In this document: positions 1 through 64,000 of the stretch, one piece after another
Layout: each line of letters begins with the position of its first letter
Numbering within the stretch: position 1 is the first letter of the stretch
Assembly (NCBI GenBank): GCA_903859155.1
Contig: CAIOLO010000009.1
Span: 22,341 to 86,340, forward strand
Direction: 5' to 3'
DNA length: 64,000 nt
Source of the DNA: an uncultured beta proteobacterium
GTDB lineage: Bacteria; Pseudomonadota; Gammaproteobacteria; Burkholderiales; SG8-39
Notes under the pieces: generated by a model
What the model saw: the letters and a program-made list of their open reading frames with translations, nothing else
What the model was told of the DNA's origin: nothing
The model's database searches: none
Position numbers and translations under genes: made by a program

Positions 1-1
1 G

Positions 2-322
2 ATGCTGGAACATCCGCGCGTAAGCCTCATGGTCACGACCGCCGAAGGGGCCGTTGCAGAGGACGGCACCGCCATTCAACCCCAGGCATTGCCCCGCGTG
101 ACGGCGCAGGGAGATGCAACCCGCCTGGATTCCAACAGCGACCGGTATGCGTCCGGGAAATCCGCCTATCTCGAGCGCTTCCCGTCGGCCCGGCAGATGT
201 TCGAACTGCCTGACTTTTCGCTTTTCACCATCAGTCCGCGCTCCGTGCGCTTTATCGCCGGTTTCGGCAAAGCGCACAGCCTGAATGCGCAAACGTGGGC
301 GCGGATTCTGGAGACTGCCTGA
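2..322 (+). CDS. HugZ-like pyridoxamine 5'-phosphate oxidase-fold protein, C-terminal part
   Basis: The gene is cut by the window start, so only about the last 106 residues are seen. The stretch VRFIAGFGKAHSL near the end resembles the C-terminal part of HugZ/heme-utilisation and related FMN-binding split-barrel proteins, where a similar 'VRFVAGFG' segment occurs. The preceding part (MLEHPRVSLMV, then an Arg/Tyr-rich helix with RFPSARQMFELPDF) fits the same fold. The true start lies upstream of the window. Whether it binds heme or FMN cannot be told from this fragment. Family assignment is by motif only. Confidence 0.6.
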   Translation: MLEHPRVSLMVTTAEGAVAEDGTAIQPQALPRVTAQGDATRLDSNSDRYASGKSAYLERFPSARQMFELPDFSLFTISPRSVRFIAGFGKAHSLNAQTWARILETA

Positions 323-491
323 GGGCGAAAATGAATGCCTTTTCCGCGCCAGGGAGCAGAAGTCTTTGTTCCCTGCGGAATGTAAAGTCGGCCTGAACCG
401 TAACAAGAGTGATGCCAAAAAACGGTGGGGTCACAATGCCCGCTCTTGTCGGCAGCCATCCCGCTGAAGAAGTTTTTGCGGATACCCGGCG

Positions 492-2171
492 CTATACCAG
501 GCTGTCGCCACGATAGGATGCCGATGGCGCCGGCGTATCCTTGCTGCACAGCACATCCACCAGGGCCGGTCGGCCCAGCGCATAGGCTTCGCGCAGCGCC
601 GGCAACAGTTCTTCACTGCGCGTGACGCGCACGCCGTGCGCGCCGAAGCCGCGCGCGATGGCGCCGAAATCCGCATCCGAAAAATCGATCACCTCGGGAA
701 TGATGCGGCCGCTCTTGCTGCGCTTTTGCAGGTGGTACTCGGAGGCAAAGGCGCGGTTGTTGATCACCACGATCATCAGCGGAATGTCGCAGCGGATGGC
801 GGTCTCCAGTTCGCCGATGTGATAGAGCAGCCCGCCGTCACCGGATAACGCCACCGTCTTTCTCTGCGGTGCGGCCAGCGCCGCACCCAGGGCACCGGGC
901 AGCACCCAGCCAAGGGAACCTGCCGAGCGCAGCATGCAGCGGCCTGCCGGGGTCGGAAACAGCGTTCCCGCCCATGCCGCGATGGCACCGGTATCCGCCG
1001 CAAGCAGGTCTTCGCGCTTCATCACCGTGCGCAGCGCGGCCACCACTTCAGCCGGGTGCAGGCCGTCGGGCGGCTTTTGCAGCGACATCGCCTGCGCCGC
1101 GGTTTTCCATCCGGCCAGGCGAGCGGCCACGCCTTTCGCCCAAGGCGTTCTGCCGCGCGTGGCGCCGCGCGCCTTGATTTCCGCCAGCGCCGCCGCCAGC
1201 GTCAGCCTGGCGTCACCCACCAGGCTGTACTCCACGCGGTAGTTCTGCCCGATCACCTGGGGATCGGCATCCAGTTGCAGAATGCGCTTGTGCTGAAAAG
1301 GCAACTGCCAGCCGTTGGTCGCCAGGCCACCGAAGCGCGTGCCCACCGCGAACACCATGTCGGCCTCGCTCGCCGTATCGTTGGCCACGCGGCGCGAGTA
1401 CCGTCCGATAACGCCCACCGCGAGGTCGCTGTCCATTTCCGAGATCGCCCCCTTCCCTCCCAGCGTGGTCGCCACCGGTATGCTCAACGCTTCAGCAAGT
1501 GCACTCAATTCCTCCCAGGCCTCGGCGAGAATCACACCGTTGCCGGCGAGTATCAGCGGACGCTCGGCCTGCAGCAGCCGCGTGATCAATTCCGGGATCC
1601 GCGCGAGGTCGGGCGCGAGGCGGCGTGAATTCACGGTTCCCAGCGACTCCTCCTGATAACTTTCACTTTCACCGCAATCCAGGCCGAGCATGTCGGCGGG
1701 TATCTCGAAGTGCACAGGCCCCGGCACCGGGCCGGTGGCCGCGCGGATGGCGGCGCGCGTCATGGCACCGGCGCGCTGCGGCGCCGAGAGGCTTTTGTTC
1801 CAGCGTGTCGTGGGTGCGTGCATCGGCATGCCGTCGACGTCCTGGTATTCATAACGGTCGCGCGAGCGGTTCATGATGGAGGTGGTGAGCGATACAACCG
1901 GGCTGAACGCCCAGTAGGGATCGGCCATGGCAGCTGCCACATTGGCCACGCCGGGTCCGCGCTGGCCATAGACGAATCCGGGACGACCGGAAACGCGCGC
2001 ATAGCCGTCTGCCATGTAAACCGCCGAATTTTCACTGCGGCAGTTGACAATGCGGATACCGGCATCGGTCAGCGCCACCCACAATTCGCTGTCACCGCCG
2101 GTGAGGCAGAAGTAATTCGTGGTGCCATAGGCACGCAGAGTTTTCGCGACGATTTCGGCGACGGTGACCAT
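492..2171 (-). CDS. thiamine pyrophosphate-dependent enzyme (acetolactate synthase-like)
   Basis: About 559 residues with the three-domain layout of the acetolactate synthase/benzoylformate decarboxylase family. The N-terminal PYR domain carries the catalytic-Glu region (NCRSENSAVYMADGYARV), a central domain follows, and the C-terminal PP domain has the TPP motif GDGGLLYHIGEL followed by NN (VVINNRAF). An open frame extends upstream, but ATG at 2171 is preferred because it has a good ribosome site (AGGGAG) and starts where family members do (MVTVAEIVAKTLRAYG). It stands alone, divergent from the nitronate monooxygenase-like gene. The substrate cannot be predicted; a 2-oxo-acid decarboxylase, ligase or oxalyl-CoA-type enzyme are all possible. 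Confidence 0.85.
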   Translation of the reverse strand: MVTVAEIVAKTLRAYGTTNYFCLTGGDSELWVALTDAGIRIVNCRSENSAVYMADGYARVSGRPGFVYGQRGPGVANVAAAMADPYWAFSPVVSLTTSIMNRSRDRYEYQDVDGMPMHAPTTRWNKSLSAPQRAGAMTRAAIRAATGPVPGPVHFEIPADMLGLDCGESESYQEESLGTVNSRRLAPDLARIPELITRLLQAERPLILAGNGVILAEAWEELSALAEALSIPVATTLGGKGAISEMDSDLAVGVIGRYSRRVANDTASEADMVFAVGTRFGGLATNGWQLPFQHKRILQLDADPQVIGQNYRVEYSLVGDARLTLAAALAEIKARGATRGRTPWAKGVAARLAGWKTAAQAMSLQKPPDGLHPAEVVAALRTVMKREDLLAADTGAIAAWAGTLFPTPAGRCMLRSAGSLGWVLPGALGAALAAPQRKTVALSGDGGLLYHIGELETAIRCDIPLMIVVINNRAFASEYHLQKRSKSGRIIPEVIDFSDADFGAIARGFGAHGVRVTRSEELLPALREAYALGRPALVDVLCSKDTPAPSASYRGDSLV

Positions 2172-2634
2172 GGCATCTCCCTGAGGTCTGTAATGACGCC
2201 GGCGGCCATGCGCCTCCGGCAGGTAATTCGTTGTTCTGGATCCGGCAAACAAGAGCCAATCAGGCTTGCGGCGACGAAGAATCGCCGACGATTCTAACGT
2301 GGCCTTATCAGCGCCGCCCGGCCGCGGGCATTGTTGAGCAACGATTTGCCCGAATGGCAGGGAACGAAGCATGGTCTTTGCGGCGGGATCAGACGGCATC
2401 CGGCCCGGGCTGGCGCGCGCTGACAGCCGATACCCTGGTGCATTGCATGATTGAATGCCGGTATCATCGGGGTCGGATGGGGGGAACGAACAAAAATCTG
2501 GTCAGGAAAGCGACCGGTGCTTTCATGAACCCACAGCGACCGCCGAAGTGAGTTGCCCTTGAAGGCTTTCTGGCCCGTGGGGCGGTTTTCATCAACAGGG
2601 GTCACTATCCTCCGGTATCGCGTTTACCTCGGGC
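2172..2634. other. intergenic region between divergent genes
   Basis: 463 bases between the start of the TPP enzyme (minus) and the start of the nitronate monooxygenase-like gene (plus). It presumably holds both promoters. Short frames here have no recognisable similarity. I see no repeat, RNA gene or clear terminator. Confidence 0.5.
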
Positions 2635-3858
2635 ATGACAATGAAAAGTGTAGATAATTTCCGGCTTAGGTTGGGAAAGCATGAACTGGTGCCGATCGTC
2701 ATCGGCGGAATGGGCGTCGACATCTCCGCTGCCGGACTGGCGCTCGAAGGTGCGCGCCTGGGCGGGATCGGGCACATATCCGACGCGATGGTTCCGGCGG
2801 TGTCGGACACGCGTTTTCAGACGCGCTTCGTCAGCGAGAAGGCCAAGCTGTACAAGCACAATGCGGCGAATTCCGACAAGTCCTCGGTGCTGTTCAATCT
2901 GGAACGTCTCGCCGAGGCCACGCGCAACCATGTCGGTCGGACCATGGATGCCAAACGCGGCAGCGGCATGATCTTCATCAACTGCATGGAAAAGCTGACG
3001 ATGAACGCACCGCGCGAGACGCTGCAGGTGCGCCTGCGCACGGCGCTGGATGTCGGCGTCGACGGAATCACCCTGTCAGCGGGGCTGCACCTGGGATCGT
3101 TCGCATTGATGGCGGACCATCCGCGCTTTCGCGATGCCAAACTCGGCATCATCGTGTCCTCGCTGCGGGCCCTGCAGTTGTTTCTGCGCAAGAATGCGCG
3201 CCTGGATCGCCTGCCCGATTACGTGGTTGTCGAAGGCCCGCTTGCCGGCGGCCATCTCGGCTTCGGCATGGACTGGACGGCCTACGATCTGCGCACCATC
3301 GTTGCCGAAATCCACGCCTACCTGCAGGCGGAAAAGCTGGACATTCCGCTGATTCCGGCCGGCGGCATTTTCACCGGCCGCGATGCCGCGTCGTACCTCG
3401 AGGCAGGCGCGGCCGCGGTGCAGGTTGCCACCCGCTTTACGGTCACGCGCGAATGCGGACTGCCGGATGCGGTAAAACAGGAATATTTCAACGCCAGCGA
3501 AGATGACATCGAGGTCAACCTGATCTCGCCCACCGGCTATCCGATGCGCATGCTCAAGGGCAGTCCGGCGATCGGCGCGGGCATCCGGCCCAACTGCGAG
3601 GCCTATGGCTACCTGCTCGACGGCAAGGGCAGCTGCGCCTACATCATGGCCTATAACCGGGAAGTGGCCGCGCATCCCGGCGCCAAACGGATCTCGGTTC
3701 CGGACAAGACCTGCCTTTGCACTGCCATGCGCAATTTCGACTGCTGGACCTGCGGCCACAATACCTACCGGCTCAAGGAAACCTCGCGAAAACTGCCCGA
3801 CGGAACCTACGAACTGCTGACCGCGGAGCAGGTGTTTCACGACTACCAGTTCGGTTGA
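2635..3858 (+). CDS. nitronate monooxygenase-family FMN protein
   Basis: 407 residues of the 2-nitropropane dioxygenase/nitronate monooxygenase TIM-barrel family, which also includes enoyl reductase-type FMN enzymes. Diagnostic segments are the N-terminal GGMGVDISAAGLA, the GPLAGGHLGFG loop with the family's conserved His, and the phosphate-binding GGIFTGRDAASYLEAGA followed by VQVATRF. The C-terminal tail is unusual in carrying a Cys cluster (CLCTAMRNFDCWTCGHN) that could bind metal or form disulfides. ATG 2635 is followed by a second in-frame ATG at 2641, and neither has a strong ribosome site. Substrate unknown. The family also contains enzymes acting on nitronates, so this is a family-level call. 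Confidence 0.8.
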   Translation: MTMKSVDNFRLRLGKHELVPIVIGGMGVDISAAGLALEGARLGGIGHISDAMVPAVSDTRFQTRFVSEKAKLYKHNAANSDKSSVLFNLERLAEATRNHVGRTMDAKRGSGMIFINCMEKLTMNAPRETLQVRLRTALDVGVDGITLSAGLHLGSFALMADHPRFRDAKLGIIVSSLRALQLFLRKNARLDRLPDYVVVEGPLAGGHLGFGMDWTAYDLRTIVAEIHAYLQAEKLDIPLIPAGGIFTGRDAASYLEAGAAAVQVATRFTVTRECGLPDAVKQEYFNASEDDIEVNLISPTGYPMRMLKGSPAIGAGIRPNCEAYGYLLDGKGSCAYIMAYNREVAAHPGAKRISVPDKTCLCTAMRNFDCWTCGHNTYRLKETSRKLPDGTYELLTAEQVFHDYQFG

Positions 3859-4088
3859 GGAAATTCGCCCCGGGGGATGCCGAGTCAAGCGGCGCGACAT
3901 GGTTCGAAAAAAATAAAATATCGGACCTGCCTGAAACCAGCCCGCCTCAGATGGCGAGCATCCGCCGATGCATCCCCCGACAATTGACTGCGTGACAATC
4001 CGGTGATACGGTCGCCGCGGGTCAAAAAGACATCTTTATTTCACCGCACGACCAGCGGACAGGCAGCAAATACTCAAGGAGAAAGACA

Positions 4089-5069
4089 ATGAGATTGTTC
4101 AGGAAGGCAGTTTTGGGCGCGGGGATCGCGACCCTGGCATTGGCCACCGGGCAGGCCGCGCTGGCGCAGGCCTACCCTTCCAAGCCGATCCGCATCGTCG
4201 TTCCTTTCCTCGCCGGTGGGTCGGTGGACACCACGGGCCGCACCTTCGCGCAAAAATTCACCGACGCATGGGGCCAGCAGGTGGTAGTGGACAATCGCCC
4301 GGGCGCGGGCGGCAATATCGGCGCGGATGCGGTGGCCAAGGCCCCCGGGGACGGCTATACACTGCTGATCACCACCACCGGCCATGCCGTTGCGCCAGGC
4401 CTGTTTCGCAAGCTGCCATTCGATCCGATCAAGGATTTCACGCCGATCACCCAGATCATCGGGACCTACCTGGTCCTTACGATCAACAACGACCTGCCCG
4501 CGCGTACGCTGAAGGAACTGGTGGCCGTGGCCAAGGCGCAGCCGGGCAAACTAAACTACGGCCACACCGGGCTGGGCGTCTCGCCGCACATAACCGCCGA
4601 AATGCTGCGCTTTGCCACCGGCATCGATATCGTCTCCGTTCCCTACAAGGGTGACGCCGGCGTGTTGCCGGCACTGCTCTCGAACGAGATCCAGTTTGCC
4701 TTCTCGGCTCCCGTTACCGCGTCCGAACACGTGCGCGCCGGCCGGATCCGCGCCATCGCGGTGACCGGCCTGACGCGCGGCGCCGGTTTCCCCGGCGTGC
4801 CTACCACCACCGAGGCAGGTTTCCCCGATGTGACTTATGTCGGCTGGGTGTCCTTTTTCGGCCCGGGCGGAATGCCCAGGGACGTCGTGAACAAAATCGC
4901 CAGCGAAACCGCCCGCGTTCTGAAGATGCCCGACGTCGTCGCGCGCCTGCCCGGCTGGGGCGGCGAGGCGGCCGGCACCTCACCCGAAGAATTCACCGCT
5001 AAATACCAGAGCGATATTGCCAAGTACGCGAAAATCATCAAAGACGCCAGAGTGCCACTGGTGGATTAA
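4089..5069 (+). CDS. Bug/TctC-family tripartite tricarboxylate transporter substrate-binding protein
   Basis: 326 residues with an N-terminal signal peptide (hydrophobic core, cleavage near ALAQA) followed by the family hallmark YPSKPIRIVVPFLAGGSVD. Later hallmarks are VVDNRPGAGGNIGADAVAKA, the DGYTLL strand and VPYKGDAG. Such proteins are periplasmic and capture small carboxylates for TctAB permeases or for signalling; no tctAB genes are nearby. Ribosome site AAGGAG stands nine bases before ATG 4089. The SDR gene begins two bases after the stop, so the two are probably co-transcribed. Confidence 0.93.
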   Translation: MRLFRKAVLGAGIATLALATGQAALAQAYPSKPIRIVVPFLAGGSVDTTGRTFAQKFTDAWGQQVVVDNRPGAGGNIGADAVAKAPGDGYTLLITTTGHAVAPGLFRKLPFDPIKDFTPITQIIGTYLVLTINNDLPARTLKELVAVAKAQPGKLNYGHTGLGVSPHITAEMLRFATGIDIVSVPYKGDAGVLPALLSNEIQFAFSAPVTASEHVRAGRIRAIAVTGLTRGAGFPGVPTTTEAGFPDVTYVGWVSFFGPGGMPRDVVNKIASETARVLKMPDVVARLPGWGGEAAGTSPEEFTAKYQSDIAKYAKIIKDARVPLVD

Positions 5070-5071
5070 TC

Positions 5072-5827
5072 ATGAGCATCCTGGGAAAGACCGCAATAAT
5101 CACCGGCGGCGGCATGGGCCTGGGCAAAGCTTTCGCCAAGCGTCTCGCCGCAGACGGTGCGAACATCGTCATCGCCGACCTGCGCAACGCCGAGGCCTCT
5201 GCCGCCGAGATCGACGCGCAGGGCAAGCGGGCGATCGGCGTTACCACCGACATTTGCAGCGAGGATGATGTCGCGCGACTTGCCGAGACCGCCATCCGTG
5301 TATTCGGGCGCATCGACATTCTGGTCAACAATGCCGCCTATTTCGCGCGCACCAAAGAGGGCGGCTTCGAGGACATCGGAGTGGATGAGTGGCACCGCAT
5401 GCTCAACGTCAATATCATCGGCACCTACCTGTGCTGCAGGGCCGCTGTGCCGCACATGAAACGCCAGGGGAGCGGGCGCATTGTCATCGTCAGTTCCGGA
5501 ACCGCCATCAAGGGTGCCGCCGGGCACGTCCATTACGCCACCAGCAAAGCCGGACTGATCGGCATGACACGCTCGCTGGCGCGCGAACTGGGCAAGGACG
5601 GCATCACCGTCAACGCGGTCGCGCCGGGGCTGACGCTGTCCGACGGTGTGATAGCGCGCGGGGTGACCACCCCCGGACAAATGGACTCGCAGCGCAAATC
5701 ACGCGCCATACCCCGTGACGAGCAACCCGAGGACCTGGTGGGTGCGGTCAGTTTTCTCGCCAGCGCAGATTCGGCTTTCATGACCGGCCAGACCATGGTG
5801 GTCGACGGCGGTTCGGTGATGGTTTGA
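5072..5827 (+). CDS. short-chain dehydrogenase/reductase
   Basis: 251 residues of classical SDR type. The cofactor loop is TGGGMGLGKAFA (TGxxxGxG), with NNAA at about residue 88. The catalytic set is Ser (VIVSSGTA), Tyr and Lys (YATSKAG), and the end is the typical FMTGQTMVVDGGSVMV. An acidic residue after strand 2 (IADLRN) suggests NAD(H) rather than NADP(H). It follows the Bug gene after two bases. The substrate is unknown; the pairing suggests oxidation of a hydroxy compound taken up by the binding protein, which is inference. Confidence 0.92.
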   Translation: MSILGKTAIITGGGMGLGKAFAKRLAADGANIVIADLRNAEASAAEIDAQGKRAIGVTTDICSEDDVARLAETAIRVFGRIDILVNNAAYFARTKEGGFEDIGVDEWHRMLNVNIIGTYLCCRAAVPHMKRQGSGRIVIVSSGTAIKGAAGHVHYATSKAGLIGMTRSLARELGKDGITVNAVAPGLTLSDGVIARGVTTPGQMDSQRKSRAIPRDEQPEDLVGAVSFLASADSAFMTGQTMVVDGGSVMV

Positions 5828-5907
5828 GCGCCGGCCTTCCCCTGCAGTCCGCCTCACCGCAGCAGACCATCGGCGCCGCTGCCCGCGGCTGAACTCCGCC
5901 GGGCAAT

Positions 5908-6927
5908 CTACTTTTTGTCGCTGTCGCGAATGAAGTCGTAATTGGTCTTGTTGATCTGCGCAATCCACTCGCCGTAGGAAGTCGTCTCGTACTTCGGCGG
6001 ATTGCCCGGTCCGGTGCAGGTGGGCAGGCATTCCAGCGGCACGTCGTGGCGCGTCGCGGTAAAGAACGGAATCGAATGGCGGCGCTCGCCGGTCTTGTTG
6101 ATGACCCGATGCGGCGCGGAACGAAAGCGTCCGTTGGTCCAGCGGCTGCAAAGGTCGGCGTTATTCAGGAGGAAGTGGCCGGCCAGCGCCGGGGCTTCTA
6201 TCCATTGCTCGTCGCGCGTGAGTATCTGCAGTCCGGGCACACGCTGCTGAGCCAGAATGGTGAGATGGCCATAGTCGGTGTGCGGGCCGATGCCGAACTG
6301 GCCATCGAGGGTCTGCTCGCACGGCGGATAGTGCAACAGGCGCAGGTTGAACACCGCCGGCTTGAACGCGTCGTGCCCGGGCAAAAAATCAGGCCCCAGG
6401 CCCAGCGCCACCGATTGCAGCCGCAGGATGCGGTAGACCAGTGCCGACATCGCGCCGTAGTACGCCTCGATGGTTTCCCTGAATCCGGGCAGCCCTTCTA
6501 TCCACTTGTTATCCCACACCCAGGGTTTGCCGGCGAGCCGGTCCGGATGATCGGCGGGAAATTCCTGGCGAATGTAATAGGAGGAACTGGTGTCCGGATG
6601 AATGCTCTTGCCGTATTTGGAGGTGCGTTGCGTCTGGCCTCCCGGAGGAAGGAAGCCGACAATCTTGCCGTCGCTGACCTTGAGGCTGAGTTTCCTGTCC
6701 ATCGGCAGCGCGTGGAAGCGTTCGGTTTCGTCGAACACGCGATCGATGAGGGACTGCTCCACACCATGCCCGCCGATGAAATAGAAACCGAGGGTTTCGC
6801 TGGCCTCACCCAGCGCCGCCGCGGTCTTCTCCAGCGCGCCGGGCTCGCCGCGCAGATAGGGGCCGATATCGATCACCGGGACTTCGATGCCCGCAGCTGC
6901 CCTGTGGATGGTGCGAATGTCACTCAT
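5908..6927 (-). CDS. 2-oxoglutarate/Fe(II)-dependent oxygenase (isopenicillin N synthase-like)
   Basis: 339 residues with the N-terminal DIOX_N segment (VPVIDIGPYL, then FYFIGGHGVEQSLID) and the C-terminal jelly roll. Iron ligands are seen as HTDYGH (HxD) and the distal His in SAPHRVIN; the 2-oxoglutarate-binding RxS motif is RHSIPFF. The start ATG 6927 is chosen over an upstream in-frame codon because it has GGGAG at the right distance and begins the recognisable domain. Soluble and cytoplasmic. Members hydroxylate or desaturate small molecules; no substrate is evident. It stands alone between oppositely or separately transcribed genes. Confidence 0.9.
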   Translation of the reverse strand: MSDIRTIHRAAAGIEVPVIDIGPYLRGEPGALEKTAAALGEASETLGFYFIGGHGVEQSLIDRVFDETERFHALPMDRKLSLKVSDGKIVGFLPPGGQTQRTSKYGKSIHPDTSSSYYIRQEFPADHPDRLAGKPWVWDNKWIEGLPGFRETIEAYYGAMSALVYRILRLQSVALGLGPDFLPGHDAFKPAVFNLRLLHYPPCEQTLDGQFGIGPHTDYGHLTILAQQRVPGLQILTRDEQWIEAPALAGHFLLNNADLCSRWTNGRFRSAPHRVINKTGERRHSIPFFTATRHDVPLECLPTCTGPGNPPKYETTSYGEWIAQINKTNYDFIRDSDKK

Positions 6928-7037
6928 GAGCGCTCCCTTTAACGAATTCGCAACAAAGCATCCCGATCTCCAACCAATATCCTCACGGCACCTGGCGCCC
7001 GGGTTTGCATTGTTCACCCCGGGGCGGGGCTACGCGC

Positions 7038-7841
7038 TTATTTCCCGCGCCACACCGGCTTGCGTTTCTCCATGAAAGCATTGCGGCCTTCCTTGAAATC
7101 CTCGCTGTCGGCGCAGGCGGTGGCGACACGCGCGCATTTTTCCATGTCGCGGTCCGCAAGATCCTTGAACAGCTCGTCGATGACGGCCTTCGATGCCAGA
7201 ATGGACAACGGCGCGTTGTCCACCAGCGTCTTCGCATAGGCGATGGTTTCGGCCTCGAGCTGATCTGCGGCGATCACGCGGTTCACCAGGCCGATCGACA
7301 GCGCCTCCGGCCCTTTGAGGCGCCGCGCGCTGAAAAGTATGTCCTTGGCGCGGGACGGACCCACCAGGTCCGTCACCCAGCGCAGGAAGTCCTGCCGGTA
7401 GGCGATCGACAGGCGCGCCGCGGGAATGGCAAAGGTGGAATCCTCGGTGCAAAAGCGCAGGTCGCAGCCCGCGGCAAGGGCCAGGCCGCCGCCCATGCAG
7501 AAACCCTGAATCATGGCAATGGTGGGTTTGGCAAGCTGCTTGACCGTGGAATGAATGCCGGCTTTCTGCGCGTACTGCTTGTCCTGCGCGGCGTTGGCGC
7601 GCGACTTGTCGAATTCGGAGATATCGGCGCCGGACACAAAGGCTTTGCCGCCCAGGCCTCGCAACACCACCACGCGAACAGCATCGTCGGCAGCGAAAGC
7701 CTCGAGCGCGCGCACCGAGCCCTCGGACATTTCCAGCGACATCGCGTTGTGCTTCTCGGCATTGTTGAATTGCAGCCAGCCGATGCCGTCCTGCGAATGC
7801 GCCAGAATCTTTTCAGTACCCAAACCTTCCACTTTTTTCAT
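7038..7841 (-). CDS. enoyl-CoA hydratase/isomerase family protein
   Basis: 267 residues of the crotonase fold. The oxyanion-hole segments are seen: AFVSGADISEF near residue 70 and the GFCMGGGLALAAGCDLRF helix near residue 110. The tail GRNAFMEKRKPVWRGK is typical of the family. The start ATG 7841 has AGGGAAAA upstream. It hydrates or isomerises an acyl-CoA double bond. Its divergent neighbour is an acyl-CoA synthetase-like protein, which suggests a shared carboxylic-acid degradation pathway. Confidence 0.92.
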   Translation of the reverse strand: MKKVEGLGTEKILAHSQDGIGWLQFNNAEKHNAMSLEMSEGSVRALEAFAADDAVRVVVLRGLGGKAFVSGADISEFDKSRANAAQDKQYAQKAGIHSTVKQLAKPTIAMIQGFCMGGGLALAAGCDLRFCTEDSTFAIPAARLSIAYRQDFLRWVTDLVGPSRAKDILFSARRLKGPEALSIGLVNRVIAADQLEAETIAYAKTLVDNAPLSILASKAVIDELFKDLADRDMEKCARVATACADSEDFKEGRNAFMEKRKPVWRGK

Positions 7842-8005
7842 GATTTTCCCTGGTGACCGGCAGCCCCTGCGCTCATCTGCCTGATTTGCGAAGCGCGATA
7901 TTAGCAGCCCCGGGACGCCTGCGTCCGCGCCAGTCAGCGCGCACATTGAGCAGGTCGATCGCGTACCATGTGCCACTGGATTTTCCTCATTTCGCAGACA
8001 CTCTC

Positions 8006-10132
8006 ATGACAGAAGCCAACCGCGCCCGCATGCAGACGCAGATACGCCGCCTGCTGCGCCCCCGATCCGTCGCCATTGTCGGCGCCTCGACCGATCCGCG
8101 CAGCGTCGGCGCCATCCTTCTTGGCAACCTGCTGCAACTGGGCTACCCGGGTGAAATCCACCTGGTGAGCCGCAGCCGCAGCGAGATCGACGGCCGCCGC
8201 TGCGTGCCCACCATCGACGAGCTGCCCGCGGGCGTCGACGCCATCGCGCTGGTGGTACCGGAGACTGCCATGGCCGACTCGATTGCCGCCTGCGCGCGCC
8301 GGCAGGCCGGAGGGGTCATCGCGCTGGCGGCCGGCTTCGCCGAAATGGGCGAGGACGGCAGGACCAAGCAGCAGAAACTGGCCGCCGCCGCGCACGAAGG
8401 CAACATCGCATTGCTTGGCCCCAATTGCATCGGCATGGTGAACTATCGCGATCGCGTCGCGCTCACCTTCAATCAGGTCGACACCCTGTACCCCGGCGAA
8501 CGCCCCGGCGTGGCGGTGATCGCGCAAAGCGGCGCCATGACCGGCATAGTCAGCAATGCGCTGGCGGCCCAGGGCTTGTCCCTGACGCTCCTTGTCTCCA
8601 CCGGAAACGAAGCGGTCACCCGCCTGGAAGATTATTTCGAGTTCCTGATCGAGGATGCGCAGACCCAGGTCATCGTGCTGTTCGTCGAGCAGGTGCGCGA
8701 GCCGCGCCGCTTCATCGAACTGGCGGCGCGCGCGAGAGAGAAGAACAAGCCCGTGGTCATGCTGCACCCGGGCCGCACCGAACGGGCGCGCGAATCGGGC
8801 ATGTCGCACACCGGCGCGCTGGCGGGCAATTACGCCGCGATGCGCGCGCTGCTGGCGCGCGAGGCGGTGGTGCTGGTCGATTCGCTGGATGAAATGTTCG
8901 ATGTCATCCCGATGCTGGCGCGCTGGCCGGCAGGCACCGCAAAGGGCACCTCGGTGATCACCAATTCCGGGGGCATCCGCAGTTTCACACTGGATTTTTG
9001 CGACTCGCTGGGACTGGATTTCGCGCCAATCGACGCCACGACGCGCGAGACGCTGCGCTCCATGCTGCCCGCCTACGCCTCGGCCGACAATCCGCTCGAC
9101 CTGACCACGGCGGGTTTCGCGCAGCCGAACATCGCCAGCACCACCTGCGAGGTGATGCTGCGCGACCCGAATGTGGGCAGTGTCATCGTCAGCCTGATCG
9201 CCGGCGCGCCCAAGAGCCAGATCATCAAGGCCGAAGGCATGTTGCCGCTGATGACGGGCACCGATAAACCGATTGCCTTCGTGATGCTGGGGGACCGCTC
9301 GGCGCTCACCAGGGAATTCCACGACATCATGGAAAAAAGCGGCATGCCCTGGTTTCGGTCGGTCGACCGCGCCATGCGCGCCATGGCATTACTGACCCGC
9401 TATGGACGCACCTTGCAGAGCACAGAACAGACGGTGCTGAAACTCTCGCCCGGGTTGCCGCGGATCACGGGCAAGGGGACGCTCGCCGAGTACGAGGGCA
9501 AGCGCCATCTCGCCGCCGCGGGCATCCGCGTGCCCGCGGGCGACCTGGCAAAGACAAAAGCCGCTGCGGGGGCGATCGCCGCCGCGATTGGTTATCCGGT
9601 AGTCCTCAAAGCGCAGGCCGCGGCCCTCGCCCACAAGACCGACGCCGGCGGCGTGGCCCTGAACATCACCGGCCCGCAGGCGCTGGAGGATGCGTGGGAA
9701 CGCATGCACGCCGACATCGCCCGGGCACGCCCCGGCTTGAAACTCGAGGGCGTGCTGGTCGAAAAAATGTCGGCACCCGGCATCGAAATGATCCTCGGCG
9801 CGCGCCGTGATCCGGACTGGGGCGTGGTACTGATGGCCGGCCTGGGCGGGATCTGGACCGAAGCGCTCAACGACGTGCGCATCCTCGCCCCGGACCTGGA
9901 CGAAGACGCGATCATCGGCGAATTGCGCCGGCTCAAGGGGGCCGGCGTGCTCGCCGGTGCGCGCGGCGGCGCCGCGCTCGACCTTGGCGCCATCGCCAAC
10001 TGCGCGCTGATCCTCGCCGCGATGATGCGCGCCACACCGGAGTTGCAGGAAATAGACATCAATCCGCTGGTGGTGCGCCCCGAGGGCGAAGGCGTGGACG
10101 CGCTCGACGCCCTGCTGGTATTGGAGCGGTGA
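8006..10132 (+). CDS. acetate--CoA ligase-family protein (NDP-forming type, fused alpha and beta)
   Basis: 708 residues. The N-terminal CoA-binding Rossmann domain begins SVAIVGASTDPRSVGAIL. Succinyl-CoA-synthetase-like domains follow, with the active-site His expected near the SGMSHTGALAG segment. A C-terminal ATP-grasp domain (GTLAEYEGKRHLAAAGI, later EIDINPLVV) completes the fused alpha-beta order. Such proteins convert an acyl-CoA plus ADP and phosphate to acid plus ATP, or run in reverse; related proteins are acetyltransferases (Pat) or pimeloyl/feruloyl-CoA ligases. No GNAT domain is visible, so ligase is preferred. ATG 8006 is favoured because the domain starts just after it. Confidence 0.88.
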   Translation: MTEANRARMQTQIRRLLRPRSVAIVGASTDPRSVGAILLGNLLQLGYPGEIHLVSRSRSEIDGRRCVPTIDELPAGVDAIALVVPETAMADSIAACARRQAGGVIALAAGFAEMGEDGRTKQQKLAAAAHEGNIALLGPNCIGMVNYRDRVALTFNQVDTLYPGERPGVAVIAQSGAMTGIVSNALAAQGLSLTLLVSTGNEAVTRLEDYFEFLIEDAQTQVIVLFVEQVREPRRFIELAARAREKNKPVVMLHPGRTERARESGMSHTGALAGNYAAMRALLAREAVVLVDSLDEMFDVIPMLARWPAGTAKGTSVITNSGGIRSFTLDFCDSLGLDFAPIDATTRETLRSMLPAYASADNPLDLTTAGFAQPNIASTTCEVMLRDPNVGSVIVSLIAGAPKSQIIKAEGMLPLMTGTDKPIAFVMLGDRSALTREFHDIMEKSGMPWFRSVDRAMRAMALLTRYGRTLQSTEQTVLKLSPGLPRITGKGTLAEYEGKRHLAAAGIRVPAGDLAKTKAAAGAIAAAIGYPVVLKAQAAALAHKTDAGGVALNITGPQALEDAWERMHADIARARPGLKLEGVLVEKMSAPGIEMILGARRDPDWGVVLMAGLGGIWTEALNDVRILAPDLDEDAIIGELRRLKGAGVLAGARGGAALDLGAIANCALILAAMMRATPELQEIDINPLVVRPEGEGVDALDALLVLER

Positions 10133-10304
10133 CGCGACCGCTGCACGCGCAGATGGCGGCGTCGCTGCTCGGGGCCTGTGCCGCCTCGACCCGGCCGCTT
10201 GAGGCCAGCATGACCGCTTGCCGGTTCGGCGATTATGGCATCGCGCTGAGCCTGCACAAGGCCTGCGCCCGGTAAGTCCGCGGGGAACCGCGCCGGCGCG
10301 CGGC

Positions 10305-12623
10305 TCAGCCTGTCGGCGCACGGGCATTGATCGCCCGCCAGATCCGCTCCGTGGTCACCGGCAGTTCCAGGTGCTTCACACCGAAACCCGACAAGGCATC
10401 GACAATCGCGCTCACCGCCACGCACAGCGCCGGCGGCGTGCCCGATTCGCTGCCCGCGCGCATGCCCAGAGGGTGATTGCTCGCCGGCACTTCGCTGATG
10501 AACGTGTCGAACGCCGGCAGGTCGGCGGCGCGCGGGATGGCGTAGTCCATCAGGGAACCGGCCAGCATCTGCGAAGTCTCCCTGTCGTAATGGCAATGTT
10601 CCCAGAGTGCCTGGCCCAGGCCCTGCGCAATGCCGCCATGGGTCTGGCCGTCGACGATTTTCGGACTGACGGCACGGCCCACGTCGTCCACCGCCGAGTA
10701 ACGCAACAGTTCGAATGAACCGGTGTCCGGGTCGACTTCGACTTCGCAGACATGGCAGCCGTAGGGAAATGAGCCCTCCGCGAGCGTCTGGTCGGCAGCG
10801 GCGACCAAAGGTCCGCGCAGGTCCTCGGGCAGATCCCTGCTCGTCGCTGCGGCCGCGGCGGCCTGATACAGGCTGAGCGTGCGATCGGTGCCCTTGACGA
10901 TAAAGCAGCCCTGCGCGAATTCGATGTCGGCCGCAGCCGCTTCCAGGACGTGGGCGGCAATCCTGCGCCCGCGCGCCTCGATCTCCCCGCTCGCGCGCTT
11001 GATGATGATGGCGGCAAAGCGCATGGAACGGCCCGACTGCGTGCCCCCGCCCACATTGAGCACGTCGCTGTCGCCTTCCTGGATGCGCACTTCGCCCACC
11101 GGTATTCCCAGCCACTCATTAACGAGTTGTGCGAAGCTGGTTTCATGGCTCTGGCCGCAGGACTGCGTGCCGATGGCGACATCCACACGCCCCTCGGGCT
11201 GCACGGTGACGCGCGTCCATTCCCTGGGCGAGCCGCCGGTGGCTTCGATGTAGTTCGCCAGGCCGATGCCGCGCAGCTTGCCGCGGCGGCGCGATTCTTC
11301 CTTGCGCGCGGCATAGCCCGCCCAGTCGCCCATCTTCATGGCAATGTCCATGGCCGATTCATACTCGCCGCTGTCGAAGGTCTTGCCCAGCGGCGTGGCA
11401 TGGGGCAGTTCATCCGGGCGCAACAGATTCCTGCGGCGCAGCTCGATGCGGTCGACGCCCATCTGCAGCGCGGCCATGTCCATCAGCCGCTCCATCACGA
11501 ACATCACCTCCGGACGCCCGGCGCTGCGATAGGAACTGGTGGATGCGGTATTGGTGGCCACACCGACGCCCTTCACATGGGCAACCGGCACGCGATACAG
11601 GCTGGTGACCAGTTGCACGCCGTTGCCAAGGCCGACGAAATTGTAAAAGTGCGCGCCGATGTTGCTGGTATTGCGGCTGCGCATGGCCAGCAGCCGATGG
11701 TCGCGGTCGAAGGCGATCTCCGCCTGGACCGACAGATCGCGCGCATGGCAATCCGAGAGCAGGCCCTCGCCGCGCTCGGCGACCCATTTCACCGTCCGTC
11801 CGGTGCGGCGCGCGGCCCACACCACCAGCGCGTACTCCGGATAGAAGGGATTGCGCATGCCGAAATTGCCCCCGACATCGGGAGTCACCACCCTCACCCT
11901 GTCAGGGGGCACCGCGAAGATTCCCGCCAGCTCCTGGACAAAGCGCGTCACACCGCCGCTGCCGCAATGCAGTTCCAGGCGCTCGCGCTCCGCATCGTAC
12001 CGGCCCACCGCACCGCGCGGCTCCATGGTAAGGCCGGTGACACGCTGCACCCAGGTGTCGATGCCGACCACATGCGCAGCGCCGGCGAACGCGGTCTCGG
12101 TGGCCGCTGCGTCGCCGAGCTCAAGCTCGAGATAGACGTTTCCGCCCAACCCCTCCCATACTATCGCCTGCTTTTCCGCCACGGCAAACGGCGTGGCGCT
12201 CAATGCCGGCAAGGTCTCGTAATCGACCTCGATGGCTTCGGCGGCGTCGCGCGCCGCGGCCGCGGTTTCGGCAATCACCATCGCCACCGCCTCGCCGACA
12301 AAGCGCGCCTTGTCGCGCGGCAGCACAAAATGCGGGCTGTGCCTGGCGGTCCCTGCGGCAATCTGCGTGTGCGGAATCACCCCCAGCCCATCGGCCGCGG
12401 CATCCGCGCCCGTCAGCACCGCCAGCACGCCCTGCATGGCGCGCGCCCTGGCGCTATCGATGCCGGCAATCCTGGCGTGCGCGTGCGGCGAGCGCAGCAT
12501 CACCGCATGCGCGAGGCCCGGAAAATCCAGGTCGGTGGTGTAGCGGCCGCCCCCCGACAGAAAACGCAGATCCTCCTTGCGAGGAATATCCCTGCCTATG
12601 CCCTGCCCGTCCGCTGCATTCAC
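10305..12623 (-). CDS. xanthine dehydrogenase/CoxL-family molybdopterin-binding subunit
   Basis: 772 residues of the large catalytic subunit of molybdenum hydroxylases. Hallmarks are the N-terminal RKEDLRFLSGGGRYTTD and MLRSPHAHARI, the Moco-binding TPDVGGNFGMRN loop, QSCGQSHETSF, and the C-terminal active-site region ending NHPLGMRAGSESGTPPA. In this family a Glu in a G-E-G-G-type segment is catalytic; here it reads GSESGTPPA, which keeps a Glu. GTG 12623 is chosen because GAGAGGG precedes it; the upstream open frame has no similarity. No genes for the usual FAD and 2Fe-2S subunits are adjacent. Divergent from an MFS carrier. Confidence 0.88.
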   Translation of the reverse strand: MNAADGQGIGRDIPRKEDLRFLSGGGRYTTDLDFPGLAHAVMLRSPHAHARIAGIDSARARAMQGVLAVLTGADAAADGLGVIPHTQIAAGTARHSPHFVLPRDKARFVGEAVAMVIAETAAAARDAAEAIEVDYETLPALSATPFAVAEKQAIVWEGLGGNVYLELELGDAAATETAFAGAAHVVGIDTWVQRVTGLTMEPRGAVGRYDAERERLELHCGSGGVTRFVQELAGIFAVPPDRVRVVTPDVGGNFGMRNPFYPEYALVVWAARRTGRTVKWVAERGEGLLSDCHARDLSVQAEIAFDRDHRLLAMRSRNTSNIGAHFYNFVGLGNGVQLVTSLYRVPVAHVKGVGVATNTASTSSYRSAGRPEVMFVMERLMDMAALQMGVDRIELRRRNLLRPDELPHATPLGKTFDSGEYESAMDIAMKMGDWAGYAARKEESRRRGKLRGIGLANYIEATGGSPREWTRVTVQPEGRVDVAIGTQSCGQSHETSFAQLVNEWLGIPVGEVRIQEGDSDVLNVGGGTQSGRSMRFAAIIIKRASGEIEARGRRIAAHVLEAAAADIEFAQGCFIVKGTDRTLSLYQAAAAAATSRDLPEDLRGPLVAAADQTLAEGSFPYGCHVCEVEVDPDTGSFELLRYSAVDDVGRAVSPKIVDGQTHGGIAQGLGQALWEHCHYDRETSQMLAGSLMDYAIPRAADLPAFDTFISEVPASNHPLGMRAGSESGTPPALCVAVSAIVDALSGFGVKHLELPVTTERIWRAINARAPTG

Positions 12624-12737
12624 TTTGCGCCCTCTCGAATCATCAACCCGATAAAATGGCTCGAATCGGGGACGTCCCGCGGCTTTTTCGAAAAACCGCG
12701 ATGCGCCCCCGCTTTGTTTCACCGACACGGAATACCG

Positions 12738-13991
12738 ATGACTGCACCGGCCGCCCCGAATCCTACCGCGAAGCACGACGCCGCTCTCACCATTACGCTG
12801 GTGATTATCTGCCAGAGCTTCCAATCCCTGGCGGCAGGCGGGATTGCATTGTTCCTGCCGCTGATTCGCGAAGACCTGCACATGAGCTTTTCGCAGGGCG
12901 GCATGCTCTCGGCCGCAGCGACCCTCACCTACGCACTGGGACAGATTCCCGCGGGCTTTCTTGCCGATCGCTATGGCGCCAAGAAGCTGTTTTTTACCGG
13001 ATTGCTGGGCTGCCTCGCCTTGTCATTCAATCTCGCCTGGGTGCAGTCCTTCGAGGGCGCACTGCTCAACCAGTTATGCACCGGCGTGTTCCGGGCACTG
13101 CTGTTTTCTCCGGGGCTGGTGCTGATCACTTCGTGGTTTCCGCCCAATCGCAGGGCCACCGCAATGGGGCTGTTCTCCATCGGCGGCATGTCGGGCAACA
13201 TATTCCTGTCGCTGGTCGGTCCGCTTCTGGTCGAGCCGCTGGGCTGGAGGGTGTTGTTCATGATCTTCGCCATCGGCGGCATCATCGTGGCGACCCTTTA
13301 TCACGTGCTGGGCAAGGAGAAGACGCGCGTCGCGCCCAAGCAGGAAGTCAGGATGACCGATGCGTTCAGGCTGTTCCGCTTCCCGATCATGTGGATTTGC
13401 GGATCGCTGCAGTTCATCCGCTTCGGCGTGGTCACCTCCTTCAACTTCTGGCTGCCCTCGCTGCTGGTGGCCGATCGCGGCATGACGCTCACCGAAACCG
13501 GCTGGATCATGGCCATGGCGGCGGCGCTGACCGGACCTTCCAATGCCCTGGGCGGCTACGTCTCGGACCGGCTGAAAAATCCGCCGCTGGTTATCGGCGC
13601 CTCGATATTCATCCTGGGCTGCACCGCGGCGCTGCTGGTGACGGTGACCTGGACGCCGCTGATGCTGCTGATCATCGCGGTCAACGCGGTATTTCTGCAG
13701 TTTTATTTCGGACCGTTGTTTCACGTGCCGGTGGAGATCCTGGGCTCGCGCGTGACCGGCATGTCCGCCGGCGTCAGCAACCTCTACGCCAATGTCGGCG
13801 CGCTGGTTTTCGCGCTGTCGCTGGGCGTGATAAAGGACCGGTCCGGCACCTTTACCTGGGGCTTCTGGGGCATCACCGCGTTCTGCGTGGTGGGCGTGAT
13901 GCTCTCGTTCGTGCTGGCACGCATGCGCCATGCCGCACTGTCGGACACCACCTCCGACACGGCTATTTCCGCGGGTCGAGGGACGCCTTGA
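12738..13991 (+). CDS. MFS transporter
   Basis: 417 residues with about twelve predicted membrane segments. The signature loop between helices 2 and 3 is GFLADRYGAKKLFF, repeated in weaker form in the second half as GGYVSDRLKN. The start ATG 12738 matches the family start; an open frame continues far upstream on this strand but is only the reverse side of the molybdopterin gene. It probably moves an organic anion across the inner membrane. The divergent molybdenum hydroxylase gene shares the 114-base intergenic region and may act on the same compound (inference). Confidence 0.9.
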   Translation: MTAPAAPNPTAKHDAALTITLVIICQSFQSLAAGGIALFLPLIREDLHMSFSQGGMLSAAATLTYALGQIPAGFLADRYGAKKLFFTGLLGCLALSFNLAWVQSFEGALLNQLCTGVFRALLFSPGLVLITSWFPPNRRATAMGLFSIGGMSGNIFLSLVGPLLVEPLGWRVLFMIFAIGGIIVATLYHVLGKEKTRVAPKQEVRMTDAFRLFRFPIMWICGSLQFIRFGVVTSFNFWLPSLLVADRGMTLTETGWIMAMAAALTGPSNALGGYVSDRLKNPPLVIGASIFILGCTAALLVTVTWTPLMLLIIAVNAVFLQFYFGPLFHVPVEILGSRVTGMSAGVSNLYANVGALVFALSLGVIKDRSGTFTWGFWGITAFCVVGVMLSFVLARMRHAALSDTTSDTAISAGRGTP

Positions 13992-14082
13992 GCGCGGCTA
14001 GCCGATGACATCCCTTGCCATGGAATAGCGTAGAAAAATCATGCGCAGACAAACGCCATCGCCTCGTTACCGCCCGGCGACC

Positions 14083-15249
14083 TCACCCGCGAAACAGGAT
14101 TTTCTCGTCTACTTCGGCGAAAGAGCGGCGCCCCAGCATGCCCAGCACCCGGTCGATTTCGCCATTGAGAATCTGCAATGCGTGGCGCGCACCCGGCTCT
14201 CCCGCCGCGGCCACGCCATACAGCGTCGCGCGCCCGACCATGACGGCGTGCGCGCCCAGTGCCATCGCCTTCACCACATCGCCGCCGCGGCGAAAACCGC
14301 TGTCGACGATGACGGTCATTTTGCCGCCGAATTCCCTGACGAAGCCGGGCAGCACTTCCAGCGGCGACACGCAGGTCTCCAGCTGGCGACCGCCGTGGTT
14401 GCTCAGCACCACGCCATCGGCGCCCAGATCCAGCGCGCGCTGAGCGTCTTCCAATGCGAGAACTCCTTTGATCAGGAGCTTGCCCTTCCATGCGCCGCGT
14501 ATCTCGCGGATGTCGTCCCAGCGGATATCGCGCTGCACCTGGCTGGAGATGAACAGTTGCCTGCGCGCGGTGCTGCGCTGCTCCGGCGGAATGAAATCGA
14601 CCACGTTGGCGATCTGCGGCACGCCGTTCCGCAGTATCTGCGCGACCCAGTGCGGATGCAGCAATGCTTCCAGCCGGCATCGCAGGCTGAGCTTGCCCGG
14701 CGCGCTGTAGCTGCGCTTGTCCCATTCCCGGCCGCTGGAGACATTGGCGTCGGTGGTGACCACCAGTGTCTCGAAGCCCGAGGCCGCCGCGCGCGTGAGC
14801 AGGTCGCGCACGATGTCGCGATTGCGCAGGATATACAGTTGCAGCCACAGCCTGCCGCCGGCCCTGGCGACATCCTCGATGCGCGAGGTGGAAAAAGTAC
14901 TGAGTGAAAATGGAATCCCCGCCGCCGCTGCGGCACGCGCCAGCGCCACGTCCCCGCCAGGCCATGACAGCCCGTTGAATCCGGTCGGCGCGATGACGAG
15001 CGGCATGGGAATCTGCGCCCCCAGCAGCGGCACGGCCAGGCTGCGCTGGGAGGTATCCACCAGCGTATTGGGCACGAAACGCAGGGATTCGAACACCTTG
15101 CGGTTCCACCCCAGCGTCACCTCATCCTCGGCGCCGCCGAAAATGTACTGGAAGGCGAAATGCGGCAGGCGTCTGCGCGCAATGCCCTCGAGTTCCTCGA
15201 TGGTCTGGGCGCGGCGGTAGTCCGAGCCCTGATATAAGCGTCGTTTCAC
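14083..15249 (-). CDS. FMN-dependent alpha-hydroxy-acid oxidase/dehydrogenase
   Basis: 388 residues of the lactate dehydrogenase/glycolate oxidase/mandelate dehydrogenase family. The N-terminal part has LPHFAFQYIFGGAEDE, then PLVIAPTGFNGLSWPGGD. The C-terminal active-site motif is LSNHGGRQLE (conserved His/Arg), followed by the FMN phosphate loop VIVDSGFRRGGDVVKAMALGA. It oxidises an L-2-hydroxy acid to the 2-oxo acid. GTG 15249 is the only start near the family N-terminus. The next gene on the same strand is an HD-domain protein (78-base gap), so co-transcription is possible. Confidence 0.93.
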   Translation of the reverse strand: MKRRLYQGSDYRRAQTIEELEGIARRRLPHFAFQYIFGGAEDEVTLGWNRKVFESLRFVPNTLVDTSQRSLAVPLLGAQIPMPLVIAPTGFNGLSWPGGDVALARAAAAAGIPFSLSTFSTSRIEDVARAGGRLWLQLYILRNRDIVRDLLTRAAASGFETLVVTTDANVSSGREWDKRSYSAPGKLSLRCRLEALLHPHWVAQILRNGVPQIANVVDFIPPEQRSTARRQLFISSQVQRDIRWDDIREIRGAWKGKLLIKGVLALEDAQRALDLGADGVVLSNHGGRQLETCVSPLEVLPGFVREFGGKMTVIVDSGFRRGGDVVKAMALGAHAVMVGRATLYGVAAAGEPGARHALQILNGEIDRVLGMLGRRSFAEVDEKILFRG

Positions 15250-15327
15250 CGGAACCTGCGCATCATCGAATTGAGGGAAATAGGGGAGGTGCCGCCATTA
15301 TCAGACAGTTTCGATATTGGCTGCACA

Positions 15328-16092
15328 TCAAAGAGCATTGCAGGGGCGGCGCAGCGTGCGCCACATGTGCGAGGACGGGGTGTTGTCGTTACCCAGGCCT
15401 TCCTTGGGCTGCTTGAAATTGCGGCCGATGACGTCCTCGAACTGCTCCAGCGTCACCACCACGTTCGGGTCGAAAGAATACAGATCATTGACGCATATCA
15501 TGCGGCCCGACATATACCACTTGTGGTTTTTGGCGCGCTGGTAGTCTGCCTCGATGTAGGCGTCCGGCTTGTAATCCGCGCCGAACATGCGCACATACAC
15601 ATCGGGATAGCCGTAGCCGACCGATTCGTCCGGGTAGAAGCGCAGGCACTGGTGCATGCGTATCGCCCAGCTGACTTCCTCGTCCACATAGGGCTCGATC
15701 AATTGCGCGCCCCAGTAGCCGTGGTCGGAGCGGATGAAACCCACCACGGCGATGTCGTGCAGCAGACAGGCCAGCACCATCTTTTCCGGCAGGCCGTTTT
15801 TCTGCGCGAGATTGGCGCTTTGCAGCAGGTGCTGCAAGCCGCGGCTCTGGGCGAAGCGGTGCTTGAAGAAATCCATCAGCGTCGGCTTATCGGGCATCTT
15901 CGGCAGGCGCGCGTCCTCGCCCATATGCAGATGCATGCCCGGCCCGTAATTGACCGGTGGCCCCATGCTCTGCCTGCCCTCGGCAAGATGGAACAGCAGC
16001 GACTTGACGATGACGCGGCCATCGAGCGCGCGCATCTGCTCCAGCTCCAGGGCATCGGCGCGTTCCGACATGCTTTGCGGGATTGCGGACAT
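15328..16092 (-). CDS. HD-domain protein, PhnZ-like
   Basis: 254 residues. The ordered metal-ligand pattern His, His-Asp, His, His, Asp is visible: LQHLLQSANLA, ACLLHDIAVVG, SDHGYWGAQLI, IRMHQCLRFY and later VNDLYSFDP. This order and spacing resemble PhnZ/TmpB-type HD diiron oxygenases better than nucleotide phosphohydrolases, though that is judged by eye. ATG 16092 is preferred over an upstream in-frame ATG because GGAGAG precedes it. It is transcribed toward the hydroxy-acid oxidase gene. PhnZ cleaves 2-amino-1-hydroxyethylphosphonate; no other phosphonate gene is here, so the substrate is open. Confidence 0.65.
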   Translation of the reverse strand: MSAIPQSMSERADALELEQMRALDGRVIVKSLLFHLAEGRQSMGPPVNYGPGMHLHMGEDARLPKMPDKPTLMDFFKHRFAQSRGLQHLLQSANLAQKNGLPEKMVLACLLHDIAVVGFIRSDHGYWGAQLIEPYVDEEVSWAIRMHQCLRFYPDESVGYGYPDVYVRMFGADYKPDAYIEADYQRAKNHKWYMSGRMICVNDLYSFDPNVVVTLEQFEDVIGRNFKQPKEGLGNDNTPSSHMWRTLRRPCNAL

Positions 16093-16488
16093 GGATGGCT
16101 CTCCAGGAAGATTATTTCGATTGCGCGAACCGCGGCGCTGCTGCCGCATCGACAATCCCGAATTTGCAAATCGCTATGCTACGCACTCCATGACTGACAA
16201 TCAATGCAGCGCAGAATTGAATCACGGTGCGCAAACAAAGCAAAGCGCGGTGGCAGTTGCCCGGCGATCACTCCGAGCATATGAATGCTTATTAGCGCCT
16301 CGTTGCCTTAGTATTCCACGTGAAAATAGGGAGGATTGCGGTCCCCAAAATACATTTTGATGATGATGCCGTAGAAGCGGCCTATTTCAGGCATCGACGC
16401 TGATTTCCCGCAGAATAGGAAATACTTCCTCCGGTGTCTTGCCGGTCAGCCGCAGATACAAAGCGTCAGGGCAATATATAAATTACCC
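16093..16488. other. intergenic region with a possible gene tail
   Basis: 396 bases between the HD-domain gene and the downstream end of the next Bug gene. On the minus strand at about 16387-16475 a short frame reads like a protein C-terminus (LYLRLTGKTPEEVFPILRE, then ISVDA and stop). Nothing else of that gene is present. No RNA gene, repeat or clear terminator is seen. Confidence 0.3.
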
Positions 16489-17478
16489 CTATTCCGGCTC
16501 CAGCTTCGCCGCACGCGTGATCCGCTCCGATATCTCGAAACTCCTGCGCAGCTGCGCGCTGAACTGCTCCGGTGTCTGCGTATCCACCAGAAACCCCAGG
16601 TCGAGCAGTTTCTCGCTGACATCGTTCGAGTTGGCGATGCGGTTGAGGTCTTCGTAGAGGCGCTTGGTGATCGGCGCCGGCAACCCCGCCGGTCCGACAA
16701 AACCATTCCATCCCGGCGGCCGCTCGTAGCCGGGCAGCACTTCGGCGATGGTGGGTATCTCGGGCATGCGCGGGAAGCGCTTGCCCGAATTGATGGCGAG
16801 GATGCGCACCTTGCCGGCCCTGGCGTGCGGCACCATGGTGCCGATGATGCCGAATACCAGCTGCACCTGGCCGCTCAACAAGCCGTTGAGCGAATCACCG
16901 CCTGATTTGTAGGGCACATGCGTGAGCGATCCTCCGCCCAGCTGCTCCACCACCACGCCCGAGAGGTGGTGAACCGTGCCGATACCCGAACTGCCGTAAT
17001 TGACCTTGCCCGGATTGCGTTTGGCATACTCGATTGCCTCGGGCAGCGAGTTCACGCCGATGGCGGGAGTGGCCACAACGCACGCCAGCGTTTCACCCAG
17101 CACCATGATCGGCGTGAAGTCCTTGAGCGTGTCGTAGAGGACGCTTCTGGTGAGGAATTTGCGCAGCACCAGGCCGCTGGCTGCGGCAAAGCCGATGGTA
17201 TAACCGTCCGCGGCTGCACGCGCCACCATGCTCGCCCCGATTGCGCCGCCCGCGCCCGCCTGGGTTTCAACAACCACCGGCTGTCCCAGGGCCTCGCCAA
17301 GTTTCTGCGCGATCATGCGTGCCAGGGGATCGGAGCCGCCGCCCACGCCCAGCGACTGGATCATGCGTACCGGCTTTGCAGGGTAGGCCTGGGCCACCGC
17401 GGCACCCGGCGCCAGCGCCCCCGCAGACGCGACCAGTAACAGCGCCGCAGCGTGTGGAAAAAACAGGGCTATTCGCAT
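16489..17478 (-). CDS. Bug/TctC-family substrate-binding protein (tandem copy 1)
   Basis: 329 residues. The signal peptide starts at ATG 17478 (MRIALFFPHAAALLLVASA, cleavage near AVAQA), then come YPAKPVRMIQSLGVGGGSD, VVETQAGAGGAIGASMVARA and HVPYKSGGDS. In place of the usual RxVVPFxxGG this protein and its neighbour read RMIQ(S/T)LGxGGG(S/A)D, so they form one subgroup. The region just upstream (about 17480-17530) is AT-rich and is probably its promoter. Periplasmic solute receptor, ligand unknown. Confidence 0.93.
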   Translation of the reverse strand: MRIALFFPHAAALLLVASAGALAPGAAVAQAYPAKPVRMIQSLGVGGGSDPLARMIAQKLGEALGQPVVVETQAGAGGAIGASMVARAAADGYTIGFAAASGLVLRKFLTRSVLYDTLKDFTPIMVLGETLACVVATPAIGVNSLPEAIEYAKRNPGKVNYGSSGIGTVHHLSGVVVEQLGGGSLTHVPYKSGGDSLNGLLSGQVQLVFGIIGTMVPHARAGKVRILAINSGKRFPRMPEIPTIAEVLPGYERPPGWNGFVGPAGLPAPITKRLYEDLNRIANSNDVSEKLLDLGFLVDTQTPEQFSAQLRRSFEISERITRAAKLEPE

Positions 17479-17671
17479 AATTTCAAAACTTTTACTTAAA
17501 ATAATACAGTAAATACTTATCTTAGACCAAGTTTTGCATCCTGACATTAGGATTCCCATGAGTATCGGACTGTACCGGCCGCGGCAGGATCTGCCCCCTG
17601 CCGCGATCTGCAGGAGCCGGTGCAGATGGCAAGCGCCACCGGCATCCAGGCGGATGCGAATGCGGCGGCGG

Positions 17672-18649
17672 TTATTCCGGCTCGATCTTCGCCGCCTTCA
17701 CCAGTTTGCCGAACAGCTCGTTGCTGCGCCGTATGTAAGCGGTGAACTCCTCGGGATTCGCGGTTTCGACGACGACGCCCAGATCGAGCAGCTTCTCCAC
17801 CAGTTCGGGCTGCATCACGGCGCGATGGGTCTCCTCGTACAGGCGCCGCACCATCGGCTGTGGCATGCCCGCCGGTCCGAGAAAGCCGTTCCAGCTGGGC
17901 GGCCGGTCGTAACCGGGCAATCCCTCGCCGATGGTTGGAACCTCGGGCATGCGCGAGAAGCGCTTGCCGGCGTTGATGGCCAGCATTTTTATCTTGCCCG
18001 CTTTGATCTGCGGCGCGAAGGTGCCGACGATGCCGTAGAGCAGCTGGATCTGCCCTGCGAGCAGATCGGAGAACGCCGTGCCGCCGGTCTTGTAGGGAAC
18101 ATGCAGCATCTGCACGCCGGCCAGCTGTTCCACCATCACGCCCGAGAGATGGTGGGTGGTGCCGACGCCGGAGCTGCCGTAGGCAAGCTTGCCGGGATTG
18201 CGCTTCGCATACTCGATTGCATCGGTCATGGTGTTGAAACCCAGCGCAGGATTCGCCACCACGCCGGAAACCGTTTCGCCCAGAAGGATGATGGGCGAGA
18301 AATCCTTCGGCGCTTCGTAAGGCGTGTTTTTGGTGATGAATTTGCGAAGCACCAGCGCACTCACCGAACCGAGCATGATGGTGTAGCCGTCGGGCGCCGC
18401 GCGTGCCGTCATGCTCACGCCGATCGAGCCGCCTGCGCCGGCCTGGGCTTCCACGATCACCGGCTGGCCCAGGGTTTCGGTCAGGCGCTGTGCCACCAGG
18501 CGCGCCAGCGGATCGGCGCCGCCGCCCGCACCCAGGGTCTGGATCATCCGGATCGGCTTGGCAGGATAGGTCTGTGCGCGCACGTGCTGCGCGCTCGTCG
18601 CAGCCGCCAACACCAGGGCGGCCATCATGGCCAGTTCGAATCGATTCAT
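17672..18649 (-). CDS. Bug/TctC-family substrate-binding protein (tandem copy 2)
   Basis: 325 residues, clearly a close paralogue of the protein encoded just downstream: both share RMIQ.LG.GGG.DPLAR, the DGYTI segment, LRKF.T, GVGTTHHLSGV and the ending AAKIEPE. Signal peptide cleaves near VRAQ. ATG 18649 lies 32 bases after the stop of the Rieske oxygenase gene on the same strand, so it is likely co-transcribed with it. The ligand may therefore be an aromatic acid handled by that oxygenase, which is inference from position. Confidence 0.93.
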   Translation of the reverse strand: MNRFELAMMAALVLAAATSAQHVRAQTYPAKPIRMIQTLGAGGGADPLARLVAQRLTETLGQPVIVEAQAGAGGSIGVSMTARAAPDGYTIMLGSVSALVLRKFITKNTPYEAPKDFSPIILLGETVSGVVANPALGFNTMTDAIEYAKRNPGKLAYGSSGVGTTHHLSGVMVEQLAGVQMLHVPYKTGGTAFSDLLAGQIQLLYGIVGTFAPQIKAGKIKMLAINAGKRFSRMPEVPTIGEGLPGYDRPPSWNGFLGPAGMPQPMVRRLYEETHRAVMQPELVEKLLDLGVVVETANPEEFTAYIRRSNELFGKLVKAAKIEPE

Positions 18650-18681
18650 GCGCGTGCTCCTCAGTATCCAATGGCAGTTGT

Positions 18682-20022
18682 TCACAAAAATGCCTTTTTA
18701 CCGGCCAGACCGGCTTCCATCATCCGCGCCCATTCGCGGTAGGGCTCGTGCAGAGCGACTTCGTTGAACATGTTCCAGACACCCTGTGCGCTGGCGCCCG
18801 GCTTCAACCCGAGTTCGCGCGACAGATCATTGTCCGGCGCCAGCGCCGCAGTCCCGCGCGCGTAGCCATCCACCCAGTCAAAGCCGGTCGCGCTGAATCC
18901 CCGCTGCACATCCGCGTAGCTCACCGTGTCGTCGGGCGTGGCCATGCCGCCGGGATTGAAAAAGTCCTCGAACTGGCGCAGCCGCCGCGCCCGCACCTCG
19001 GCGCTCTCCCCCTTCGAGGCGAGGCAGTAGCTGTGCATTTCGGTAAGGTCCACCGCCAGCGGCCGGATGACGCGCAGGATCACGCCGGCGGCATCGTTGA
19101 TCTGCATGTTGGGAAACACCCCCAGCTGCCGCAGCCGCAACATCCACTCCGCGCGCACATCGCCGACACGCTCGCGGATCGCCCCGATCATCGGCCAGAT
19201 GGGCCGCTTGGTGCGCTCGGGCTGGTCCGCCCAGGTGCAGGAGTGGCCGTTGGCGAAGCTGTACATTCCGCCCACCGCCTCGCCGCGCGTGCCCCAGTCG
19301 TACTGGCGCGCCTCCTGATGCCCATCGCCCTTCCTGCGCCGCGCCACCACATCCATGAAGCTGGTGTGCGTGGAGGTCAGGTGATAGGCATCGAGCGCAT
19401 TGTCCAGTTGCAGCTTCCAGTTGGCGCGGAAAGTATAGGTGCTGCGCCCGGGCACGAATTCCAGCCCCTGCTCGCCCTGGTCGATGCTGATATCGAGAAG
19501 GGTGCGCATGTCGCCAAGCCACACCTCCAGCGGCGGCACATCCGGTGACAGGCTCGCGAAGATCATGCCGCGGTAGTTGCCCACCCTCGCCACCGGCAGC
19601 AGGTCGTGATTTCCGGCATCGAACGCCGCGGCATAGCAACCGGCCTTGCGATCCTTGATATCCACATTTTTTCCGGCCGAGTCGTAGGCCCAGCCGTGAT
19701 AGGGACAGACGTGATATTTGGCGTTGCCTGCACTCGCGCGGCACACCGTCGCCCCCTTGTGGCGGCAGGCATTGACGAAAGCGCCGATATTGCCCCGCGC
19801 ATCGCGGCTGACAATAATCGGCGTGCGGCCAATCTGGCTTGCGACAAAATCGTGCGCTTTGGCGATTTCGGATTCGAGCGTGATGAAATTCCAGTTGCGC
19901 TCGAAAATGTATTTCATTTCCAGTTCGAAAATTTTCGGGTCGGTAAAGGCGTCGCGATGCACGCGGAAGACGCCCTCCCCGGGCCGGTCGTCGACATACT
20001 GCCTGATGTTCTCTATATCCAT
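18682..20022 (-). CDS. Rieske non-heme iron oxygenase, alpha subunit
   Basis: 446 residues. The Rieske cluster motif is CRHKGA (Cys-x-His) and CPYHGW (Cys-x-x-His), 17 residues apart, near residues 85-108. The mononuclear iron site is in the C-terminal domain: DNALDAYHLTSTHTSF gives the conserved Asp, His and His. The layout matches benzoate/anthranilate dioxygenase-like large subunits. No beta subunit, ferredoxin or reductase gene is adjacent, so electrons must come from proteins encoded elsewhere. It leads a likely operon with the tandem Bug genes. Substrate probably an aromatic acid (inference). Confidence 0.93.
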   Translation of the reverse strand: MDIENIRQYVDDRPGEGVFRVHRDAFTDPKIFELEMKYIFERNWNFITLESEIAKAHDFVASQIGRTPIIVSRDARGNIGAFVNACRHKGATVCRASAGNAKYHVCPYHGWAYDSAGKNVDIKDRKAGCYAAAFDAGNHDLLPVARVGNYRGMIFASLSPDVPPLEVWLGDMRTLLDISIDQGEQGLEFVPGRSTYTFRANWKLQLDNALDAYHLTSTHTSFMDVVARRRKGDGHQEARQYDWGTRGEAVGGMYSFANGHSCTWADQPERTKRPIWPMIGAIRERVGDVRAEWMLRLRQLGVFPNMQINDAAGVILRVIRPLAVDLTEMHSYCLASKGESAEVRARRLRQFEDFFNPGGMATPDDTVSYADVQRGFSATGFDWVDGYARGTAALAPDNDLSRELGLKPGASAQGVWNMFNEVALHEPYREWARMMEAGLAGKKAFL

Positions 20023-20387
20023 AGGGGCTTGTGTTTGCGATTATCCGAGGTGCGCTAGTTGAAACCGCCGTCGCATAAAGCTTGCGCCGGCTGTCGGAAG
20101 CAGCGCGGCGAGCTTTTGGCCGCGCGGTGGCAGATTGTAGACCGCCGTCGCATAAAGCTTGCGCCGGCTGTCGGAAGCAGCGCGGCGAGCTTTTGGCCGC
20201 GCGGTGCCAGATTGTAGACCGCCGGCGCAGGCGGAATTAGTTGATCTGCATCAAATTCGATGGCGATTGGCACGCGGCGCCTGTGGCTCGGCCGCCGCCC
20301 GTATGCGACACTCATCCGGCGGCGCCAGCCGGTCCACCGCCGGCCGGCGGCGGACCGGCCTCGAACCTTCGCATTGGAGACAAGCAA
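20023..20387. other. divergent intergenic region with tandem repeat
   Basis: 365 bases between the Rieske gene (minus) and the DUF47 gene (plus). It holds a 77-bp tandem repeat (listed separately) and a GC-rich, proline-codon-like stretch just before the DUF47 ribosome site. Both flanking promoters should lie here. I see no coding frame with known similarity. Confidence 0.5.
20064..20224. repeat. 77-bp direct tandem repeat, two full copies plus a 7-bp third start
   Basis: Two 77-base units begin at 20064 and 20141 and differ at a single base (ggtGgcag against ggtGccag); a third copy starts at 20218 but stops after about seven bases. Each unit has imperfect inverted arms, aagcttgcgccg against cggcgagctt, able to form a hairpin. 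The period is not a multiple of three, so this is not a coding repeat. Confidence 0.9.
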
Positions 20388-21044
20388 ATGGTAGCCAGAA
20401 CCCTGGGCAGGCTGATCGCCTCGATGTCGCCGCGCAGCGACGATTATTTCAATCTGTTCAATGAATTGACCGCCTGTACGGTACGCGGCGCCAAGCTGCT
20501 GGCCAAACTCAGCCTGGAGCCGGACCCGGTGGCCTTCGACCTGCTGTTCGCCGACATCCAGAAAGCCGAGGGCGAGGCCGACAATGTCACCCGCAATATC
20601 TTCATGAGCCTGCACAAATCCTTCATCACCCCGTTCGACCGCTGGGAGATCAAGGACCTGGCCAAGGCATTGGACGACATGATTGACTGCATGGAGGATA
20701 TTCCCCAGCGCGCCAAGCTTTACGGCCCGGGAAGCTTCACGCCGGAAATGGCCGCGCTTGGCCAGATTATGCTGCGCGCCACGGAGAAGGTGCAGGAGGC
20801 GGTGGCGCTGTTGTCGGACATGAAGAACGCCGAGCGCATCCTGACGATCTGCCAGGAAATCGGCGATATCGAGAGCGAGGCCGACCGCGTCATGCGCGCC
20901 GGGATGCAGCGCCTGTTTGCCGATGGCTCGGATGCGCGCAAACTGATCCGCGACAAGGAACTCTACGAATTGTTCGAGGAGGCCGTCGACCGCAGCGAGG
21001 ACGCGGCCGATGTCATCCACGGCGTAGTGCTGGAACGCATATGA
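20388..21044 (+). CDS. DUF47 (PhoU-like) phosphate-transport accessory protein
   Basis: 218 residues, nearly all alpha-helical, with the acidic motifs of PhoU/DUF47 proteins (e.g. FDLLFADIQKAEGEAD and EIGDIESEADRV), which bind metal clusters. Start ATG 20388 has GGAGACAAGCAA in front; an in-frame extension upstream is proline-rich and not conserved-looking. Its last codons overlap the start of the phosphate transporter gene by four bases (ATGA), so the two are translationally coupled. Family members act with Pit-type permeases in low-affinity phosphate uptake. Confidence 0.93.
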   Translation: MVARTLGRLIASMSPRSDDYFNLFNELTACTVRGAKLLAKLSLEPDPVAFDLLFADIQKAEGEADNVTRNIFMSLHKSFITPFDRWEIKDLAKALDDMIDCMEDIPQRAKLYGPGSFTPEMAALGQIMLRATEKVQEAVALLSDMKNAERILTICQEIGDIESEADRVMRAGMQRLFADGSDARKLIRDKELYELFEEAVDRSEDAADVIHGVVLERI

Positions 21045-22066
21045 CCGACCAGGTTTTCCTGGTCATGGTGGTCCTGGTCGTCGTGGCGTTGGTATTCGAT
21101 TTCATGAACGGCTTCCACGACTCGGCCAACTCGATCGCGCTCATGGTCTCCACCCGTCTGCTGACGCCGCAGGCCGCGGTCGCGTGGGCCGCATTCTTCA
21201 ATTTCATCGCCTTCCTGGTATTCGGTCTTAGTGTGGCCAAGACCGTCGGGGCGGGCATTATCGAGCCGGCAATCGTTGACAATGCGGTGATCTTCGGCGC
21301 GCTGTGTGGTGCCATCATCTGGAACATCATCACCTGGTGGTTCGGCATCCCCTCGTCGTCATCCCATGCCCTGGTAGGCGGCCTGGTCGGGGCTGGACTG
21401 GCCAAGGCTGGATGGGACGTCATCATCGCAAAAGGATTGATCAAAACCTCGTCGGCAATTGTGCTCTCTCCTCTGCTGGGGCTGCTGCTCGCGATTGCCT
21501 TCTCGATCGTCGTGTTGTGGATTTTCAGGGATTCATCGCCGGCTTCTACCGAGAACCGCTTCAACAAGGCCCAGTTCATTTCCGCTTCGCTCTACAGCCT
21601 GGGGCACGGCGGCAACGATGCGCAGAAGACCATGGGCATCATCACTGTCCTGCTCTACGCCAACGGCTTCCTGGAAGGCGAGTTCCACGTGCCGTTCTGG
21701 GTGGTGATCACCTGCCATCTGGCCATCGCGCTGGGCACCCTGTTCGGCGGCTGGCGCATCGTCAGGACCATGGGCATGGGCATCACCCGGGTGCGGCCCT
21801 CGGGCGCATTTTGCGCGCAGACAGCGGGCGCTGTGACGCTGTTCCTCGCCACATACCTGGGAATACCGGTATCGACCACGCACACCATCACCGGCGCCAT
21901 CGTCGGCATCGGCCTGTCGCGCCGCCTGTCGGCGGTGCGCTGGAATGTCGCCACGCGCATACTCTGGGCCTGGGTGTTCACCATCCCGGCTTCCGGCCTG
22001 ATCGCGGCATCCTTCTGGTACCTCGGGCAAAGCTTCCTGGTTCAGGCAAAACCGCTGATCCCGTAA
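21041..22066 (+). CDS. pit: inorganic phosphate transporter, PiT family
   Basis: 341 residues with about ten membrane segments. The duplicated PiT signature is visible: FDFMNGFHDSANSIA near the N-terminus and SLGHGGNDAQKTMG in the second half, both with the conserved Asn-Asp. VSTTHTITGAIVGIG near the C-terminus is also typical. It imports phosphate with protons or metal-phosphate. Coupled to the DUF47 gene by a four-base overlap, a common PiT arrangement. Confidence 0.95.
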   Translation: MTDQVFLVMVVLVVVALVFDFMNGFHDSANSIALMVSTRLLTPQAAVAWAAFFNFIAFLVFGLSVAKTVGAGIIEPAIVDNAVIFGALCGAIIWNIITWWFGIPSSSSHALVGGLVGAGLAKAGWDVIIAKGLIKTSSAIVLSPLLGLLLAIAFSIVVLWIFRDSSPASTENRFNKAQFISASLYSLGHGGNDAQKTMGIITVLLYANGFLEGEFHVPFWVVITCHLAIALGTLFGGWRIVRTMGMGITRVRPSGAFCAQTAGAVTLFLATYLGIPVSTTHTITGAIVGIGLSRRLSAVRWNVATRILWAWVFTIPASGLIAASFWYLGQSFLVQAKPLIP

Positions 22067-22082
22067 GCGATTGCGCGGCGCG

Positions 22083-22892
22083 TTACGCCGGTTTCTTGTC
22101 GCGGACCGTCACCGGCGAGCCGCGCCCTATGCCCAGCCCCTGGTCCGCGCTCATTTCCGAGCGTGCCACCTCCAGCACGCCGAAGGAGTTGAGCAGCGCC
22201 AGGTATTCCCCCGGCGGGGCGTCGCTGTAAGTCGCGCGGAAGGCAATCTGCTGGCCACCGGCTTCCACCACCGGTTGCTTCATGCCGGCAAGCAGACTGG
22301 CATCGATGTTGGTGATCAGGTTGCCGAAATTGTCAACAGTAATGACGACGCCCTGAATTCCCCCGTGAATCACCTCCGGATCATCGACCCAGGACGGGGT
22401 GATGTCCGAAGCCGCCGCGCCGAGATCTTCGGGGCGGCAGGCGCCGCTCGCCAGCGCCGCCGCGATCGGCGCATACAGGTCGCGGCCGTGAAAAGTCCCG
22501 GCGGTAAATTTAAGCCCGATACACCCGAGACGTTTCAGGTCGATCCGGTAGACCGCGGCGGCGCCGGCGACCACCGGTGCCAGCACGCCGTTGTCGGGAC
22601 CCAGAAAACAATGTCCGTCGACCACCGCCACCAGCGCCTGCGGTTCCAACCGGGCACCGGGATCCACAACGCACAGGTGCACCGTGCCGGCCGGAAAATA
22701 GCGGTAGGCGCGCGACAGCCAGAAACCGGCTTCGGCGGGCCATTGCACCACCGCATCGTGGGTGAGGTCGACAATCTTCGCCTCGAGGAAGCGCGACAGG
22801 ATCACCCCCTTGATGGTCGCCACGAAGGACCCCTTGTTGGCGGTATCGGTGGTCACGGTAATGACGCCGCAAGGCTTGAATTCTTTTTGCAT
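22083..22892 (-). CDS. SAM hydroxide adenosyltransferase (DUF62/SAM hydrolase) family protein
   Basis: 269 residues. The family motif of an aspartate-rich N-terminus is seen (VITVTTDTANKGSFVATIKG, then IVDLTHDAV), as are CVVDPGARL and GPDNGVLAPV. The C-terminal domain holds VITVDNFGNLITNI, also a hallmark. Members hydrolyse S-adenosylmethionine to adenosine and methionine or, in chlorinases/fluorinases, add a halide. ATG 22892 is preferred over TTG 22919. Convergent with the phosphate transporter; no functional link is evident. Confidence 0.9.
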   Translation of the reverse strand: MQKEFKPCGVITVTTDTANKGSFVATIKGVILSRFLEAKIVDLTHDAVVQWPAEAGFWLSRAYRYFPAGTVHLCVVDPGARLEPQALVAVVDGHCFLGPDNGVLAPVVAGAAAVYRIDLKRLGCIGLKFTAGTFHGRDLYAPIAAALASGACRPEDLGAAASDITPSWVDDPEVIHGGIQGVVITVDNFGNLITNIDASLLAGMKQPVVEAGGQQIAFRATYSDAPPGEYLALLNSFGVLEVARSEMSADQGLGIGRGSPVTVRDKKPA

Positions 22893-23063
22893 GATCGATA
22901 TCCACCCGGCTTTGGACAAATGTTTTCGGAATGCGAAACCACGGTAACGTGGAAACGGCCCGGAGGCAAGCAGCGTTCGGCAGCCAGCGGGCAGTACGGT
23001 TCAGGCAGTGCGGGTTATTATCGCGACTGCTGTCACAACGTTTCCTTTGCGGAGGGCGACTTC

Positions 23064-24035
23064 ATGTTTGGTTGGTTCCGGGCTTGCCCCTTGCTGTTGG
23101 CCGCCGCGCTGGTGGCCTCGATCAATACGGCGCAGGCACAGACCTATCCGGTCAAACCCATCCGCCTGGTGGTGCCGATTGTCCCCGGCGGCAGCGTCGA
23201 TCTGCTGGCGCGGCGTTTCGCGCAAAAGATGATGGAGACCCTGGGCCAGCCGCTGGTGGTGGAAAACATCTCCGGGGCGAGCGGCACCATCGGCGCGGCC
23301 CAGGTGGCGCGCGCCGCGCCCGACGGCTACACCATCATGTGGGCCACGGTGGGCGAGACCATCGTTTATCGCTTCATGTCGCGCAACCAGCCCTACGATT
23401 CGCTGAAGGATTTCACCCCGCTGATGGCCGCGGTCACCGTGGTCACGCTGATCGCCGCGCACCCCTCGGTGCCGGGCAACACTTTGCGCGAAGTGATCGA
23501 CTACGCGCGCGCCAACCCGGGCAAGCTCGCCTACGCAAGCGCCGGCATCGGCTCGTATTTCCACATGGCCGGGGAGATGTTCAAGTCGCACACCGGGCTG
23601 GATATCCTGCACGTGCCCTACAAGGGCGTGCCGCCCGCCCTGCAGGGCCTCGCGACCGGGCAGGTGCAATTGATGTTCGTCTCGGCCTTCTCCTCCAGGC
23701 CGATGCTGGGCAAACTGAAGATCCTGGCGGTCAACGAACCCAGGCGCTACGCCGCGATGCCCGGCGTCCCCGCGGCCAACGAGACCATGCCCGGCTTTGA
23801 AAAACTGCCCACCTGGTATGCCTTCTTCGGCCCCGCCGCCATGCCCCGTCCGATCGTGATGCGGCTCAACGAGGAAATGAACAAGGTGCTGGCCGCGGCG
23901 GACATGAAGGAATTTTTCGACACCAATGCCGTTCTCCCGATCGGCGGTACGCCCGAGGACCTGGGCGAGGCCTTGAAGAGTGACATCGGGGCCTACGCAA
24001 GAGTCGTCAAGCTGGCCAATCTGAAACCTGAATAA
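23064..24035 (+). CDS. Bug/TctC-family substrate-binding protein
   Basis: 323 residues with a signal peptide (cleavage near TAQA) and the hallmarks YPVKPIRLVVPIVPGGSVD, VVENISGASGTIGAAQVARA and HVPYKGVPPA. GGAGGG precedes ATG 23064. The iron-containing alcohol dehydrogenase starts 22 bases after its stop, so the two are likely one transcript. Periplasmic; ligand unknown. Confidence 0.93.
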   Translation: MFGWFRACPLLLAAALVASINTAQAQTYPVKPIRLVVPIVPGGSVDLLARRFAQKMMETLGQPLVVENISGASGTIGAAQVARAAPDGYTIMWATVGETIVYRFMSRNQPYDSLKDFTPLMAAVTVVTLIAAHPSVPGNTLREVIDYARANPGKLAYASAGIGSYFHMAGEMFKSHTGLDILHVPYKGVPPALQGLATGQVQLMFVSAFSSRPMLGKLKILAVNEPRRYAAMPGVPAANETMPGFEKLPTWYAFFGPAAMPRPIVMRLNEEMNKVLAAADMKEFFDTNAVLPIGGTPEDLGEALKSDIGAYARVVKLANLKPE

Positions 24036-24057
24036 ATCATTTTCAACAGGAAAACCC

Positions 24058-25197
24058 ATGGCACCTTCCCTTCCGCTACCCCCTGTCACTTCGCCGCTGC
24101 TGCAATTGCCGCGCATACAGTTCGCCTTCGGCGCCATCAGCATGCTGCCCGCGGAACTGGCGCATCTGGGCGTGAAGAAACCCTTGTTCCTCACCGACCG
24201 CGGCCTGATTGCCGCGGGCGTGTTCGACAAGGTGCGCGCCGCCATGCCCAAAGGCGCGGACCTGGTGGTCTTTGACAGCATCCCCGAAAACCCCACCGTT
24301 GCCGGCGTGGAAGCGGCGCTGGCGCTCTATCGTGAACGCGGCTGCGACGGGGTGATCGCGGTGGGCGGCGGTTCGGTGATCGACTCGGGCAAAGCCACCG
24401 CGGTGATGGCCACCCACCCCGGGCGCCTTCCGGAGTATTTCCGCAAACCCGAGAAGATCGGGCCCAACGTTGCCCCGCTGGTGGCCATCCCGACGACCTC
24501 GGGCACCGGCAGTGAAGTCTCGCGCGGCGCGGGCATCCACGCCACACCCACCAGCCGCGGCGAGGGCATCAACGGGCCCTACATCGTGCCCAAGCTCGCC
24601 ATCTGCGATCCGGAGCTCACCTTCACGCTCCCCAAGCACCTCACCGCCGCCACCGGCATGGATGCGCTGTCGCATGCGGTGGAGAATTACCTGGCCAAGG
24701 GCAACAATCCGCTGGGCGATGCCATCGCGCTGGATGCCATCCGCCGCGTGTTTGCCTGGCTGCCCAAGGCGGTGGCCAACGACCGCGAGGCGCGCTACCA
24801 CATGATGATGGCCTCGATGGAGGCGATGATGCCGTGCAAGGGCCTGGGCGCCGGGCATGCGCTGGCCAACAGCTTCGGCGACCAGGGCCTGCACCATGGC
24901 ACGCTGGTGACCCTCGCCTTGCCGGCGGTGCTGCGCCGCCTGGATGCCCATGCCGGCGACAAACTCAAAGCCATGGCCGAAGCGATGGGCCTGGAAAAGG
25001 GCCGTCACGCGGCCGCGGGCATCGCCGAGATGAACGAACGCCTGGGGCTGCCTGCGAACATGAAGCAATACGGCTATAAAGTGGTGAACCTTGACGAACT
25101 GGTCAATGAAGCGCACCAAAGCTGGTTCAACCACACCGCGCCGCACCACCATTCCCTGGCCGAGTATCGGGAGATCATCGAGGAGGTGCTGGGATAG
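24058..25197 (+). CDS. iron-containing alcohol dehydrogenase
   Basis: 379 residues of the group III (Fe-dependent) alcohol dehydrogenase family. The NAD-binding motif is AVGGGSVIDSGKA near residue 102, followed by PTTSGTGSE. The metal ligands are in MDALSHAVENYL and in GAGHALANSFGDQGLHHG. AGGAAAACCC precedes ATG 24058. It sits directly after a Bug gene, and family relatives include maleylacetate reductases and 4-hydroxybutyrate dehydrogenases; the exact substrate is not determinable. Confidence 0.92.
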   Translation: MAPSLPLPPVTSPLLQLPRIQFAFGAISMLPAELAHLGVKKPLFLTDRGLIAAGVFDKVRAAMPKGADLVVFDSIPENPTVAGVEAALALYRERGCDGVIAVGGGSVIDSGKATAVMATHPGRLPEYFRKPEKIGPNVAPLVAIPTTSGTGSEVSRGAGIHATPTSRGEGINGPYIVPKLAICDPELTFTLPKHLTAATGMDALSHAVENYLAKGNNPLGDAIALDAIRRVFAWLPKAVANDREARYHMMMASMEAMMPCKGLGAGHALANSFGDQGLHHGTLVTLALPAVLRRLDAHAGDKLKAMAEAMGLEKGRHAAAGIAEMNERLGLPANMKQYGYKVVNLDELVNEAHQSWFNHTAPHHHSLAEYREIIEEVLG

Positions 25198-25335
25198 CCG
25201 GCCGCGGCCGGACCGAGGCACGGCCGGCGCGCTTCGCCGCGCTCGCCGCAATCCATAATTTCATGACATTTCGCCGACAAACTTCAATATCGGCGTAATG
25301 TTATTGAATATTCAAATCCTGTATTTGATATCGCA

Positions 25336-25989
25336 CTAAGCAGCGGCAAGCGGCTGGTTCGCCGCCATGGCGCGCTGGTACGCCGCGCGCGCGGTGGTGC
25401 GCGCGAGGTAATCGTTCAGCGCCTGAGGCAGCGCAATCTCGCGCCGCAACGCGCCGGTGAGACAGGTGGTGAGCAGGATGTCCGCGCCGGTAAAGCGCTC
25501 ACCCATCGCATACGGCCCCGCCCCCAATCGCGCCATCGCCGCGTCGGCCTGTTTGGCGAATATTTCGCGCGCCGCCTTCACCGCGTTGGGCGCTTCGCCG
25601 TAGATCGCATGCAGGTCGCCATGGCGGCGGATGATGTACATGGTGTCGGCATCGAGTTCCATCATGCAGAAAAAACACCACATGTCGTAACGGGCGCGCT
25701 CGGCCGGGTCTGTCGGCGGCTGCAGGTTCTTGGCAGTGCCGTAGCAGGTGGTGAGGTAGTTGACGATGGCCGCGCTCTCCGACACCACCACCTCGCCGTC
25801 CTGCAGCGTGGGGATCTTCTGGCTGGGATTGAGCCTGGTGTACTCCGGGGTCAGATTGCCGCCGTTGCGCGAGCCGATCGGGCGGCGCTCATAGTCGAGT
25901 TCCAGCTCATGCATGCTCCAGTGCGCGCGCAGCGTGCGCGGCGTGCCGGCGCCCCAGACGATTTTTCGTTTCTCGCTACCTGTCACCAT
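25336..25989 (-). CDS. glutathione S-transferase
   Basis: 217 residues. The N-terminal thioredoxin-fold domain has KIPTLQDGEVVVSESAAIVNYL, which contains the cis-Pro and the glutathione-binding Glu-Ser pair. The all-helical C-terminal domain contains FTGADILLTTCL with the conserved capping-box Asp. ATG 25989 (MVTGSEKRK) has AGAGGAATT upstream and is preferred over the non-ATG codon at 26022. It follows the carboxymuconolactone decarboxylase-like gene by 60 bases on the same strand. Confidence 0.9.
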   Translation of the reverse strand: MVTGSEKRKIVWGAGTPRTLRAHWSMHELELDYERRPIGSRNGGNLTPEYTRLNPSQKIPTLQDGEVVVSESAAIVNYLTTCYGTAKNLQPPTDPAERARYDMWCFFCMMELDADTMYIIRRHGDLHAIYGEAPNAVKAAREIFAKQADAAMARLGAGPYAMGERFTGADILLTTCLTGALRREIALPQALNDYLARTTARAAYQRAMAANQPLAAA

Positions 25990-26049
25990 TTGCAATTCCT
26001 CTTCCAAAATCGGGGGGCGCAAAGCCCGGGGTGCATCCCCGTTCTTGCG

Positions 26050-26607
26050 TCACTCCGGCAACTGTGGCTTCGCGCCCTCGGGCAGATCGGCCTCAAAGGC
26101 CACGATCAACATCGCCACCATCGCATAAAAGCCGGCGATGGCGGTGATTTCGATGGCCGCCTCCTGGCTCACCTGCGCGATAAGCGCTTTATAAGTCGGA
26201 GCGCTCACCTTGCGCGTTTCCAGCAGTTCGGTGAAATAGTCGTACACCGCCTCCTCGTCCTTTTTCTCGAACACCGGGCGGCGGCGATCGCGGATCGCTT
26301 CGATCACTTCCTTCGCCACGCCCGCCCGCAGTGCCTGCGGCGCGTGCGCATACCACTCGAACTGCGCAGTCCAGTAGCGCGCCACCATTGCAATGGCGAT
26401 CTCCGACAGGCGCTTGGGGACCGAGGTCGCATCGCGCAGCATCGTGCCCAAGGCGGCGCCGCGCTCGCACAATTGCGGGTTGCGCAACAACAGCCCCCAG
26501 GGCCCGTTGACCGCGGGGCCGCCGCCGCGCGTGCCGCCGATCTCATTGGCAAGCCGCAACTGGTGTTCGCTGAGTTCCGCGATTTCAAGCTTTCTGATAC
26601 GTGCCAT
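26050..26607 (-). CDS. carboxymuconolactone decarboxylase/AhpD-like family protein
   Basis: 185 residues, alpha-helical. RLSEIAIAMVARYWTAQFEW and HAPQALRAGV match the family core; the Cys-x-x-Cys of peroxidase-type AhpD is absent, so a reductase role is unlikely and a decarboxylase/lyase-like role is more plausible. GCAGGAGC stands ahead of ATG 26607. It lies divergent from the second molybdenum hydroxylase gene and precedes the GST gene. Confidence 0.88.
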   Translation of the reverse strand: MARIRKLEIAELSEHQLRLANEIGGTRGGGPAVNGPWGLLLRNPQLCERGAALGTMLRDATSVPKRLSEIAIAMVARYWTAQFEWYAHAPQALRAGVAKEVIEAIRDRRRPVFEKKDEEAVYDYFTELLETRKVSAPTYKALIAQVSQEAAIEITAIAGFYAMVAMLIVAFEADLPEGAKPQLPE

Positions 26608-26735
26608 CGTTTGCTCCTGCTGAGAATGATTGCGATTGAGCGCCTCAAAGAACGCGAATTTAGCTCAGATCAAGATTGCGTGCGTCGCGTGCGTTACCAT
26701 AACCGCCATATCAGGCATTTCAGGAAAGAAGGAAT

Positions 26736-29111
26736 TTGGATCACGCCAGCCCATCCCGGAGCGAGCCCTTCAACAGCATCGGCCTGCCGCTGCGCCGCAA
26801 GGAGGACCAGCGCCTGCTGACCGGCCGCGGCCAGTTCAGCGACGACTTCAGCCTGCCCGGGCAGGTGTTCGCGGCGATGCTGCGCTCGCCGCATCCGCAT
26901 GCGCGCATCCTCGCCATCGACAGCAGCGCGGCGCGCGCCATGCCCGGGGTGCTGGGCATCTACAGCGGCGCCGATTGCGCCGCCGACGCCTTGAAGCCCA
27001 TTCCGCACAGCCCGCTGCCCTCGACACGCTACGACATGAAGCTGAACGCGCCAGGGGGCGGCAAGGTGTTCGAGGGCCCGCATCTGCTGCTGCCCCTGGA
27101 CAAGGCGCGCCATGTCGGCGAGGCCATCGTCATGGTGGTTGCAGAAACGCGCGAACAGGCGCTGGATGCCGCCGAAGCCGTGCAGGTGGACTACCAGGAA
27201 CTGCCCTGGATCGCCGACACCGCCAGCGCCTGGTCGCAGCACGGCAAACCCTCGGCGGCGCCGGTGTGGGACGAAGTGCCGGACAATGTGCTGGTCGAAA
27301 CCTGTTTCGGCGACGCCGCCGCCACCGACGCGGCATTTGCGCGCTCGGCCCACGTGGTGAAGATGGACTTCGATATCGGGCGCGTCACCGCCTGCGCCAT
27401 GGAGCCGCGCTCGGCGCTGGGGCATTACGCTGCCGCCAGCGGCCGCTACACGCTCTACGCCGGCAGCGGCGGCGCGGTGCGGCAGAAAGGCGAACTGGCC
27501 ACGGTGCTGGGCGTGGATGCCACGCGCGTGCGGGTGCTGTCGCTGGATGTCGGCGGCAATTTCGGCTCGCGCAACCGCGTCTATGTGGAATTCGCCCTGG
27601 TGCTGTGGGCCTCGGAAAAGCTCCGCAGGCCGGTCAAATTCACCGCCACGCGTTCCGAATCCTTCATTTCGGATTACCAGGGACGTGATTTGTTTTCGCA
27701 GGTGGAACTGGCGCTGGACCAGGACGGAAAATTTCTTGCGCTGCGCTCGACCAACGTGTCCAACGTCGGCGCGCGCTGCGCGTCACTGTCGCCCTTGAGC
27801 AAGGGCGCCGGCCTGATCACCGGCTCCTACGATATCCCGGCCGCGGCGCTGCGCGCCGTGGCGGTTTTCACCAACACGACGCCCACCACGCCTTATCGCA
27901 GTTCCGGACGGCCCGAAGTCACCTACGCAATCGAGCGGCTGATCGATACCGCGGCGGCAAACCTCGGTTTTGACCGCATTGAACTGCGGCGCAAAAATCT
28001 GGTGCGTGCGGCGGCCATGCCTTATCGCAACGCCGTGGGCATGCTCTACGACAGCGGAGAATACGAAACGAACATGGACCTGGCCATGAAGATCGCCGAC
28101 TGGCGGGGCTTCGCGGCACGCCGCGCCGACGCGGCCGCGCGCGGATGCCTGCTCGGCCTGGGTCTGGCGAACTACGTCGAGTCCTCGATCGGTGCGCCCA
28201 GGGAGCGCGCCCAGGTGAGCATCGGCGCCAACGGCAGGGTGCGCGTGGTCATCGGCACGCAGCCCAACGGCCAGGGGCACGAAACCAGTTTCGCCCAGGC
28301 GATCGCCTCGATGCTGAGCGTCCCCGTGGAAGCGGTGGACATGCTGATGGGGGACACCGATATCGTCACCGCGGGTGGCGGTTCGCATTCGGGCCGCTCG
28401 ATGCGCCACGCGGCCACCGTATTTACCGTCGCCGCAAAGCAACTCATCGAGAACGGCAAGAAAATTGCCGGCTGGCTGCTCGAGACCGAAGCGGCGCAGG
28501 TCGATTTCAGCAGCGGTCGCTTCAGCAGCGCGGGTTCAGCGCGCAGTTTTGGCTTTCTGGAACTGGCCCTCGAGGCCGAGCGCGGCCTCCTGCCAGCCGG
28601 CCTCAAGGAAGGCCTTGCCGTGGTCGCCGACAATGAAATGCACGACCCGGTATTCCCCAATGGCTGCGCCATCTGCGAGACCGAGATCGATCCCCACAGC
28701 GGCGAACTGCACATCACCCGCTACGCCTCGGTCGACGATGTGGGGCGCTGCATCAATCCGCTGATCGTGCACGGCCAGACCCATGGCGGCCTCGCGCAAG
28801 GCGTGGGCCAGGCGCTCTCCGAGCATTGCACCATCGATCCCGCCTCGGGACAGCCGCTGGCGGGGTCGTACCTGGATTACGCCATTCCGCACGCGGATTC
28901 ACTGCCCGATCTGCGCACCGAAATCGTCGAAGTGCTCTCACCCACCAACCCCCTGGGAATAAAGGCCGGCGGCGAGGGCGGCACCACTCCGGCGCCGGCA
29001 GTGGTCATCAGTGCAATCATGGATGCGCTGCGCAGCGCCGGCGTGCGCGACATCACCATGCCGGCAACACCGCAAAAAATATGGCGTGCCATCAAGGAGT
29101 CTCAAAAATGA
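26736..29111 (+). CDS. xanthine dehydrogenase/CoxL-family molybdopterin-binding subunit
   Basis: 791 residues, a paralogue of the large subunit encoded at about 10.3-12.6 kb. Shared landmarks are RRKEDQRLLTGRGQFSDD, MLRSPHPHARI, SLDVGGNFGSRN, QPNGQGHETSF and the terminal NPLGIKAGGEGGTTPAP, which keeps the catalytic Glu in the GGEGG motif. The start is a TTG with AGGAAAG ahead; no ATG lies near the family N-terminus. Its stop overlaps the start of the next Bug gene (ATGA), so the binding protein may supply its substrate. No FAD or 2Fe-2S subunit gene is adjacent. Confidence 0.9.
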   Translation: MDHASPSRSEPFNSIGLPLRRKEDQRLLTGRGQFSDDFSLPGQVFAAMLRSPHPHARILAIDSSAARAMPGVLGIYSGADCAADALKPIPHSPLPSTRYDMKLNAPGGGKVFEGPHLLLPLDKARHVGEAIVMVVAETREQALDAAEAVQVDYQELPWIADTASAWSQHGKPSAAPVWDEVPDNVLVETCFGDAAATDAAFARSAHVVKMDFDIGRVTACAMEPRSALGHYAAASGRYTLYAGSGGAVRQKGELATVLGVDATRVRVLSLDVGGNFGSRNRVYVEFALVLWASEKLRRPVKFTATRSESFISDYQGRDLFSQVELALDQDGKFLALRSTNVSNVGARCASLSPLSKGAGLITGSYDIPAAALRAVAVFTNTTPTTPYRSSGRPEVTYAIERLIDTAAANLGFDRIELRRKNLVRAAAMPYRNAVGMLYDSGEYETNMDLAMKIADWRGFAARRADAAARGCLLGLGLANYVESSIGAPRERAQVSIGANGRVRVVIGTQPNGQGHETSFAQAIASMLSVPVEAVDMLMGDTDIVTAGGGSHSGRSMRHAATVFTVAAKQLIENGKKIAGWLLETEAAQVDFSSGRFSSAGSARSFGFLELALEAERGLLPAGLKEGLAVVADNEMHDPVFPNGCAICETEIDPHSGELHITRYASVDDVGRCINPLIVHGQTHGGLAQGVGQALSEHCTIDPASGQPLAGSYLDYAIPHADSLPDLRTEIVEVLSPTNPLGIKAGGEGGTTPAPAVVISAIMDALRSAGVRDITMPATPQKIWRAIKESQK

Positions 29112-30079
29112 ATTTAAAACAAATAGCAACGCACGGGCTCGCGGCCCTGATCCTGTGCATCGGCGTTCCCTGCGCAGGCCAGGGCTATCCCAAAGGACCG
29201 GTAAAGTGGGTAGTCCCCTTTCCCGCCGGCGGCGGTGTCGATACCGCCGGACGCATCCTCGCGCAAAGCCTCTCCGAAAGCATAGGCAAACCCTTCGTCG
29301 TGGATAACCGCGGCGGGGCCAATGGCAATATCGGCACCGAAGCGGTCGCCCGGGCGGCCAACGACGGCTACACGCTGCTGTTCACCGGCGCGGGCCTGGT
29401 GACCAATCCCAGCCTTTACAAAAAGGTACCGTATGACGCGGTGAAGGACTTTGCCCCGGTGAGCCTGATGGCGCTCGGGCCCAATGTGCTGGTGGCGCAC
29501 CCCTCCACCGCCATCCATACGGTGCAGGAACTGATCGCACAAGCCAGGGCCAAGCCGGACACCATCGGTTTTGCCGGATCGGGCAATGGCAGCACGCCGC
29601 ATCTGGCGGGCGAACTGTTCAACTTGATGGCCAACGTGAAAATGGTGCACATCCCCTATGGCGGCTCGGGACCGGCGATGATCGGTCTCCTGGGCGGGCA
29701 GGTGCCGATCATGTTCCTGCCGGTGATCAGCGCCGGTCAGCACATCGCCGCGGGCCGGCTGCGCGCCATCGCGGTCACCAGCCGCGATCGCCTGGCCGCC
29801 TTGCCCGATCTGCCGACCATTGCCGAGTCCGGCCTGCCCGGCTACGAATCCAGCCAGTGGTACGGAGTGCTGGCCCCGGCTGGCACCCCGGGGGAGATTC
29901 TCAATCAATTGACCGCCGCGATTGTCCGCATCATGCAAAGCGCGGACATGAAGGCGCGCATGGCCAAGGACGGGCTGGTGCCCATCGGCAGCAGCCGCGA
30001 GCAGTTCGCCGCACACATACGCATCGAAATCGACAAGTGGGCGCGGGTTATCAAGGCTTCAGGTGCCACCGTAGACTAA
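29108..30079 (+). CDS. Bug/TctC-family substrate-binding protein
   Basis: 323 residues with a signal peptide and the hallmarks WVVPFPAGGGVDTAG, VVDNRGGANGNIGTEAVARA and HIPYGGSGPA. Its ATG lies inside the last codons of the molybdenum hydroxylase gene (four-base overlap), which indicates translational coupling. That is unusual and suggests that the ligand is the hydroxylase substrate or a relative. Periplasmic. Confidence 0.93.
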   Translation: MNLKQIATHGLAALILCIGVPCAGQGYPKGPVKWVVPFPAGGGVDTAGRILAQSLSESIGKPFVVDNRGGANGNIGTEAVARAANDGYTLLFTGAGLVTNPSLYKKVPYDAVKDFAPVSLMALGPNVLVAHPSTAIHTVQELIAQARAKPDTIGFAGSGNGSTPHLAGELFNLMANVKMVHIPYGGSGPAMIGLLGGQVPIMFLPVISAGQHIAAGRLRAIAVTSRDRLAALPDLPTIAESGLPGYESSQWYGVLAPAGTPGEILNQLTAAIVRIMQSADMKARMAKDGLVPIGSSREQFAAHIRIEIDKWARVIKASGATVD

Positions 30080-30099
30080 GGTCGAGGCATCCGCAGGGC

Positions 30100-31707
30100 T
30101 CATCGACCGGCCGGGGCCTCCAAGGGCATGATGAGTGTTGCAACCGTGCCGTCACCCGGGTGCGTGTCGATCTCGAACTGGCCGCCTATGAGGCGCAGGC
30201 GCTCACGCATGCTGACCAGGCCGAATCCGGGCACGGATGCATGTTTCTCAATCAATTGCCGGTCGAATCCGACGCCCGAATCGGTCACGGAGATTATCAG
30301 CAGGCCATCGGCGGTCCGCACATCGACATCTGCGACATCGACCTTCGCATGCTTTGCAACGTTGATCAGCAGCTCGCGGGTGGCGCGGTAAAGTACCGAG
30401 CGGGTCGTCGGAGAAAGATCCTGCTGCCTGCCATCATCGTGGACTATGGCTGTCAGCCGGTGAACCTTGTGCAGCTCCTCGGCCAACGATTGCAGCGCAG
30501 GCACCAATCCCAGATCAAATAGCATCGGCGGGCTGATCTGGTAACTGAGCGACCGCGCTGATTGATCCGCTTGTTCAACCAGCTCGACAATTTCCTGAAG
30601 CGCCTGCTGATATTCGGCAAAACCATCCTGTTTTGCCAATATTCTCATTCTTATTTTTGCCGCTGCCAGCAATTGGCTGAGATCGTCGTGCAAATCTGTC
30701 GCGATGGCCCGACGTTCTTGTTCTTCTACCACGGTCAGCTGCAACATCGCCGCGGCAAGCTTCTCACTCCCCAGCTTCAGTTCCTTCTCGACGCGCTTGC
30801 GCCCGGTGATGTCGCGCAAAAAAGTGTAACGGCATCCGCTTTCTCTCGGCAGATAGATACTGCTGACCTCCACCGGCCAAATGCTCCCGTCTTTCGCCCT
30901 GTGCCAGGTCTCACCAATCCAGTTCCCCGTCTGTGATGCGGCCGCGCTAATCTCCGCATGTGTCAGCATTGCATCGATGTCAAAAAGGCTTAGCCCGAGG
31001 AGTTCCTCGCGGCTATAGCCCGAGCGCTGCACATAACGGTCGTTCACTTCCAGAATCCGGCCATTCGTATCCAGGACCCAAAAGCCGTCCATGGAAGTTT
31101 CTACGATGGCGCGATAGCGGGCCTCGCGCTCGCGAAGCGTAGTCACCGCCTGTTTGCGTTCGGTGATATCCGTGAAGCTGATGCGCACCGCAGCCGGTTC
31201 GTCATCCGAGGTGACAAGCAGGCAGTCCAGCTGGGCTGCAAACGCGGTGCCATCGCCGCGTTGAAGCACAAATTCGTCCACTTGCCGATCGTTTTGCTCG
31301 GTCAGGGAGCGTGACATCCGGTGCCAGCGATCGCGGTCCATATCGGCGACGAGGCGCGCAAAGTTACGGCCCATCAGCTTCCCTCGCTCCACTGCCAGCA
31401 GCTTGGCGCCGGTCAGGTTCACCTGGCTGATCGTCCCCTCGCGACCCAGGTTGAGATAGCCGCTCGGGGCGAAGTCATAGAGGTCGGTGTATTTAGCGGC
31501 AAGCGCTGCCATGGAGACGCTCGTTCTCCTGAGCTCATCGTTCTGCATCTCCAGCTCGATCTGGTGCACCTCCAGTTCATGGATTGGCCGGACTGTGTCC
31601 GCTTGCGCCTCCTGGCCCGTGGCTTTTGAACGGCGGCCCTCTAGAAGATCTTCGGCGCGACGCCTCAACTCGGCCGCGTCCGTCGGTTCTTCCTGGCTCT
31701 TTTTCAC
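30100..31707 (-). CDS. PAS-domain sensor histidine kinase, NarL/HisKA_3 type
   Basis: 535 residues, cytoplasmic (no clear membrane segment). Order: a coiled N-terminus (IHELEVHQIELEMQNDELRR), a PAS domain (about 75-190, ending DITERK), a second PAS domain (about 195-320, ending DITGRK), then the HisKA_3 box EQERRAIATDLHDDLSQLL with the phospho-acceptor His, and the ATPase domain with DSGVGFD and GFGLVSMRERL. Such kinases pair with LuxR/NarL-type regulators; none is adjacent. The start is GTG 31707. The signal is unknown. Confidence 0.93.
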   Translation of the reverse strand: MKKSQEEPTDAAELRRRAEDLLEGRRSKATGQEAQADTVRPIHELEVHQIELEMQNDELRRTSVSMAALAAKYTDLYDFAPSGYLNLGREGTISQVNLTGAKLLAVERGKLMGRNFARLVADMDRDRWHRMSRSLTEQNDRQVDEFVLQRGDGTAFAAQLDCLLVTSDDEPAAVRISFTDITERKQAVTTLREREARYRAIVETSMDGFWVLDTNGRILEVNDRYVQRSGYSREELLGLSLFDIDAMLTHAEISAAASQTGNWIGETWHRAKDGSIWPVEVSSIYLPRESGCRYTFLRDITGRKRVEKELKLGSEKLAAAMLQLTVVEEQERRAIATDLHDDLSQLLAAAKIRMRILAKQDGFAEYQQALQEIVELVEQADQSARSLSYQISPPMLFDLGLVPALQSLAEELHKVHRLTAIVHDDGRQQDLSPTTRSVLYRATRELLINVAKHAKVDVADVDVRTADGLLIISVTDSGVGFDRQLIEKHASVPGFGLVSMRERLRLIGGQFEIDTHPGDGTVATLIMPLEAPAGR

Positions 31708-32551
31708 TAGGTGCTGCCTTTCGCGTCGGCAGAACCGGCGGCGCTACGGGTGGCCTGTTTGAGCTTCACGACCTGGCCAATTGATTTCCCATATAGCCCT
31801 TGTAGCGAAATTGCAGGGCGGCGTGTTGATCCCCGTCAGGGAGGGGATCAATTTATAAAATCGGACTACCTGTTCCCAGGTATTGAAAAATACCGGGCGC
31901 CGGGGATTTTTGTTTCGTGGGGCAATGATTACACTCGTCCCCGGAGTTGAGGAACCGCATCCGAGTCAATGATCAAGAAGGCGGCCCGGTTGAAGGCTGT
32001 CGCATGACTTCCGCATTTTTCGCTACTTGGACCGCAGCATGAACGATACAACGTTTGCTCAAACCATCATCCTGGTAACCAGAAAGTACTGGATGGAAAC
32101 CATTCACATGGCGATTGCCGATCGCAAGGATTGCATTCTCAAAACACGAAAAAGTCGCAACGGCGGACAGGACTCGACGACAACACGATACAGAGGGCGC
32201 ATCGCCTCGTCTGCGCAAGATGCAAAACTGTTTGTGCTGAATGAATTTTGACCCGGCCTGACGGTTGGCGGTTGACCCAGGACTGGTTGCCGTTTTTTGA
32301 GTCGGCAGCTGTGTATAAGTGAAACCAACAGCCTGGCTTGAAGCTGCCCTTCTCAACCGTGCTACCGCGCGCACGCCTTCCGTTTCGGCGTTGACTTCAG
32401 TCAAAAGCGAGAAATCGCTTGCCCCCGCCCCGCTTGGCGCATACTAACCATCACTGCGGCGCCACTATAGCGGCATGATCTTCCACACCCATGTTCAAAG
32501 CACCAGGGAATAGCAAGGGCGAGTGGCCGGCATTCGGATGAAAAGGCAACA
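31708..32551. other. long intergenic region between two sensor-kinase genes
   Basis: 844 bases between the divergent kinase genes. A perfect 9-bp inverted repeat lies at 31826-31851 (listed). Small frames near 32.03-32.25 kb have no recognisable similarity and no strong ribosome site. Both kinase promoters must be here. No RNA gene was recognised. Confidence 0.5.
31826..31851. promoter_or_regulatory. perfect 9-bp inverted repeat (operator or hairpin)
   Basis: Arms ttgatcccc and ggggatcaa are exactly complementary, separated by the eight bases gtcaggga, and are followed by tttataaaa. It stands about 120 bases before the minus-strand kinase start. It could be a regulator site or a weak terminator; the T run after it is short, so an operator is favoured. 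Confidence 0.4.
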
Positions 32552-34690
32552 ATGGGAAAGAACGGAGGAACAACCGCCGGGCTGAAGGACTTGGCGATGT
32601 TCCGTTTGCTTGGCAGGTTTGGCACCCTCGCAGTGCTCTGGCTGGCCTTATCCTGGGTAATCGCCGGCTCGATTATGAAGTCGCACACGCGCGAACTGAT
32701 CAGCAATGAATCCCTTGCGTTGGAAAAACTGCTCGGCAACAGCGCCAAGGCGATCGACCTCGGCCTGAAGAACCTGCATGGAATCCCGGAACTGGTCGCA
32801 AAGGACGAAAAGATAGCGCTCGCGCTGTCGCCGCGCGGCGCCCCTGCGGCCTCGTCGATGCCGGTTGCCGAGCGCCGCGCAATTTGGACGCACGACCTTC
32901 TGCTGCGCAACATCGACGCTTATCTGGGTCGGGTCGGCAGTGCGCTCGGTGCCGATGTCGTATGGGTCACGAACGCGGCCGGGGACTGCGTCGCCTCGAG
33001 CAACGCCGACAAACCGGAGAGCTTCGTCGGCACCAACTATGCAGATCGGGACTACTTTCGCATCGCCAGGACGGGCAAACCCGGGCGCCAGTACGCGATG
33101 GGCAGGATGACAAACATTCCGGGCCTGTATTTCAGTGTGCCGATTTTGATCGATGGCCGCTTTGTCGGGGTGGCGGTGGCAAAAGTAGACCTTCCCAAAC
33201 TGGCGCACTGGGTCAACCAGACGGATGCGTTTATCGCCGACGAGCTTGGCGTTATCATCATCGCGCGCGACCCGGCACTGGAGATGCGCTCCATTCCCGG
33301 AGCGAGCATCCTGCGGCTAACGGATGCCGAGCGCCTGGCACGCTACAAACGCACTGATTTTCCCGGGCTGGCAATCAGCCCCTGGGAGAAGGCGGGGCTG
33401 CCCGCGCTGAAGCAGTTCGATCAGGACGAGCGTCCTTTGCTGATCTCGGGCAAACGCCTTGCCGATGAAACGCTCGAAATCCAGGCATTCAAGCACCTTC
33501 CCGAGGTGGGCGCCTTCGACGCCGAACGGCTGCGGCTATTCCTGTTGTTCGGTACGGCCGGCACGCTGGCCCTGTCTGTCATTGCCGGCCTGGTATTCTT
33601 TGTGCGCATCCGCAAGCACTCCGAGGCGCAAGCGGCGCAGTCCGCATCATTGCTGCGCGCCGCTATCGAATCGACAGCCGACGGCATATTGGTGATCGAT
33701 GCCGAAGGGCGTATCGCCATGTGCAACCAACGCTTCGCCGACTTATGGCGCGTGCCCCCGGAACTGCTTGCCGGCGGCGGCGGCGCCCAGTTGCAGGAGT
33801 ATGTGAGCGACCAGCTGCTGAATCCGCAATCGTTTGCGGACACCATGTCGGGACTCTCGGGGCATCCCGAATTGCCCTCTTCCGACACCCTGCACCACAA
33901 AAATGGTGCGGTGATCGAGCGTTACTCGATTCCGCAGCGTCTGGGCGAGCACATCGTCGGTCGGGTATGGAGTTTTCGAGATGTCACGCACAAGACCGAA
34001 GTAGACCACATGAAAAGCGAGTTTCTGGCGACAGCGGCGCACGAATTGCGCACGCCCATGACCTGCATCTTCGGCTATGCCGAACTGATGCTGACGCAGG
34101 ATTTCACCGACGCAGTCCGGCTCGATCTGCTGGGCATCATCCATAACCAGTCCAAGACGATGATTTCGATCATCAACGAACTGCTCGACCTGGTGCGCAT
34201 AGACGAACGGCGGGGCAAGGACCTGGAAGTGTCACGCATCGAAGCGGGGGCCTTGCTGCGCGAAGTCATTGCGAATTTCAAGGTGCCCGAAGGCCGCAAT
34301 GCGCCTTCCGCTCCGGGGCCGGAAAATCCGCGCTGGGTGCGTGCCGACCCGAAGAAACTGACGCAGGCGGTGGGAAACGTGCTCTCCAATGCCTACAAGT
34401 ACTCCCCCGGCGGCGGCGCGGTACTGACCGAACTGATCGATGCCGGCGATGCAAAGCATTCGAGACAGCTCGGGATTCGCATAAGCGACGAGGGCATCGG
34501 CATGACACCGGAGCAGCTGGGCCGGGTGTGCGAGCGCTTCTACCGCGCCGACACCTCCGGCAAGATTGCCGGCACCGGGCTGGGCATGAGCATCGTGAAG
34601 GAGATCGTCGAACTGCTCGGCGGCAGCGTGGCCATCGTCAGCGAAGCGGGCGCTGGCACGGCTGTAACACTGTGGATTCCAGTGGCCTGA
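32552..34690 (+). CDS. membrane-bound sensor histidine kinase (Cache-like, PAS, HisKA)
   Basis: 712 residues. A transmembrane segment near residues 24-42 and a second near 335-355 bracket an extracytoplasmic sensor of dCache type (ADRDYFRIARTGKPG and YFSVPILIDGRFVGV are typical). A PAS domain follows (ESTADGILVIDAEGRI), then HisKA with the acceptor His in FLATAAHELRTPMT, and the ATPase domain with NVLSNAYKYSPGG, ISDEGIGM and GTGLGMSIVKEIVELL. Autophosphorylating receptor; no response-regulator gene is adjacent. Ligand unknown. Confidence 0.94.
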   Translation: MGKNGGTTAGLKDLAMFRLLGRFGTLAVLWLALSWVIAGSIMKSHTRELISNESLALEKLLGNSAKAIDLGLKNLHGIPELVAKDEKIALALSPRGAPAASSMPVAERRAIWTHDLLLRNIDAYLGRVGSALGADVVWVTNAAGDCVASSNADKPESFVGTNYADRDYFRIARTGKPGRQYAMGRMTNIPGLYFSVPILIDGRFVGVAVAKVDLPKLAHWVNQTDAFIADELGVIIIARDPALEMRSIPGASILRLTDAERLARYKRTDFPGLAISPWEKAGLPALKQFDQDERPLLISGKRLADETLEIQAFKHLPEVGAFDAERLRLFLLFGTAGTLALSVIAGLVFFVRIRKHSEAQAAQSASLLRAAIESTADGILVIDAEGRIAMCNQRFADLWRVPPELLAGGGGAQLQEYVSDQLLNPQSFADTMSGLSGHPELPSSDTLHHKNGAVIERYSIPQRLGEHIVGRVWSFRDVTHKTEVDHMKSEFLATAAHELRTPMTCIFGYAELMLTQDFTDAVRLDLLGIIHNQSKTMISIINELLDLVRIDERRGKDLEVSRIEAGALLREVIANFKVPEGRNAPSAPGPENPRWVRADPKKLTQAVGNVLSNAYKYSPGGGAVLTELIDAGDAKHSRQLGIRISDEGIGMTPEQLGRVCERFYRADTSGKIAGTGLGMSIVKEIVELLGGSVAIVSEAGAGTAVTLWIPVA

Positions 34691-34791
34691 CCCCTGCGTG
34701 GCGATCAGGGATACACAATATCCGTCCAGCCCCGGGGCGATGGCGTGGAAGCATGAGCTCTGCTGCCGGCTGCAGCCGCCATTCGCAGGGT

Positions 34792-35763
34792 TTACTCGGG
34801 CACGATCCCCAGCGACTTGATCAGCTTGCCCATCACCTCGGATTCGCGACGGATGATGGCTGCGAATTCGTCGGGGCGGCTGCCGACGATGAACAAACCG
34901 AAAGCCTCGACCTGCGCGGTGATCTGCGGGTCGTCCAGCGCCTTGCGCGTCTCCAGGGCGATGCGGTCGGCAATCGGCCGCGGCATCCCGGCCGGGCCGA
35001 GAAATGCGAACCAGGCGGCGATGTTGTAGTAATCGGGCAGGGTTTCGTTGATGGTGGGCACGTCGGGAATCTGCCTCAGACGCGAGCCGTTGATCACCCC
35101 GACCAGTTTCACCTTGCCCGGGCCCACGTGCGGGCGCACCGTACCGAGCGCCGCGAAGTACACCTGCACCCGGCCGCTGAGAAAATCGTTCACCAGGGTC
35201 GAGCCGCTTGCCTTGTAGGGAACACCGACCAGGTCGATACCCGAATACTGGTTGAGCGATTCGCCGATGAGGTTGAGGGCGAGGCCGGCGCCGGTGTGCG
35301 CATAGGACAGCTTGCCGGGATTCTTCTTGGCGTAGTCGATGAGTTCCTTGACGGAGTTGACCGGCAGGGATGCGGTGATCGCGATGACACTGGGCACGCT
35401 CACCACGAAGCTCACCGGGGTGAGGTCGCGCTGCACCTCGTAGGGCGGGTTCTTGATCAGGAAGGGCGCCGTGGCCAGGATGGAGGTCCCGTACAGCAGG
35501 GTATAACCATCGGGCGGCGCCTTGGCCACCGCCACGGTGGCGATGGCGCCGCTGGCGCCGGCGCGCGTCTCCACGATCACCGGCTGACCCAGCGCAGCGC
35601 TCATCTTCGGCGCGATTGCGCGCAACGTGACGTCGCCGGGGTTGCCGAAACCGGTGCCGCTGATGATCTGGATGGGCTTCGCCGGATAGTTCTGCGCCAT
35701 GACCGCGCTCGACGCCAGGGCGAGCGCAAGCAGTTCACAAGCCGCGGGTAAGCGAATTCTCAT
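34792..35763 (-). CDS. Bug/TctC-family substrate-binding protein
   Basis: 323 residues with a signal peptide (cleavage near AVMAQ), then YPAKPIQIISGTGFGNPGD, VVETRAGASGAIATVAVAKA and GVPYKASGSTL. The usual GG after the first strand is replaced by GFGNPGD, marking a divergent subgroup. GAGGAGG precedes ATG 35763. Last gene of a likely minus-strand run beginning with the UbiD-like gene. Ligand unknown. Confidence 0.92.
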   Translation of the reverse strand: MRIRLPAACELLALALASSAVMAQNYPAKPIQIISGTGFGNPGDVTLRAIAPKMSAALGQPVIVETRAGASGAIATVAVAKAPPDGYTLLYGTSILATAPFLIKNPPYEVQRDLTPVSFVVSVPSVIAITASLPVNSVKELIDYAKKNPGKLSYAHTGAGLALNLIGESLNQYSGIDLVGVPYKASGSTLVNDFLSGRVQVYFAALGTVRPHVGPGKVKLVGVINGSRLRQIPDVPTINETLPDYYNIAAWFAFLGPAGMPRPIADRIALETRKALDDPQITAQVEAFGLFIVGSRPDEFAAIIRRESEVMGKLIKSLGIVPE

Positions 35764-35781
35764 ATTTCCTCCTCGAATAAT

Positions 35782-36354
35782 CTATTGTCCGCGCCGCTGC
35801 AGCGATCGCGCAAGCAGCTTTGCCAGCCCGCCGCCTTCGATCAATTCGATGTTCTGCGCGGCGGCATACTGGCGCGCAGTCTCGCTGATTTCCCCGCATG
35901 CGATATATACGCCGGCGCCGGCCTGCTGCGCGCTCATGGCTTCACGCAGCGCGCGCAGCGGGCCGATGCCGGTCTGCGCGGTCTTCCAGCGCCGGCAAGC
36001 CAGCAGCGTAGTGCGCGATTCTTTGAGCAACGCCAGGTCCGCGGCCTCGCCGCCATGCGCCTTGACCTCGAATCCTGCGCGACGATAGGCATCCTCCACC
36101 AGCGCCGTGAACTCCTCGCGGTTCAGGGCGCGTAACTGCTGCAGAATCTGCGCGCTGCGCATCTCCCCCGGGGTGCCCCGCTGCCGCCACGCGGCATAGC
36201 AACCGATGAGCACAAACGGCAGGGCAACGAACAGCGAGAAAGACAGGGGCAAAAAGACCTGCAGCGATGCGGCAACGCCGATCGCAATCACCATACTCAG
36301 CCACCAGGGCGATCGCTTGAGTACGTCGAACAGGGACTCTTTGGCGTCCGACAA
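35782..36354 (-). CDS. membrane-anchored restriction-endonuclease-like (Mrr) protein
   Basis: 190 residues. Two membrane segments lie at about residues 16-50, then a cytoplasmic Mrr-type domain: LNREEFTALVEDAYRRAGFEV, DLALLKESRTTLLACRRWK (the place of the Asp and Glu/Gln-x-Lys motif) and a final IELIEGGGLAKLLAR. The nuclease core D-(x)n-(E/Q)xK reads here as CRRWK rather than QCK, so catalysis is uncertain. The start is a TTG only 12 bases after the preceding gene's stop and lacks a clear ribosome site, so translation may be coupled. It is oddly placed between two Bug genes. Confidence 0.7.
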   Translation of the reverse strand: MSDAKESLFDVLKRSPWWLSMVIAIGVAASLQVFLPLSFSLFVALPFVLIGCYAAWRQRGTPGEMRSAQILQQLRALNREEFTALVEDAYRRAGFEVKAHGGEAADLALLKESRTTLLACRRWKTAQTGIGPLRALREAMSAQQAGAGVYIACGEISETARQYAAAQNIELIEGGGLAKLLARSLQRRGQ

Positions 36355-36365
36355 AATCGGCGCGC

Positions 36366-37343
36366 TTAATCAGGCTTGATGCCCGCGGCCTCGACCACTT
36401 TTTTCCAGATGGCGATTTCGCGTTCGACGATGGCCGCGAACTGCTGCGGCGAGTTGCCGATGGGCTCTGCGGCCTCCTGGGCAAGGATCTTCTGCATTTC
36501 AACGCTGCGCCCGGCCTTCGCGGATTCTTTCCACAGACGGTCGATCACCGCAGCCGGTGTCTTTGCCGGGGCCAGCATGCCCACCCAGGAGGTGTAGTCG
36601 TAACCTTTCAGCCCGGCCTCATCCAGAGTCGGCAGATCGGGCGTCGCGGGCCAGCGCTTGGCGGTTGTCACGGCCAGTGCGCGCAGAGCGCCCGTTTTAA
36701 CATGCGGCAGGGCCGTGGAGATGGTGGCCAGATCGACGTCCACCTGGCCGCCGAGCAGGCCATTGACGGCTGGCGCCCCGCCCTTGTACGGAATGTGCAC
36801 CATGAACAGGTTCGCCATGTACTTCATCATTTCCATGGACAGGTGCGTGCCGGTGCCCACGCCGCTCGAAGCATAGTTGAGCTTGCCCGGATTGGCGCGG
36901 GCAAAGGCCAGAAACTCCTTCACATTCTTGAACGGGGAGGCACTTTGCACCACCAGGATATTGGGGAAAGCGGAGATCTGCGAGATCGGAGAAAAATCTC
37001 GCACCGAATCAAAAGGCAGCTTGGTGTAGGCGCTCGGGCTGATGGTAAAGGACGCCGCCACCATCAGCAGCGTGTAACCATCGGGCACGGACTTGGCCAC
37101 CGCGTCGCTGCCGATGATGCTCCCCGCACCGGGGCGATTGTCGACAATGAAGGACTGCCCCATGGACTCACCCATCAACTTGGCGATCGGCCGCGCCACC
37201 AGGTCAGTCGACCCGCCCGCGCTTTGCGGCACGATGATGCGCACCGGCTTGGTCGGATAGCTTTGCGCAGACGCGAAGCCGGAATACAGCAGACCCGCCA
37301 GCAGCGCGGTGCCCGCAAGTTGCATTGAAAAATCCGCTTTCAT
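36366..37343 (-). CDS. Bug/TctC-family substrate-binding protein
   Basis: 325 residues with a signal peptide (cleavage near FASAQ) and the hallmarks YPTKPVRIIVPQSAGGSTD, VDNRPGAGSIIGSDAVAKS, DGYTLL and HIPYKGGAPA. It begins 53 bases after the UbiD-like gene ends, on the same strand. Its ligand may be an aromatic or unsaturated carboxylate fed to the decarboxylase (inference). Upstream DNA shows short near-repeats of tcgtattcgt/cgtatgcttg type with no clear meaning. Confidence 0.93.
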   Translation of the reverse strand: MKADFSMQLAGTALLAGLLYSGFASAQSYPTKPVRIIVPQSAGGSTDLVARPIAKLMGESMGQSFIVDNRPGAGSIIGSDAVAKSVPDGYTLLMVAASFTISPSAYTKLPFDSVRDFSPISQISAFPNILVVQSASPFKNVKEFLAFARANPGKLNYASSGVGTGTHLSMEMMKYMANLFMVHIPYKGGAPAVNGLLGGQVDVDLATISTALPHVKTGALRALAVTTAKRWPATPDLPTLDEAGLKGYDYTSWVGMLAPAKTPAAVIDRLWKESAKAGRSVEMQKILAQEAAEPIGNSPQQFAAIVEREIAIWKKVVEAAGIKPD

Positions 37344-37396
37344 GATTGCCCTCCTTGTGTTCGTATTCGTACTCTTGTTCGTATGCTTGTTCGTCT

Positions 37397-39061
37397 TTAT
37401 TCCGGACGGTATTTGGTCTCGGGCTTGACGCCTTTTTTGCGCAGCTTTTCGCTGATCCGTCCGTTTTCCATGTAATCCCCCTGCACCGCCCGCAACGCCG
37501 CCGCGTCCCACTGCGGCAGCCAGTCGCCCAGCGAATAACCATGCCAGGGCGCCTGCGGCCGCAGGGCGGGCAGTTTCAGTTCCTCCCAGATGGCCTTGGC
37601 GCGCTCCATGTACTCCTGCTTGGGCAGCGCCAGCGGCGGCAGGTCTTGCTTCATGGTGGCATCGATCAGCAGCGCCGAATCCTGCGCCTCGCCATCCTCG
37701 CGGCTCGGGCCGTGGCCCAGACCCCGGGGTTCGATGACCTTGATGTCCCGCACCGGATTGGTACGGTAGGAAATCGCCCAGAGCAGCGCATCGGAGTTCT
37801 CCGGATCGATGTCCTCGTTGACCGCCACGCAGATCTTGCCGGTGTCGCTGCGGAAACTCGAGGCGCCGTAGAGGGCGCGCCACACCTCGGGACGCGAGGT
37901 GCCTTTGGCGAGGGTGATCATCACAATGCGCCGCAGACCGGTGAGCGGCTCGTGAAACGACACGCGCTTCACGCCGCGGATGCTCAGCGCATCGCGCAGG
38001 TGCGCAAGGTACAGCGGCTCGTAGGCGACGCGCTTGATGACGCTCGATTCCGAAGGCGTCACCTGGCTGATGTAGGAGGACACAATGGGATTCTTCCGAT
38101 GCGTGATGGCGGTGATCTGCATCGGCATGTTGTACTCCTCGAGCGCCACGTGGCCGTGCGATTCGCCGTAGGGTGCTTCGGGTTCGCAATACTCGGTATC
38201 GATGTATCCCTCGATGACGATCTCGGACTCAGCCGGCACCAGCAGGTCGAGACTGTGCGCCTTCACGATATTGATGGGCTCGCCGGCCAGTCCGCCGGCA
38301 ATGGTGAACTCATCCACGCCCAGCGACATTTTCTGCGGCCCGACAAACGCCACCAAGGGCGGGCAGCCCAGCACAATCGCGCAGGGCATGCGCTTGATGC
38401 CCAGCTTCTGGCATTTCTGATAATGGAGGTAGCCGCCGGCACCGCCGGCGCGCGTGGACATGCGCACCACCAGTCGATCCGAAGACTTCAGCGCCGCCCG
38501 GTAGGTGCCCATGTTCTGCACGCCGGTTTCGGGATCGCGCGTAATCACGTTGGTGGCGGTCAGGGTGGGCGCGGAATCGAACCCGGGGGTGGAAATGGGT
38601 ATGGGCAGCGCATCCATGCCCTTGCCCTCGCCGAGCAGGTCGGCGCCCTCCAGCACCACCTCCTGGCAGATCGCCTTGTCCACCAGACGCGGGGCAATCG
38701 GATGGGCAACCGCCTGGTCCCATCGGGCGCCAATCTGATCCACCGGCACGCCCATGCCCACCGAATAGATTTCCCGGTTGGCGGCGATCGCGCACACCAG
38801 CACCGGTTGCGGATACTTGCGGCCGCGCCCGTCGGTAACATTGGTAAAGAGGAAGGCCTTGCGTTCGGTCTCGGCAATGCCGCCGACGAACTGCCAGCGG
38901 ACCAGCGGATGCAATTCGGCGTCCTTGTCCACCGCGCGGGTTATGGTCACCAGCAAACCGCGCTTTTTCAGGGCCTCGAGATGCTCATGCAGGTCGGCGT
39001 AGCCGCGTTTGGCCGGCAGCATCGCCGCCCCGTCGGTTGGTAAAGTTTCTTTGTTCAGCAC
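37397..39061 (-). CDS. UbiD-family decarboxylase
   Basis: 554 residues of the prenylated-FMN-dependent UbiD family, which (de)carboxylates aromatic or alpha,beta-unsaturated acids. Family landmarks visible: the N-terminal LHEHLEALKKRGLLVTITRAVD, ANREIYSVGMGV, the central MGTYRAALKSSDRLVVRM, EIVIEGYIDTEYCEPEAPYGESHG (with the conserved acidic residues) and the C-terminal VNEDIDPENSDALLWAI. GTG 39061 is chosen with AGGGG ahead. A partner UbiX (prenyl-FMN synthase) is not in the window. It heads a probable operon with a Bug gene. Confidence 0.9.
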   Translation of the reverse strand: MLNKETLPTDGAAMLPAKRGYADLHEHLEALKKRGLLVTITRAVDKDAELHPLVRWQFVGGIAETERKAFLFTNVTDGRGRKYPQPVLVCAIAANREIYSVGMGVPVDQIGARWDQAVAHPIAPRLVDKAICQEVVLEGADLLGEGKGMDALPIPISTPGFDSAPTLTATNVITRDPETGVQNMGTYRAALKSSDRLVVRMSTRAGGAGGYLHYQKCQKLGIKRMPCAIVLGCPPLVAFVGPQKMSLGVDEFTIAGGLAGEPINIVKAHSLDLLVPAESEIVIEGYIDTEYCEPEAPYGESHGHVALEEYNMPMQITAITHRKNPIVSSYISQVTPSESSVIKRVAYEPLYLAHLRDALSIRGVKRVSFHEPLTGLRRIVMITLAKGTSRPEVWRALYGASSFRSDTGKICVAVNEDIDPENSDALLWAISYRTNPVRDIKVIEPRGLGHGPSREDGEAQDSALLIDATMKQDLPPLALPKQEYMERAKAIWEELKLPALRPQAPWHGYSLGDWLPQWDAAALRAVQGDYMENGRISEKLRKKGVKPETKYRPE

Positions 39062-39423
39062 ATCTGCCCCTGCGTCATTTGATCCAGACGCGCATTGTGA
39101 CACGACCGGCAACCCCTAAATCGGGGGCGCCTGCCAGGCATCCCGTCCAGGGTGTCGGCATTCGGGGGGCGGGCGCCGCGGCGCGCTGCGGCCATTGCGC
39201 GACAGCAATGTCCACACCTGCCTTCCGGGATACCGCGCGCGCGGCGTTTTCAAATGCCTGCGCATTTTTTTGATCGAACCGGTATTTAATGCACCTAAAC
39301 CGGATGGGTTAATTTAAAATTTTGTCAAACGAGAAGTTGCGGCAGGTTCAGGCCGGTACCCCAAGGTAGCCTGGCGTGATCCGAGCAAACATCAGCAGTC
39401 AAAAAAATGGGGTAATGCAATCG
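39062..39423. other. intergenic region
   Basis: 362 bases between the UbiD-like gene (minus) and a membrane-protein gene (plus). The right part (about 39280-39340) turns AT-rich, with ttaatttaaaattttg, and is a likely promoter. No coding frame, repeat or RNA gene recognised. Confidence 0.4.
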
Positions 39424-39870
39424 ATGCTTGATTCTCAGACGACGTTTATCGTTGTCGCTGTTCTGGTGACGGTATTGCACATCGGCATTGCCGCCTATCT
39501 GCTGATGAGCAATGCAGAGCAGACGGCAGGCTGGAAAATCAGGCCGCACCGGGCCGTCCTGGGTCAACTCGCCGTATTCCTTGTTGCCTTGTTATTCACC
39601 GCCGGATTTGTCGCGGCGTTCAGGGTCGTTTCCCTGCTCGGCACGGTCGAGTCCTTTCTGGCGGCCCCGGTTCTTTTCCTGATGCTGTGCTGGGTCGGTC
39701 AGGACCGGATGATCAACTATCTGGCGACCCATCACGGCCGGCGCAAGTTTCTGCATAGCTGGAAACTGCGCCGCATCGGCATTTCCACGATGCTCAAGAT
39801 TATTTACTTCTACATCTGCCTCGGCCTCGTCCTGGTGATGGCCGTGACCTTCGCGGAATGGACCAAGTAA
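39424..39870 (+). CDS. hypothetical integral membrane protein
   Basis: 148 residues with about four hydrophobic segments (near 7-27, 42-65, 72-90 and 120-143) linked by short basic loops (HHGRRKFLHSWKLRR). No family recognised. The start is uncertain: ATG 39415 and ATG 39424 are both in frame, and GGGG stands too close to the first and about right for the second. Lies between unrelated genes and ends before a 477-base gap. Confidence 0.6.
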   Translation: MLDSQTTFIVVAVLVTVLHIGIAAYLLMSNAEQTAGWKIRPHRAVLGQLAVFLVALLFTAGFVAAFRVVSLLGTVESFLAAPVLFLMLCWVGQDRMINYLATHHGRRKFLHSWKLRRIGISTMLKIIYFYICLGLVLVMAVTFAEWTK

Positions 39871-40347
39871 AGTGCCGCGACTACTGCACGGCCGGGATGA
39901 TCATGCGGGCGCAGGCGTATGCATTCGTCGATCGGCTACAAGACACCTGTCGATGTTGAATCCAGCCTTATGGCTGCGTGAAGTGGTGTACGTCGAATCG
40001 AGGCAGGGTCAAGTCGTTGGTAACTCAGTGCTGGCCGGGACGGTGGGATTCCACAAGGCGTGAAAATTGGCGGCCTGAGTTCTCCCGGTCTTCGGCATGG
40101 GGGAGTCTGGGGCAACGCAGTCCGGAGATAATACTGTAGCAACGTTGTCGGCAATTCAGACGGCTTGTCGTGGTTTCGACGCGAACCATCGTTCACAGGC
40201 CATTGACCCGATAAAGCGCAAACTAACCCGCTAATTTCATTCTGTTAATGGCGAGCTTGTCCAATCGCCATGACTGGCATGACAAGTGCTTCTCTCTCGT
40301 TCCGGTAACGCAGGCTCCCTTTCCAAGGAACTCAGGAGAAGAAGAAA
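39871..40347. other. intergenic region
   Basis: 477 bases upstream of the surface-protein module. I see no gene, repeat or tRNA. The G+C content falls compared with the catabolic regions, and the promoter of the following small secreted-protein gene should lie at its right end. Confidence 0.4.
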
Positions 40348-40797
40348 ATGAATCGCCGTCTCCAAAACAGATCAGCTTCGCATTTGACCGCAATCCTCCG
40401 GGCCAAGATCCTCGGAAAACTGTCGACGGCCACGGTTCTCGCAGTCGTCGCAATCGGAAACCAATCTGCATCCGCGCAGGAATTGACACCGGCAGGTGTG
40501 CAATGGCAGTGCGTGCAGCAAAACGACGCGTCTTTCAATGTCCTGTGTCTGCCCAGGCAGATTGGCGACGCCAGCGTCACATCCGCGAAATCCAGCGGCC
40601 TGGTACCGGGATCGCTACCCGTACATAGCGACCTGCGGCCAGTGGCCGAGCGTGGCCTCGAGGAGGTATTTTCCGCCAAGGCCTGGACCGTTCCTCTCTA
40701 CTCGGAGCCCACAGACCAGGGCAAGGTCAGCCACCTGTTGCAGTCGGTGCTTTGCGACGCCGCTCCCTACTGCTCGGTAAAGTATCGCAGCAACTGA
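40348..40797 (+). CDS. small secreted cysteine-containing protein
   Basis: 149 residues, no family recognised. A long N-terminal signal region (basic start, hydrophobic core TATVLAVVAIGNQ, cleavage near ASA-QE) indicates export. The mature part has four Cys (QWQC, VLC, VLCD, PYC) that could form two disulfides, which fits periplasmic or surface life. A strong ribosome site, CAGGAGAAGAAG, precedes ATG 40348. The next gene starts 62 bases after the stop, so it probably belongs to a module with the TPR-barrel and FecR proteins. Confidence 0.65.
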   Translation: MNRRLQNRSASHLTAILRAKILGKLSTATVLAVVAIGNQSASAQELTPAGVQWQCVQQNDASFNVLCLPRQIGDASVTSAKSSGLVPGSLPVHSDLRPVAERGLEEVFSAKAWTVPLYSEPTDQGKVSHLLQSVLCDAAPYCSVKYRSN

Positions 40798-40859
40798 TTC
40801 CCTCGAAACCTAATTGTGCTGTCCCTCGCGAAACGCCTCCAAACAGATACCGATTGCTC

Positions 40860-42203
40860 ATGTCCCCTCCGAAAATTCTTATCACGCTCCTGCTCGCGAC
40901 GGCCACATTGCTGGGTGGCCCGCAGGTGGTGTATGCCCTGGCCGCAGCCCCGGATCTTGCGGTTGCGGAGCGGTTGCTGCGCGAGGGACAGGCAAAGGCT
41001 GCGTACGAATTGCTCATTGTCGACGAACTCTCGCACTCGGGGAGCGAGGACTTTGACTATCTCCTGGGTTTGGCGGCGCTGGAATCGGGCCACCCCGACA
41101 AGGCGACGCTGGCTTTCGAGCGTGTGCTCGCCGTCAATCCCAATCACGCTGCAGCACGCCTGGATATGGGCCGCGCGTTCTTCGCGCTCGGGGACTATGA
41201 GGGGGCCAAGGGGGAATTCGAGTCCATTTTAAAACTGGATCCGCCCGCCGCGGCGCGCGCCGTTGCAGACCGGTATATCACCGCGATCAAGGAGCGCTCT
41301 AGAAATAGTGCGCTGCGCACCACAGGTTACGTGGATGTCGCCATCGGTCGGGACACCAATGTCAATAATGGTCCGTCTGCAGCGGCCATCTATGTCCCCC
41401 TTTTCGGGGTAAGCCTGGCCTTGCCGACAGCAAGCTCACGCCTGCCCGATAACTACCTGTCGTACGGGGCGGGCATGGAAGGCACGTTTGCCATCGACGG
41501 CCCCTGGAGCGCGGTCGCGGGACTGGATGTCCGCAATCGATCCAACTTCAAGGCCAATGAATTCGATTTTTTGTCGACCGAATACCGAGCTGGGATGCAG
41601 TATCTGCAGGACAGCAATACATTGCGCATGACGCTCGGGCATAACAATTACGATCTCGATGGTTCTCTGTTTCGGAGCATCGATACTGTTTCGGGCGACT
41701 GGAAGCATCGCCTGAGCGAGCAGACGGAGGGTTCGGTGTTCTTTCAGGACTCCCGTATTCGATACACGCAAATCGCCACGCGCGCCAACAGCTCTGACTT
41801 TTTTGTATATGGCGCCGGGATTACGAGAGTCTATGACCAGGGGCAGCGCACGCAAATATTCGGCAGCGCTTTCGGTGGATCTGAACGGGCCACCGATGAG
41901 CGACCGGACGGGGACCGCAGCCTCTATGGTGCGCGGGCCGGTGTACAGCGAGCGCTGGGGAATGAAGTGGACCTGTTTGTTCTTGGAAGTTATCAAAGGT
42001 CCAAGTACGAGCAGCTCAACCCGATATTTCAGGCGACGCGCGAGGACCGGCAATACGAGGTTACTTTGGGGCTTAACTGGCGCTTGAATCAGGATTGGAC
42101 CCTGCGTCCCCAGGCGGCGTACCTGCGAAATGATTCCAACCTGCCACTGAATAAATTCAATCGATACGATGCATCCGTCACGTTGCGGCGCGATTTTCGT
42201 TAA
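40860..42203 (+). CDS. TPR plus outer-membrane beta-barrel protein, Slam/DUF560-like
   Basis: 447 residues. A signal peptide (hydrophobic ILITLLLATATLL) is followed by TPR-like helices (about 30-150: AERLLREGQAKAAYELL and PDKATLAFERVLAVNPNHAAA). The last 290 or so residues alternate polar and apolar and look like a beta-barrel, opening with DVAIGRDTNVNNG and ending in an aromatic-type C-terminus (TLRRDFR). The D-x-N-x-N segment and the TPR-barrel order match surface-lipoprotein assembly modulators (Slam, DUF560), which export partner proteins. The next gene encodes a likely partner. The family call is by eye. Confidence 0.7.
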   Translation: MSPPKILITLLLATATLLGGPQVVYALAAAPDLAVAERLLREGQAKAAYELLIVDELSHSGSEDFDYLLGLAALESGHPDKATLAFERVLAVNPNHAAARLDMGRAFFALGDYEGAKGEFESILKLDPPAAARAVADRYITAIKERSRNSALRTTGYVDVAIGRDTNVNNGPSAAAIYVPLFGVSLALPTASSRLPDNYLSYGAGMEGTFAIDGPWSAVAGLDVRNRSNFKANEFDFLSTEYRAGMQYLQDSNTLRMTLGHNNYDLDGSLFRSIDTVSGDWKHRLSEQTEGSVFFQDSRIRYTQIATRANSSDFFVYGAGITRVYDQGQRTQIFGSAFGGSERATDERPDGDRSLYGARAGVQRALGNEVDLFVLGSYQRSKYEQLNPIFQATREDRQYEVTLGLNWRLNQDWTLRPQAAYLRNDSNLPLNKFNRYDASVTLRRDFR

Positions 42204-42240
42204 ATCTTACGTTTAAAACGATGACAAGGTTAAAGGCCTG

Positions 42241-44430
42241 ATGATGATTCGGATAATTGGGATTGCCCATCTTAAGGTACTGGCGGTCTGGCTGGTGCTC
42301 GCGCTGGTACATGGTGTCAACGCCGCAGTAGGTGTGGTCCAGTTCGCGGCAGGCGACGCGCGCAGCATTTCTCGGGACGGCACCGCTCGCGCCTTGACCA
42401 AAGGTCAGGATATCAATGAAGGCGACACGCTGGTGACTGGCCGCGGCGGCAGCATGCAGCTAAAGATGATCGATGACGGGATTCTCGCCTTGCGGCCGGA
42501 TACCAGTGTGATCATTGAGACGTATCGTTTCAATGGCCCTGGGGATGGCACTGAAACCGCTCTGATTCAATTGCTTCGTGGGGGCTTGCGAAGCATCACC
42601 GGGATGATCGGCCGTATAAACAAGCAAAATTACCTTTTGCGCACGCCCACTTCTTTCATCGGCATTCGCGGCACCGACCACAATGCAGCCTACATTCCCC
42701 CGCCGGCACCGGGCGAGGTTTCTGCCGGTTCGCCGGGCACCTACGATCTGGTCAACCTCGGGGAAACCTACATCGAAAACGCCGCCGGACGCGTGAACCT
42801 ATCCGCCAACCAGGTCGGCTTTGCGAGCGTTCAGCCTAATGTCACGCCGACGCGATTGCAGTCCATCCCCGGTTTTCTGCGCGGCATCCCGGTAGTGCAG
42901 GTGCGTGGTGGTGATCGCGTGGCTGCTGTGGCCGCGTCATCATCTATTTCGAGGGAGGGCTCCGCGAATTCGTCATCGGGGGATGAGGCTGCTGCTGCGA
43001 CCACGACCGATGCGGACAAGGCAAGCACAAACGCATCGAACAGTTCGGCCCGGACGAGCGAATCCAGTGGTAGCAATGGATCCAGCGGCTCCTCGGGATC
43101 CAGCGGCTCCTCGGGATCCAGCGGCTCCTCGGGGTCCAGCGGTTCCTCGGGGTCCAGCAGCTCCTCGGGCTCGAGTGGATCCTCCGGAGCGGTTAGCTCG
43201 AGCGGAACCAGCGGGTCCAGCGGCAGCAGTGGATCCGGCAGTTCCTCGGGATCCAGCGGCTCCTCGGGCTCGAGTGGGTCCTCCGGATCGGTTAGCTCTA
43301 GCGGAACCAGCGGGTCCAGCGGCAGCAGTGGATCCAGCAGCTCCTCGGGATCCAGCGGCTCCTCGAGCTCGAGTGGGTCCTCCGGATCGGTTAGCTCGAG
43401 CGGAACCAGCGGGTCCAGCGGTAGCAGTGGATCCAGCAGCTCCTCGGGGTCCAGCGGCTCCTCGGGCTCGAGCGGGTCCTCAGGGTCGAGTGGGTCCTCC
43501 TCATCGGTTAGCTCTAGCGGAACCAGCGGGTCCAGCGGTAGCAGTGGATCCAGCAGTTCCTCGGGATCCAGCAGTTCCTCGGGCTCGAGTGGGTCCTCCG
43601 GATCGGTTAGCTCGAGCGGAACCAGCGGGTCCAGCGGTAGCAGCAGTTCAATCCCGCCTGCCCCGGTGCTACAGGTCACTATCGGGAATATCAATATCGA
43701 TTTGAGCGCCGCCGTGGCAAACACTACGACGGCCGCAATCGGCTACGGTGTCGCTGGCGGAAGCAAGGTCGGAACTTCTGTTACGGGCAATGCATCGATT
43801 CTGGCATCGGGACAATCAGAAATTCTTCTTGGATCAGACGGAAACCCGGCATTGGTCACCAATCTCTCGACCCTCGCTTATGCCCGCATCGGGGCATCGC
43901 TCGCCGATCATGGCAGTGCGAGCCTGAAGGACGGCAATACGGTGGTAGACATTAAATGGGGTGTCTACTCCGGCGGGACGATTGTCGATTTGAGCGGCGT
44001 TCGGACAGCTGACTATTTTCAGTTTATCGCGGCACAGAGCACGCCATCGGCGGTGCAGGCTAATCTAAGCGGGTCATACACAAGTGTCATTGGGCAAAAC
44101 AAGTTCATCACTGAAACCGGCAAGCTGGGTGGAGGTTTATCAAGTGTTGGCATAGGCATTACAGCGGGCCGCCTGACCAGTTACTCATTGGGTCTGAGCG
44201 ATGGCTTGTCGCGGGACTGGAGCGCAAGCTGTGCGAACTGTTCGGGCGGGGTTCCACTTTCGACCTTCGCGAACTCCGGCATATCACTTTCAGGGACAGG
44301 GCCAGGCCCCGGCGTTACCGGCACCGCGTCAGGATTCCCGGTGGGACCCTCGGGAGCCGGAGTTGTATCCTCGTTCGCATTGCGCTCGACAGACGGCAAA
44401 GGCGTAACCGGATCTTTCGCGGTGAAGTGA
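42241..44430 (+). CDS. FecR-domain surface protein with Ser-Gly repeat and C-terminal barrel-like domain
   Basis: 729 residues. Signal peptide 1-28, then a FecR-type domain (about 35-185; DINEGDTLVTGRGGSMQLKM, RGGLRSITGMIG, TSFIGIRGTD). A low-complexity region of Ser and Gly (about 270-475) follows, and the last 250 residues are a beta-rich domain ending GKGVTGSFAVK, reminiscent of the TbpB-type barrel of Slam-exported proteins (VxGxFxxK end). This suggests export by the adjacent TPR-barrel protein and surface display. The repeat gives a long antisense open frame that is not a gene. AAAGGCC precedes ATG 42241, which is followed at once by a second ATG. Confidence 0.75.
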   Translation: MMIRIIGIAHLKVLAVWLVLALVHGVNAAVGVVQFAAGDARSISRDGTARALTKGQDINEGDTLVTGRGGSMQLKMIDDGILALRPDTSVIIETYRFNGPGDGTETALIQLLRGGLRSITGMIGRINKQNYLLRTPTSFIGIRGTDHNAAYIPPPAPGEVSAGSPGTYDLVNLGETYIENAAGRVNLSANQVGFASVQPNVTPTRLQSIPGFLRGIPVVQVRGGDRVAAVAASSSISREGSANSSSGDEAAAATTTDADKASTNASNSSARTSESSGSNGSSGSSGSSGSSGSSGSSGSSGSSGSSSSSGSSGSSGAVSSSGTSGSSGSSGSGSSSGSSGSSGSSGSSGSVSSSGTSGSSGSSGSSSSSGSSGSSSSSGSSGSVSSSGTSGSSGSSGSSSSSGSSGSSGSSGSSGSSGSSSSVSSSGTSGSSGSSGSSSSSGSSSSSGSSGSSGSVSSSGTSGSSGSSSSIPPAPVLQVTIGNINIDLSAAVANTTTAAIGYGVAGGSKVGTSVTGNASILASGQSEILLGSDGNPALVTNLSTLAYARIGASLADHGSASLKDGNTVVDIKWGVYSGGTIVDLSGVRTADYFQFIAAQSTPSAVQANLSGSYTSVIGQNKFITETGKLGGGLSSVGIGITAGRLTSYSLGLSDGLSRDWSASCANCSGGVPLSTFANSGISLSGTGPGPGVTGTASGFPVGPSGAGVVSSFALRSTDGKGVTGSFAVK
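43060..43660 (+). repeat. Ser-Gly coding repeat, 9-bp units in 99-bp blocks
   Basis: The region codes for SGS/SSG triplets, i.e. 9-bp units such as tccagcggc/tcctcgggc. A longer marker, gttagctc(g/t)agcggaacc, recurs at 43192, 43291, 43390, 43507 and 43606. The spacings are 99, 99, 117 and 99, and 117 is 99 plus one 18-bp insertion. All spacings keep the reading frame. Likely to vary in length between strains. Confidence 0.9.
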
Positions 44431-44446
44431 GCATCGTCAGTCTTGA

Positions 44447-44620
44447 GGCATTACGCAACTGGCCATTGCCACCGCCGCCGCCGATATGAACGTGCCGGGA
44501 TGGCGATTGCATCCGCTGTCGACCGGGTTTGGGTCGGTATGGGTGAATGGCAACTGGCGCCTGACCTTCACCTTTGAGGGAACTGATGCCGTGTTGGTGG
44601 ATTACCAGGACTATCACTAA
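44447..44620 (+). pseudogene. higB: higB-like toxin remnant (5' truncated)
   Basis: The frame ending TAA at 44618 gives ADMNVPGWRLHPL, then VWVNGNWRLTFTFEG and VLVDYQDYH, which is the C-terminal half of a HigB/RelE-type mRNA interferase. The N-terminal half is absent because the frame is preceded by a stop (44444-44446) right after the FecR-protein gene. A degraded higA follows with the normal spacing, so this is the rest of a once intact toxin-antitoxin pair. Confidence 0.75.
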
Positions 44621-44632
44621 GGAGTGTACGAC

Positions 44633-44940
44633 ATGACGAGCATCCACAATCCACCGCACCCCGGCGAGACCTTGCGCGAAGACGTATTGCCCGCCTTGGG
44701 CCTGACGGTGACCGATGCGGCTGCGCAATTGGGAGTGACCCGCGCCACGTTGTCTCGCGTTCTCAACGGACGCGCCGCCATCTCGCCGGAATGGCACTGC
44801 GCCTGGAAGGTTGGCCGGGCGTAAAAAACGGCGGGCGTGCCGACCTGTGGATTGCGATGCAAGCCGGATACGATCTGTGGCAAGCCCGTAAAGCTGGTGC
44901 GCCGAAAGTGAAGCGCGCCTCGGTATTACCCGCCGCCTGA
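44633..44940 (+). pseudogene. higA: higA-like antitoxin with a one-base frameshift
   Basis: ATG 44633 has AAGGAG ahead. The frame gives [16 protein letters not shown] and an HTH ([19 protein letters not shown]), then goes out of phase at about 44790, where 'ggaatggcactg' lacks one base relative to the expected gaa-atg-gca. In the other frame the family tail resumes ([28 protein letters not shown], to TGA at 44938-44940). A single-base deletion therefore disables the gene, unless it is a sequencing error. Confidence 0.8.
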
Positions 44941-45088
44941 CGGTCTAAGGCAAGCGGCGAGCATGGAGCACCATACCCGCCTGACCAAGAAGCACCTACC
45001 TAGGAGATGCAAAGTGGCCAAAGAGTGTGTTGGCTAGCTGGAGGGTGTTTGTTATTCCCAGCTGCCTGGGCTCACAAACAGGCAAGCC

Positions 45089-45358
45089 CTAGCCCCGGAG
45101 AGCAATGAGGGAAAAAATGAGGAAATTTAGGGCATAGCCGATGATCAACATGCGGATCATCAGTTCTGGATCGATTGAGGGCCGACCTGTGTGGCTGTAA
45201 TACTCAGCCAGATGCTCATGCAACTCGCCCAGATCAAGAAATCGAACGATACCCCGCAGCAGATGATTCTGCGGGACGTGGTCCTCAAGATTGAACGAGT
45301 AGAACAGCTTCTCCTGAGTTCCCGCATGTTGCCCCATCATCTCGAAACGCTCCGTCAA
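45089..45358 (-). pseudogene. IS1182-like transposase, N-terminal fragment
   Basis: The frame carries LFYSFNLEDHVPQNHLLRG and GRPSIDPELMIRMLIIGYAL, the start of IS1182-group (DDE) transposases (about 80 residues); the frame then diverges and stops. The catalytic parts of this roughly 450-residue enzyme are absent. ATG 45340 is the likely original start. No terminal inverted repeats were identified, so the ends of the element are gone or unseen. Confidence 0.75.
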
Positions 45359-45496
45359 TGCACTGCAAGATCAGACACTTCGCGCACAGGAAGATTCAAT
45401 TCTTCGCGGAGTTTTTCAACAGAATTGCCTCGATACCCGACGTTGGCGATAGCTACCGAATCGCGAACAATAAATTTTCTCACCGACCTTGCCAAT

Positions 45497-45512
45497 AGGA
45501 CATATGTGTCCT
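45497..45512. promoter_or_regulatory. palindrome upstream of hicAB (candidate operator)
   Basis: AGGACA and TGTCCT are perfect inverted arms around TATG, 13 bases before the hicA start. HicB-type antitoxins repress their own operon through such palindromes (known for the family). No binding evidence is available from sequence alone. Confidence 0.55.
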
Positions 45513-45524
45513 AATATCAGGTCC

Positions 45525-45728
45525 ATGAAGACAAAGCAATTCCTGAAATTCCTGAAGGCCTGTGGCGCGGAAATAATCAAGAATCGCGGCAACGGCGGGC
45601 ATTATCTGGTCAAACTGAACGGCAGGCAGACGACAGTGCCGGTGCATGGCGATACTGATTATTCCCAGGAGTTTCTGGATGATATTTGCAAGCAACTCAA
45701 TACCCGTCTGAGGAGTATTCAAAAATGA
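45525..45728 (+). CDS. hicA: HicA-type toxin (mRNA interferase)
   Basis: 67 residues of the YcfA/HicA family (double-stranded RNA-binding-like fold). The helix KQFLKFLKACGAEI is followed by NRGNGGHYLVKLNG, which includes the conserved catalytic His, then TTVPVHGDTDYSQEF. ATG 45525 is chosen over earlier non-ATG codons. It overlaps hicB by four bases (ATGA), a normal order for the pair. Confidence 0.88.
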   Translation: MKTKQFLKFLKACGAEIIKNRGNGGHYLVKLNGRQTTVPVHGDTDYSQEFLDDICKQLNTRLRSIQK

Positions 45729-46180
45729 ACATGTCGTACGCGGTCACCCTCAAGCAATATCAAGGCGGGCAGATCGGCGTGTTTTTTGCCGATGTCCCGG
45801 AAGCGATCTCCGCCGGCAAGAGTGAGGCAGAGGCGTTAGATCGCGCTCAAGACGCCCTGATAGTGGCGCTCTCCGGCTATCTTGATGATGGGCGGCCTTT
45901 GCCTGTGCCGACCAAGCCGAAGCGCGGGCAGCACGTGGTCGTATTGCCGCCGCGCGTGGCGATCAAACTGGCGATTCATGAGGCAATGCGCGAGCGGGGC
46001 GTGACTCAGGCGCAATTAGGTGAACTGCTTGGCATTGACGGTCGTCAGATACGCCGCATTCTCAACCTTGACCATGAATCGAAACTCTCACAGCTTGAGG
46101 CGGCGCTGGCGGCACTGGGGTTGCGGGCATCCGTGAACGTGACCAGGATTTCACCGACAGCCGCGAGCATAACTGCCTAA
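45725..46180 (+). CDS. hicB: HicB-type antitoxin with HTH
   Basis: 151 residues. The N-terminal HicB fold (YAVTLKQYQGGQIGVFFADVPEAISAGKSEAEAL) should neutralise HicA; the C-terminal helix-turn-helix (RGVTQAQLGELLGIDGRQIRRIL) should bind the operator upstream. The start overlaps the hicA stop. It is the longer HicB form with a Cro-type HTH. The frame is intact. Confidence 0.9.
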   Translation: MNMSYAVTLKQYQGGQIGVFFADVPEAISAGKSEAEALDRAQDALIVALSGYLDDGRPLPVPTKPKRGQHVVVLPPRVAIKLAIHEAMRERGVTQAQLGELLGIDGRQIRRILNLDHESKLSQLEAALAALGLRASVNVTRISPTAASITA

Positions 46181-46633
46181 GGTCGGGCATCCGCACCGCG
46201 TTGTTCCGAGTGCCTTTTTGCTGCTTGCTCTCGTTCCTTGCTATTGTTACGCACGCGCTCCCAGATTGATTGACCGGCATGCTGCCCCCCGCCCCCTCCT
46301 GGCCCCTCATTTGCAAGCTGTGAATCGTCGGAGTCCTCTACTGACAGGGTCTACTGCCGCAGGATCCCCCTAGTTGCCGTTTATTCACTGTGTCGTAGTC
46401 AAGGTGGGGATTTAAACAATGCAATTCGGACAGATCCCGATGCAGGAACTTGCCGGAATATGGGTAGCGGTATGGGTAACTCGTCAAGTCAGAAGGCTGA
46501 GACAAGACGAATCAATCACTTATTAGACTTGACTGGCGGAGAAGCTCCATTTCGCGTTGTGGTCAGGCGGGCAAGGTGCTTTGATCACCGTGCCCGCCGC
46601 TTTCCCGGTGTTCCGCGCCGGGACGGTTGAAAT
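46181..46633. other. intergenic region in the mobile zone
   Basis: 453 bases between hicB (plus) and the convergent higA (minus). Nothing recognisable was seen: no coding frame with similarity, no inverted repeat of IS type. It is probably degraded accessory DNA. Confidence 0.4.
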
Positions 46634-46990
46634 CTATGCGGCCAACTTCTCCAGCGGCGTAACCTCGTTCTCGACGATCTTCTGCATCTTCCGGTATGCA
46701 ATCTCAAGGTCATACTGCGCCTGCAGATTGATCCAGAAGGCAGCGTCCACTCCAAAGAGCCGGGCAAGACGCAGCGCGGTATCTCCGGTGATCGCGCGAT
46801 TGCCGCTGCAAATCTCATCTATGCGGCGCTGCTGTACCTTCGTCAGCTTTGCCACCTTGTAGCGGGTGATGCCCATCGGTTCGATGAAATCGCGCATGAG
46901 CACGTCCCCAGGGTGCACTGCCGCCAGTCGCTTGCCGGTGGCGACATCCTTGAAATCCATGTGCTTCAACTCTTCGCGCGCAATAGCCAT
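46634..46990 (-). CDS. higA: HigA-type antitoxin (XRE family)
   Basis: 118 residues. An XRE helix-turn-helix is visible (HPGDVLMRDFIEPMGITRYKVAKLTKVQQRRIDEI), typical of plasmid-maintenance HigA. The adjoining helical tail LARLFGVDAAFWINLQAQYDLE matches the family end. It starts 13 bases after the higB stop on the same strand, so both are one operon in the toxin-first order typical of hig. The frame is intact, unlike the copy at 44.6-44.9 kb. Confidence 0.92.
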   Translation of the reverse strand: MAIAREELKHMDFKDVATGKRLAAVHPGDVLMRDFIEPMGITRYKVAKLTKVQQRRIDEICSGNRAITGDTALRLARLFGVDAAFWINLQAQYDLEIAYRKMQKIVENEVTPLEKLAA

Positions 46991-47003
46991 GATTCAATTT
47001 CTC

Positions 47004-47285
47004 CTAGTGATAGTCCGCAATCTCAACATCCGTCGCGTCGCCCTCGGACCAGTGAAAGCAGATGCGCCACTTGTCATTGATCCGGATACTCCACTGACCG
47101 GCCCGGTTCCCCTTCAATAGTTCCAGGCGATTGCCAGGCGGAACCCGCAGGCTCTCCAGACCAGCCGCCGCGTCGATCTGCTTCAGCTTGCGCCGCGCCG
47201 TATCCTGGATTTCCTTCGGGAGTCGTTTGACCTGTAAGCCCTCGAAGATCGCTGCGGTATGCCTGTCGGCGAATGACTTGATCAT
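47004..47285 (-). CDS. higB: HigB-type toxin (RelE superfamily)
   Basis: 93 residues, full length for the family. The sequence shows MIKSFADRHTAAIFEG, RRKLKQIDAAAGLESLRVPPGNRLELLKG and the C-terminal catalytic strands SIRINDKWRICFHW, then VEIADYH. It is a ribosome-dependent endoribonuclease expected to be blocked by HigA encoded next. Upstream DNA (47286-47320) is AT-rich with 'tatagtattgcg' and may hold the promoter. Confidence 0.92.
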   Translation of the reverse strand: MIKSFADRHTAAIFEGLQVKRLPKEIQDTARRKLKQIDAAAGLESLRVPPGNRLELLKGNRAGQWSIRINDKWRICFHWSEGDATDVEIADYH

Positions 47286-47359
47286 AATTTATAGTATTGC
47301 GTAACAATAGTATTGTCAAGGGGAATTAAAGGCGATTTCCTTCAAACCCCGCTCTACCT

Positions 47360-48195
47360 CTATGTCGCGCCTTTCTTCTGTGCCATCGGGATGACATTCC
47401 CAATTGACGCCGGCGTATTGCAGTATTGGGCCCAGTCTTTCATCAACACCGTGCGCTTCATGAGTAGCTCGCCCAGGCGATAGGCGCGCTCCACATCACT
47501 GCCCACTTTATGCGCCAGCGCCATCTCCACGACCGTTTCTGAGTGGTCTGTGCATTCTGTGGACCAATCCTTGAATGAACTACGGAATCCATGGGTAGTT
47601 GCGCAATCGCCCTTTTTATCTACCCACTTTTTGCCCCCGGCGGCCGTATTCATGTCCTTGATCACTTTCCTGGACGGCGTCAAGCAGCATGGCCGGCCAA
47701 GATGATTGTCGCTGCCCACTTTCCCCATCGTTGCGTCAGATATAGGCTTTTTCTTTCGAGGGTTCGGGAAGATCAGATCAGTACCCTCCACCTGAGGGAG
47801 GGCACGGAGATTTTTTACGGCCTCGTCGGACAGCGGCTTTGTGTGATCGTCTTTCATTTTCATCCTCTCGCCCGGCACCACCCACAATTGCGCGCCGAGG
47901 TCGACTTCTCTCCAAACAGCCTCTCGTACCTCTCCTGATCGCGCCGCGGTGAGAATCGTAAATTCGAGCGCCCTCGGCCCCGTGCCTTGGTGCTTGCGCA
48001 ATTCGGTCATGAACTCGTTCATCAATGGCCAGGGCAGCGCCGGGAAGTGCCGCCGCTTCTTGGAGTTGCGCTTGGCTAGCAGGTGGCTCAGATTGCCTTT
48101 CCATGTCGCCGGGTTTTCTCCTGCCCGAAGGCCTTGCGCCTTCGCCGCGTCGAGGACCTCTTCGATTCGCCCACGGAGCCTGCTGGCGGTCTCCA
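47360..48195 (-). pseudogene. phage-type tyrosine integrase, N-terminally truncated
   Basis: The C-terminal catalytic domain is present: TAARSGEV (first Arg), HGFRSSFKDW (His-x-x-Arg) and LAHKVGSDVERAYRLGELLMKR with the Tyr. The N-terminal DNA-binding domain is missing; the coding part starts at about 48195 (SRLRGRIEEVLDAAKAQG) right where a transposase fragment ends. It is therefore probably not made as a normal integrase, though an in-frame upstream ATG in the junction could still start it. It lies on the 3' side of tRNA-Sec, the usual position for an island integrase. Confidence 0.75.
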
Positions 48196-48456
48196 CCAGA
48201 TGGCGATAGCGGCCATGGCCTGCGACAGCGTCTCGAACCATTGGTCGTTCAGGCATTCATCCCGGAACTTGCCGTTGAAGCTCTCGATGTAGCCGTTCTG
48301 CATTGGCCGCCCTGGTTGGATCAGAATGTGGCGAATCCCATGGGTCTGCGCCCATCCCATGAATGCGCGGCTGGTGAATTCCGGCCCGTTGTCGGTGCGT
48401 ACCACTGTCGGATAGCAGTCAGTTACTTGGAGCGCACGCAATAAGCAGACAATCAA
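48195..48456 (-). pseudogene. IS3-family transposase (OrfB) fragment
   Basis: Part of the DDE catalytic domain is present: VVRTDNGPEFTSRAFMGWAQ contains the second Asp, and QNGYIESFNGKFRDECLN contains the Glu. It ends near ETLSQAMAAIAIWW, then runs into the integrase remnant. Both gene ends are missing, so this is a remnant created by recombination. No terminal inverted repeats were seen. Confidence 0.75.
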
Positions 48457-48788
48457 CTAGATAGCTTTAGCTACCCCGGCTTTTGTATCGCGCAAGGCGA
48501 TACCTGTGTCTCTTACCACCATCGCAGTAACACGGGGCTTACAAATTCAATAAACGGTAGCACAAATCCACAGGCAGGCCCGCTGCTGGTTTCGCTAGTC
48601 TGATCTTTGGCTTGAACGCGGAAGGCTGCAAAGCCGGCAGAAGGGGCGCCACGGCCCGAACGCCGGCCCGTTGGTGCTCGGGCACCGGCTACCTCACAGC
48701 CCCGCTTCGGCGGGCTTTTTGTTGCCTAGTGCCTGCAATCGGTTACCCCGGGTAAATTTGCTTACACCACCGCTTACATGGACGCTTT
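48457..48788. other. intergenic region between IS3 fragment and tRNA-Sec
   Basis: 332 bases. A hairpin with 7-bp arms (gtatcgc / gcgatac, loop gcaag) sits at 48485-48503, and a terminator-like stem with T run at about 48698-48721. No coding sequence is recognised. If an integrated island begins at the tRNA, this is its first segment. Confidence 0.4.
48698..48721 (+). terminator. candidate rho-independent terminator
   Basis: The stem cccgc-ttcg-gcggg is followed by ctttttg on the plus strand. The stem is short but GC-rich with a stable TTCG loop. No plus-strand gene lies directly upstream, so its user is unclear. Confidence 0.4.
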
Positions 48789-48881
48789 TGGCGGAAGAGG
48801 TTGGAGTCGAACCATAGGGAACGCAAGCGCCCCCTCAGCGGATTTGAAGTCCGTGCGCCCCACCGGGAACGTGACCCTTCC
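48789..48881 (-). tRNA. selC: tRNA-Sec (anticodon UCA), 3' end imperfect
   Basis: On the minus strand the sequence starts GGAAGGGT and ends CTTCCGCCA (93 nt with encoded CCA). The anticodon loop CTTCAAA holds UCA, which reads UGA. The long D-arm (CCCGGTGGGG), the extra-long variable arm (GGGGGCGC paired with GCGTTCCC, two G-U) and TTCGACT in the T-loop are the tRNA-Sec marks. The acceptor and T stems do not pair cleanly: the 3' strand is one base short of 13 and has several mismatches. selA lies 2.5 kb upstream on the same strand. Confidence 0.88.
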
Positions 48882-48994
48882 ACCGCCAATGCTATCAGGG
48901 TGTTGCGTCCCGGGGAAGCCGCTAGCGCACCGGCGTGCCCGGGAAAACGCAGCGCCTGAGGCGACGCTGCGAATCTCGGTCGCTGGAATAGAGG

Positions 48995-49342
48995 CTACTG
49001 ATTGAGCAAAGGAATGCTCTTGTAGTCCGCCGGTTTCGGGATCGACGCCAGATAGGCCTGGATGTCGGCGATATCCGCGTCGGACAGCACCGGCTCCATG
49101 TACGGCGGCATCGCACCGTTCGTATGGCGCAGGAACGGCACCAGTGCTACTAGTGGCATCGGTTCCGGCGCGAGCTTCGGGCCGGCGCCACCGCCCTGGC
49201 CGAGGTAGCCGTGACACTGCCAGCAACCGTACTTTGCGTAGGCGGTCTTTCCTTTTTGCGCGTCAGCGGCGAATGCCGAGCCCTGGGTTACGAAGAAGCC
49301 GGCAGCGAGCGCGGCCGTTGTGAGCAGATTCGAAACTCTCAT
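48995..49342 (-). CDS. small c-type cytochrome
   Basis: 115 residues with a signal peptide (about 1-25, FFVTQGSAFAA) and one heme-binding CWQCH near residue 40. A Met for the sixth ligand may be in NGAMPPYM. The short C-terminal helix VLSDADIADIQAYLASI is typical of class I cytochrome c. GGGAGG stands upstream of ATG 49342. It begins 13 bases after the exported TPP enzyme gene, so the two proteins should be made together and both act in the periplasm, making it a likely electron acceptor (inference). Confidence 0.9.
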   Translation of the reverse strand: MRVSNLLTTAALAAGFFVTQGSAFAADAQKGKTAYAKYGCWQCHGYLGQGGGAGPKLAPEPMPLVALVPFLRHTNGAMPPYMEPVLSDADIADIQAYLASIPKPADYKSIPLLNQ

Positions 49343-49355
49343 GATCATTCCTCCC

Positions 49356-51323
49356 TTAGCGAGGTTGAGTCCAGACGTTGAGCAGGGCGGGCTGGCCGGA
49401 CTTGACCGCCGCGACGGCTTCGCGAAGCGCGGGCGCGAGCTGCCTGGGGTCCTTGATCGGCCCCTTCGCCCACCATCCCATCGATTCCGCGAGCTTCTCG
49501 TACTGGACATCGGGATTCATGATGCCGCAGCCCACCGGGGCCGTGTCTTGTCCGAGGTTCACCACGCGGTTGCGGAAGTTCGCGGTTCGCTGGAGGTGCA
49601 TCAGTTCCTGGTGCCAGCCGCGGTTGTTGTGCACGAGCATCAGCAGCGGAATCTTGTGTTTCGCCGCCGTCCACAGCACACCCGGCGCGTACATGAGATC
49701 GCCGTCGCCGACGAAGGCGACCGTAAACCGGCCCAGGTCGCGATTGGCAAGTGCTGCCCCGACTGCCCCCTGCGGGCCGTAGCCCTGCCCGGCGCCGCCC
49801 GAGCCGCCGATGTGGTGGTAATACTTTTCCATCGGCCACAGGCGCAGCGGCCAGTTGCTGATGCCGTTCGGGGCGTTGGCGACGCACCAGTCGAGGTCCT
49901 TAATCGCGCCATAGGTTTCCATGACCATGCGCGCGGTGCTGATGGGGCTCGCGTCCCAACCGAGCGCCGCCGCCTCGCGGGTACGCGCCAGCGCCTGGGC
50001 ATACGACTGCTTCGCGGCCTCGGCGCGCTTGGCGATGGCGGCTTTGCCGGCATTGGGTATGGCCGCCTTCACCGCCTCGATCAGCGCGGGAAGCGTCGCC
50101 TCGGCATCGCCTGCAATCGAGACGTCAACCTCCTGGAAGCGCTGGAAGTCCTGGTAATTCGACTTGCTGATCAGCTCCATGGAGCTGATGCTGATCAGCT
50201 TTGTCCCCTGCTTGGTTCTGGGACCATTGGTGGTGCCGATGCCGTTGACGCCGTTGTCGGTGAAGCTGTTCACGGTGTTCCAGAAATCGGAGAGTTCCAT
50301 GCCGATGATCACATCGGCATTGGCGACGACGCCCGGCGCACTGCTGAGGTAGTGCGTCTTGGGGAAGTTCATCCGGCCGTTCTGATCGACGACACGGGCC
50401 TGCAGCGCCTCGGCGAGCTGGACGAGGAGATTCATCCCGTTGGGAGTGCGTGCAGCCCGATCCACCACGATCACGGGGTTCTGCGCCTGTGCCAGCAGCC
50501 GCGCGGCTTCCTTCACCGCGCCGGTGTCGCCCTGGGGCGGCGCGGTCGGCACATACTTGGGGATGTAGAGCTTCTCGCCGTGGCTGCGGATCGGCTCCTG
50601 CTGCAGCCCGGCGTCGAGCGAAATCGCGACCGGTCCGTAGGGTGGCGTCATGGCTATCTTGTAGGCGCGCACCATGGACTGGGCGTAATGCTGCAGCGAC
50701 ACCGGCATGTCGTCCCACTTGGTGTAGTCGCGCACGATCGCGTTGATGTCCTGCGCGGCGTGATAGGTCGGCACGCCGGGCGGGCGGTGCGCGGCATCCA
50801 TGTCGTTGCCACCCACGATGATAAGCGGCACCCGGTCGCACCAGGCGTTGTAGATCGCCATGGTGGCGTGTTGCAGGCCCACCGTGCCGTGACACAGGGA
50901 CAACAGCGGCTTGCCGGTGATCTTGTAGTAGCCGTGGGCGATCCCGATCGCCGATTCCTCGTGCATGCAACTGATGAACTCGGGCATCTTGTTGCCGCCG
51001 TAATCGATCAGCGACTCGTGGATGCCGCGAAAGCTCGAGGCGCAGTTGGAGGGCATGTACTTGATGTCGAGCGTCTTGATGACATCGACCATGAAATCCG
51101 AACCGGCGGTGCCCCCTATGCGCCCCATGTCCTGGGGCGGATGCGTTTCGGCGGCCATGCTTTTTGCCGATGGCGGCAGCGCCGAGGGCGTGCGCGGCTG
51201 CGGTTTGGCCGCTTCCGCGGCGTTGGCCGCGGGCGGTGTCATTGCACTCGCAGCCCCCGCTGCGATGGCTCCGGCTAAGAACTGCCGGCGACCGACTTTC
51301 GGATTCGAATCCTTGCGTGCCAT
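49356..51323 (-). CDS. Tat-exported thiamine pyrophosphate-dependent enzyme
   Basis: 655 residues. The N-terminus carries a twin-arginine signal (GRRQFLAGAIAAGAAS), so the folded protein, probably with its cofactors, should go to the periplasm. The rest is the acetolactate synthase-type TPP fold: the PYR domain has the Glu region (CMHEESAIGIAHGYY), a middle domain follows (NPVIVVDRAAR), and the PP domain has GDGDLMYAPGVL then HNNRGW. GGAGGGG precedes ATG 51323. The next gene is a cytochrome c, which suggests an oxidase-like reaction with electron transfer. Substrate unknown. It stands 93 bases after selA on the same strand. Confidence 0.9.
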   Translation of the reverse strand: MARKDSNPKVGRRQFLAGAIAAGAASAMTPPAANAAEAAKPQPRTPSALPPSAKSMAAETHPPQDMGRIGGTAGSDFMVDVIKTLDIKYMPSNCASSFRGIHESLIDYGGNKMPEFISCMHEESAIGIAHGYYKITGKPLLSLCHGTVGLQHATMAIYNAWCDRVPLIIVGGNDMDAAHRPPGVPTYHAAQDINAIVRDYTKWDDMPVSLQHYAQSMVRAYKIAMTPPYGPVAISLDAGLQQEPIRSHGEKLYIPKYVPTAPPQGDTGAVKEAARLLAQAQNPVIVVDRAARTPNGMNLLVQLAEALQARVVDQNGRMNFPKTHYLSSAPGVVANADVIIGMELSDFWNTVNSFTDNGVNGIGTTNGPRTKQGTKLISISSMELISKSNYQDFQRFQEVDVSIAGDAEATLPALIEAVKAAIPNAGKAAIAKRAEAAKQSYAQALARTREAAALGWDASPISTARMVMETYGAIKDLDWCVANAPNGISNWPLRLWPMEKYYHHIGGSGGAGQGYGPQGAVGAALANRDLGRFTVAFVGDGDLMYAPGVLWTAAKHKIPLLMLVHNNRGWHQELMHLQRTANFRNRVVNLGQDTAPVGCGIMNPDVQYEKLAESMGWWAKGPIKDPRQLAPALREAVAAVKSGQPALLNVWTQPR

Positions 51324-51416
51324 GGTTTTCCCCTCCAGGAGTTGGGTAGTTGCAGTCGACTATTCGCCCCTACGGTCAGGCGACGGAAGATACTAGTCCC
51401 AATCAGGAAAACCGGC

Positions 51417-52840
<1,424 letters not shown>

Positions 52841-52844
<4 letters not shown>

Positions 52845-53815
52845 TCGGGCTCGATCTTGGCCAGCTTCAACAGACGGCCCCATTTTTCCAGCTCGCGCGC
52901 CTGCAACTGGGCGAGAAACTGCGCATTGCCCGGGAACGGTTCGGTGCCGATACTGGCCAGGGTTTTGCGGGTTTCGTCCTCGGTGAGAAGCGGCGCAAAC
53001 AATGACTGCAGGCGGGCAACCAGCGCCGCGGGGGCATTGGCCGGAAGATACAGGCCGAACCAGCCCGACAGGTCGTAGCCGGGGATGCCCGCCTCCTCCA
53101 TCGTCGGCAATTCCGGAATCAGCGACGAACGCTGCGAGGGCGTCACCGCCAGTCCCTTGAGCGTTCCGGCGGCCACCTGGCGCAGCACATTGGCCGAATC
53201 CTGAATCAGGAAATCGAGCTCGCCGCTGATGAGGGCCGGGATCGATTGTTGCGGCACTTTGTAGGAGATGGCCTGGGTCTGCAGGCCGGCGACGCTCTTG
53301 TAGAGTTCCGAGGCAATCAGCGCAAAACTGCCGGCATAACCGTAATTGCCGCTCGCACCCTTTTTCTTCAGGTAGGCGGTCAACTCGGCCACGGAATTCA
53401 CCGGGTTCTTCGCGTTGACCACCAGGATGAAGGGCAGACGGTAGAGCGTGCCCACCGGCGTGAAATCCCTGACCGGATCGAACGGCAGCTTCTTGAACAG
53501 GTGCGGGTTCGATGCCATGGTGGCGTTGCCCGAGGCGATGAACAGCGTATAGCCGTCGGGCTTGGCACGCGCCACCATTTCGGCGGCGATATTGGTCAGC
53601 GCGCCGGGGCGATTCTCCAGCACAAAGGGCTGGCCGGTCAGCACCGTGAGGCGCCGCGCAAAATAGCGCGCCGGAATGTCGACGGCTCCGCCGGGTGCAT
53701 AACCGATGACGATGTTGACCGGACGGACCGGATAGTCCTGTGCGAGCACCGCAACCGGGACGGCGGCGCCCAGGGCAACGACAAGCATGGCGACTGGCAG
53801 CGGTTTGGTTGGCAT
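52841..53815 (-). CDS. Bug/TctC-family substrate-binding protein
   Basis: 324 residues with a signal peptide (cleavage near AVLAQ), then YPVRPVNIVIGYAPGGAVD, VLENRPGALTNIAAEMVARA and DGYTLF. It lies 48 bases after the selenoprotein gene and overlaps selA by four bases, so all three are probably one transcript. That context is unusual for this family and suggests its ligand is linked to the selenoprotein's substrate (inference). Confidence 0.93.
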
Positions 53816-53863
53816 GGCTTCACCTCGTACCTCACGCCAGCGGCGTGCATGCGCTCAATCTTA

Positions 53864-55612
53864 TCAGGCGGCGGGCAGCGGCCCCAGATCCTCCCCGGCC
53901 TTTTCCAGCAGCGCCTGCCAGCCCCCGGGCAATGCAATCTCCCGCGACGCCGGTCCTCCGGTGCCGCCGTGCACCTGCAGCCAGTAGGAGTGCCCCGACT
54001 GCTCGCCGCCGGCCACCACGATCATGATGTTCGCGGGAGCGGGCGTCACCGGCATCGGAAACTGCACCTGATCCTTGACATAGAGGCCGTGGCGGGCGCC
54101 GAAGTGATCGAGCATCTTCTCCAGCCATGCGCTGCGCGGCAGCTTTGAATTCTCCCAGAGGTATTGCCGTATCTTTGCCTTGCTCCATCCCAGCCTGGCA
54201 AAACCCTGCGCGGTGCCGCGCGCGATCAGCACGATCCCCGGCGCACCGTGCGGATTGAAGGTATCGGCGAAGTAGCCGCCAAAGGGCACGCGCATGCATC
54301 CGGCAAAGTTGAACAAGGTGTGCTGCGCGTCTTTCTCCTCCAGCGCCGCCCCCTCCCAGACCTCGGTGCCGCCCGAGGTGGCAAGCACCGTCACGGTGTT
54401 GCTGCCGCGCGCAAACCCGCGCTCGGTATTCTGCGGCGCCCAGTCCGCAGGCAGCCCCGCTTCGTCCTCGGCGAACACCAGGCCCGTATAGCGCGCGGGA
54501 CCGCCGTGTATTGCCATGGTGCCGGTGCCCGGAATGGCGCCGCCGACGTTCATCAGCAGCAGCCGCAAGGCCCGCCCGATGGCCGCACCGGCCGGATACA
54601 CCGAACTCGGTCCCAGGCAGCCGTAGCCGGAATTGATGCGTAGCTGCCGCGCGACGGGACCATTCACAATCACCGCCGGGTGCGCATTGCCGGTGGTCGA
54701 CTGCATGTGCTGGTGATACACGCGCGGGTCGAGGATGGCCTCGACCGCCGCGATCAGAACCGGCAGATATTCGGGCCGGCAACCCGCCATCGCGGCCGCC
54801 ACCGCGACACTCCCGACAGTGGCAAATCCGCCCTTGGGCAGCAGTTTGCCCAGCAAGCGCTCGCGCGGCAGATCCGTACCGCGCAGCAATGCGGCCACGC
54901 GCTCTTCGGTGGGCGGCAGCAATGGCAGGCCGTCGCTCCACAGATTCCTGAGGAAAAGGTGATTCAGGTTTTCGAGCGCATCGGCATAATCCTTGCCGCT
55001 GACTTCAAGGCGCGGCGGTTGCAGCACGGTCTTGCGCGTGCTTTTGGGCGCCCAGCGTGTCAGCGCGTCGATCACCGCATCGATATTGTCCGCCAGCGGC
55101 GAGAGGTCCGCGCCCGGCAGGAACATTGTCATCGGATAGGAGAACTTCGCGGCCTCGCCGGAGAATCCCAGCCCGGCAAAAGCGTTATCGACCACCGACG
55201 CGAATCCCTGGCGCGTGATCACAAATGAAGGTATCCCGCGCTTCTCGGCTCTGGCTGCGGCCCGACCGGCCGCGGTGGCACAACTGCCTCAGGCGGCGTT
55301 GCCGGTGATCACCGCCTCGCAACCGCGCTCGAGCAAGAGATCAATAACGCCGTCGTGGTCGATGTTCTCGGTGCCGCGCGGAAACTCGGTATAGGGGATG
55401 ATCTTCAGGTCGGGAAAACGCTGCTGCAATTGCGCGCGCACCGCCGGCAGCGTCGCCTGATCCTCCCAGGAACCGTTGCCCAATTCTCCGATGGTTTTTC
55501 CGTGCAAGGATTCCAGCCGCTTGGCGTGCTGTTGCGCCACCTCGACGGCACCCATGGGGTTATGCACCTGCAGGATGAACCTGCCTTTTTCCTCGCCTCG
55601 CGCACCGCTCAT
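53864..55612 (-). CDS. UGSC-motif selenoprotein, fused long form (Sec codon UGA at 55289-55291)
   Basis: The frame reads through an in-frame UGA to give 582 residues with Sec at position 108: ...EAVITGNAA-U-GSCATAAGR. The frame stays open on both sides, 107 codons before and 474 after the UGA. U-G-S-C is the hallmark of the UGSC (seleno)protein family, whose non-selenium members have C-G-S-C. The N-terminal 180 or so residues are the UGSC-like part; the C-terminal domain (WSDGLPLLPPTEERV, VNGPVARQLRINSG) has no function I can name. ATG 55612 has AAGGGGAG at ideal distance; an upstream ATG at 55636 is less well placed. selA and tRNA-Sec lie downstream on the same strand. Confidence 0.9.
55257..55291 (-). 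promoter_or_regulatory. candidate bacterial SECIS element with its UGA
   Basis: On the minus strand the UGA is at 55291-55289. After 21 further bases, a 5-nt apical loop GGTCG (55267-55263) is held by a perfect 6-bp GCGGCC/GGCCGC stem (55273-55268 with 55262-55257). Bacterial SECIS elements sit at this distance, and the loop shows the GGUC seen in the E. coli fdhF element. The lower stem was not worked out. Confidence 0.7.
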
Positions 55613-55838
55613 GAATTTCTCCCCTTCCGACTGCATTGAAGTCCGCCATTGCGGAACTATATTATCCCGCTCAGGCCAACGCTCATCACCGGATGAGCCC
55701 GGGATCGGGAATATTCTTTGGACGAAAGGAATTGAAACAATTGTCGGTGCCGCGCGATCGCATCGAAAATCGCATTTATCTAATCCGCGCTCACAAGGTT
55801 CTGCTGAATGCCGATCTTGCGACGCCGCAATGCTTTCT

Positions 55839-56936
55839 TCAATTAACCTGGCGAATTTTCGGTGTGGGTGTGCTGACATCCGCGCACTGCGCCCGATGCC
55901 GCAGCGCGTGGTCCATCAGCACGCAGGCCAGCATCGCCTCGGCGATCGGCGTGGCGCGCAGGCCCACGCAGGGATCGTGGCGGCCGGTGGTCTGCACCGT
56001 GGTCGGTTTGCCTTCCAGGTCAATCGAGCGGCGCGCTATGCGTATCGAAGAAGTCGGCTTGAGCGCAATGCTCACCACCACCTCCTGCCCGGTGGAAATG
56101 CCGCCCAGCACACCGCCGGCGTTGTTGCCGACGAATCCCTCGGGCGTGAGTTCATCGCCGTGCTCGCTGCCGCGCTGCGTGATTGAAGCGAAGCCCGCGC
56201 CGATCTCGACACCCTTCACCGCGTTGATGCCCATCATCGCTGAAGCGATATCCGCATCGAGGCGCCCGTACACCGGCTCGCCCCACCCCACCGGCACGCC
56301 CTGCGCGATGACGGTCACGCGCGCGCCGCAGGAATCCCCGGCGCGGCGCAGGCTGTCCATGTATTCCTCGAGTTCGGGCACGCGCTCCGGATCGGCGCAG
56401 AAAAACGCATTGGTGCCGACGTGCTCCCAGCCCTTGAACGCAAGCGGGTGCTGCCCGATCTGCGCGATGTAGCCGCGCACCTCGACGCCGTAGCGCTCGC
56501 GCAGCCATTTCTTGGCGATCGCACCGGCGGCCACGCGGATGGTGGTCTCGCGCGCCGAAGAACGGCCGCCGCCGCGGTAATCGCGCTCGCCGTATTTCTG
56601 CCAGTAGGTGTAATCGGCGTGGCCGGGACGGAAGGTGCGCGCTATGTCGGAGTAATCCTTGCTGCGCTGATCCTCGTTGCGGATCACGAATCCGATCGCG
56701 GTGCCGGTGGTGCGGCCTTCGAAAACACCAGACAGCAATTCGATGCGATCGGATTCCTGGCGCTGCGTGACATGGCGCGAGGTGCCCGGCTTTCTGCGGT
56801 CGAGTTCGAGTTGGATGTCCGCCTCGGATAATTCGAGTCCGGGCGGGCAGCCGTCGATGACCCCGCCCATGGACGGGCCGTGCGACTCACCGAAGGAAGT
56901 CACACAATAAAGCTTACCGAAACTGTTGCCCGACAT
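55839..56936 (-). CDS. aroC: chorismate synthase
   Basis: 365 residues, full length. Family signatures are [18 protein letters not shown] at the N-terminus, [29 protein letters not shown] in the middle, and the C-terminal [21 protein letters not shown]. It makes chorismate from EPSP with reduced FMN in aromatic amino-acid synthesis. ATG 56936 matches the family start. It is the ordinary gene upstream of the selenoprotein locus on the same strand, 226 bases away, so possible read-through into that locus cannot be excluded. Confidence 0.97.
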
Positions 56937-57001
56937 GATTGGATTTCCACCGTAAGTCGTTGAAGTTTAACATGGGGACTCTTTGCCTTCGGAATGAAGC
57001 C

Positions 57002-57190
57002 ATGAGCGACGACGATTCTGACAAGCTGAAGGGCCCCGGCGGCCTGTCCCTGCGCCTGGTTCACGAGCAGACCAGGAAAAGCCTGGCGCGCGATCGCGAA
57101 GCCGCGATGAAAACCCGCAACGCGCTGCTGCAGCAGAAAAGCCGCTGGCAGCGCTTCGTGCGCTATGTGTGGGACAAAAAACGCGGCTGA
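57002..57190 (+). CDS. small basic hypothetical protein
   Basis: 62 residues, charged and mostly helical (MSDDDSDKLKGPGG, then RKSLARDREAAMKTRNALLQQKSRWQRFV). No family recognised. GGAATGAAGCC precedes ATG 57002. It lies divergent from aroC and before the VOC fragment. Coding status is moderately likely. Confidence 0.5.
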   Translation: MSDDDSDKLKGPGGLSLRLVHEQTRKSLARDREAAMKTRNALLQQKSRWQRFVRYVWDKKRG

Positions 57191-57280
57191 ATGGCCGACA
57201 GTCTGTCAAGCAGGGCGGCAGCACGGTTCATTTCCCGCGGAAGTACAATGCAGCGCCACGAACCAAGGGAACACACAGCC

Positions 57281-57355
57281 ATGGCCAAGCTTCGCCACAT
57301 CGTCATCTGCGTCGCCGACCTGCAAGGCGCCGCGGATTTCTACGAAAGACGGTGA
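57281..57355 (+). pseudogene. VOC (glyoxalase-like) protein, N-terminal remnant
   Basis: 24 codons (MAKLRHIVICVADLQGAADF, then YERR, stop) match the first beta strand and helix of VOC-family proteins. The frame then ends at TGA 57353 and the rest of the gene is absent. AAGGGAACAC lies before the ATG. The MFS gene follows immediately, so a deletion has probably joined the two. Confidence 0.65.
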
Positions 57356-57391
57356 TTTGAGCGATCGCATCCCGCCATACCGGGCGCATCG

Positions 57392-58648
57392 TTGAGCGCC
57401 ACCCCGAGCGGCTCGGCGCTCGCCCCGTTCCAGGTCAAGAGCTTTCGCTTCCAGTGGCCGGCGGATCTGTGCGCTTCGTTCGCCTTCGAGATGGAAAGCA
57501 TCATCCTTGCATGGTATGTGCTGGTGGAAACCAAGTCCGTATTCATGCTGAGCCTGTTCGTCTCGATGAACCATATCGGCACGCTGCTGGGCCCCATTCT
57601 CGGCGTAGTCGGCGACCGCGTCGGCCAGCGCAACATGCTGACCGCGATGCGCGGCATCTACAGCTGCACTGCGGCAACCCTGTTGATCTGCGCGCTTACC
57701 GGGGTCCTCAATCCGATAATCGTGCTGCTTGTCGCCGCGGTGACGGGCATGGTGCGCCCCTCGGATATCGGCATGCGCAATGCGGTGATCAGCGAAATCA
57801 TGCCGCCCAACCATCTGCTGAGCGCGGCGGGCATCCAGCGCACCACGCAGGACTCGGCCCGGATCTTTGGCGCGTTGACCGGCGCAGGCGTGGTGGCCGT
57901 GCTGGGCATGGCGCCGGCCTATGTCGCGATCTGCGCCCTGTATGTGAGCAGCATGATGCTCACACGGCATGCAGGACGGGTGCGCATCATCCTGCAGGCA
58001 GGCGCGGCGAAGATCGTGCGCGCCTCCCCCTGGCTGGAACTCAAGCAAGGCATGGTCTATGTCTGGAACACCCCGCATCTGAGGGGCATCATGGCGCTGG
58101 CACTGGTGCTCAATGCCACGGCCTTCCCGATATTCATGAGCCTGCTGCCCTACGTGGCCAAGGAGGTCTATCACGCCGACCAGACCACGCTGGGCTTTCT
58201 GGTGGCCTCGGGCTCCTGCGGGGCGCTGCTCGGCTCGGTGCTGGTCAGCCGCTTCAGCAGCTTGGTCAATCCGGCGCGGATGATGATTTTTGGCGCGTCG
58301 GGCTGGTTTGTGATGCTGATCGTGTTCGCGCAGATGACCGAACCGCTGTGGGGATCACCGGCGCTGTTCTTCGCCGGCATGTCTCAGGCATCCTGCCTGG
58401 TGCCGATGACCGCGATTCTGCTCAGAAACACCGCCCCGCAGTATCGCGGGCGGGTGATGGGGATACGCATGCTGATGATCTACAGCAACATGCCCGGCAT
58501 CCTGCTGTTCGCGCCGCTGGTCACCACACTGGGCTATACGCCTACCGCAACCATTTATTGCGCTTCCGGCCTCGTCTGCGCGCTGCTGATCACGTATTCA
58601 TGGCGCGAGCATTTCTGGCATCGCGGCTCCCTGACCAACGCGCGCTGA
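57392..58648 (+). CDS. MFS transporter (enterobactin exporter EntS-like type)
   Basis: 418 residues with about twelve membrane segments. The N-terminus SFRFQWPADLCASFAFEMESIILAWYVL resembles the MFS_3/EntS subgroup start, followed by the inter-helix GVVGDRVGQRN loop. The start is unclear: TTG 57392 is the only start codon near the family N-terminus, and the frame is open from the VOC fragment's stop codon, 37 bases earlier. Substrate unknown. Confidence 0.8.
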   Translation: MSATPSGSALAPFQVKSFRFQWPADLCASFAFEMESIILAWYVLVETKSVFMLSLFVSMNHIGTLLGPILGVVGDRVGQRNMLTAMRGIYSCTAATLLICALTGVLNPIIVLLVAAVTGMVRPSDIGMRNAVISEIMPPNHLLSAAGIQRTTQDSARIFGALTGAGVVAVLGMAPAYVAICALYVSSMMLTRHAGRVRIILQAGAAKIVRASPWLELKQGMVYVWNTPHLRGIMALALVLNATAFPIFMSLLPYVAKEVYHADQTTLGFLVASGSCGALLGSVLVSRFSSLVNPARMMIFGASGWFVMLIVFAQMTEPLWGSPALFFAGMSQASCLVPMTAILLRNTAPQYRGRVMGIRMLMIYSNMPGILLFAPLVTTLGYTPTATIYCASGLVCALLITYSWREHFWHRGSLTNAR

Positions 58649-58661
58649 GAAGCAGCGGTTC

Positions 58662-59636
58662 TCAGTCTTCCCTGATGCCGGTCACTTTCACGATGTTCTC
58701 GTAGACGCTGCGCTCCGCCTGCAGGAAGGCGGCAAACTGCGCCGGCGTGCCGCCGGCCGTGCCGACCAGTTCCAGCCCCTGCGAAGTCAGGAACTTGGCC
58801 TTGAACTGGGGATCGGGCAGCGTCCGGGCAATCACGCTGTTGAGCCGTTGCACGATGTCCGGAGAGGTTCCCGCCGGCGCGAAAAATCCGAACCAGACGC
58901 GAATCGGCAAGTCGACCCCCGCCTCCTTGAAGGAGGGCACCTCCGGCAGGATTTCCGAGCGCGTCTCGCCATTCACCGCAATCACCCTCAATTTGCCGGC
59001 TTTCTGCTGCGCCGCCGCCGGACCCGCGCCGAACAGGGACACCTGAATTTCTCCAGCCAGCAGGGCCTGCGTGGACTGCAGCGCGCTCTTGTAGGGGACA
59101 TTGAGGAAGGTGATTCCCTTGGATAGCCGCAGCCATTCAATATAGATATTGGCCAGGCTGACCACACCCCAGGAGCCCCAACTCACCACGCCGGGCCGGG
59201 CTCTGGCCATGGCGATCAATTCCTCCATCGATTTAACCGGCAGCGTTGGGGCGACCGCCACGACAGAGGTCAGGAATCCCATCTGCACCACCGGCGTGAA
59301 ATCGCGGCGCGGCTCATAGGGCAGCCTGGAGCGTGTGGCCGGATTGAGCGAAATCACCAGCGAATCCGTGCCGCACAACGTGTAGCCATCCGGTGCTGCT
59401 TTGGCGCAGGCCTCGGCGCCGATAATGCCTTCGGCGCCCGCACGGTTGTCGACCACGAACGGCTGCCCGAACTCCTGCGACCAGATCTGCGCCGCGCCGC
59501 GAATCGGCACGTCGACGACACTTCCCGGCGGATGCGGCACGATGATGCGTACGGCTTTTGCCGGATAAGCCTGCGACAGTACGGCGCCGGAAAAAGCCAG
59601 TGCGGCGGTACCGGCAATCAGTGTTCTGAAAACCAT
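58662..59636 (-). CDS. Bug/TctC-family substrate-binding protein
   Basis: 324 residues with a signal peptide (cleavage near AVLSQ) and the hallmarks YPAKAVRIIVPHPPGSVVDV, VVDNRAGAEGIIGAEACAKA, DGYTLC and NVPYKSALQS. It lies convergent with the MFS gene, 13 bases from its stop. Ligand unknown. It is the last complete member of the family in the window. Confidence 0.92.
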   Translation of the reverse strand: MVFRTLIAGTAALAFSGAVLSQAYPAKAVRIIVPHPPGSVVDVPIRGAAQIWSQEFGQPFVVDNRAGAEGIIGAEACAKAAPDGYTLCGTDSLVISLNPATRSRLPYEPRRDFTPVVQMGFLTSVVAVAPTLPVKSMEELIAMARARPGVVSWGSWGVVSLANIYIEWLRLSKGITFLNVPYKSALQSTQALLAGEIQVSLFGAGPAAAQQKAGKLRVIAVNGETRSEILPEVPSFKEAGVDLPIRVWFGFFAPAGTSPDIVQRLNSVIARTLPDPQFKAKFLTSQGLELVGTAGGTPAQFAAFLQAERSVYENIVKVTGIRED

Positions 59637-59985
59637 TGGGATTCCTTTACGTTAGGCGCGTGCCCGGGACACGCGCATCTGAAGCGCGCCCTGGAACCGC
59701 AATCTCCACCCGACTCGCGCCGACTCCAGTTGCCCTGACCCGGCGGCGATATCTTCCACGCAACTGCGGCAAATGTCCAAGGCTGCCAATTCCTTCAACT
59801 ACCGCCATCGCCTGTTCTGCCGCGCCGGCGCGACCGCCCAATACAGCGATTTCCGGAACAAACCGGGCCGGACGTTTGTATACTCCGGTAACGGCTATCC
59901 TGTTGCAAATTTCCGTGACCGGAGCCGCTACAACAATTCCAAAAAACCAATCATGAAGCAAACGACATACTGAGGAGAGAAGGCA
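59637..59985. other. intergenic region
   Basis: 349 bases between the Bug gene start (minus) and the lectin-like gene (plus), so both promoters should be here. Short frames are present but have no recognisable similarity. The stretch from about 59870 to 59960 is the likely promoter area of the lectin-like gene. Confidence 0.35.
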
Positions 59986-60663
59986 ATGCAACGCAAAACC
60001 ATTTCAAGTTTGACCGCACTGGCCCTGGTCGCTGCGGGATTGAGCAGCGTGAGCTTGGCGCAGCAGAAATCGGCCGACAAGAAAATGAGCTTCTTCGCCA
60101 CCAGCGCGGGTCCGGGCAAGGGTGCCGATCTGGGCGGACTGGCAGGCGCCGACACACATTGCCAGGGCCTGGCGAAAGCCGCAGGTGCAGGCAACCGCAC
60201 CTGGCGCGCCTACCTGAGCACGGTTGAAGGCGGCGGCAAAAAGGCAGTCAACGCGAGCGATCGCATCGGCAAAGGCCCCTGGTACAACGCCAAAGGCGAA
60301 TTGATCGCGAAAAATCTGGACGACCTGCATTCGGACCAGGCCAAGCTCACCAAGCAAACCATACTCACCGAGAAAGGGCAGATGGTCAACGGGCGCGGCG
60401 ACACGCCGAACATGCACGACATCCTCACCGGCTCCGATTCGCAGGGTCGCGCGTTCCAGGTAGCCAGCGACACCACCTGCGGCAACTGGACCAAGAGTTC
60501 CGCCGACGGTTCGGCGAATCTGGGGCATTCCGATCGCACCGGGCTTTCCGAGCACCTCGCCGCGAAGTCCTGGAACCACACGCACGCCTCGCGTGGTTGC
60601 AACCCCGAAGGGCTGCGCAGTTCCGGCGGTGCCGGGCTGTTCTACTGTTTCGCTGCAAAGTAG
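59986..60663 (+). CDS. secreted lectin/endostatin-like domain protein
   Basis: 225 residues with a signal peptide (MQRKTISSLTALALVAAGL, cleavage near SLA-QQ). The mature part, FFATSAGPGKGADLGGLAGA, then ADTHCQGLAKAAG and TWRAYLST, matches bacterial proteins often annotated as lectins with an endostatin/C-type-lectin-like fold. Cys residues (THC, TTC, GC, YC) are placed for disulfides, and the end is GGAGLFYCFAAK. It has its own strong terminator, so it is a single-gene unit. Exported; ligand unknown. AGGAGAG precedes ATG 59986. Confidence 0.75.
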   Translation: MQRKTISSLTALALVAAGLSSVSLAQQKSADKKMSFFATSAGPGKGADLGGLAGADTHCQGLAKAAGAGNRTWRAYLSTVEGGGKKAVNASDRIGKGPWYNAKGELIAKNLDDLHSDQAKLTKQTILTEKGQMVNGRGDTPNMHDILTGSDSQGRAFQVASDTTCGNWTKSSADGSANLGHSDRTGLSEHLAAKSWNHTHASRGCNPEGLRSSGGAGLFYCFAAK

Positions 60664-60680
60664 AACCCGGCTTTCCCGAG

Positions 60681-60710
60681 AAAAAGGGGGCGATGGTTGC
60701 CCCCTTTTTT
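60681..60710 (+). terminator. rho-independent terminator after the lectin-like gene
   Basis: The stem ggggggc-type arms GGGGGC (60686-60691) and GCCCCC (60699-60704) enclose gatggtt, followed by seven T. It lies 18 bases after the stop codon of the lectin-like gene. The five A before the first arm could extend pairing with the T run, so it might act in both directions. Confidence 0.9.
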
Positions 60711-60825
60711 TATTATTTACCGGATTTTCAAGACTTTTATTAAGAAACATTATTTATTGGCGTATGTTTTATGACGTTTTGAATACCATTTATTAGATAT
60801 TTTCATCGCCCAGAAAGGAACATCC

Positions 60826-61821
60826 TTGAACAGAGTATGCGTGGTCGGCGCAGGTGCCGTCGGCGGCAACCTGACGGTGCGCCTTGCCAATGCCGGCGTC
60901 GATGTGACGGTGATCGCCCGCGGCGCCAATGCCGCGGCGATTCGCGAACGCGGCTTTATTCTCAAGACTGCCGCCGCCACCCTGAGCGCGCGCCCGCGCG
61001 TGTGCACCGACATGGCCGAAGCCGGCGCGCAGGACGCGGTGTTCGTCGCCGTGAAAGGGCAGTCCATCCCGGAGATTGCGGCGGGACTGCCGGCCCTGTG
61101 CGGAGCGCAGACGCCGGTGGTGTTCCTCCTCAACGGCATCCCCTGGTGGTATCCGCTGGGCAACGCCCGCCTGCCGCACCCCTGGCCCGACCTGGGCTTG
61201 CTCGACCCCGGCAAAGTGCTCGAACGCACCCTGGGCATCGAGCGGGTGATCGGCTCCGTGGTCTACGCCGGCAATGCACTGCTCGAGCCGGGCGTGGTGC
61301 TCTCCACCGCCCCCACCGCGGGCATGATCTCGATTGGCGAGCCCGACGGATCGAAAAGCGAGCGCATCGCCGCCCTCGGCCAGATGCTCGAAGCCGCCGG
61401 CTACAAGGCGCCGATCGCCGCCGACATCCGCGAAGCGGTGTGGACCAAAATGGTGGGCAGCAACCTCGCCTCGATGCTGGTGTGCACGTTGCTGGACAAA
61501 CCCCTCGCGGTGTTCAGCCAGAACGCGGAACTCGCCGCACTGAGCCGCAACATCCTGCGCGAAGGCATGGCGGTGGCCAAAGCCTGGGGCAAGACACTTC
61601 CGCTCGAACCCGAGGGCGCGCACGACCCGGCCAAGCTCACCAACAACCACAAACCCTCGATGGCGCAGGATTTCGAGAAAGGCAGGATGCTTGAGATCGA
61701 TCCCATCCTCACCGCGTTCCAGCGCCTGGCGCGCGCGGCGAAGGTACCTACGCCGCATTTCGATGCGGGGCTGGCGCTGCTGGTGCAAAGGGCGATGGAT
61801 GCGGGGTTGTACGGGCGCTGA
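60826..61821 (+). CDS. ketopantoate reductase (PanE/ApbA)-family protein
   Basis: 331 residues. The N-terminal NAD(P)-binding motif is VVGAGAVGGNLTVRLANAG, and the C-terminal domain has the catalytic Lys region (REAVWTKMVGSNLASML) and SMAQDFEKGRMLEIDPIL. The start is a TTG with AAAGGAAC upstream; no ATG is in the right place. The family includes the vitamin B5 enzyme and many relatives of unknown specificity, so the substrate is not certain. A near copy of its middle part occurs at the window end. Confidence 0.88.
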   Translation: MNRVCVVGAGAVGGNLTVRLANAGVDVTVIARGANAAAIRERGFILKTAAATLSARPRVCTDMAEAGAQDAVFVAVKGQSIPEIAAGLPALCGAQTPVVFLLNGIPWWYPLGNARLPHPWPDLGLLDPGKVLERTLGIERVIGSVVYAGNALLEPGVVLSTAPTAGMISIGEPDGSKSERIAALGQMLEAAGYKAPIAADIREAVWTKMVGSNLASMLVCTLLDKPLAVFSQNAELAALSRNILREGMAVAKAWGKTLPLEPEGAHDPAKLTNNHKPSMAQDFEKGRMLEIDPILTAFQRLARAAKVPTPHFDAGLALLVQRAMDAGLYGR

Positions 61822-62168
61822 CTCACCATACAACAGCTTCGCCAGACCAGGCAGCGCCTCGTTCAACGGTATCACTTCGACACCGCCCTCGTGCCAGCGG
61901 CGCGTACGGGGATGGAGCAGGCAGGCGCGCGCTGCGAACCTGCCCTTATCCTTCCACCTCGCCCGCCATCAGCGCCGCCGTGAGGTCCGCCGCGTAGCCA
62001 AAAAGGCCGGAGAGGCAATAGGGACGCGGGTTTTCAGCCGATCACCGGCGTAGATGGACCAGACTTGCAATCTGCCGAAGCTCATACTTGCAATCTGCCG
62101 AGGTTGACACTTGCAATCAGCCGAAGTTCGAACTTGCAATTAGCCGGATTCCGGGAATACCATCCCGC
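61822..62168. other. intergenic region with 23-bp repeats at its end
   Basis: 347 bases after the ketopantoate reductase-like gene. The first 240 have no recognisable content. The last part holds four 23-bp direct repeats immediately before the ATPase gene (listed separately). Confidence 0.4.
62064..62155 (+). repeat. 23-bp direct repeat, four copies
   Basis: The sequence cttgcaatctgccgaag recurs at 62064, 62087, 62110 and 62133, each exactly 23 bases from the last; copies 3 and 4 have small changes (aatcagcc, aattagcc). They end 14 bases before the ATPase start and may be a cis-acting site for it, but no function is known to me. Confidence 0.8.
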
Positions 62169-63419
62169 ATGGCAAAAGCTCGAAAACTTCTTTCCCGTCT
62201 GTTGTCGCCACGCTTGCGGGAGGCATTGCGCGACACACCGGTGGTCCTGATCCATGGCCCGCGACAGTGTGGCAAAACCACGCTCGCGCGAACGGCAGGG
62301 GAACCGCGCGGTCATCATTAATTTTCGTTCGATGATGACGCCGTGCGCGCCGCCGCCCTGCGCGACCCCGTCGGCTTCGTTGCCGATCTTCCACCGCGAG
62401 TGATCCTTGACGAAGTTCAACGCGTCCCGTCGCTGTTTACATCCATCAAGTCAGCGGTGGACCGCCGCAGAATGCCGGGACGATTCCTTCTTACGGGATC
62501 GGCCAACGTATTGCTGGTGCCCAAGCTCGCGGAGTCGCTCGCCGGGCGGATGGGTATCCTGCGCCTGCATCCACTGGCGCAATGCGAACTTGGCGAAACC
62601 ACGCCCCGCTTCCTCAACCAGCTTTTCAACGGGCGCTTCCGCACGCGGATCGTGGAACGTCTTGGACAGGAACTCGCATCCCGCGTCGCCGCCGGCGGTT
62701 ACCCCGCCGCGCTCGCGCGCCGGTCCGCGCCGCGCCGCGCGGCGTGGTACCGCGATTACATTGAAACCCAGGTTCAACGCGATGTCCACGATCTCTCACG
62801 CCTGCGCTCCTTCGATGCCCTGCCGCGCCTGTTGTCACTCGCGGCATCACACACAGCGCGCCTGTTGAACATCCACGATCTGGCGAGTGCATTTCAACTT
62901 TCGCGCCCGACCATCGATGAGTACGTGACTCTGCTGGAACGTATTTTTCTTATCGATCGGCTGCCGCCGTGGCACCGCAGTCATATGCGGCGCCTTTTGA
63001 AAACGCCTAAATTGCATGTCGGAGACACGGGCCTTGCATGCGCGCTTCTTGGCGTTGATGGCCGAAGGTTGCATCGCGAACGTGAACTGCTCGGACCGCT
63101 GCTGGAGACATTCGTTCTTCAGGAACTTCGCCGCCAGGCAAGCAGTTTGCCCACACCACCCAATTTCTTTCATTACCGCGACCGCGATGGCGCCGAAGTG
63201 GATATCGTCATCGAGCAAGGTCCCGGCGCCGTCGCCGGCATCGAGATCAAGTCCGCCGCATCGGTTTCGGAGTCCGATTTCCGCGGCCTGCGCAAATTGA
63301 AGGAAATCGCGGGGGCAAGTTTCAGGCACGGCGTGGTGCTCTACGACGGCGAGGCCTGCATCCGGTTTGGGGAGCATTTCCACGCGGTACCGTTGAGGAT
63401 GCTCTGGGAAAGCGAGTGA
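62169..63419 (+). pseudogene. DUF4143-type AAA ATPase gene with an in-frame stop
   Basis: The frame codes for about 416 residues: Walker A (HGPRQCGKTTLART, near residue 40), then TAA at 62319-62321, then RVILDEVQRVPSLFTSIK (Walker B-like), TGSANVLLVPKL and a C-terminal DUF4143 region with a nuclease-like HYRDRDGAEVDIVIE. Both sides are in one frame, so a single nonsense change splits the protein after residue 50, probably Tyr to stop. The rest could still start at GTG 62343 but lacks Walker A. Sequencing error is possible. Four 23-bp repeats precede it. Confidence 0.8.
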
Positions 63420-63422
63420 ATC

Positions 63423-63608
63423 CTAATCCTTCGCTCCGAGGGCCGGCTGCGGCGCTTTAGCGTTTGCCGCGCGGGACACCACGGCGTTGCCGATGGAGCC
63501 GTTGGCGCCGAGCTGGATGTCGAGGACGACCGGCTGGCCAAGGGATTCCGAAACCTTCTGGTTCACCAGGCGCACTAGTGGCGCCAACGCCGCGGCGATC
63601 CGCGAGCG
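63423..63608 (-). pseudogene. Bug/TctC-family fragment
   Basis: Minus-strand frame with LAPLVRLVNQKVSESLGQPV, then LGANGSIGNAVVSRA, which is the first third of a Bug protein, followed by a stop (63423-63425). The signal peptide and the C-terminal two thirds are missing. Its upstream end meets the truncated ketopantoate reductase copy head to head at about 63608. Confidence 0.7.
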
Positions 63609-64000
63609 AGGCAGAGCGCTCAAGCGCAGCCTGGGCATCGAGCGGGTGATCGGCACCGTGGTCTATGCCGGCAACGCCCTGCTGGAGCCCGGTGTGGTGC
63701 TCTCAACCGCGCCCACCGCGGGCACGATCGCCATCGGCGAGCCCGACGGATCGAAAAGCGAGCGCATCGCCGCCCTCGGCCAGATGCTCGAAGCCGCCGG
63801 CTACAAGGCGCCGATCGCCGCCGACATCCGCGAAGCGGTGTGGACAAAAATGGTGGGCAGCAACCTCGCCTCCATGCTCGTTTGCACCTTGCTGGACAAA
63901 CCCCTGGCGGTGTTCAGCCAGAATCCGGAGCTCGCCACGCTCAGCCGCAACATCCTGATTGAGGGCATGGCGGTGGCCAAAGCCTGGGGCAAGACCCTGC
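63609..64000 (+). pseudogene. second ketopantoate reductase-family copy, truncated at both ends of view
   Basis: The frame is open to the window end and gives LGIERVIGTVVYAGNALLEP, IREAVWTKMVGSNLASML and SRNILIEGMAVAKAWGKTL, the middle part of the protein encoded at 60.8-61.8 kb. The N-terminal part, including the NAD(P)-binding domain, is missing before 63609. A 110-base stretch (63736-63845) is identical to 61336-61445. It may extend beyond the window, so whether the 3' part is complete is not known. Confidence 0.75.

Follow-up and report, generated by a model that had tools for sequence, protein, structure and literature searches.

A fusion gene with an in-frame UGA

The window, by which we mean the whole 64,000-nucleotide stretch of DNA analyzed here, carries on its minus strand (53864 to 55612) a gene that joins a UGSC domain to a long uncharacterized partner domain and is predicted to encode a selenoprotein of 582 residues. 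The reading frame begins with an ATG at 55612 and runs for 107 sense codons to an in-frame UGA (55289 to 55291, minus strand), which is the predicted selenocysteine (Sec) codon at residue 108 and is followed by Gly-Ser-Cys; it then continues for 474 sense codons to a UGA stop at 53866 to 53864. A first-pass annotation of this DNA had given the same codon counts, strand, and motif, and these proved correct when the coordinates were recomputed. The sequence GGAAGGGGAG sits upstream of the ATG. Codon-position GC is 0.66/0.41/0.79 before the internal UGA and 0.68/0.52/0.81 after it; based on the third-position values (0.79 versus 0.81), we judged the two flanks to be alike.

Pfam family PF24696 matches the read-through frame at 69.9 bits (cutoff, 25) across residues 16 to 161 (55130 to 55567, minus strand), and the match spans the UGA, in agreement with the earlier assignment of this gene to the UGSC family. 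Because the read-through protein scores 41.8 bits against the NCBIfam equivalog NF041046, below the curated cutoff of 125, we do not place it in that equivalog. The partner domain (approximately residues 205 to 582; 53867 to 55000, minus strand) has no match above the cutoff in Pfam or NCBIfam, with matches listed up to an E value of 10. The first-pass annotation could put no name to this C-terminal domain, and we likewise obtained no significant sequence match in Pfam, NCBIfam, or the PDB.

Genes related to Sec synthesis lie close by on the minus strand. A gene for a TctC-type solute receptor (52841 to 53815; PF03401) is located 48 bases past the fusion gene, and the likely ATG of selA, encoding selenocysteine synthase (51417 to 52844; TIGR00474, 580 bits), overlaps the TctC stop. 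The next same-strand gene after selA encodes a thiamine-diphosphate enzyme (49356 to 51323) and is followed by a gene for a small c-type cytochrome (48995 to 49348; start picked by eye) and by a tRNA-Sec gene (48793 to 48881), which matches Rfam RF01852 over model positions 1 to 91 of 91 with 60.2 bits (gathering score, 47). This tRNA-Sec was missed by ARAGORN. By eye, the N terminus of the thiamine-diphosphate enzyme (GRRQFLAG) resembles a twin-arginine export signal; an exported enzyme of this type would be unusual. Many TctC-type receptors, often adjoining catabolic genes, are found throughout the window (1 to 64000), as in a TctC-rich genome.

Predicted selenocysteine at the UGA

Searching with the read-through protein recovered at least 3,303 homologs at an E value of ≤1e-3 (7,999 candidates scored), and, as set out beforehand, we looked for relatives carrying Cys or Sec at the place of the UGA. 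P0007 (584 amino acids; 59% identity over 98% of the read-through protein) has Cys-Gly-Ser-Cys there, and P0054, P0062, P0074, and P0115 have CGAC at the motif. Public loci were found by searching with the alignment, and the best 80 were retained as a sample. At the UGA place, the 96 UGSC-domain hits in 79 public loci have, among the matches listed, TGA in 91 cases, Cys in two (L123 and L124), and Gly, Gln, and a gap in one each. The titles of these loci, which are mostly metagenome bins, include Chloroflexi, Alpha- and Betaproteobacteria, Burkholderiales, Rokuibacteriota, Deltaproteobacteria, and Actinobacteria/Acidimicrobiales. Relatives up to 54% identical (e.g., L097) share the UGA and continue through it rather than ending at this codon. 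Two full-length homologs, P0040 and P0129, have lost both the Sec and Cys positions, which counts against the selenol chemistry that we favor below.

The first-pass annotation had also warned that automatic gene calling would split or miss such a gene. Among the best 120 of the 3,303 homologs, 14 carry PF24696 and are 565 to 584 residues long; the other 106 are shorter and lack the UGSC domain, and those inspected (P0002, P0003, P0018, and P0041) begin downstream of this codon's position, a pattern that gene callers would produce by reading the UGA as a stop.

A SECIS-like hairpin lies at 55257 to 55273 (minus strand), with a GCGGCC/GGCCGC stem and a GGUCG loop that begins 21 nucleotides past the UGA. 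As had been anticipated for this gene, a hairpin is present and fits the published bacterial SECIS model (loop of 3 to 9 nucleotides, upper stem of 4 to 16 bp, G in the first two loop positions, and a distance of 16 to 37 nucleotides from the UGA [PMC13188914]), but compared with synonymous shuffles it is not significant for the window gene alone (p = 0.30 and 0.34), and the case for a SECIS element therefore rests on the family. We assessed 64 UGSC genes, comprising 11 from the source genome and 53 of at least 78 from three relatives (G007, G032, and G065), at a stem score of ≥16 and with the loop center 18 to 27 nucleotides from the U of the UGA. A strong hairpin was present in 61 of the 64, whereas 60 synonymous shuffles gave 9.9 on average and never more than 16. 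Under the published constraints (PMC13188914) and a lower threshold, 61 of 64 genes from the source genome and relatives pass (15.9 expected), as do 60 of 63 query-like public genes (41.3 expected), 25 of 28 other public genes (5.4 expected), and 2 of 4 non-Sec genes (1.2 expected). An alternative hairpin test gave poor separation (46 of 103 Sec genes and 2 of 9 non-Sec genes); the passing of non-Sec genes in both tests counts against the explanation that we favor below. Stem sequences vary between UGSC subfamilies and the position is about the same; in L097 and L113, the hairpin reads GCAGCC-GGUCG-GGCUGC, a matched change on both sides of the stem relative to the window gene.

Beyond the tRNA-Sec and selA genes in the window, the 5.26-Mb source genome encodes SelB (363.7 bits) and SelD (428.3 bits), each over its cutoff and outside the window. 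We surveyed 101 genomes (the source and its relatives), of which 32 have UGSC and 41 have SelA over the cutoff. SelA is over the cutoff in 27 of the 32 UGSC-bearing genomes and in 14 of the 69 others (Fisher p = 1.5e-9), counts that are not independent because of kinship. The five UGSC genomes without SelA over the cutoff are G004, which has a partial SelA at a contig end, G012, G016, G030, and G058.

Together, the PF24696 match across the UGA, the CGSC motif of P0007, the TGA in all 11 UGSC loci of the source genome and in 91 of 96 public hits, the tRNA-Sec, selA, selB, and selD genes, the family hairpin, and the co-occurrence of SelA and UGSC make the predicted Sec at residue 108 of the fusion protein close to certain short of an experiment. 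That the UGA is instead a true stop, leaving two proteins or a broken gene, is extremely improbable. An ORF with a GTG start does lie at 55222, where the shorter public predictions P0002 and P0003 also begin, and the hairpin of the window gene is not significant on its own; however, the 22 codons between the UGA and this GTG read as protein and are conserved in Cys- and Sec-containing homologs, and all 11 copies have the UGA at a common motif in a genome that possesses the Sec machinery.

A two-part module in many copies

The fusion is no one-off; it is one form of a repeated two-part module with 11 copies in the source genome. All 11 PF24696 loci of this genome contain a single in-frame TGA, which always falls at the corresponding place in the motif; the motif reads UGSC in five, USTC in three, UGTC in two, and UGGC in one. 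Of 64 UGSC genes from four genomes, all but L073 (63) have a partner domain no more than 310 bases away on their own strand; approximately 37 of the 64 modules are fusions, and 27 are separate genes. Such exchange between a fused and a split arrangement speaks well for a joint action of the UGSC and partner domains, and a two-part module is well supported.

A separate copy of the partner domain recovered at least 5,713 homologs at an E value of ≤1e-3 (7,999 candidates scored). The best 120 of these 5,713 carry no Pfam domain, and their readable names are "hypothetical protein." Residues invariant among 82 partner-domain sequences include W225, G228, R347, E382, and W391 (fusion numbering); the 82 share no invariant Cys.

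Other genomes carry more copies. We found at least 192 UGSC matches in 32 genomes (at most 31 candidates scored per genome); among the matches listed, five lack the stop (L175 to L179), all with Cys at the motif place. L176, L177, L178, and L179 form a CSTC subgroup in which Cys replaces Sec, and these four relatives offer a ready Cys/Sec comparison pair. Six genomes scored in full have 58 (G616), 34 (G007), 26, 24, 18, and 11 UGSC matches. Among the matches listed for these six, nearly all have one TGA, the exceptions being one in G468 with none and two in G616 with a further stop. G616 belongs to the same order, and its 58 matches come from an assembly of 330 contigs that is 98% complete and 2% contaminated, with strain mixing possible. 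UGSC/partner/TctC modules are clustered in this genome, several on a contig (L198 to L201). When 399 genomes were drawn more widely from the order, 44 had a UGSC match, 41 of them over the cutoff.

Across more than 5,200 organisms, one survey counted 33 UGSC selenoproteins in 26 organisms (PMC5029168), and the largest whole bacterial selenoproteomes given in a 2026 review number 57 and 63 (PMC13188914). The titles and opening parts of abstracts that we searched contain no report of many UGSC copies per genome or of the partner domain; an earlier mention is possible. The fusion gene thus belongs to a known selenoprotein family, PF24696, and its architecture and copy number are not described in the literature so searched. 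The first-pass annotation had judged the fusion apparently undescribed or poorly described, which needs correcting: the joining of UGSC to a conserved domain of unknown function, Unknown_1, was published in 2008 from the Global Ocean Sampling selenoproteome (PMC2398784).

In 12 genomes, the source included, selA lies less than 4 kb from a UGSC gene (G000, G007, G009, G017, G020, G022, G029, G034, G038, G040, G054, and G056), and a gene that looks selB-like by eye adjoins a UGSC module in G007 (L060, 8162 to 10189). Given this proximity, one copy may serve the Sec pathway itself. Extending such a role to the module as a whole, as a carrier, sensor, or detoxifier for selenium, sulfur, or metal, seems to us very unlikely: most copies examined have no adjoining selA or selB, a genome with 58 matches needs no such number of carriers, and the partner domain is left unexplained. 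In G002, a genome of the same genus, a short ORF adjoining selA (L197, 7603 to 7899, minus strand) matches the N-terminal ~80 residues of a close UGSC relative and continues into TctC-like pieces; it looks like a deletion remnant or an assembly join.

Companion genes, proposed function, and known systems

In a structural model, the UGSC domain has a flavodoxin-like α/β fold in which Sec follows a strand and lies where a helix begins. Single hhalign comparisons of UGSC with GrdB gave probabilities of 49 to 72% and E values of 3.3e-5 to 1.7e-4, with UxxC in register; 30 column-shuffled controls and one reversed control reached at most 0.5%. PF07355 (GRDB) did not match the UGSC protein P0001 at 1e-3 or eight other UGSC proteins at E values up to 10, and no GRDB match was found in the source genome. 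Two partner-domain sequences, compared by sequence only, had no Pfam match to a pyruvoyl subunit at E values up to 10, which counts against a link to GrdB. GrdB-like genes with an in-frame UGA (UPAC and UPVC) occur in other genomes of the class (L092, 1297 to 2565; L095, 967 to 2100) and are candidate selenoproteins.

Thioredoxin-type proteins accompany some of the modules. Five separate partner-domain genes (L026, L027, L065, L082, and L083) have a thioredoxin-like N terminus with CPTC or CDTC. These N termini are weak in Pfam (best, 4.6e-4, below the cutoff; no match for L083); when the N-terminal piece of L026 was compared with the PDB at E values up to 10, all 18 matches were named thioredoxin (best E value, 0.0039). 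Flavoproteins resembling thioredoxin reductase (TrxR), with the CxxC motifs CAFC and CASC, adjoin fusions in L022 and L030. Two TrxR-like proteins score 245.7 and 286.8, below the thioredoxin-reductase equivalog cutoff of 343.45, and TrxR-like genes lie less than 5 kb from 6 of 65 UGSC hits; both results, along with the sub-cutoff Pfam scores of the N termini, count against recharging by thioredoxin, which we favor below. No TrxR-like gene was seen within 5 kb of the fusion copy in the window, and the thioredoxin link is drawn from sister modules, not from this copy.

Same-strand TctC genes lie less than 700 bases from 33 of 64 modules, compared with 64 of 372 control genes of the same loci (p = 1.7e-8). 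These neighbors suggest an organic-acid substrate, although TctC genes are abundant in UGSC genomes, which counts against a link to the substrate. Module neighbors are otherwise mixed (69 neighbors scanned of 76 found) and include six FAD_binding_2 and six Pyr_redox_2 genes (overlapping families), five MmgE/PrpD genes, and two SelO genes. The latter, encoding a protein adenylyltransferase, adjoin UGSC modules in two genomes (L024, 5105 to 6712; L083, 7597 to 9201).

The UxxC motif and the thioredoxin-like domains and TrxR-like genes of some modules would also suit a thiol-disulfide oxidoreductase or peroxide reductase for redox defense, in which the partner domain docks or oligomerizes. The SelO genes beside two modules speak for this role, as do the three heme-copper oxidase genes of the source genome, which indicate that oxygen is likely met, and the Trx-like fold supposed for UGSC in 2008 (PMC2398784). 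We nevertheless consider it unlikely, since the UGSC domain model is flavodoxin-like, 11 to 58 matches per genome (six scored in full) with half of the modules beside TctC are more than redox defense needs, and the partner domain is larger and well conserved. Sec could, alternatively, be a covalent nucleophile in non-redox catalysis (isomerase, racemase, lyase, or acyl transfer) with Cys as a second catalyst. This is decidedly unlikely in our estimate: it leaves the thioredoxin-like domains and TrxR-like genes of sister modules without a role, the fold match is weak, and known selenoenzymes mostly use Sec in redox or reductive steps.

The explanation that we favor, holding it with confidence and doubt in about equal measure, is a selenol enzyme that would be recharged by thioredoxin, would reduce an organic acid held by the partner domain, and would have radiated into substrate-specific modules. 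Sec108, placed after the strand and before the helix in the model, would attack the substrate, as proposed for GrdB-type reductases; Cys111 would resolve the Sec-substrate bond, leaving a selenenyl-sulfide; and the thioredoxin-like domain and TrxR-like flavoprotein, both known from sister modules, would pass electrons from NAD(P)H. The partner domain would select the substrate and the adjoining TctC receptor would bring it in, while each of the many copies may serve its own substrate, like the substrate-specific B proteins of glycine reductase. All steps after Sec insertion are ones that we infer, and we know of no reaction for the UGSC or partner domain, which counts against this explanation.

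More tentatively, and with doubt outweighing confidence, we propose that the UGSC and partner domains constitute a new class of selenol-dependent substrate reductase, GrdB-like in logic and perhaps distantly in ancestry, which in relatives of this bacterium and in other phyla has diversified into dozens of substrate-specific modules per genome. If this is true, the UGSC family would by itself match in size the largest whole selenoproteomes recorded so far. To our knowledge, UGSC proteins have stood in lists since 2008 and have never been given a function; the fixed partner, the thioredoxin companions of sister modules, the GrdB-like motif, and the 11 to 58 matches per genome make an enzyme system that can be tested out of what was an orphan motif. 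Gene callers treat the UGA as a stop, so that many UGSC members are recorded as shortened "hypothetical proteins," and the catabolic potential of UGSC-bearing bacteria would be partly invisible in such annotation. Selenoprotein-rich organisms are usually pictured as mostly anaerobes (PMC5029168, PMC13188914); the source genome, with 11 UGSC genes and three heme-copper oxidase genes, runs against this picture.

Among known systems, GrdB and the D-proline reductase PrdB type (PF07355) have in common with the UGSC module the UxxC selenol motif and a distant, in-register profile similarity. Each works with a further substrate subunit, as is predicted for the UGSC module; they differ in that the UGSC proteins compared have no PF07355 match, the two partner sequences compared give no Pfam sign of a pyruvoyl subunit, and the source genome has no GRDB match. 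Several substrate-specific GrdB-type copies can occur in one genome, several B proteins can feed one system, and for one GrdB-like operon the predicted target of the selenol is the C-F bond in fluoroacetate (PMC10838667). Thioredoxin-fold selenoproteins (Prx-like, Trx-like, and DsbA) likewise have a UxxC redox motif, as well as the apparent thioredoxin-system link seen in sister modules, whereas the UGSC domain model is flavodoxin-like. The UGSC/Unknown_1 protein, compared here through its text description, is also a UGSC domain fused to an unnamed domain. That paper describes its fused domains as having, as a rule, conserved Cys and places Unknown_1 in few aquatic organisms (PMC2398784), whereas the partner domain described here has no invariant Cys in 82 sequences and at least 5,713 homologs. 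With the UGSC family itself (PF24696; NF041046, "UGSC family (seleno)protein"), the gene shares the domain, the U/C-G-S-C motif, and the UGA with a downstream SECIS-like hairpin, which in this gene is not significant on its own; it scores below the NF041046 cutoff and is distinguished by its fused domain of approximately 400 residues and by the paralog motifs UGGC, UGTC, and USTC.
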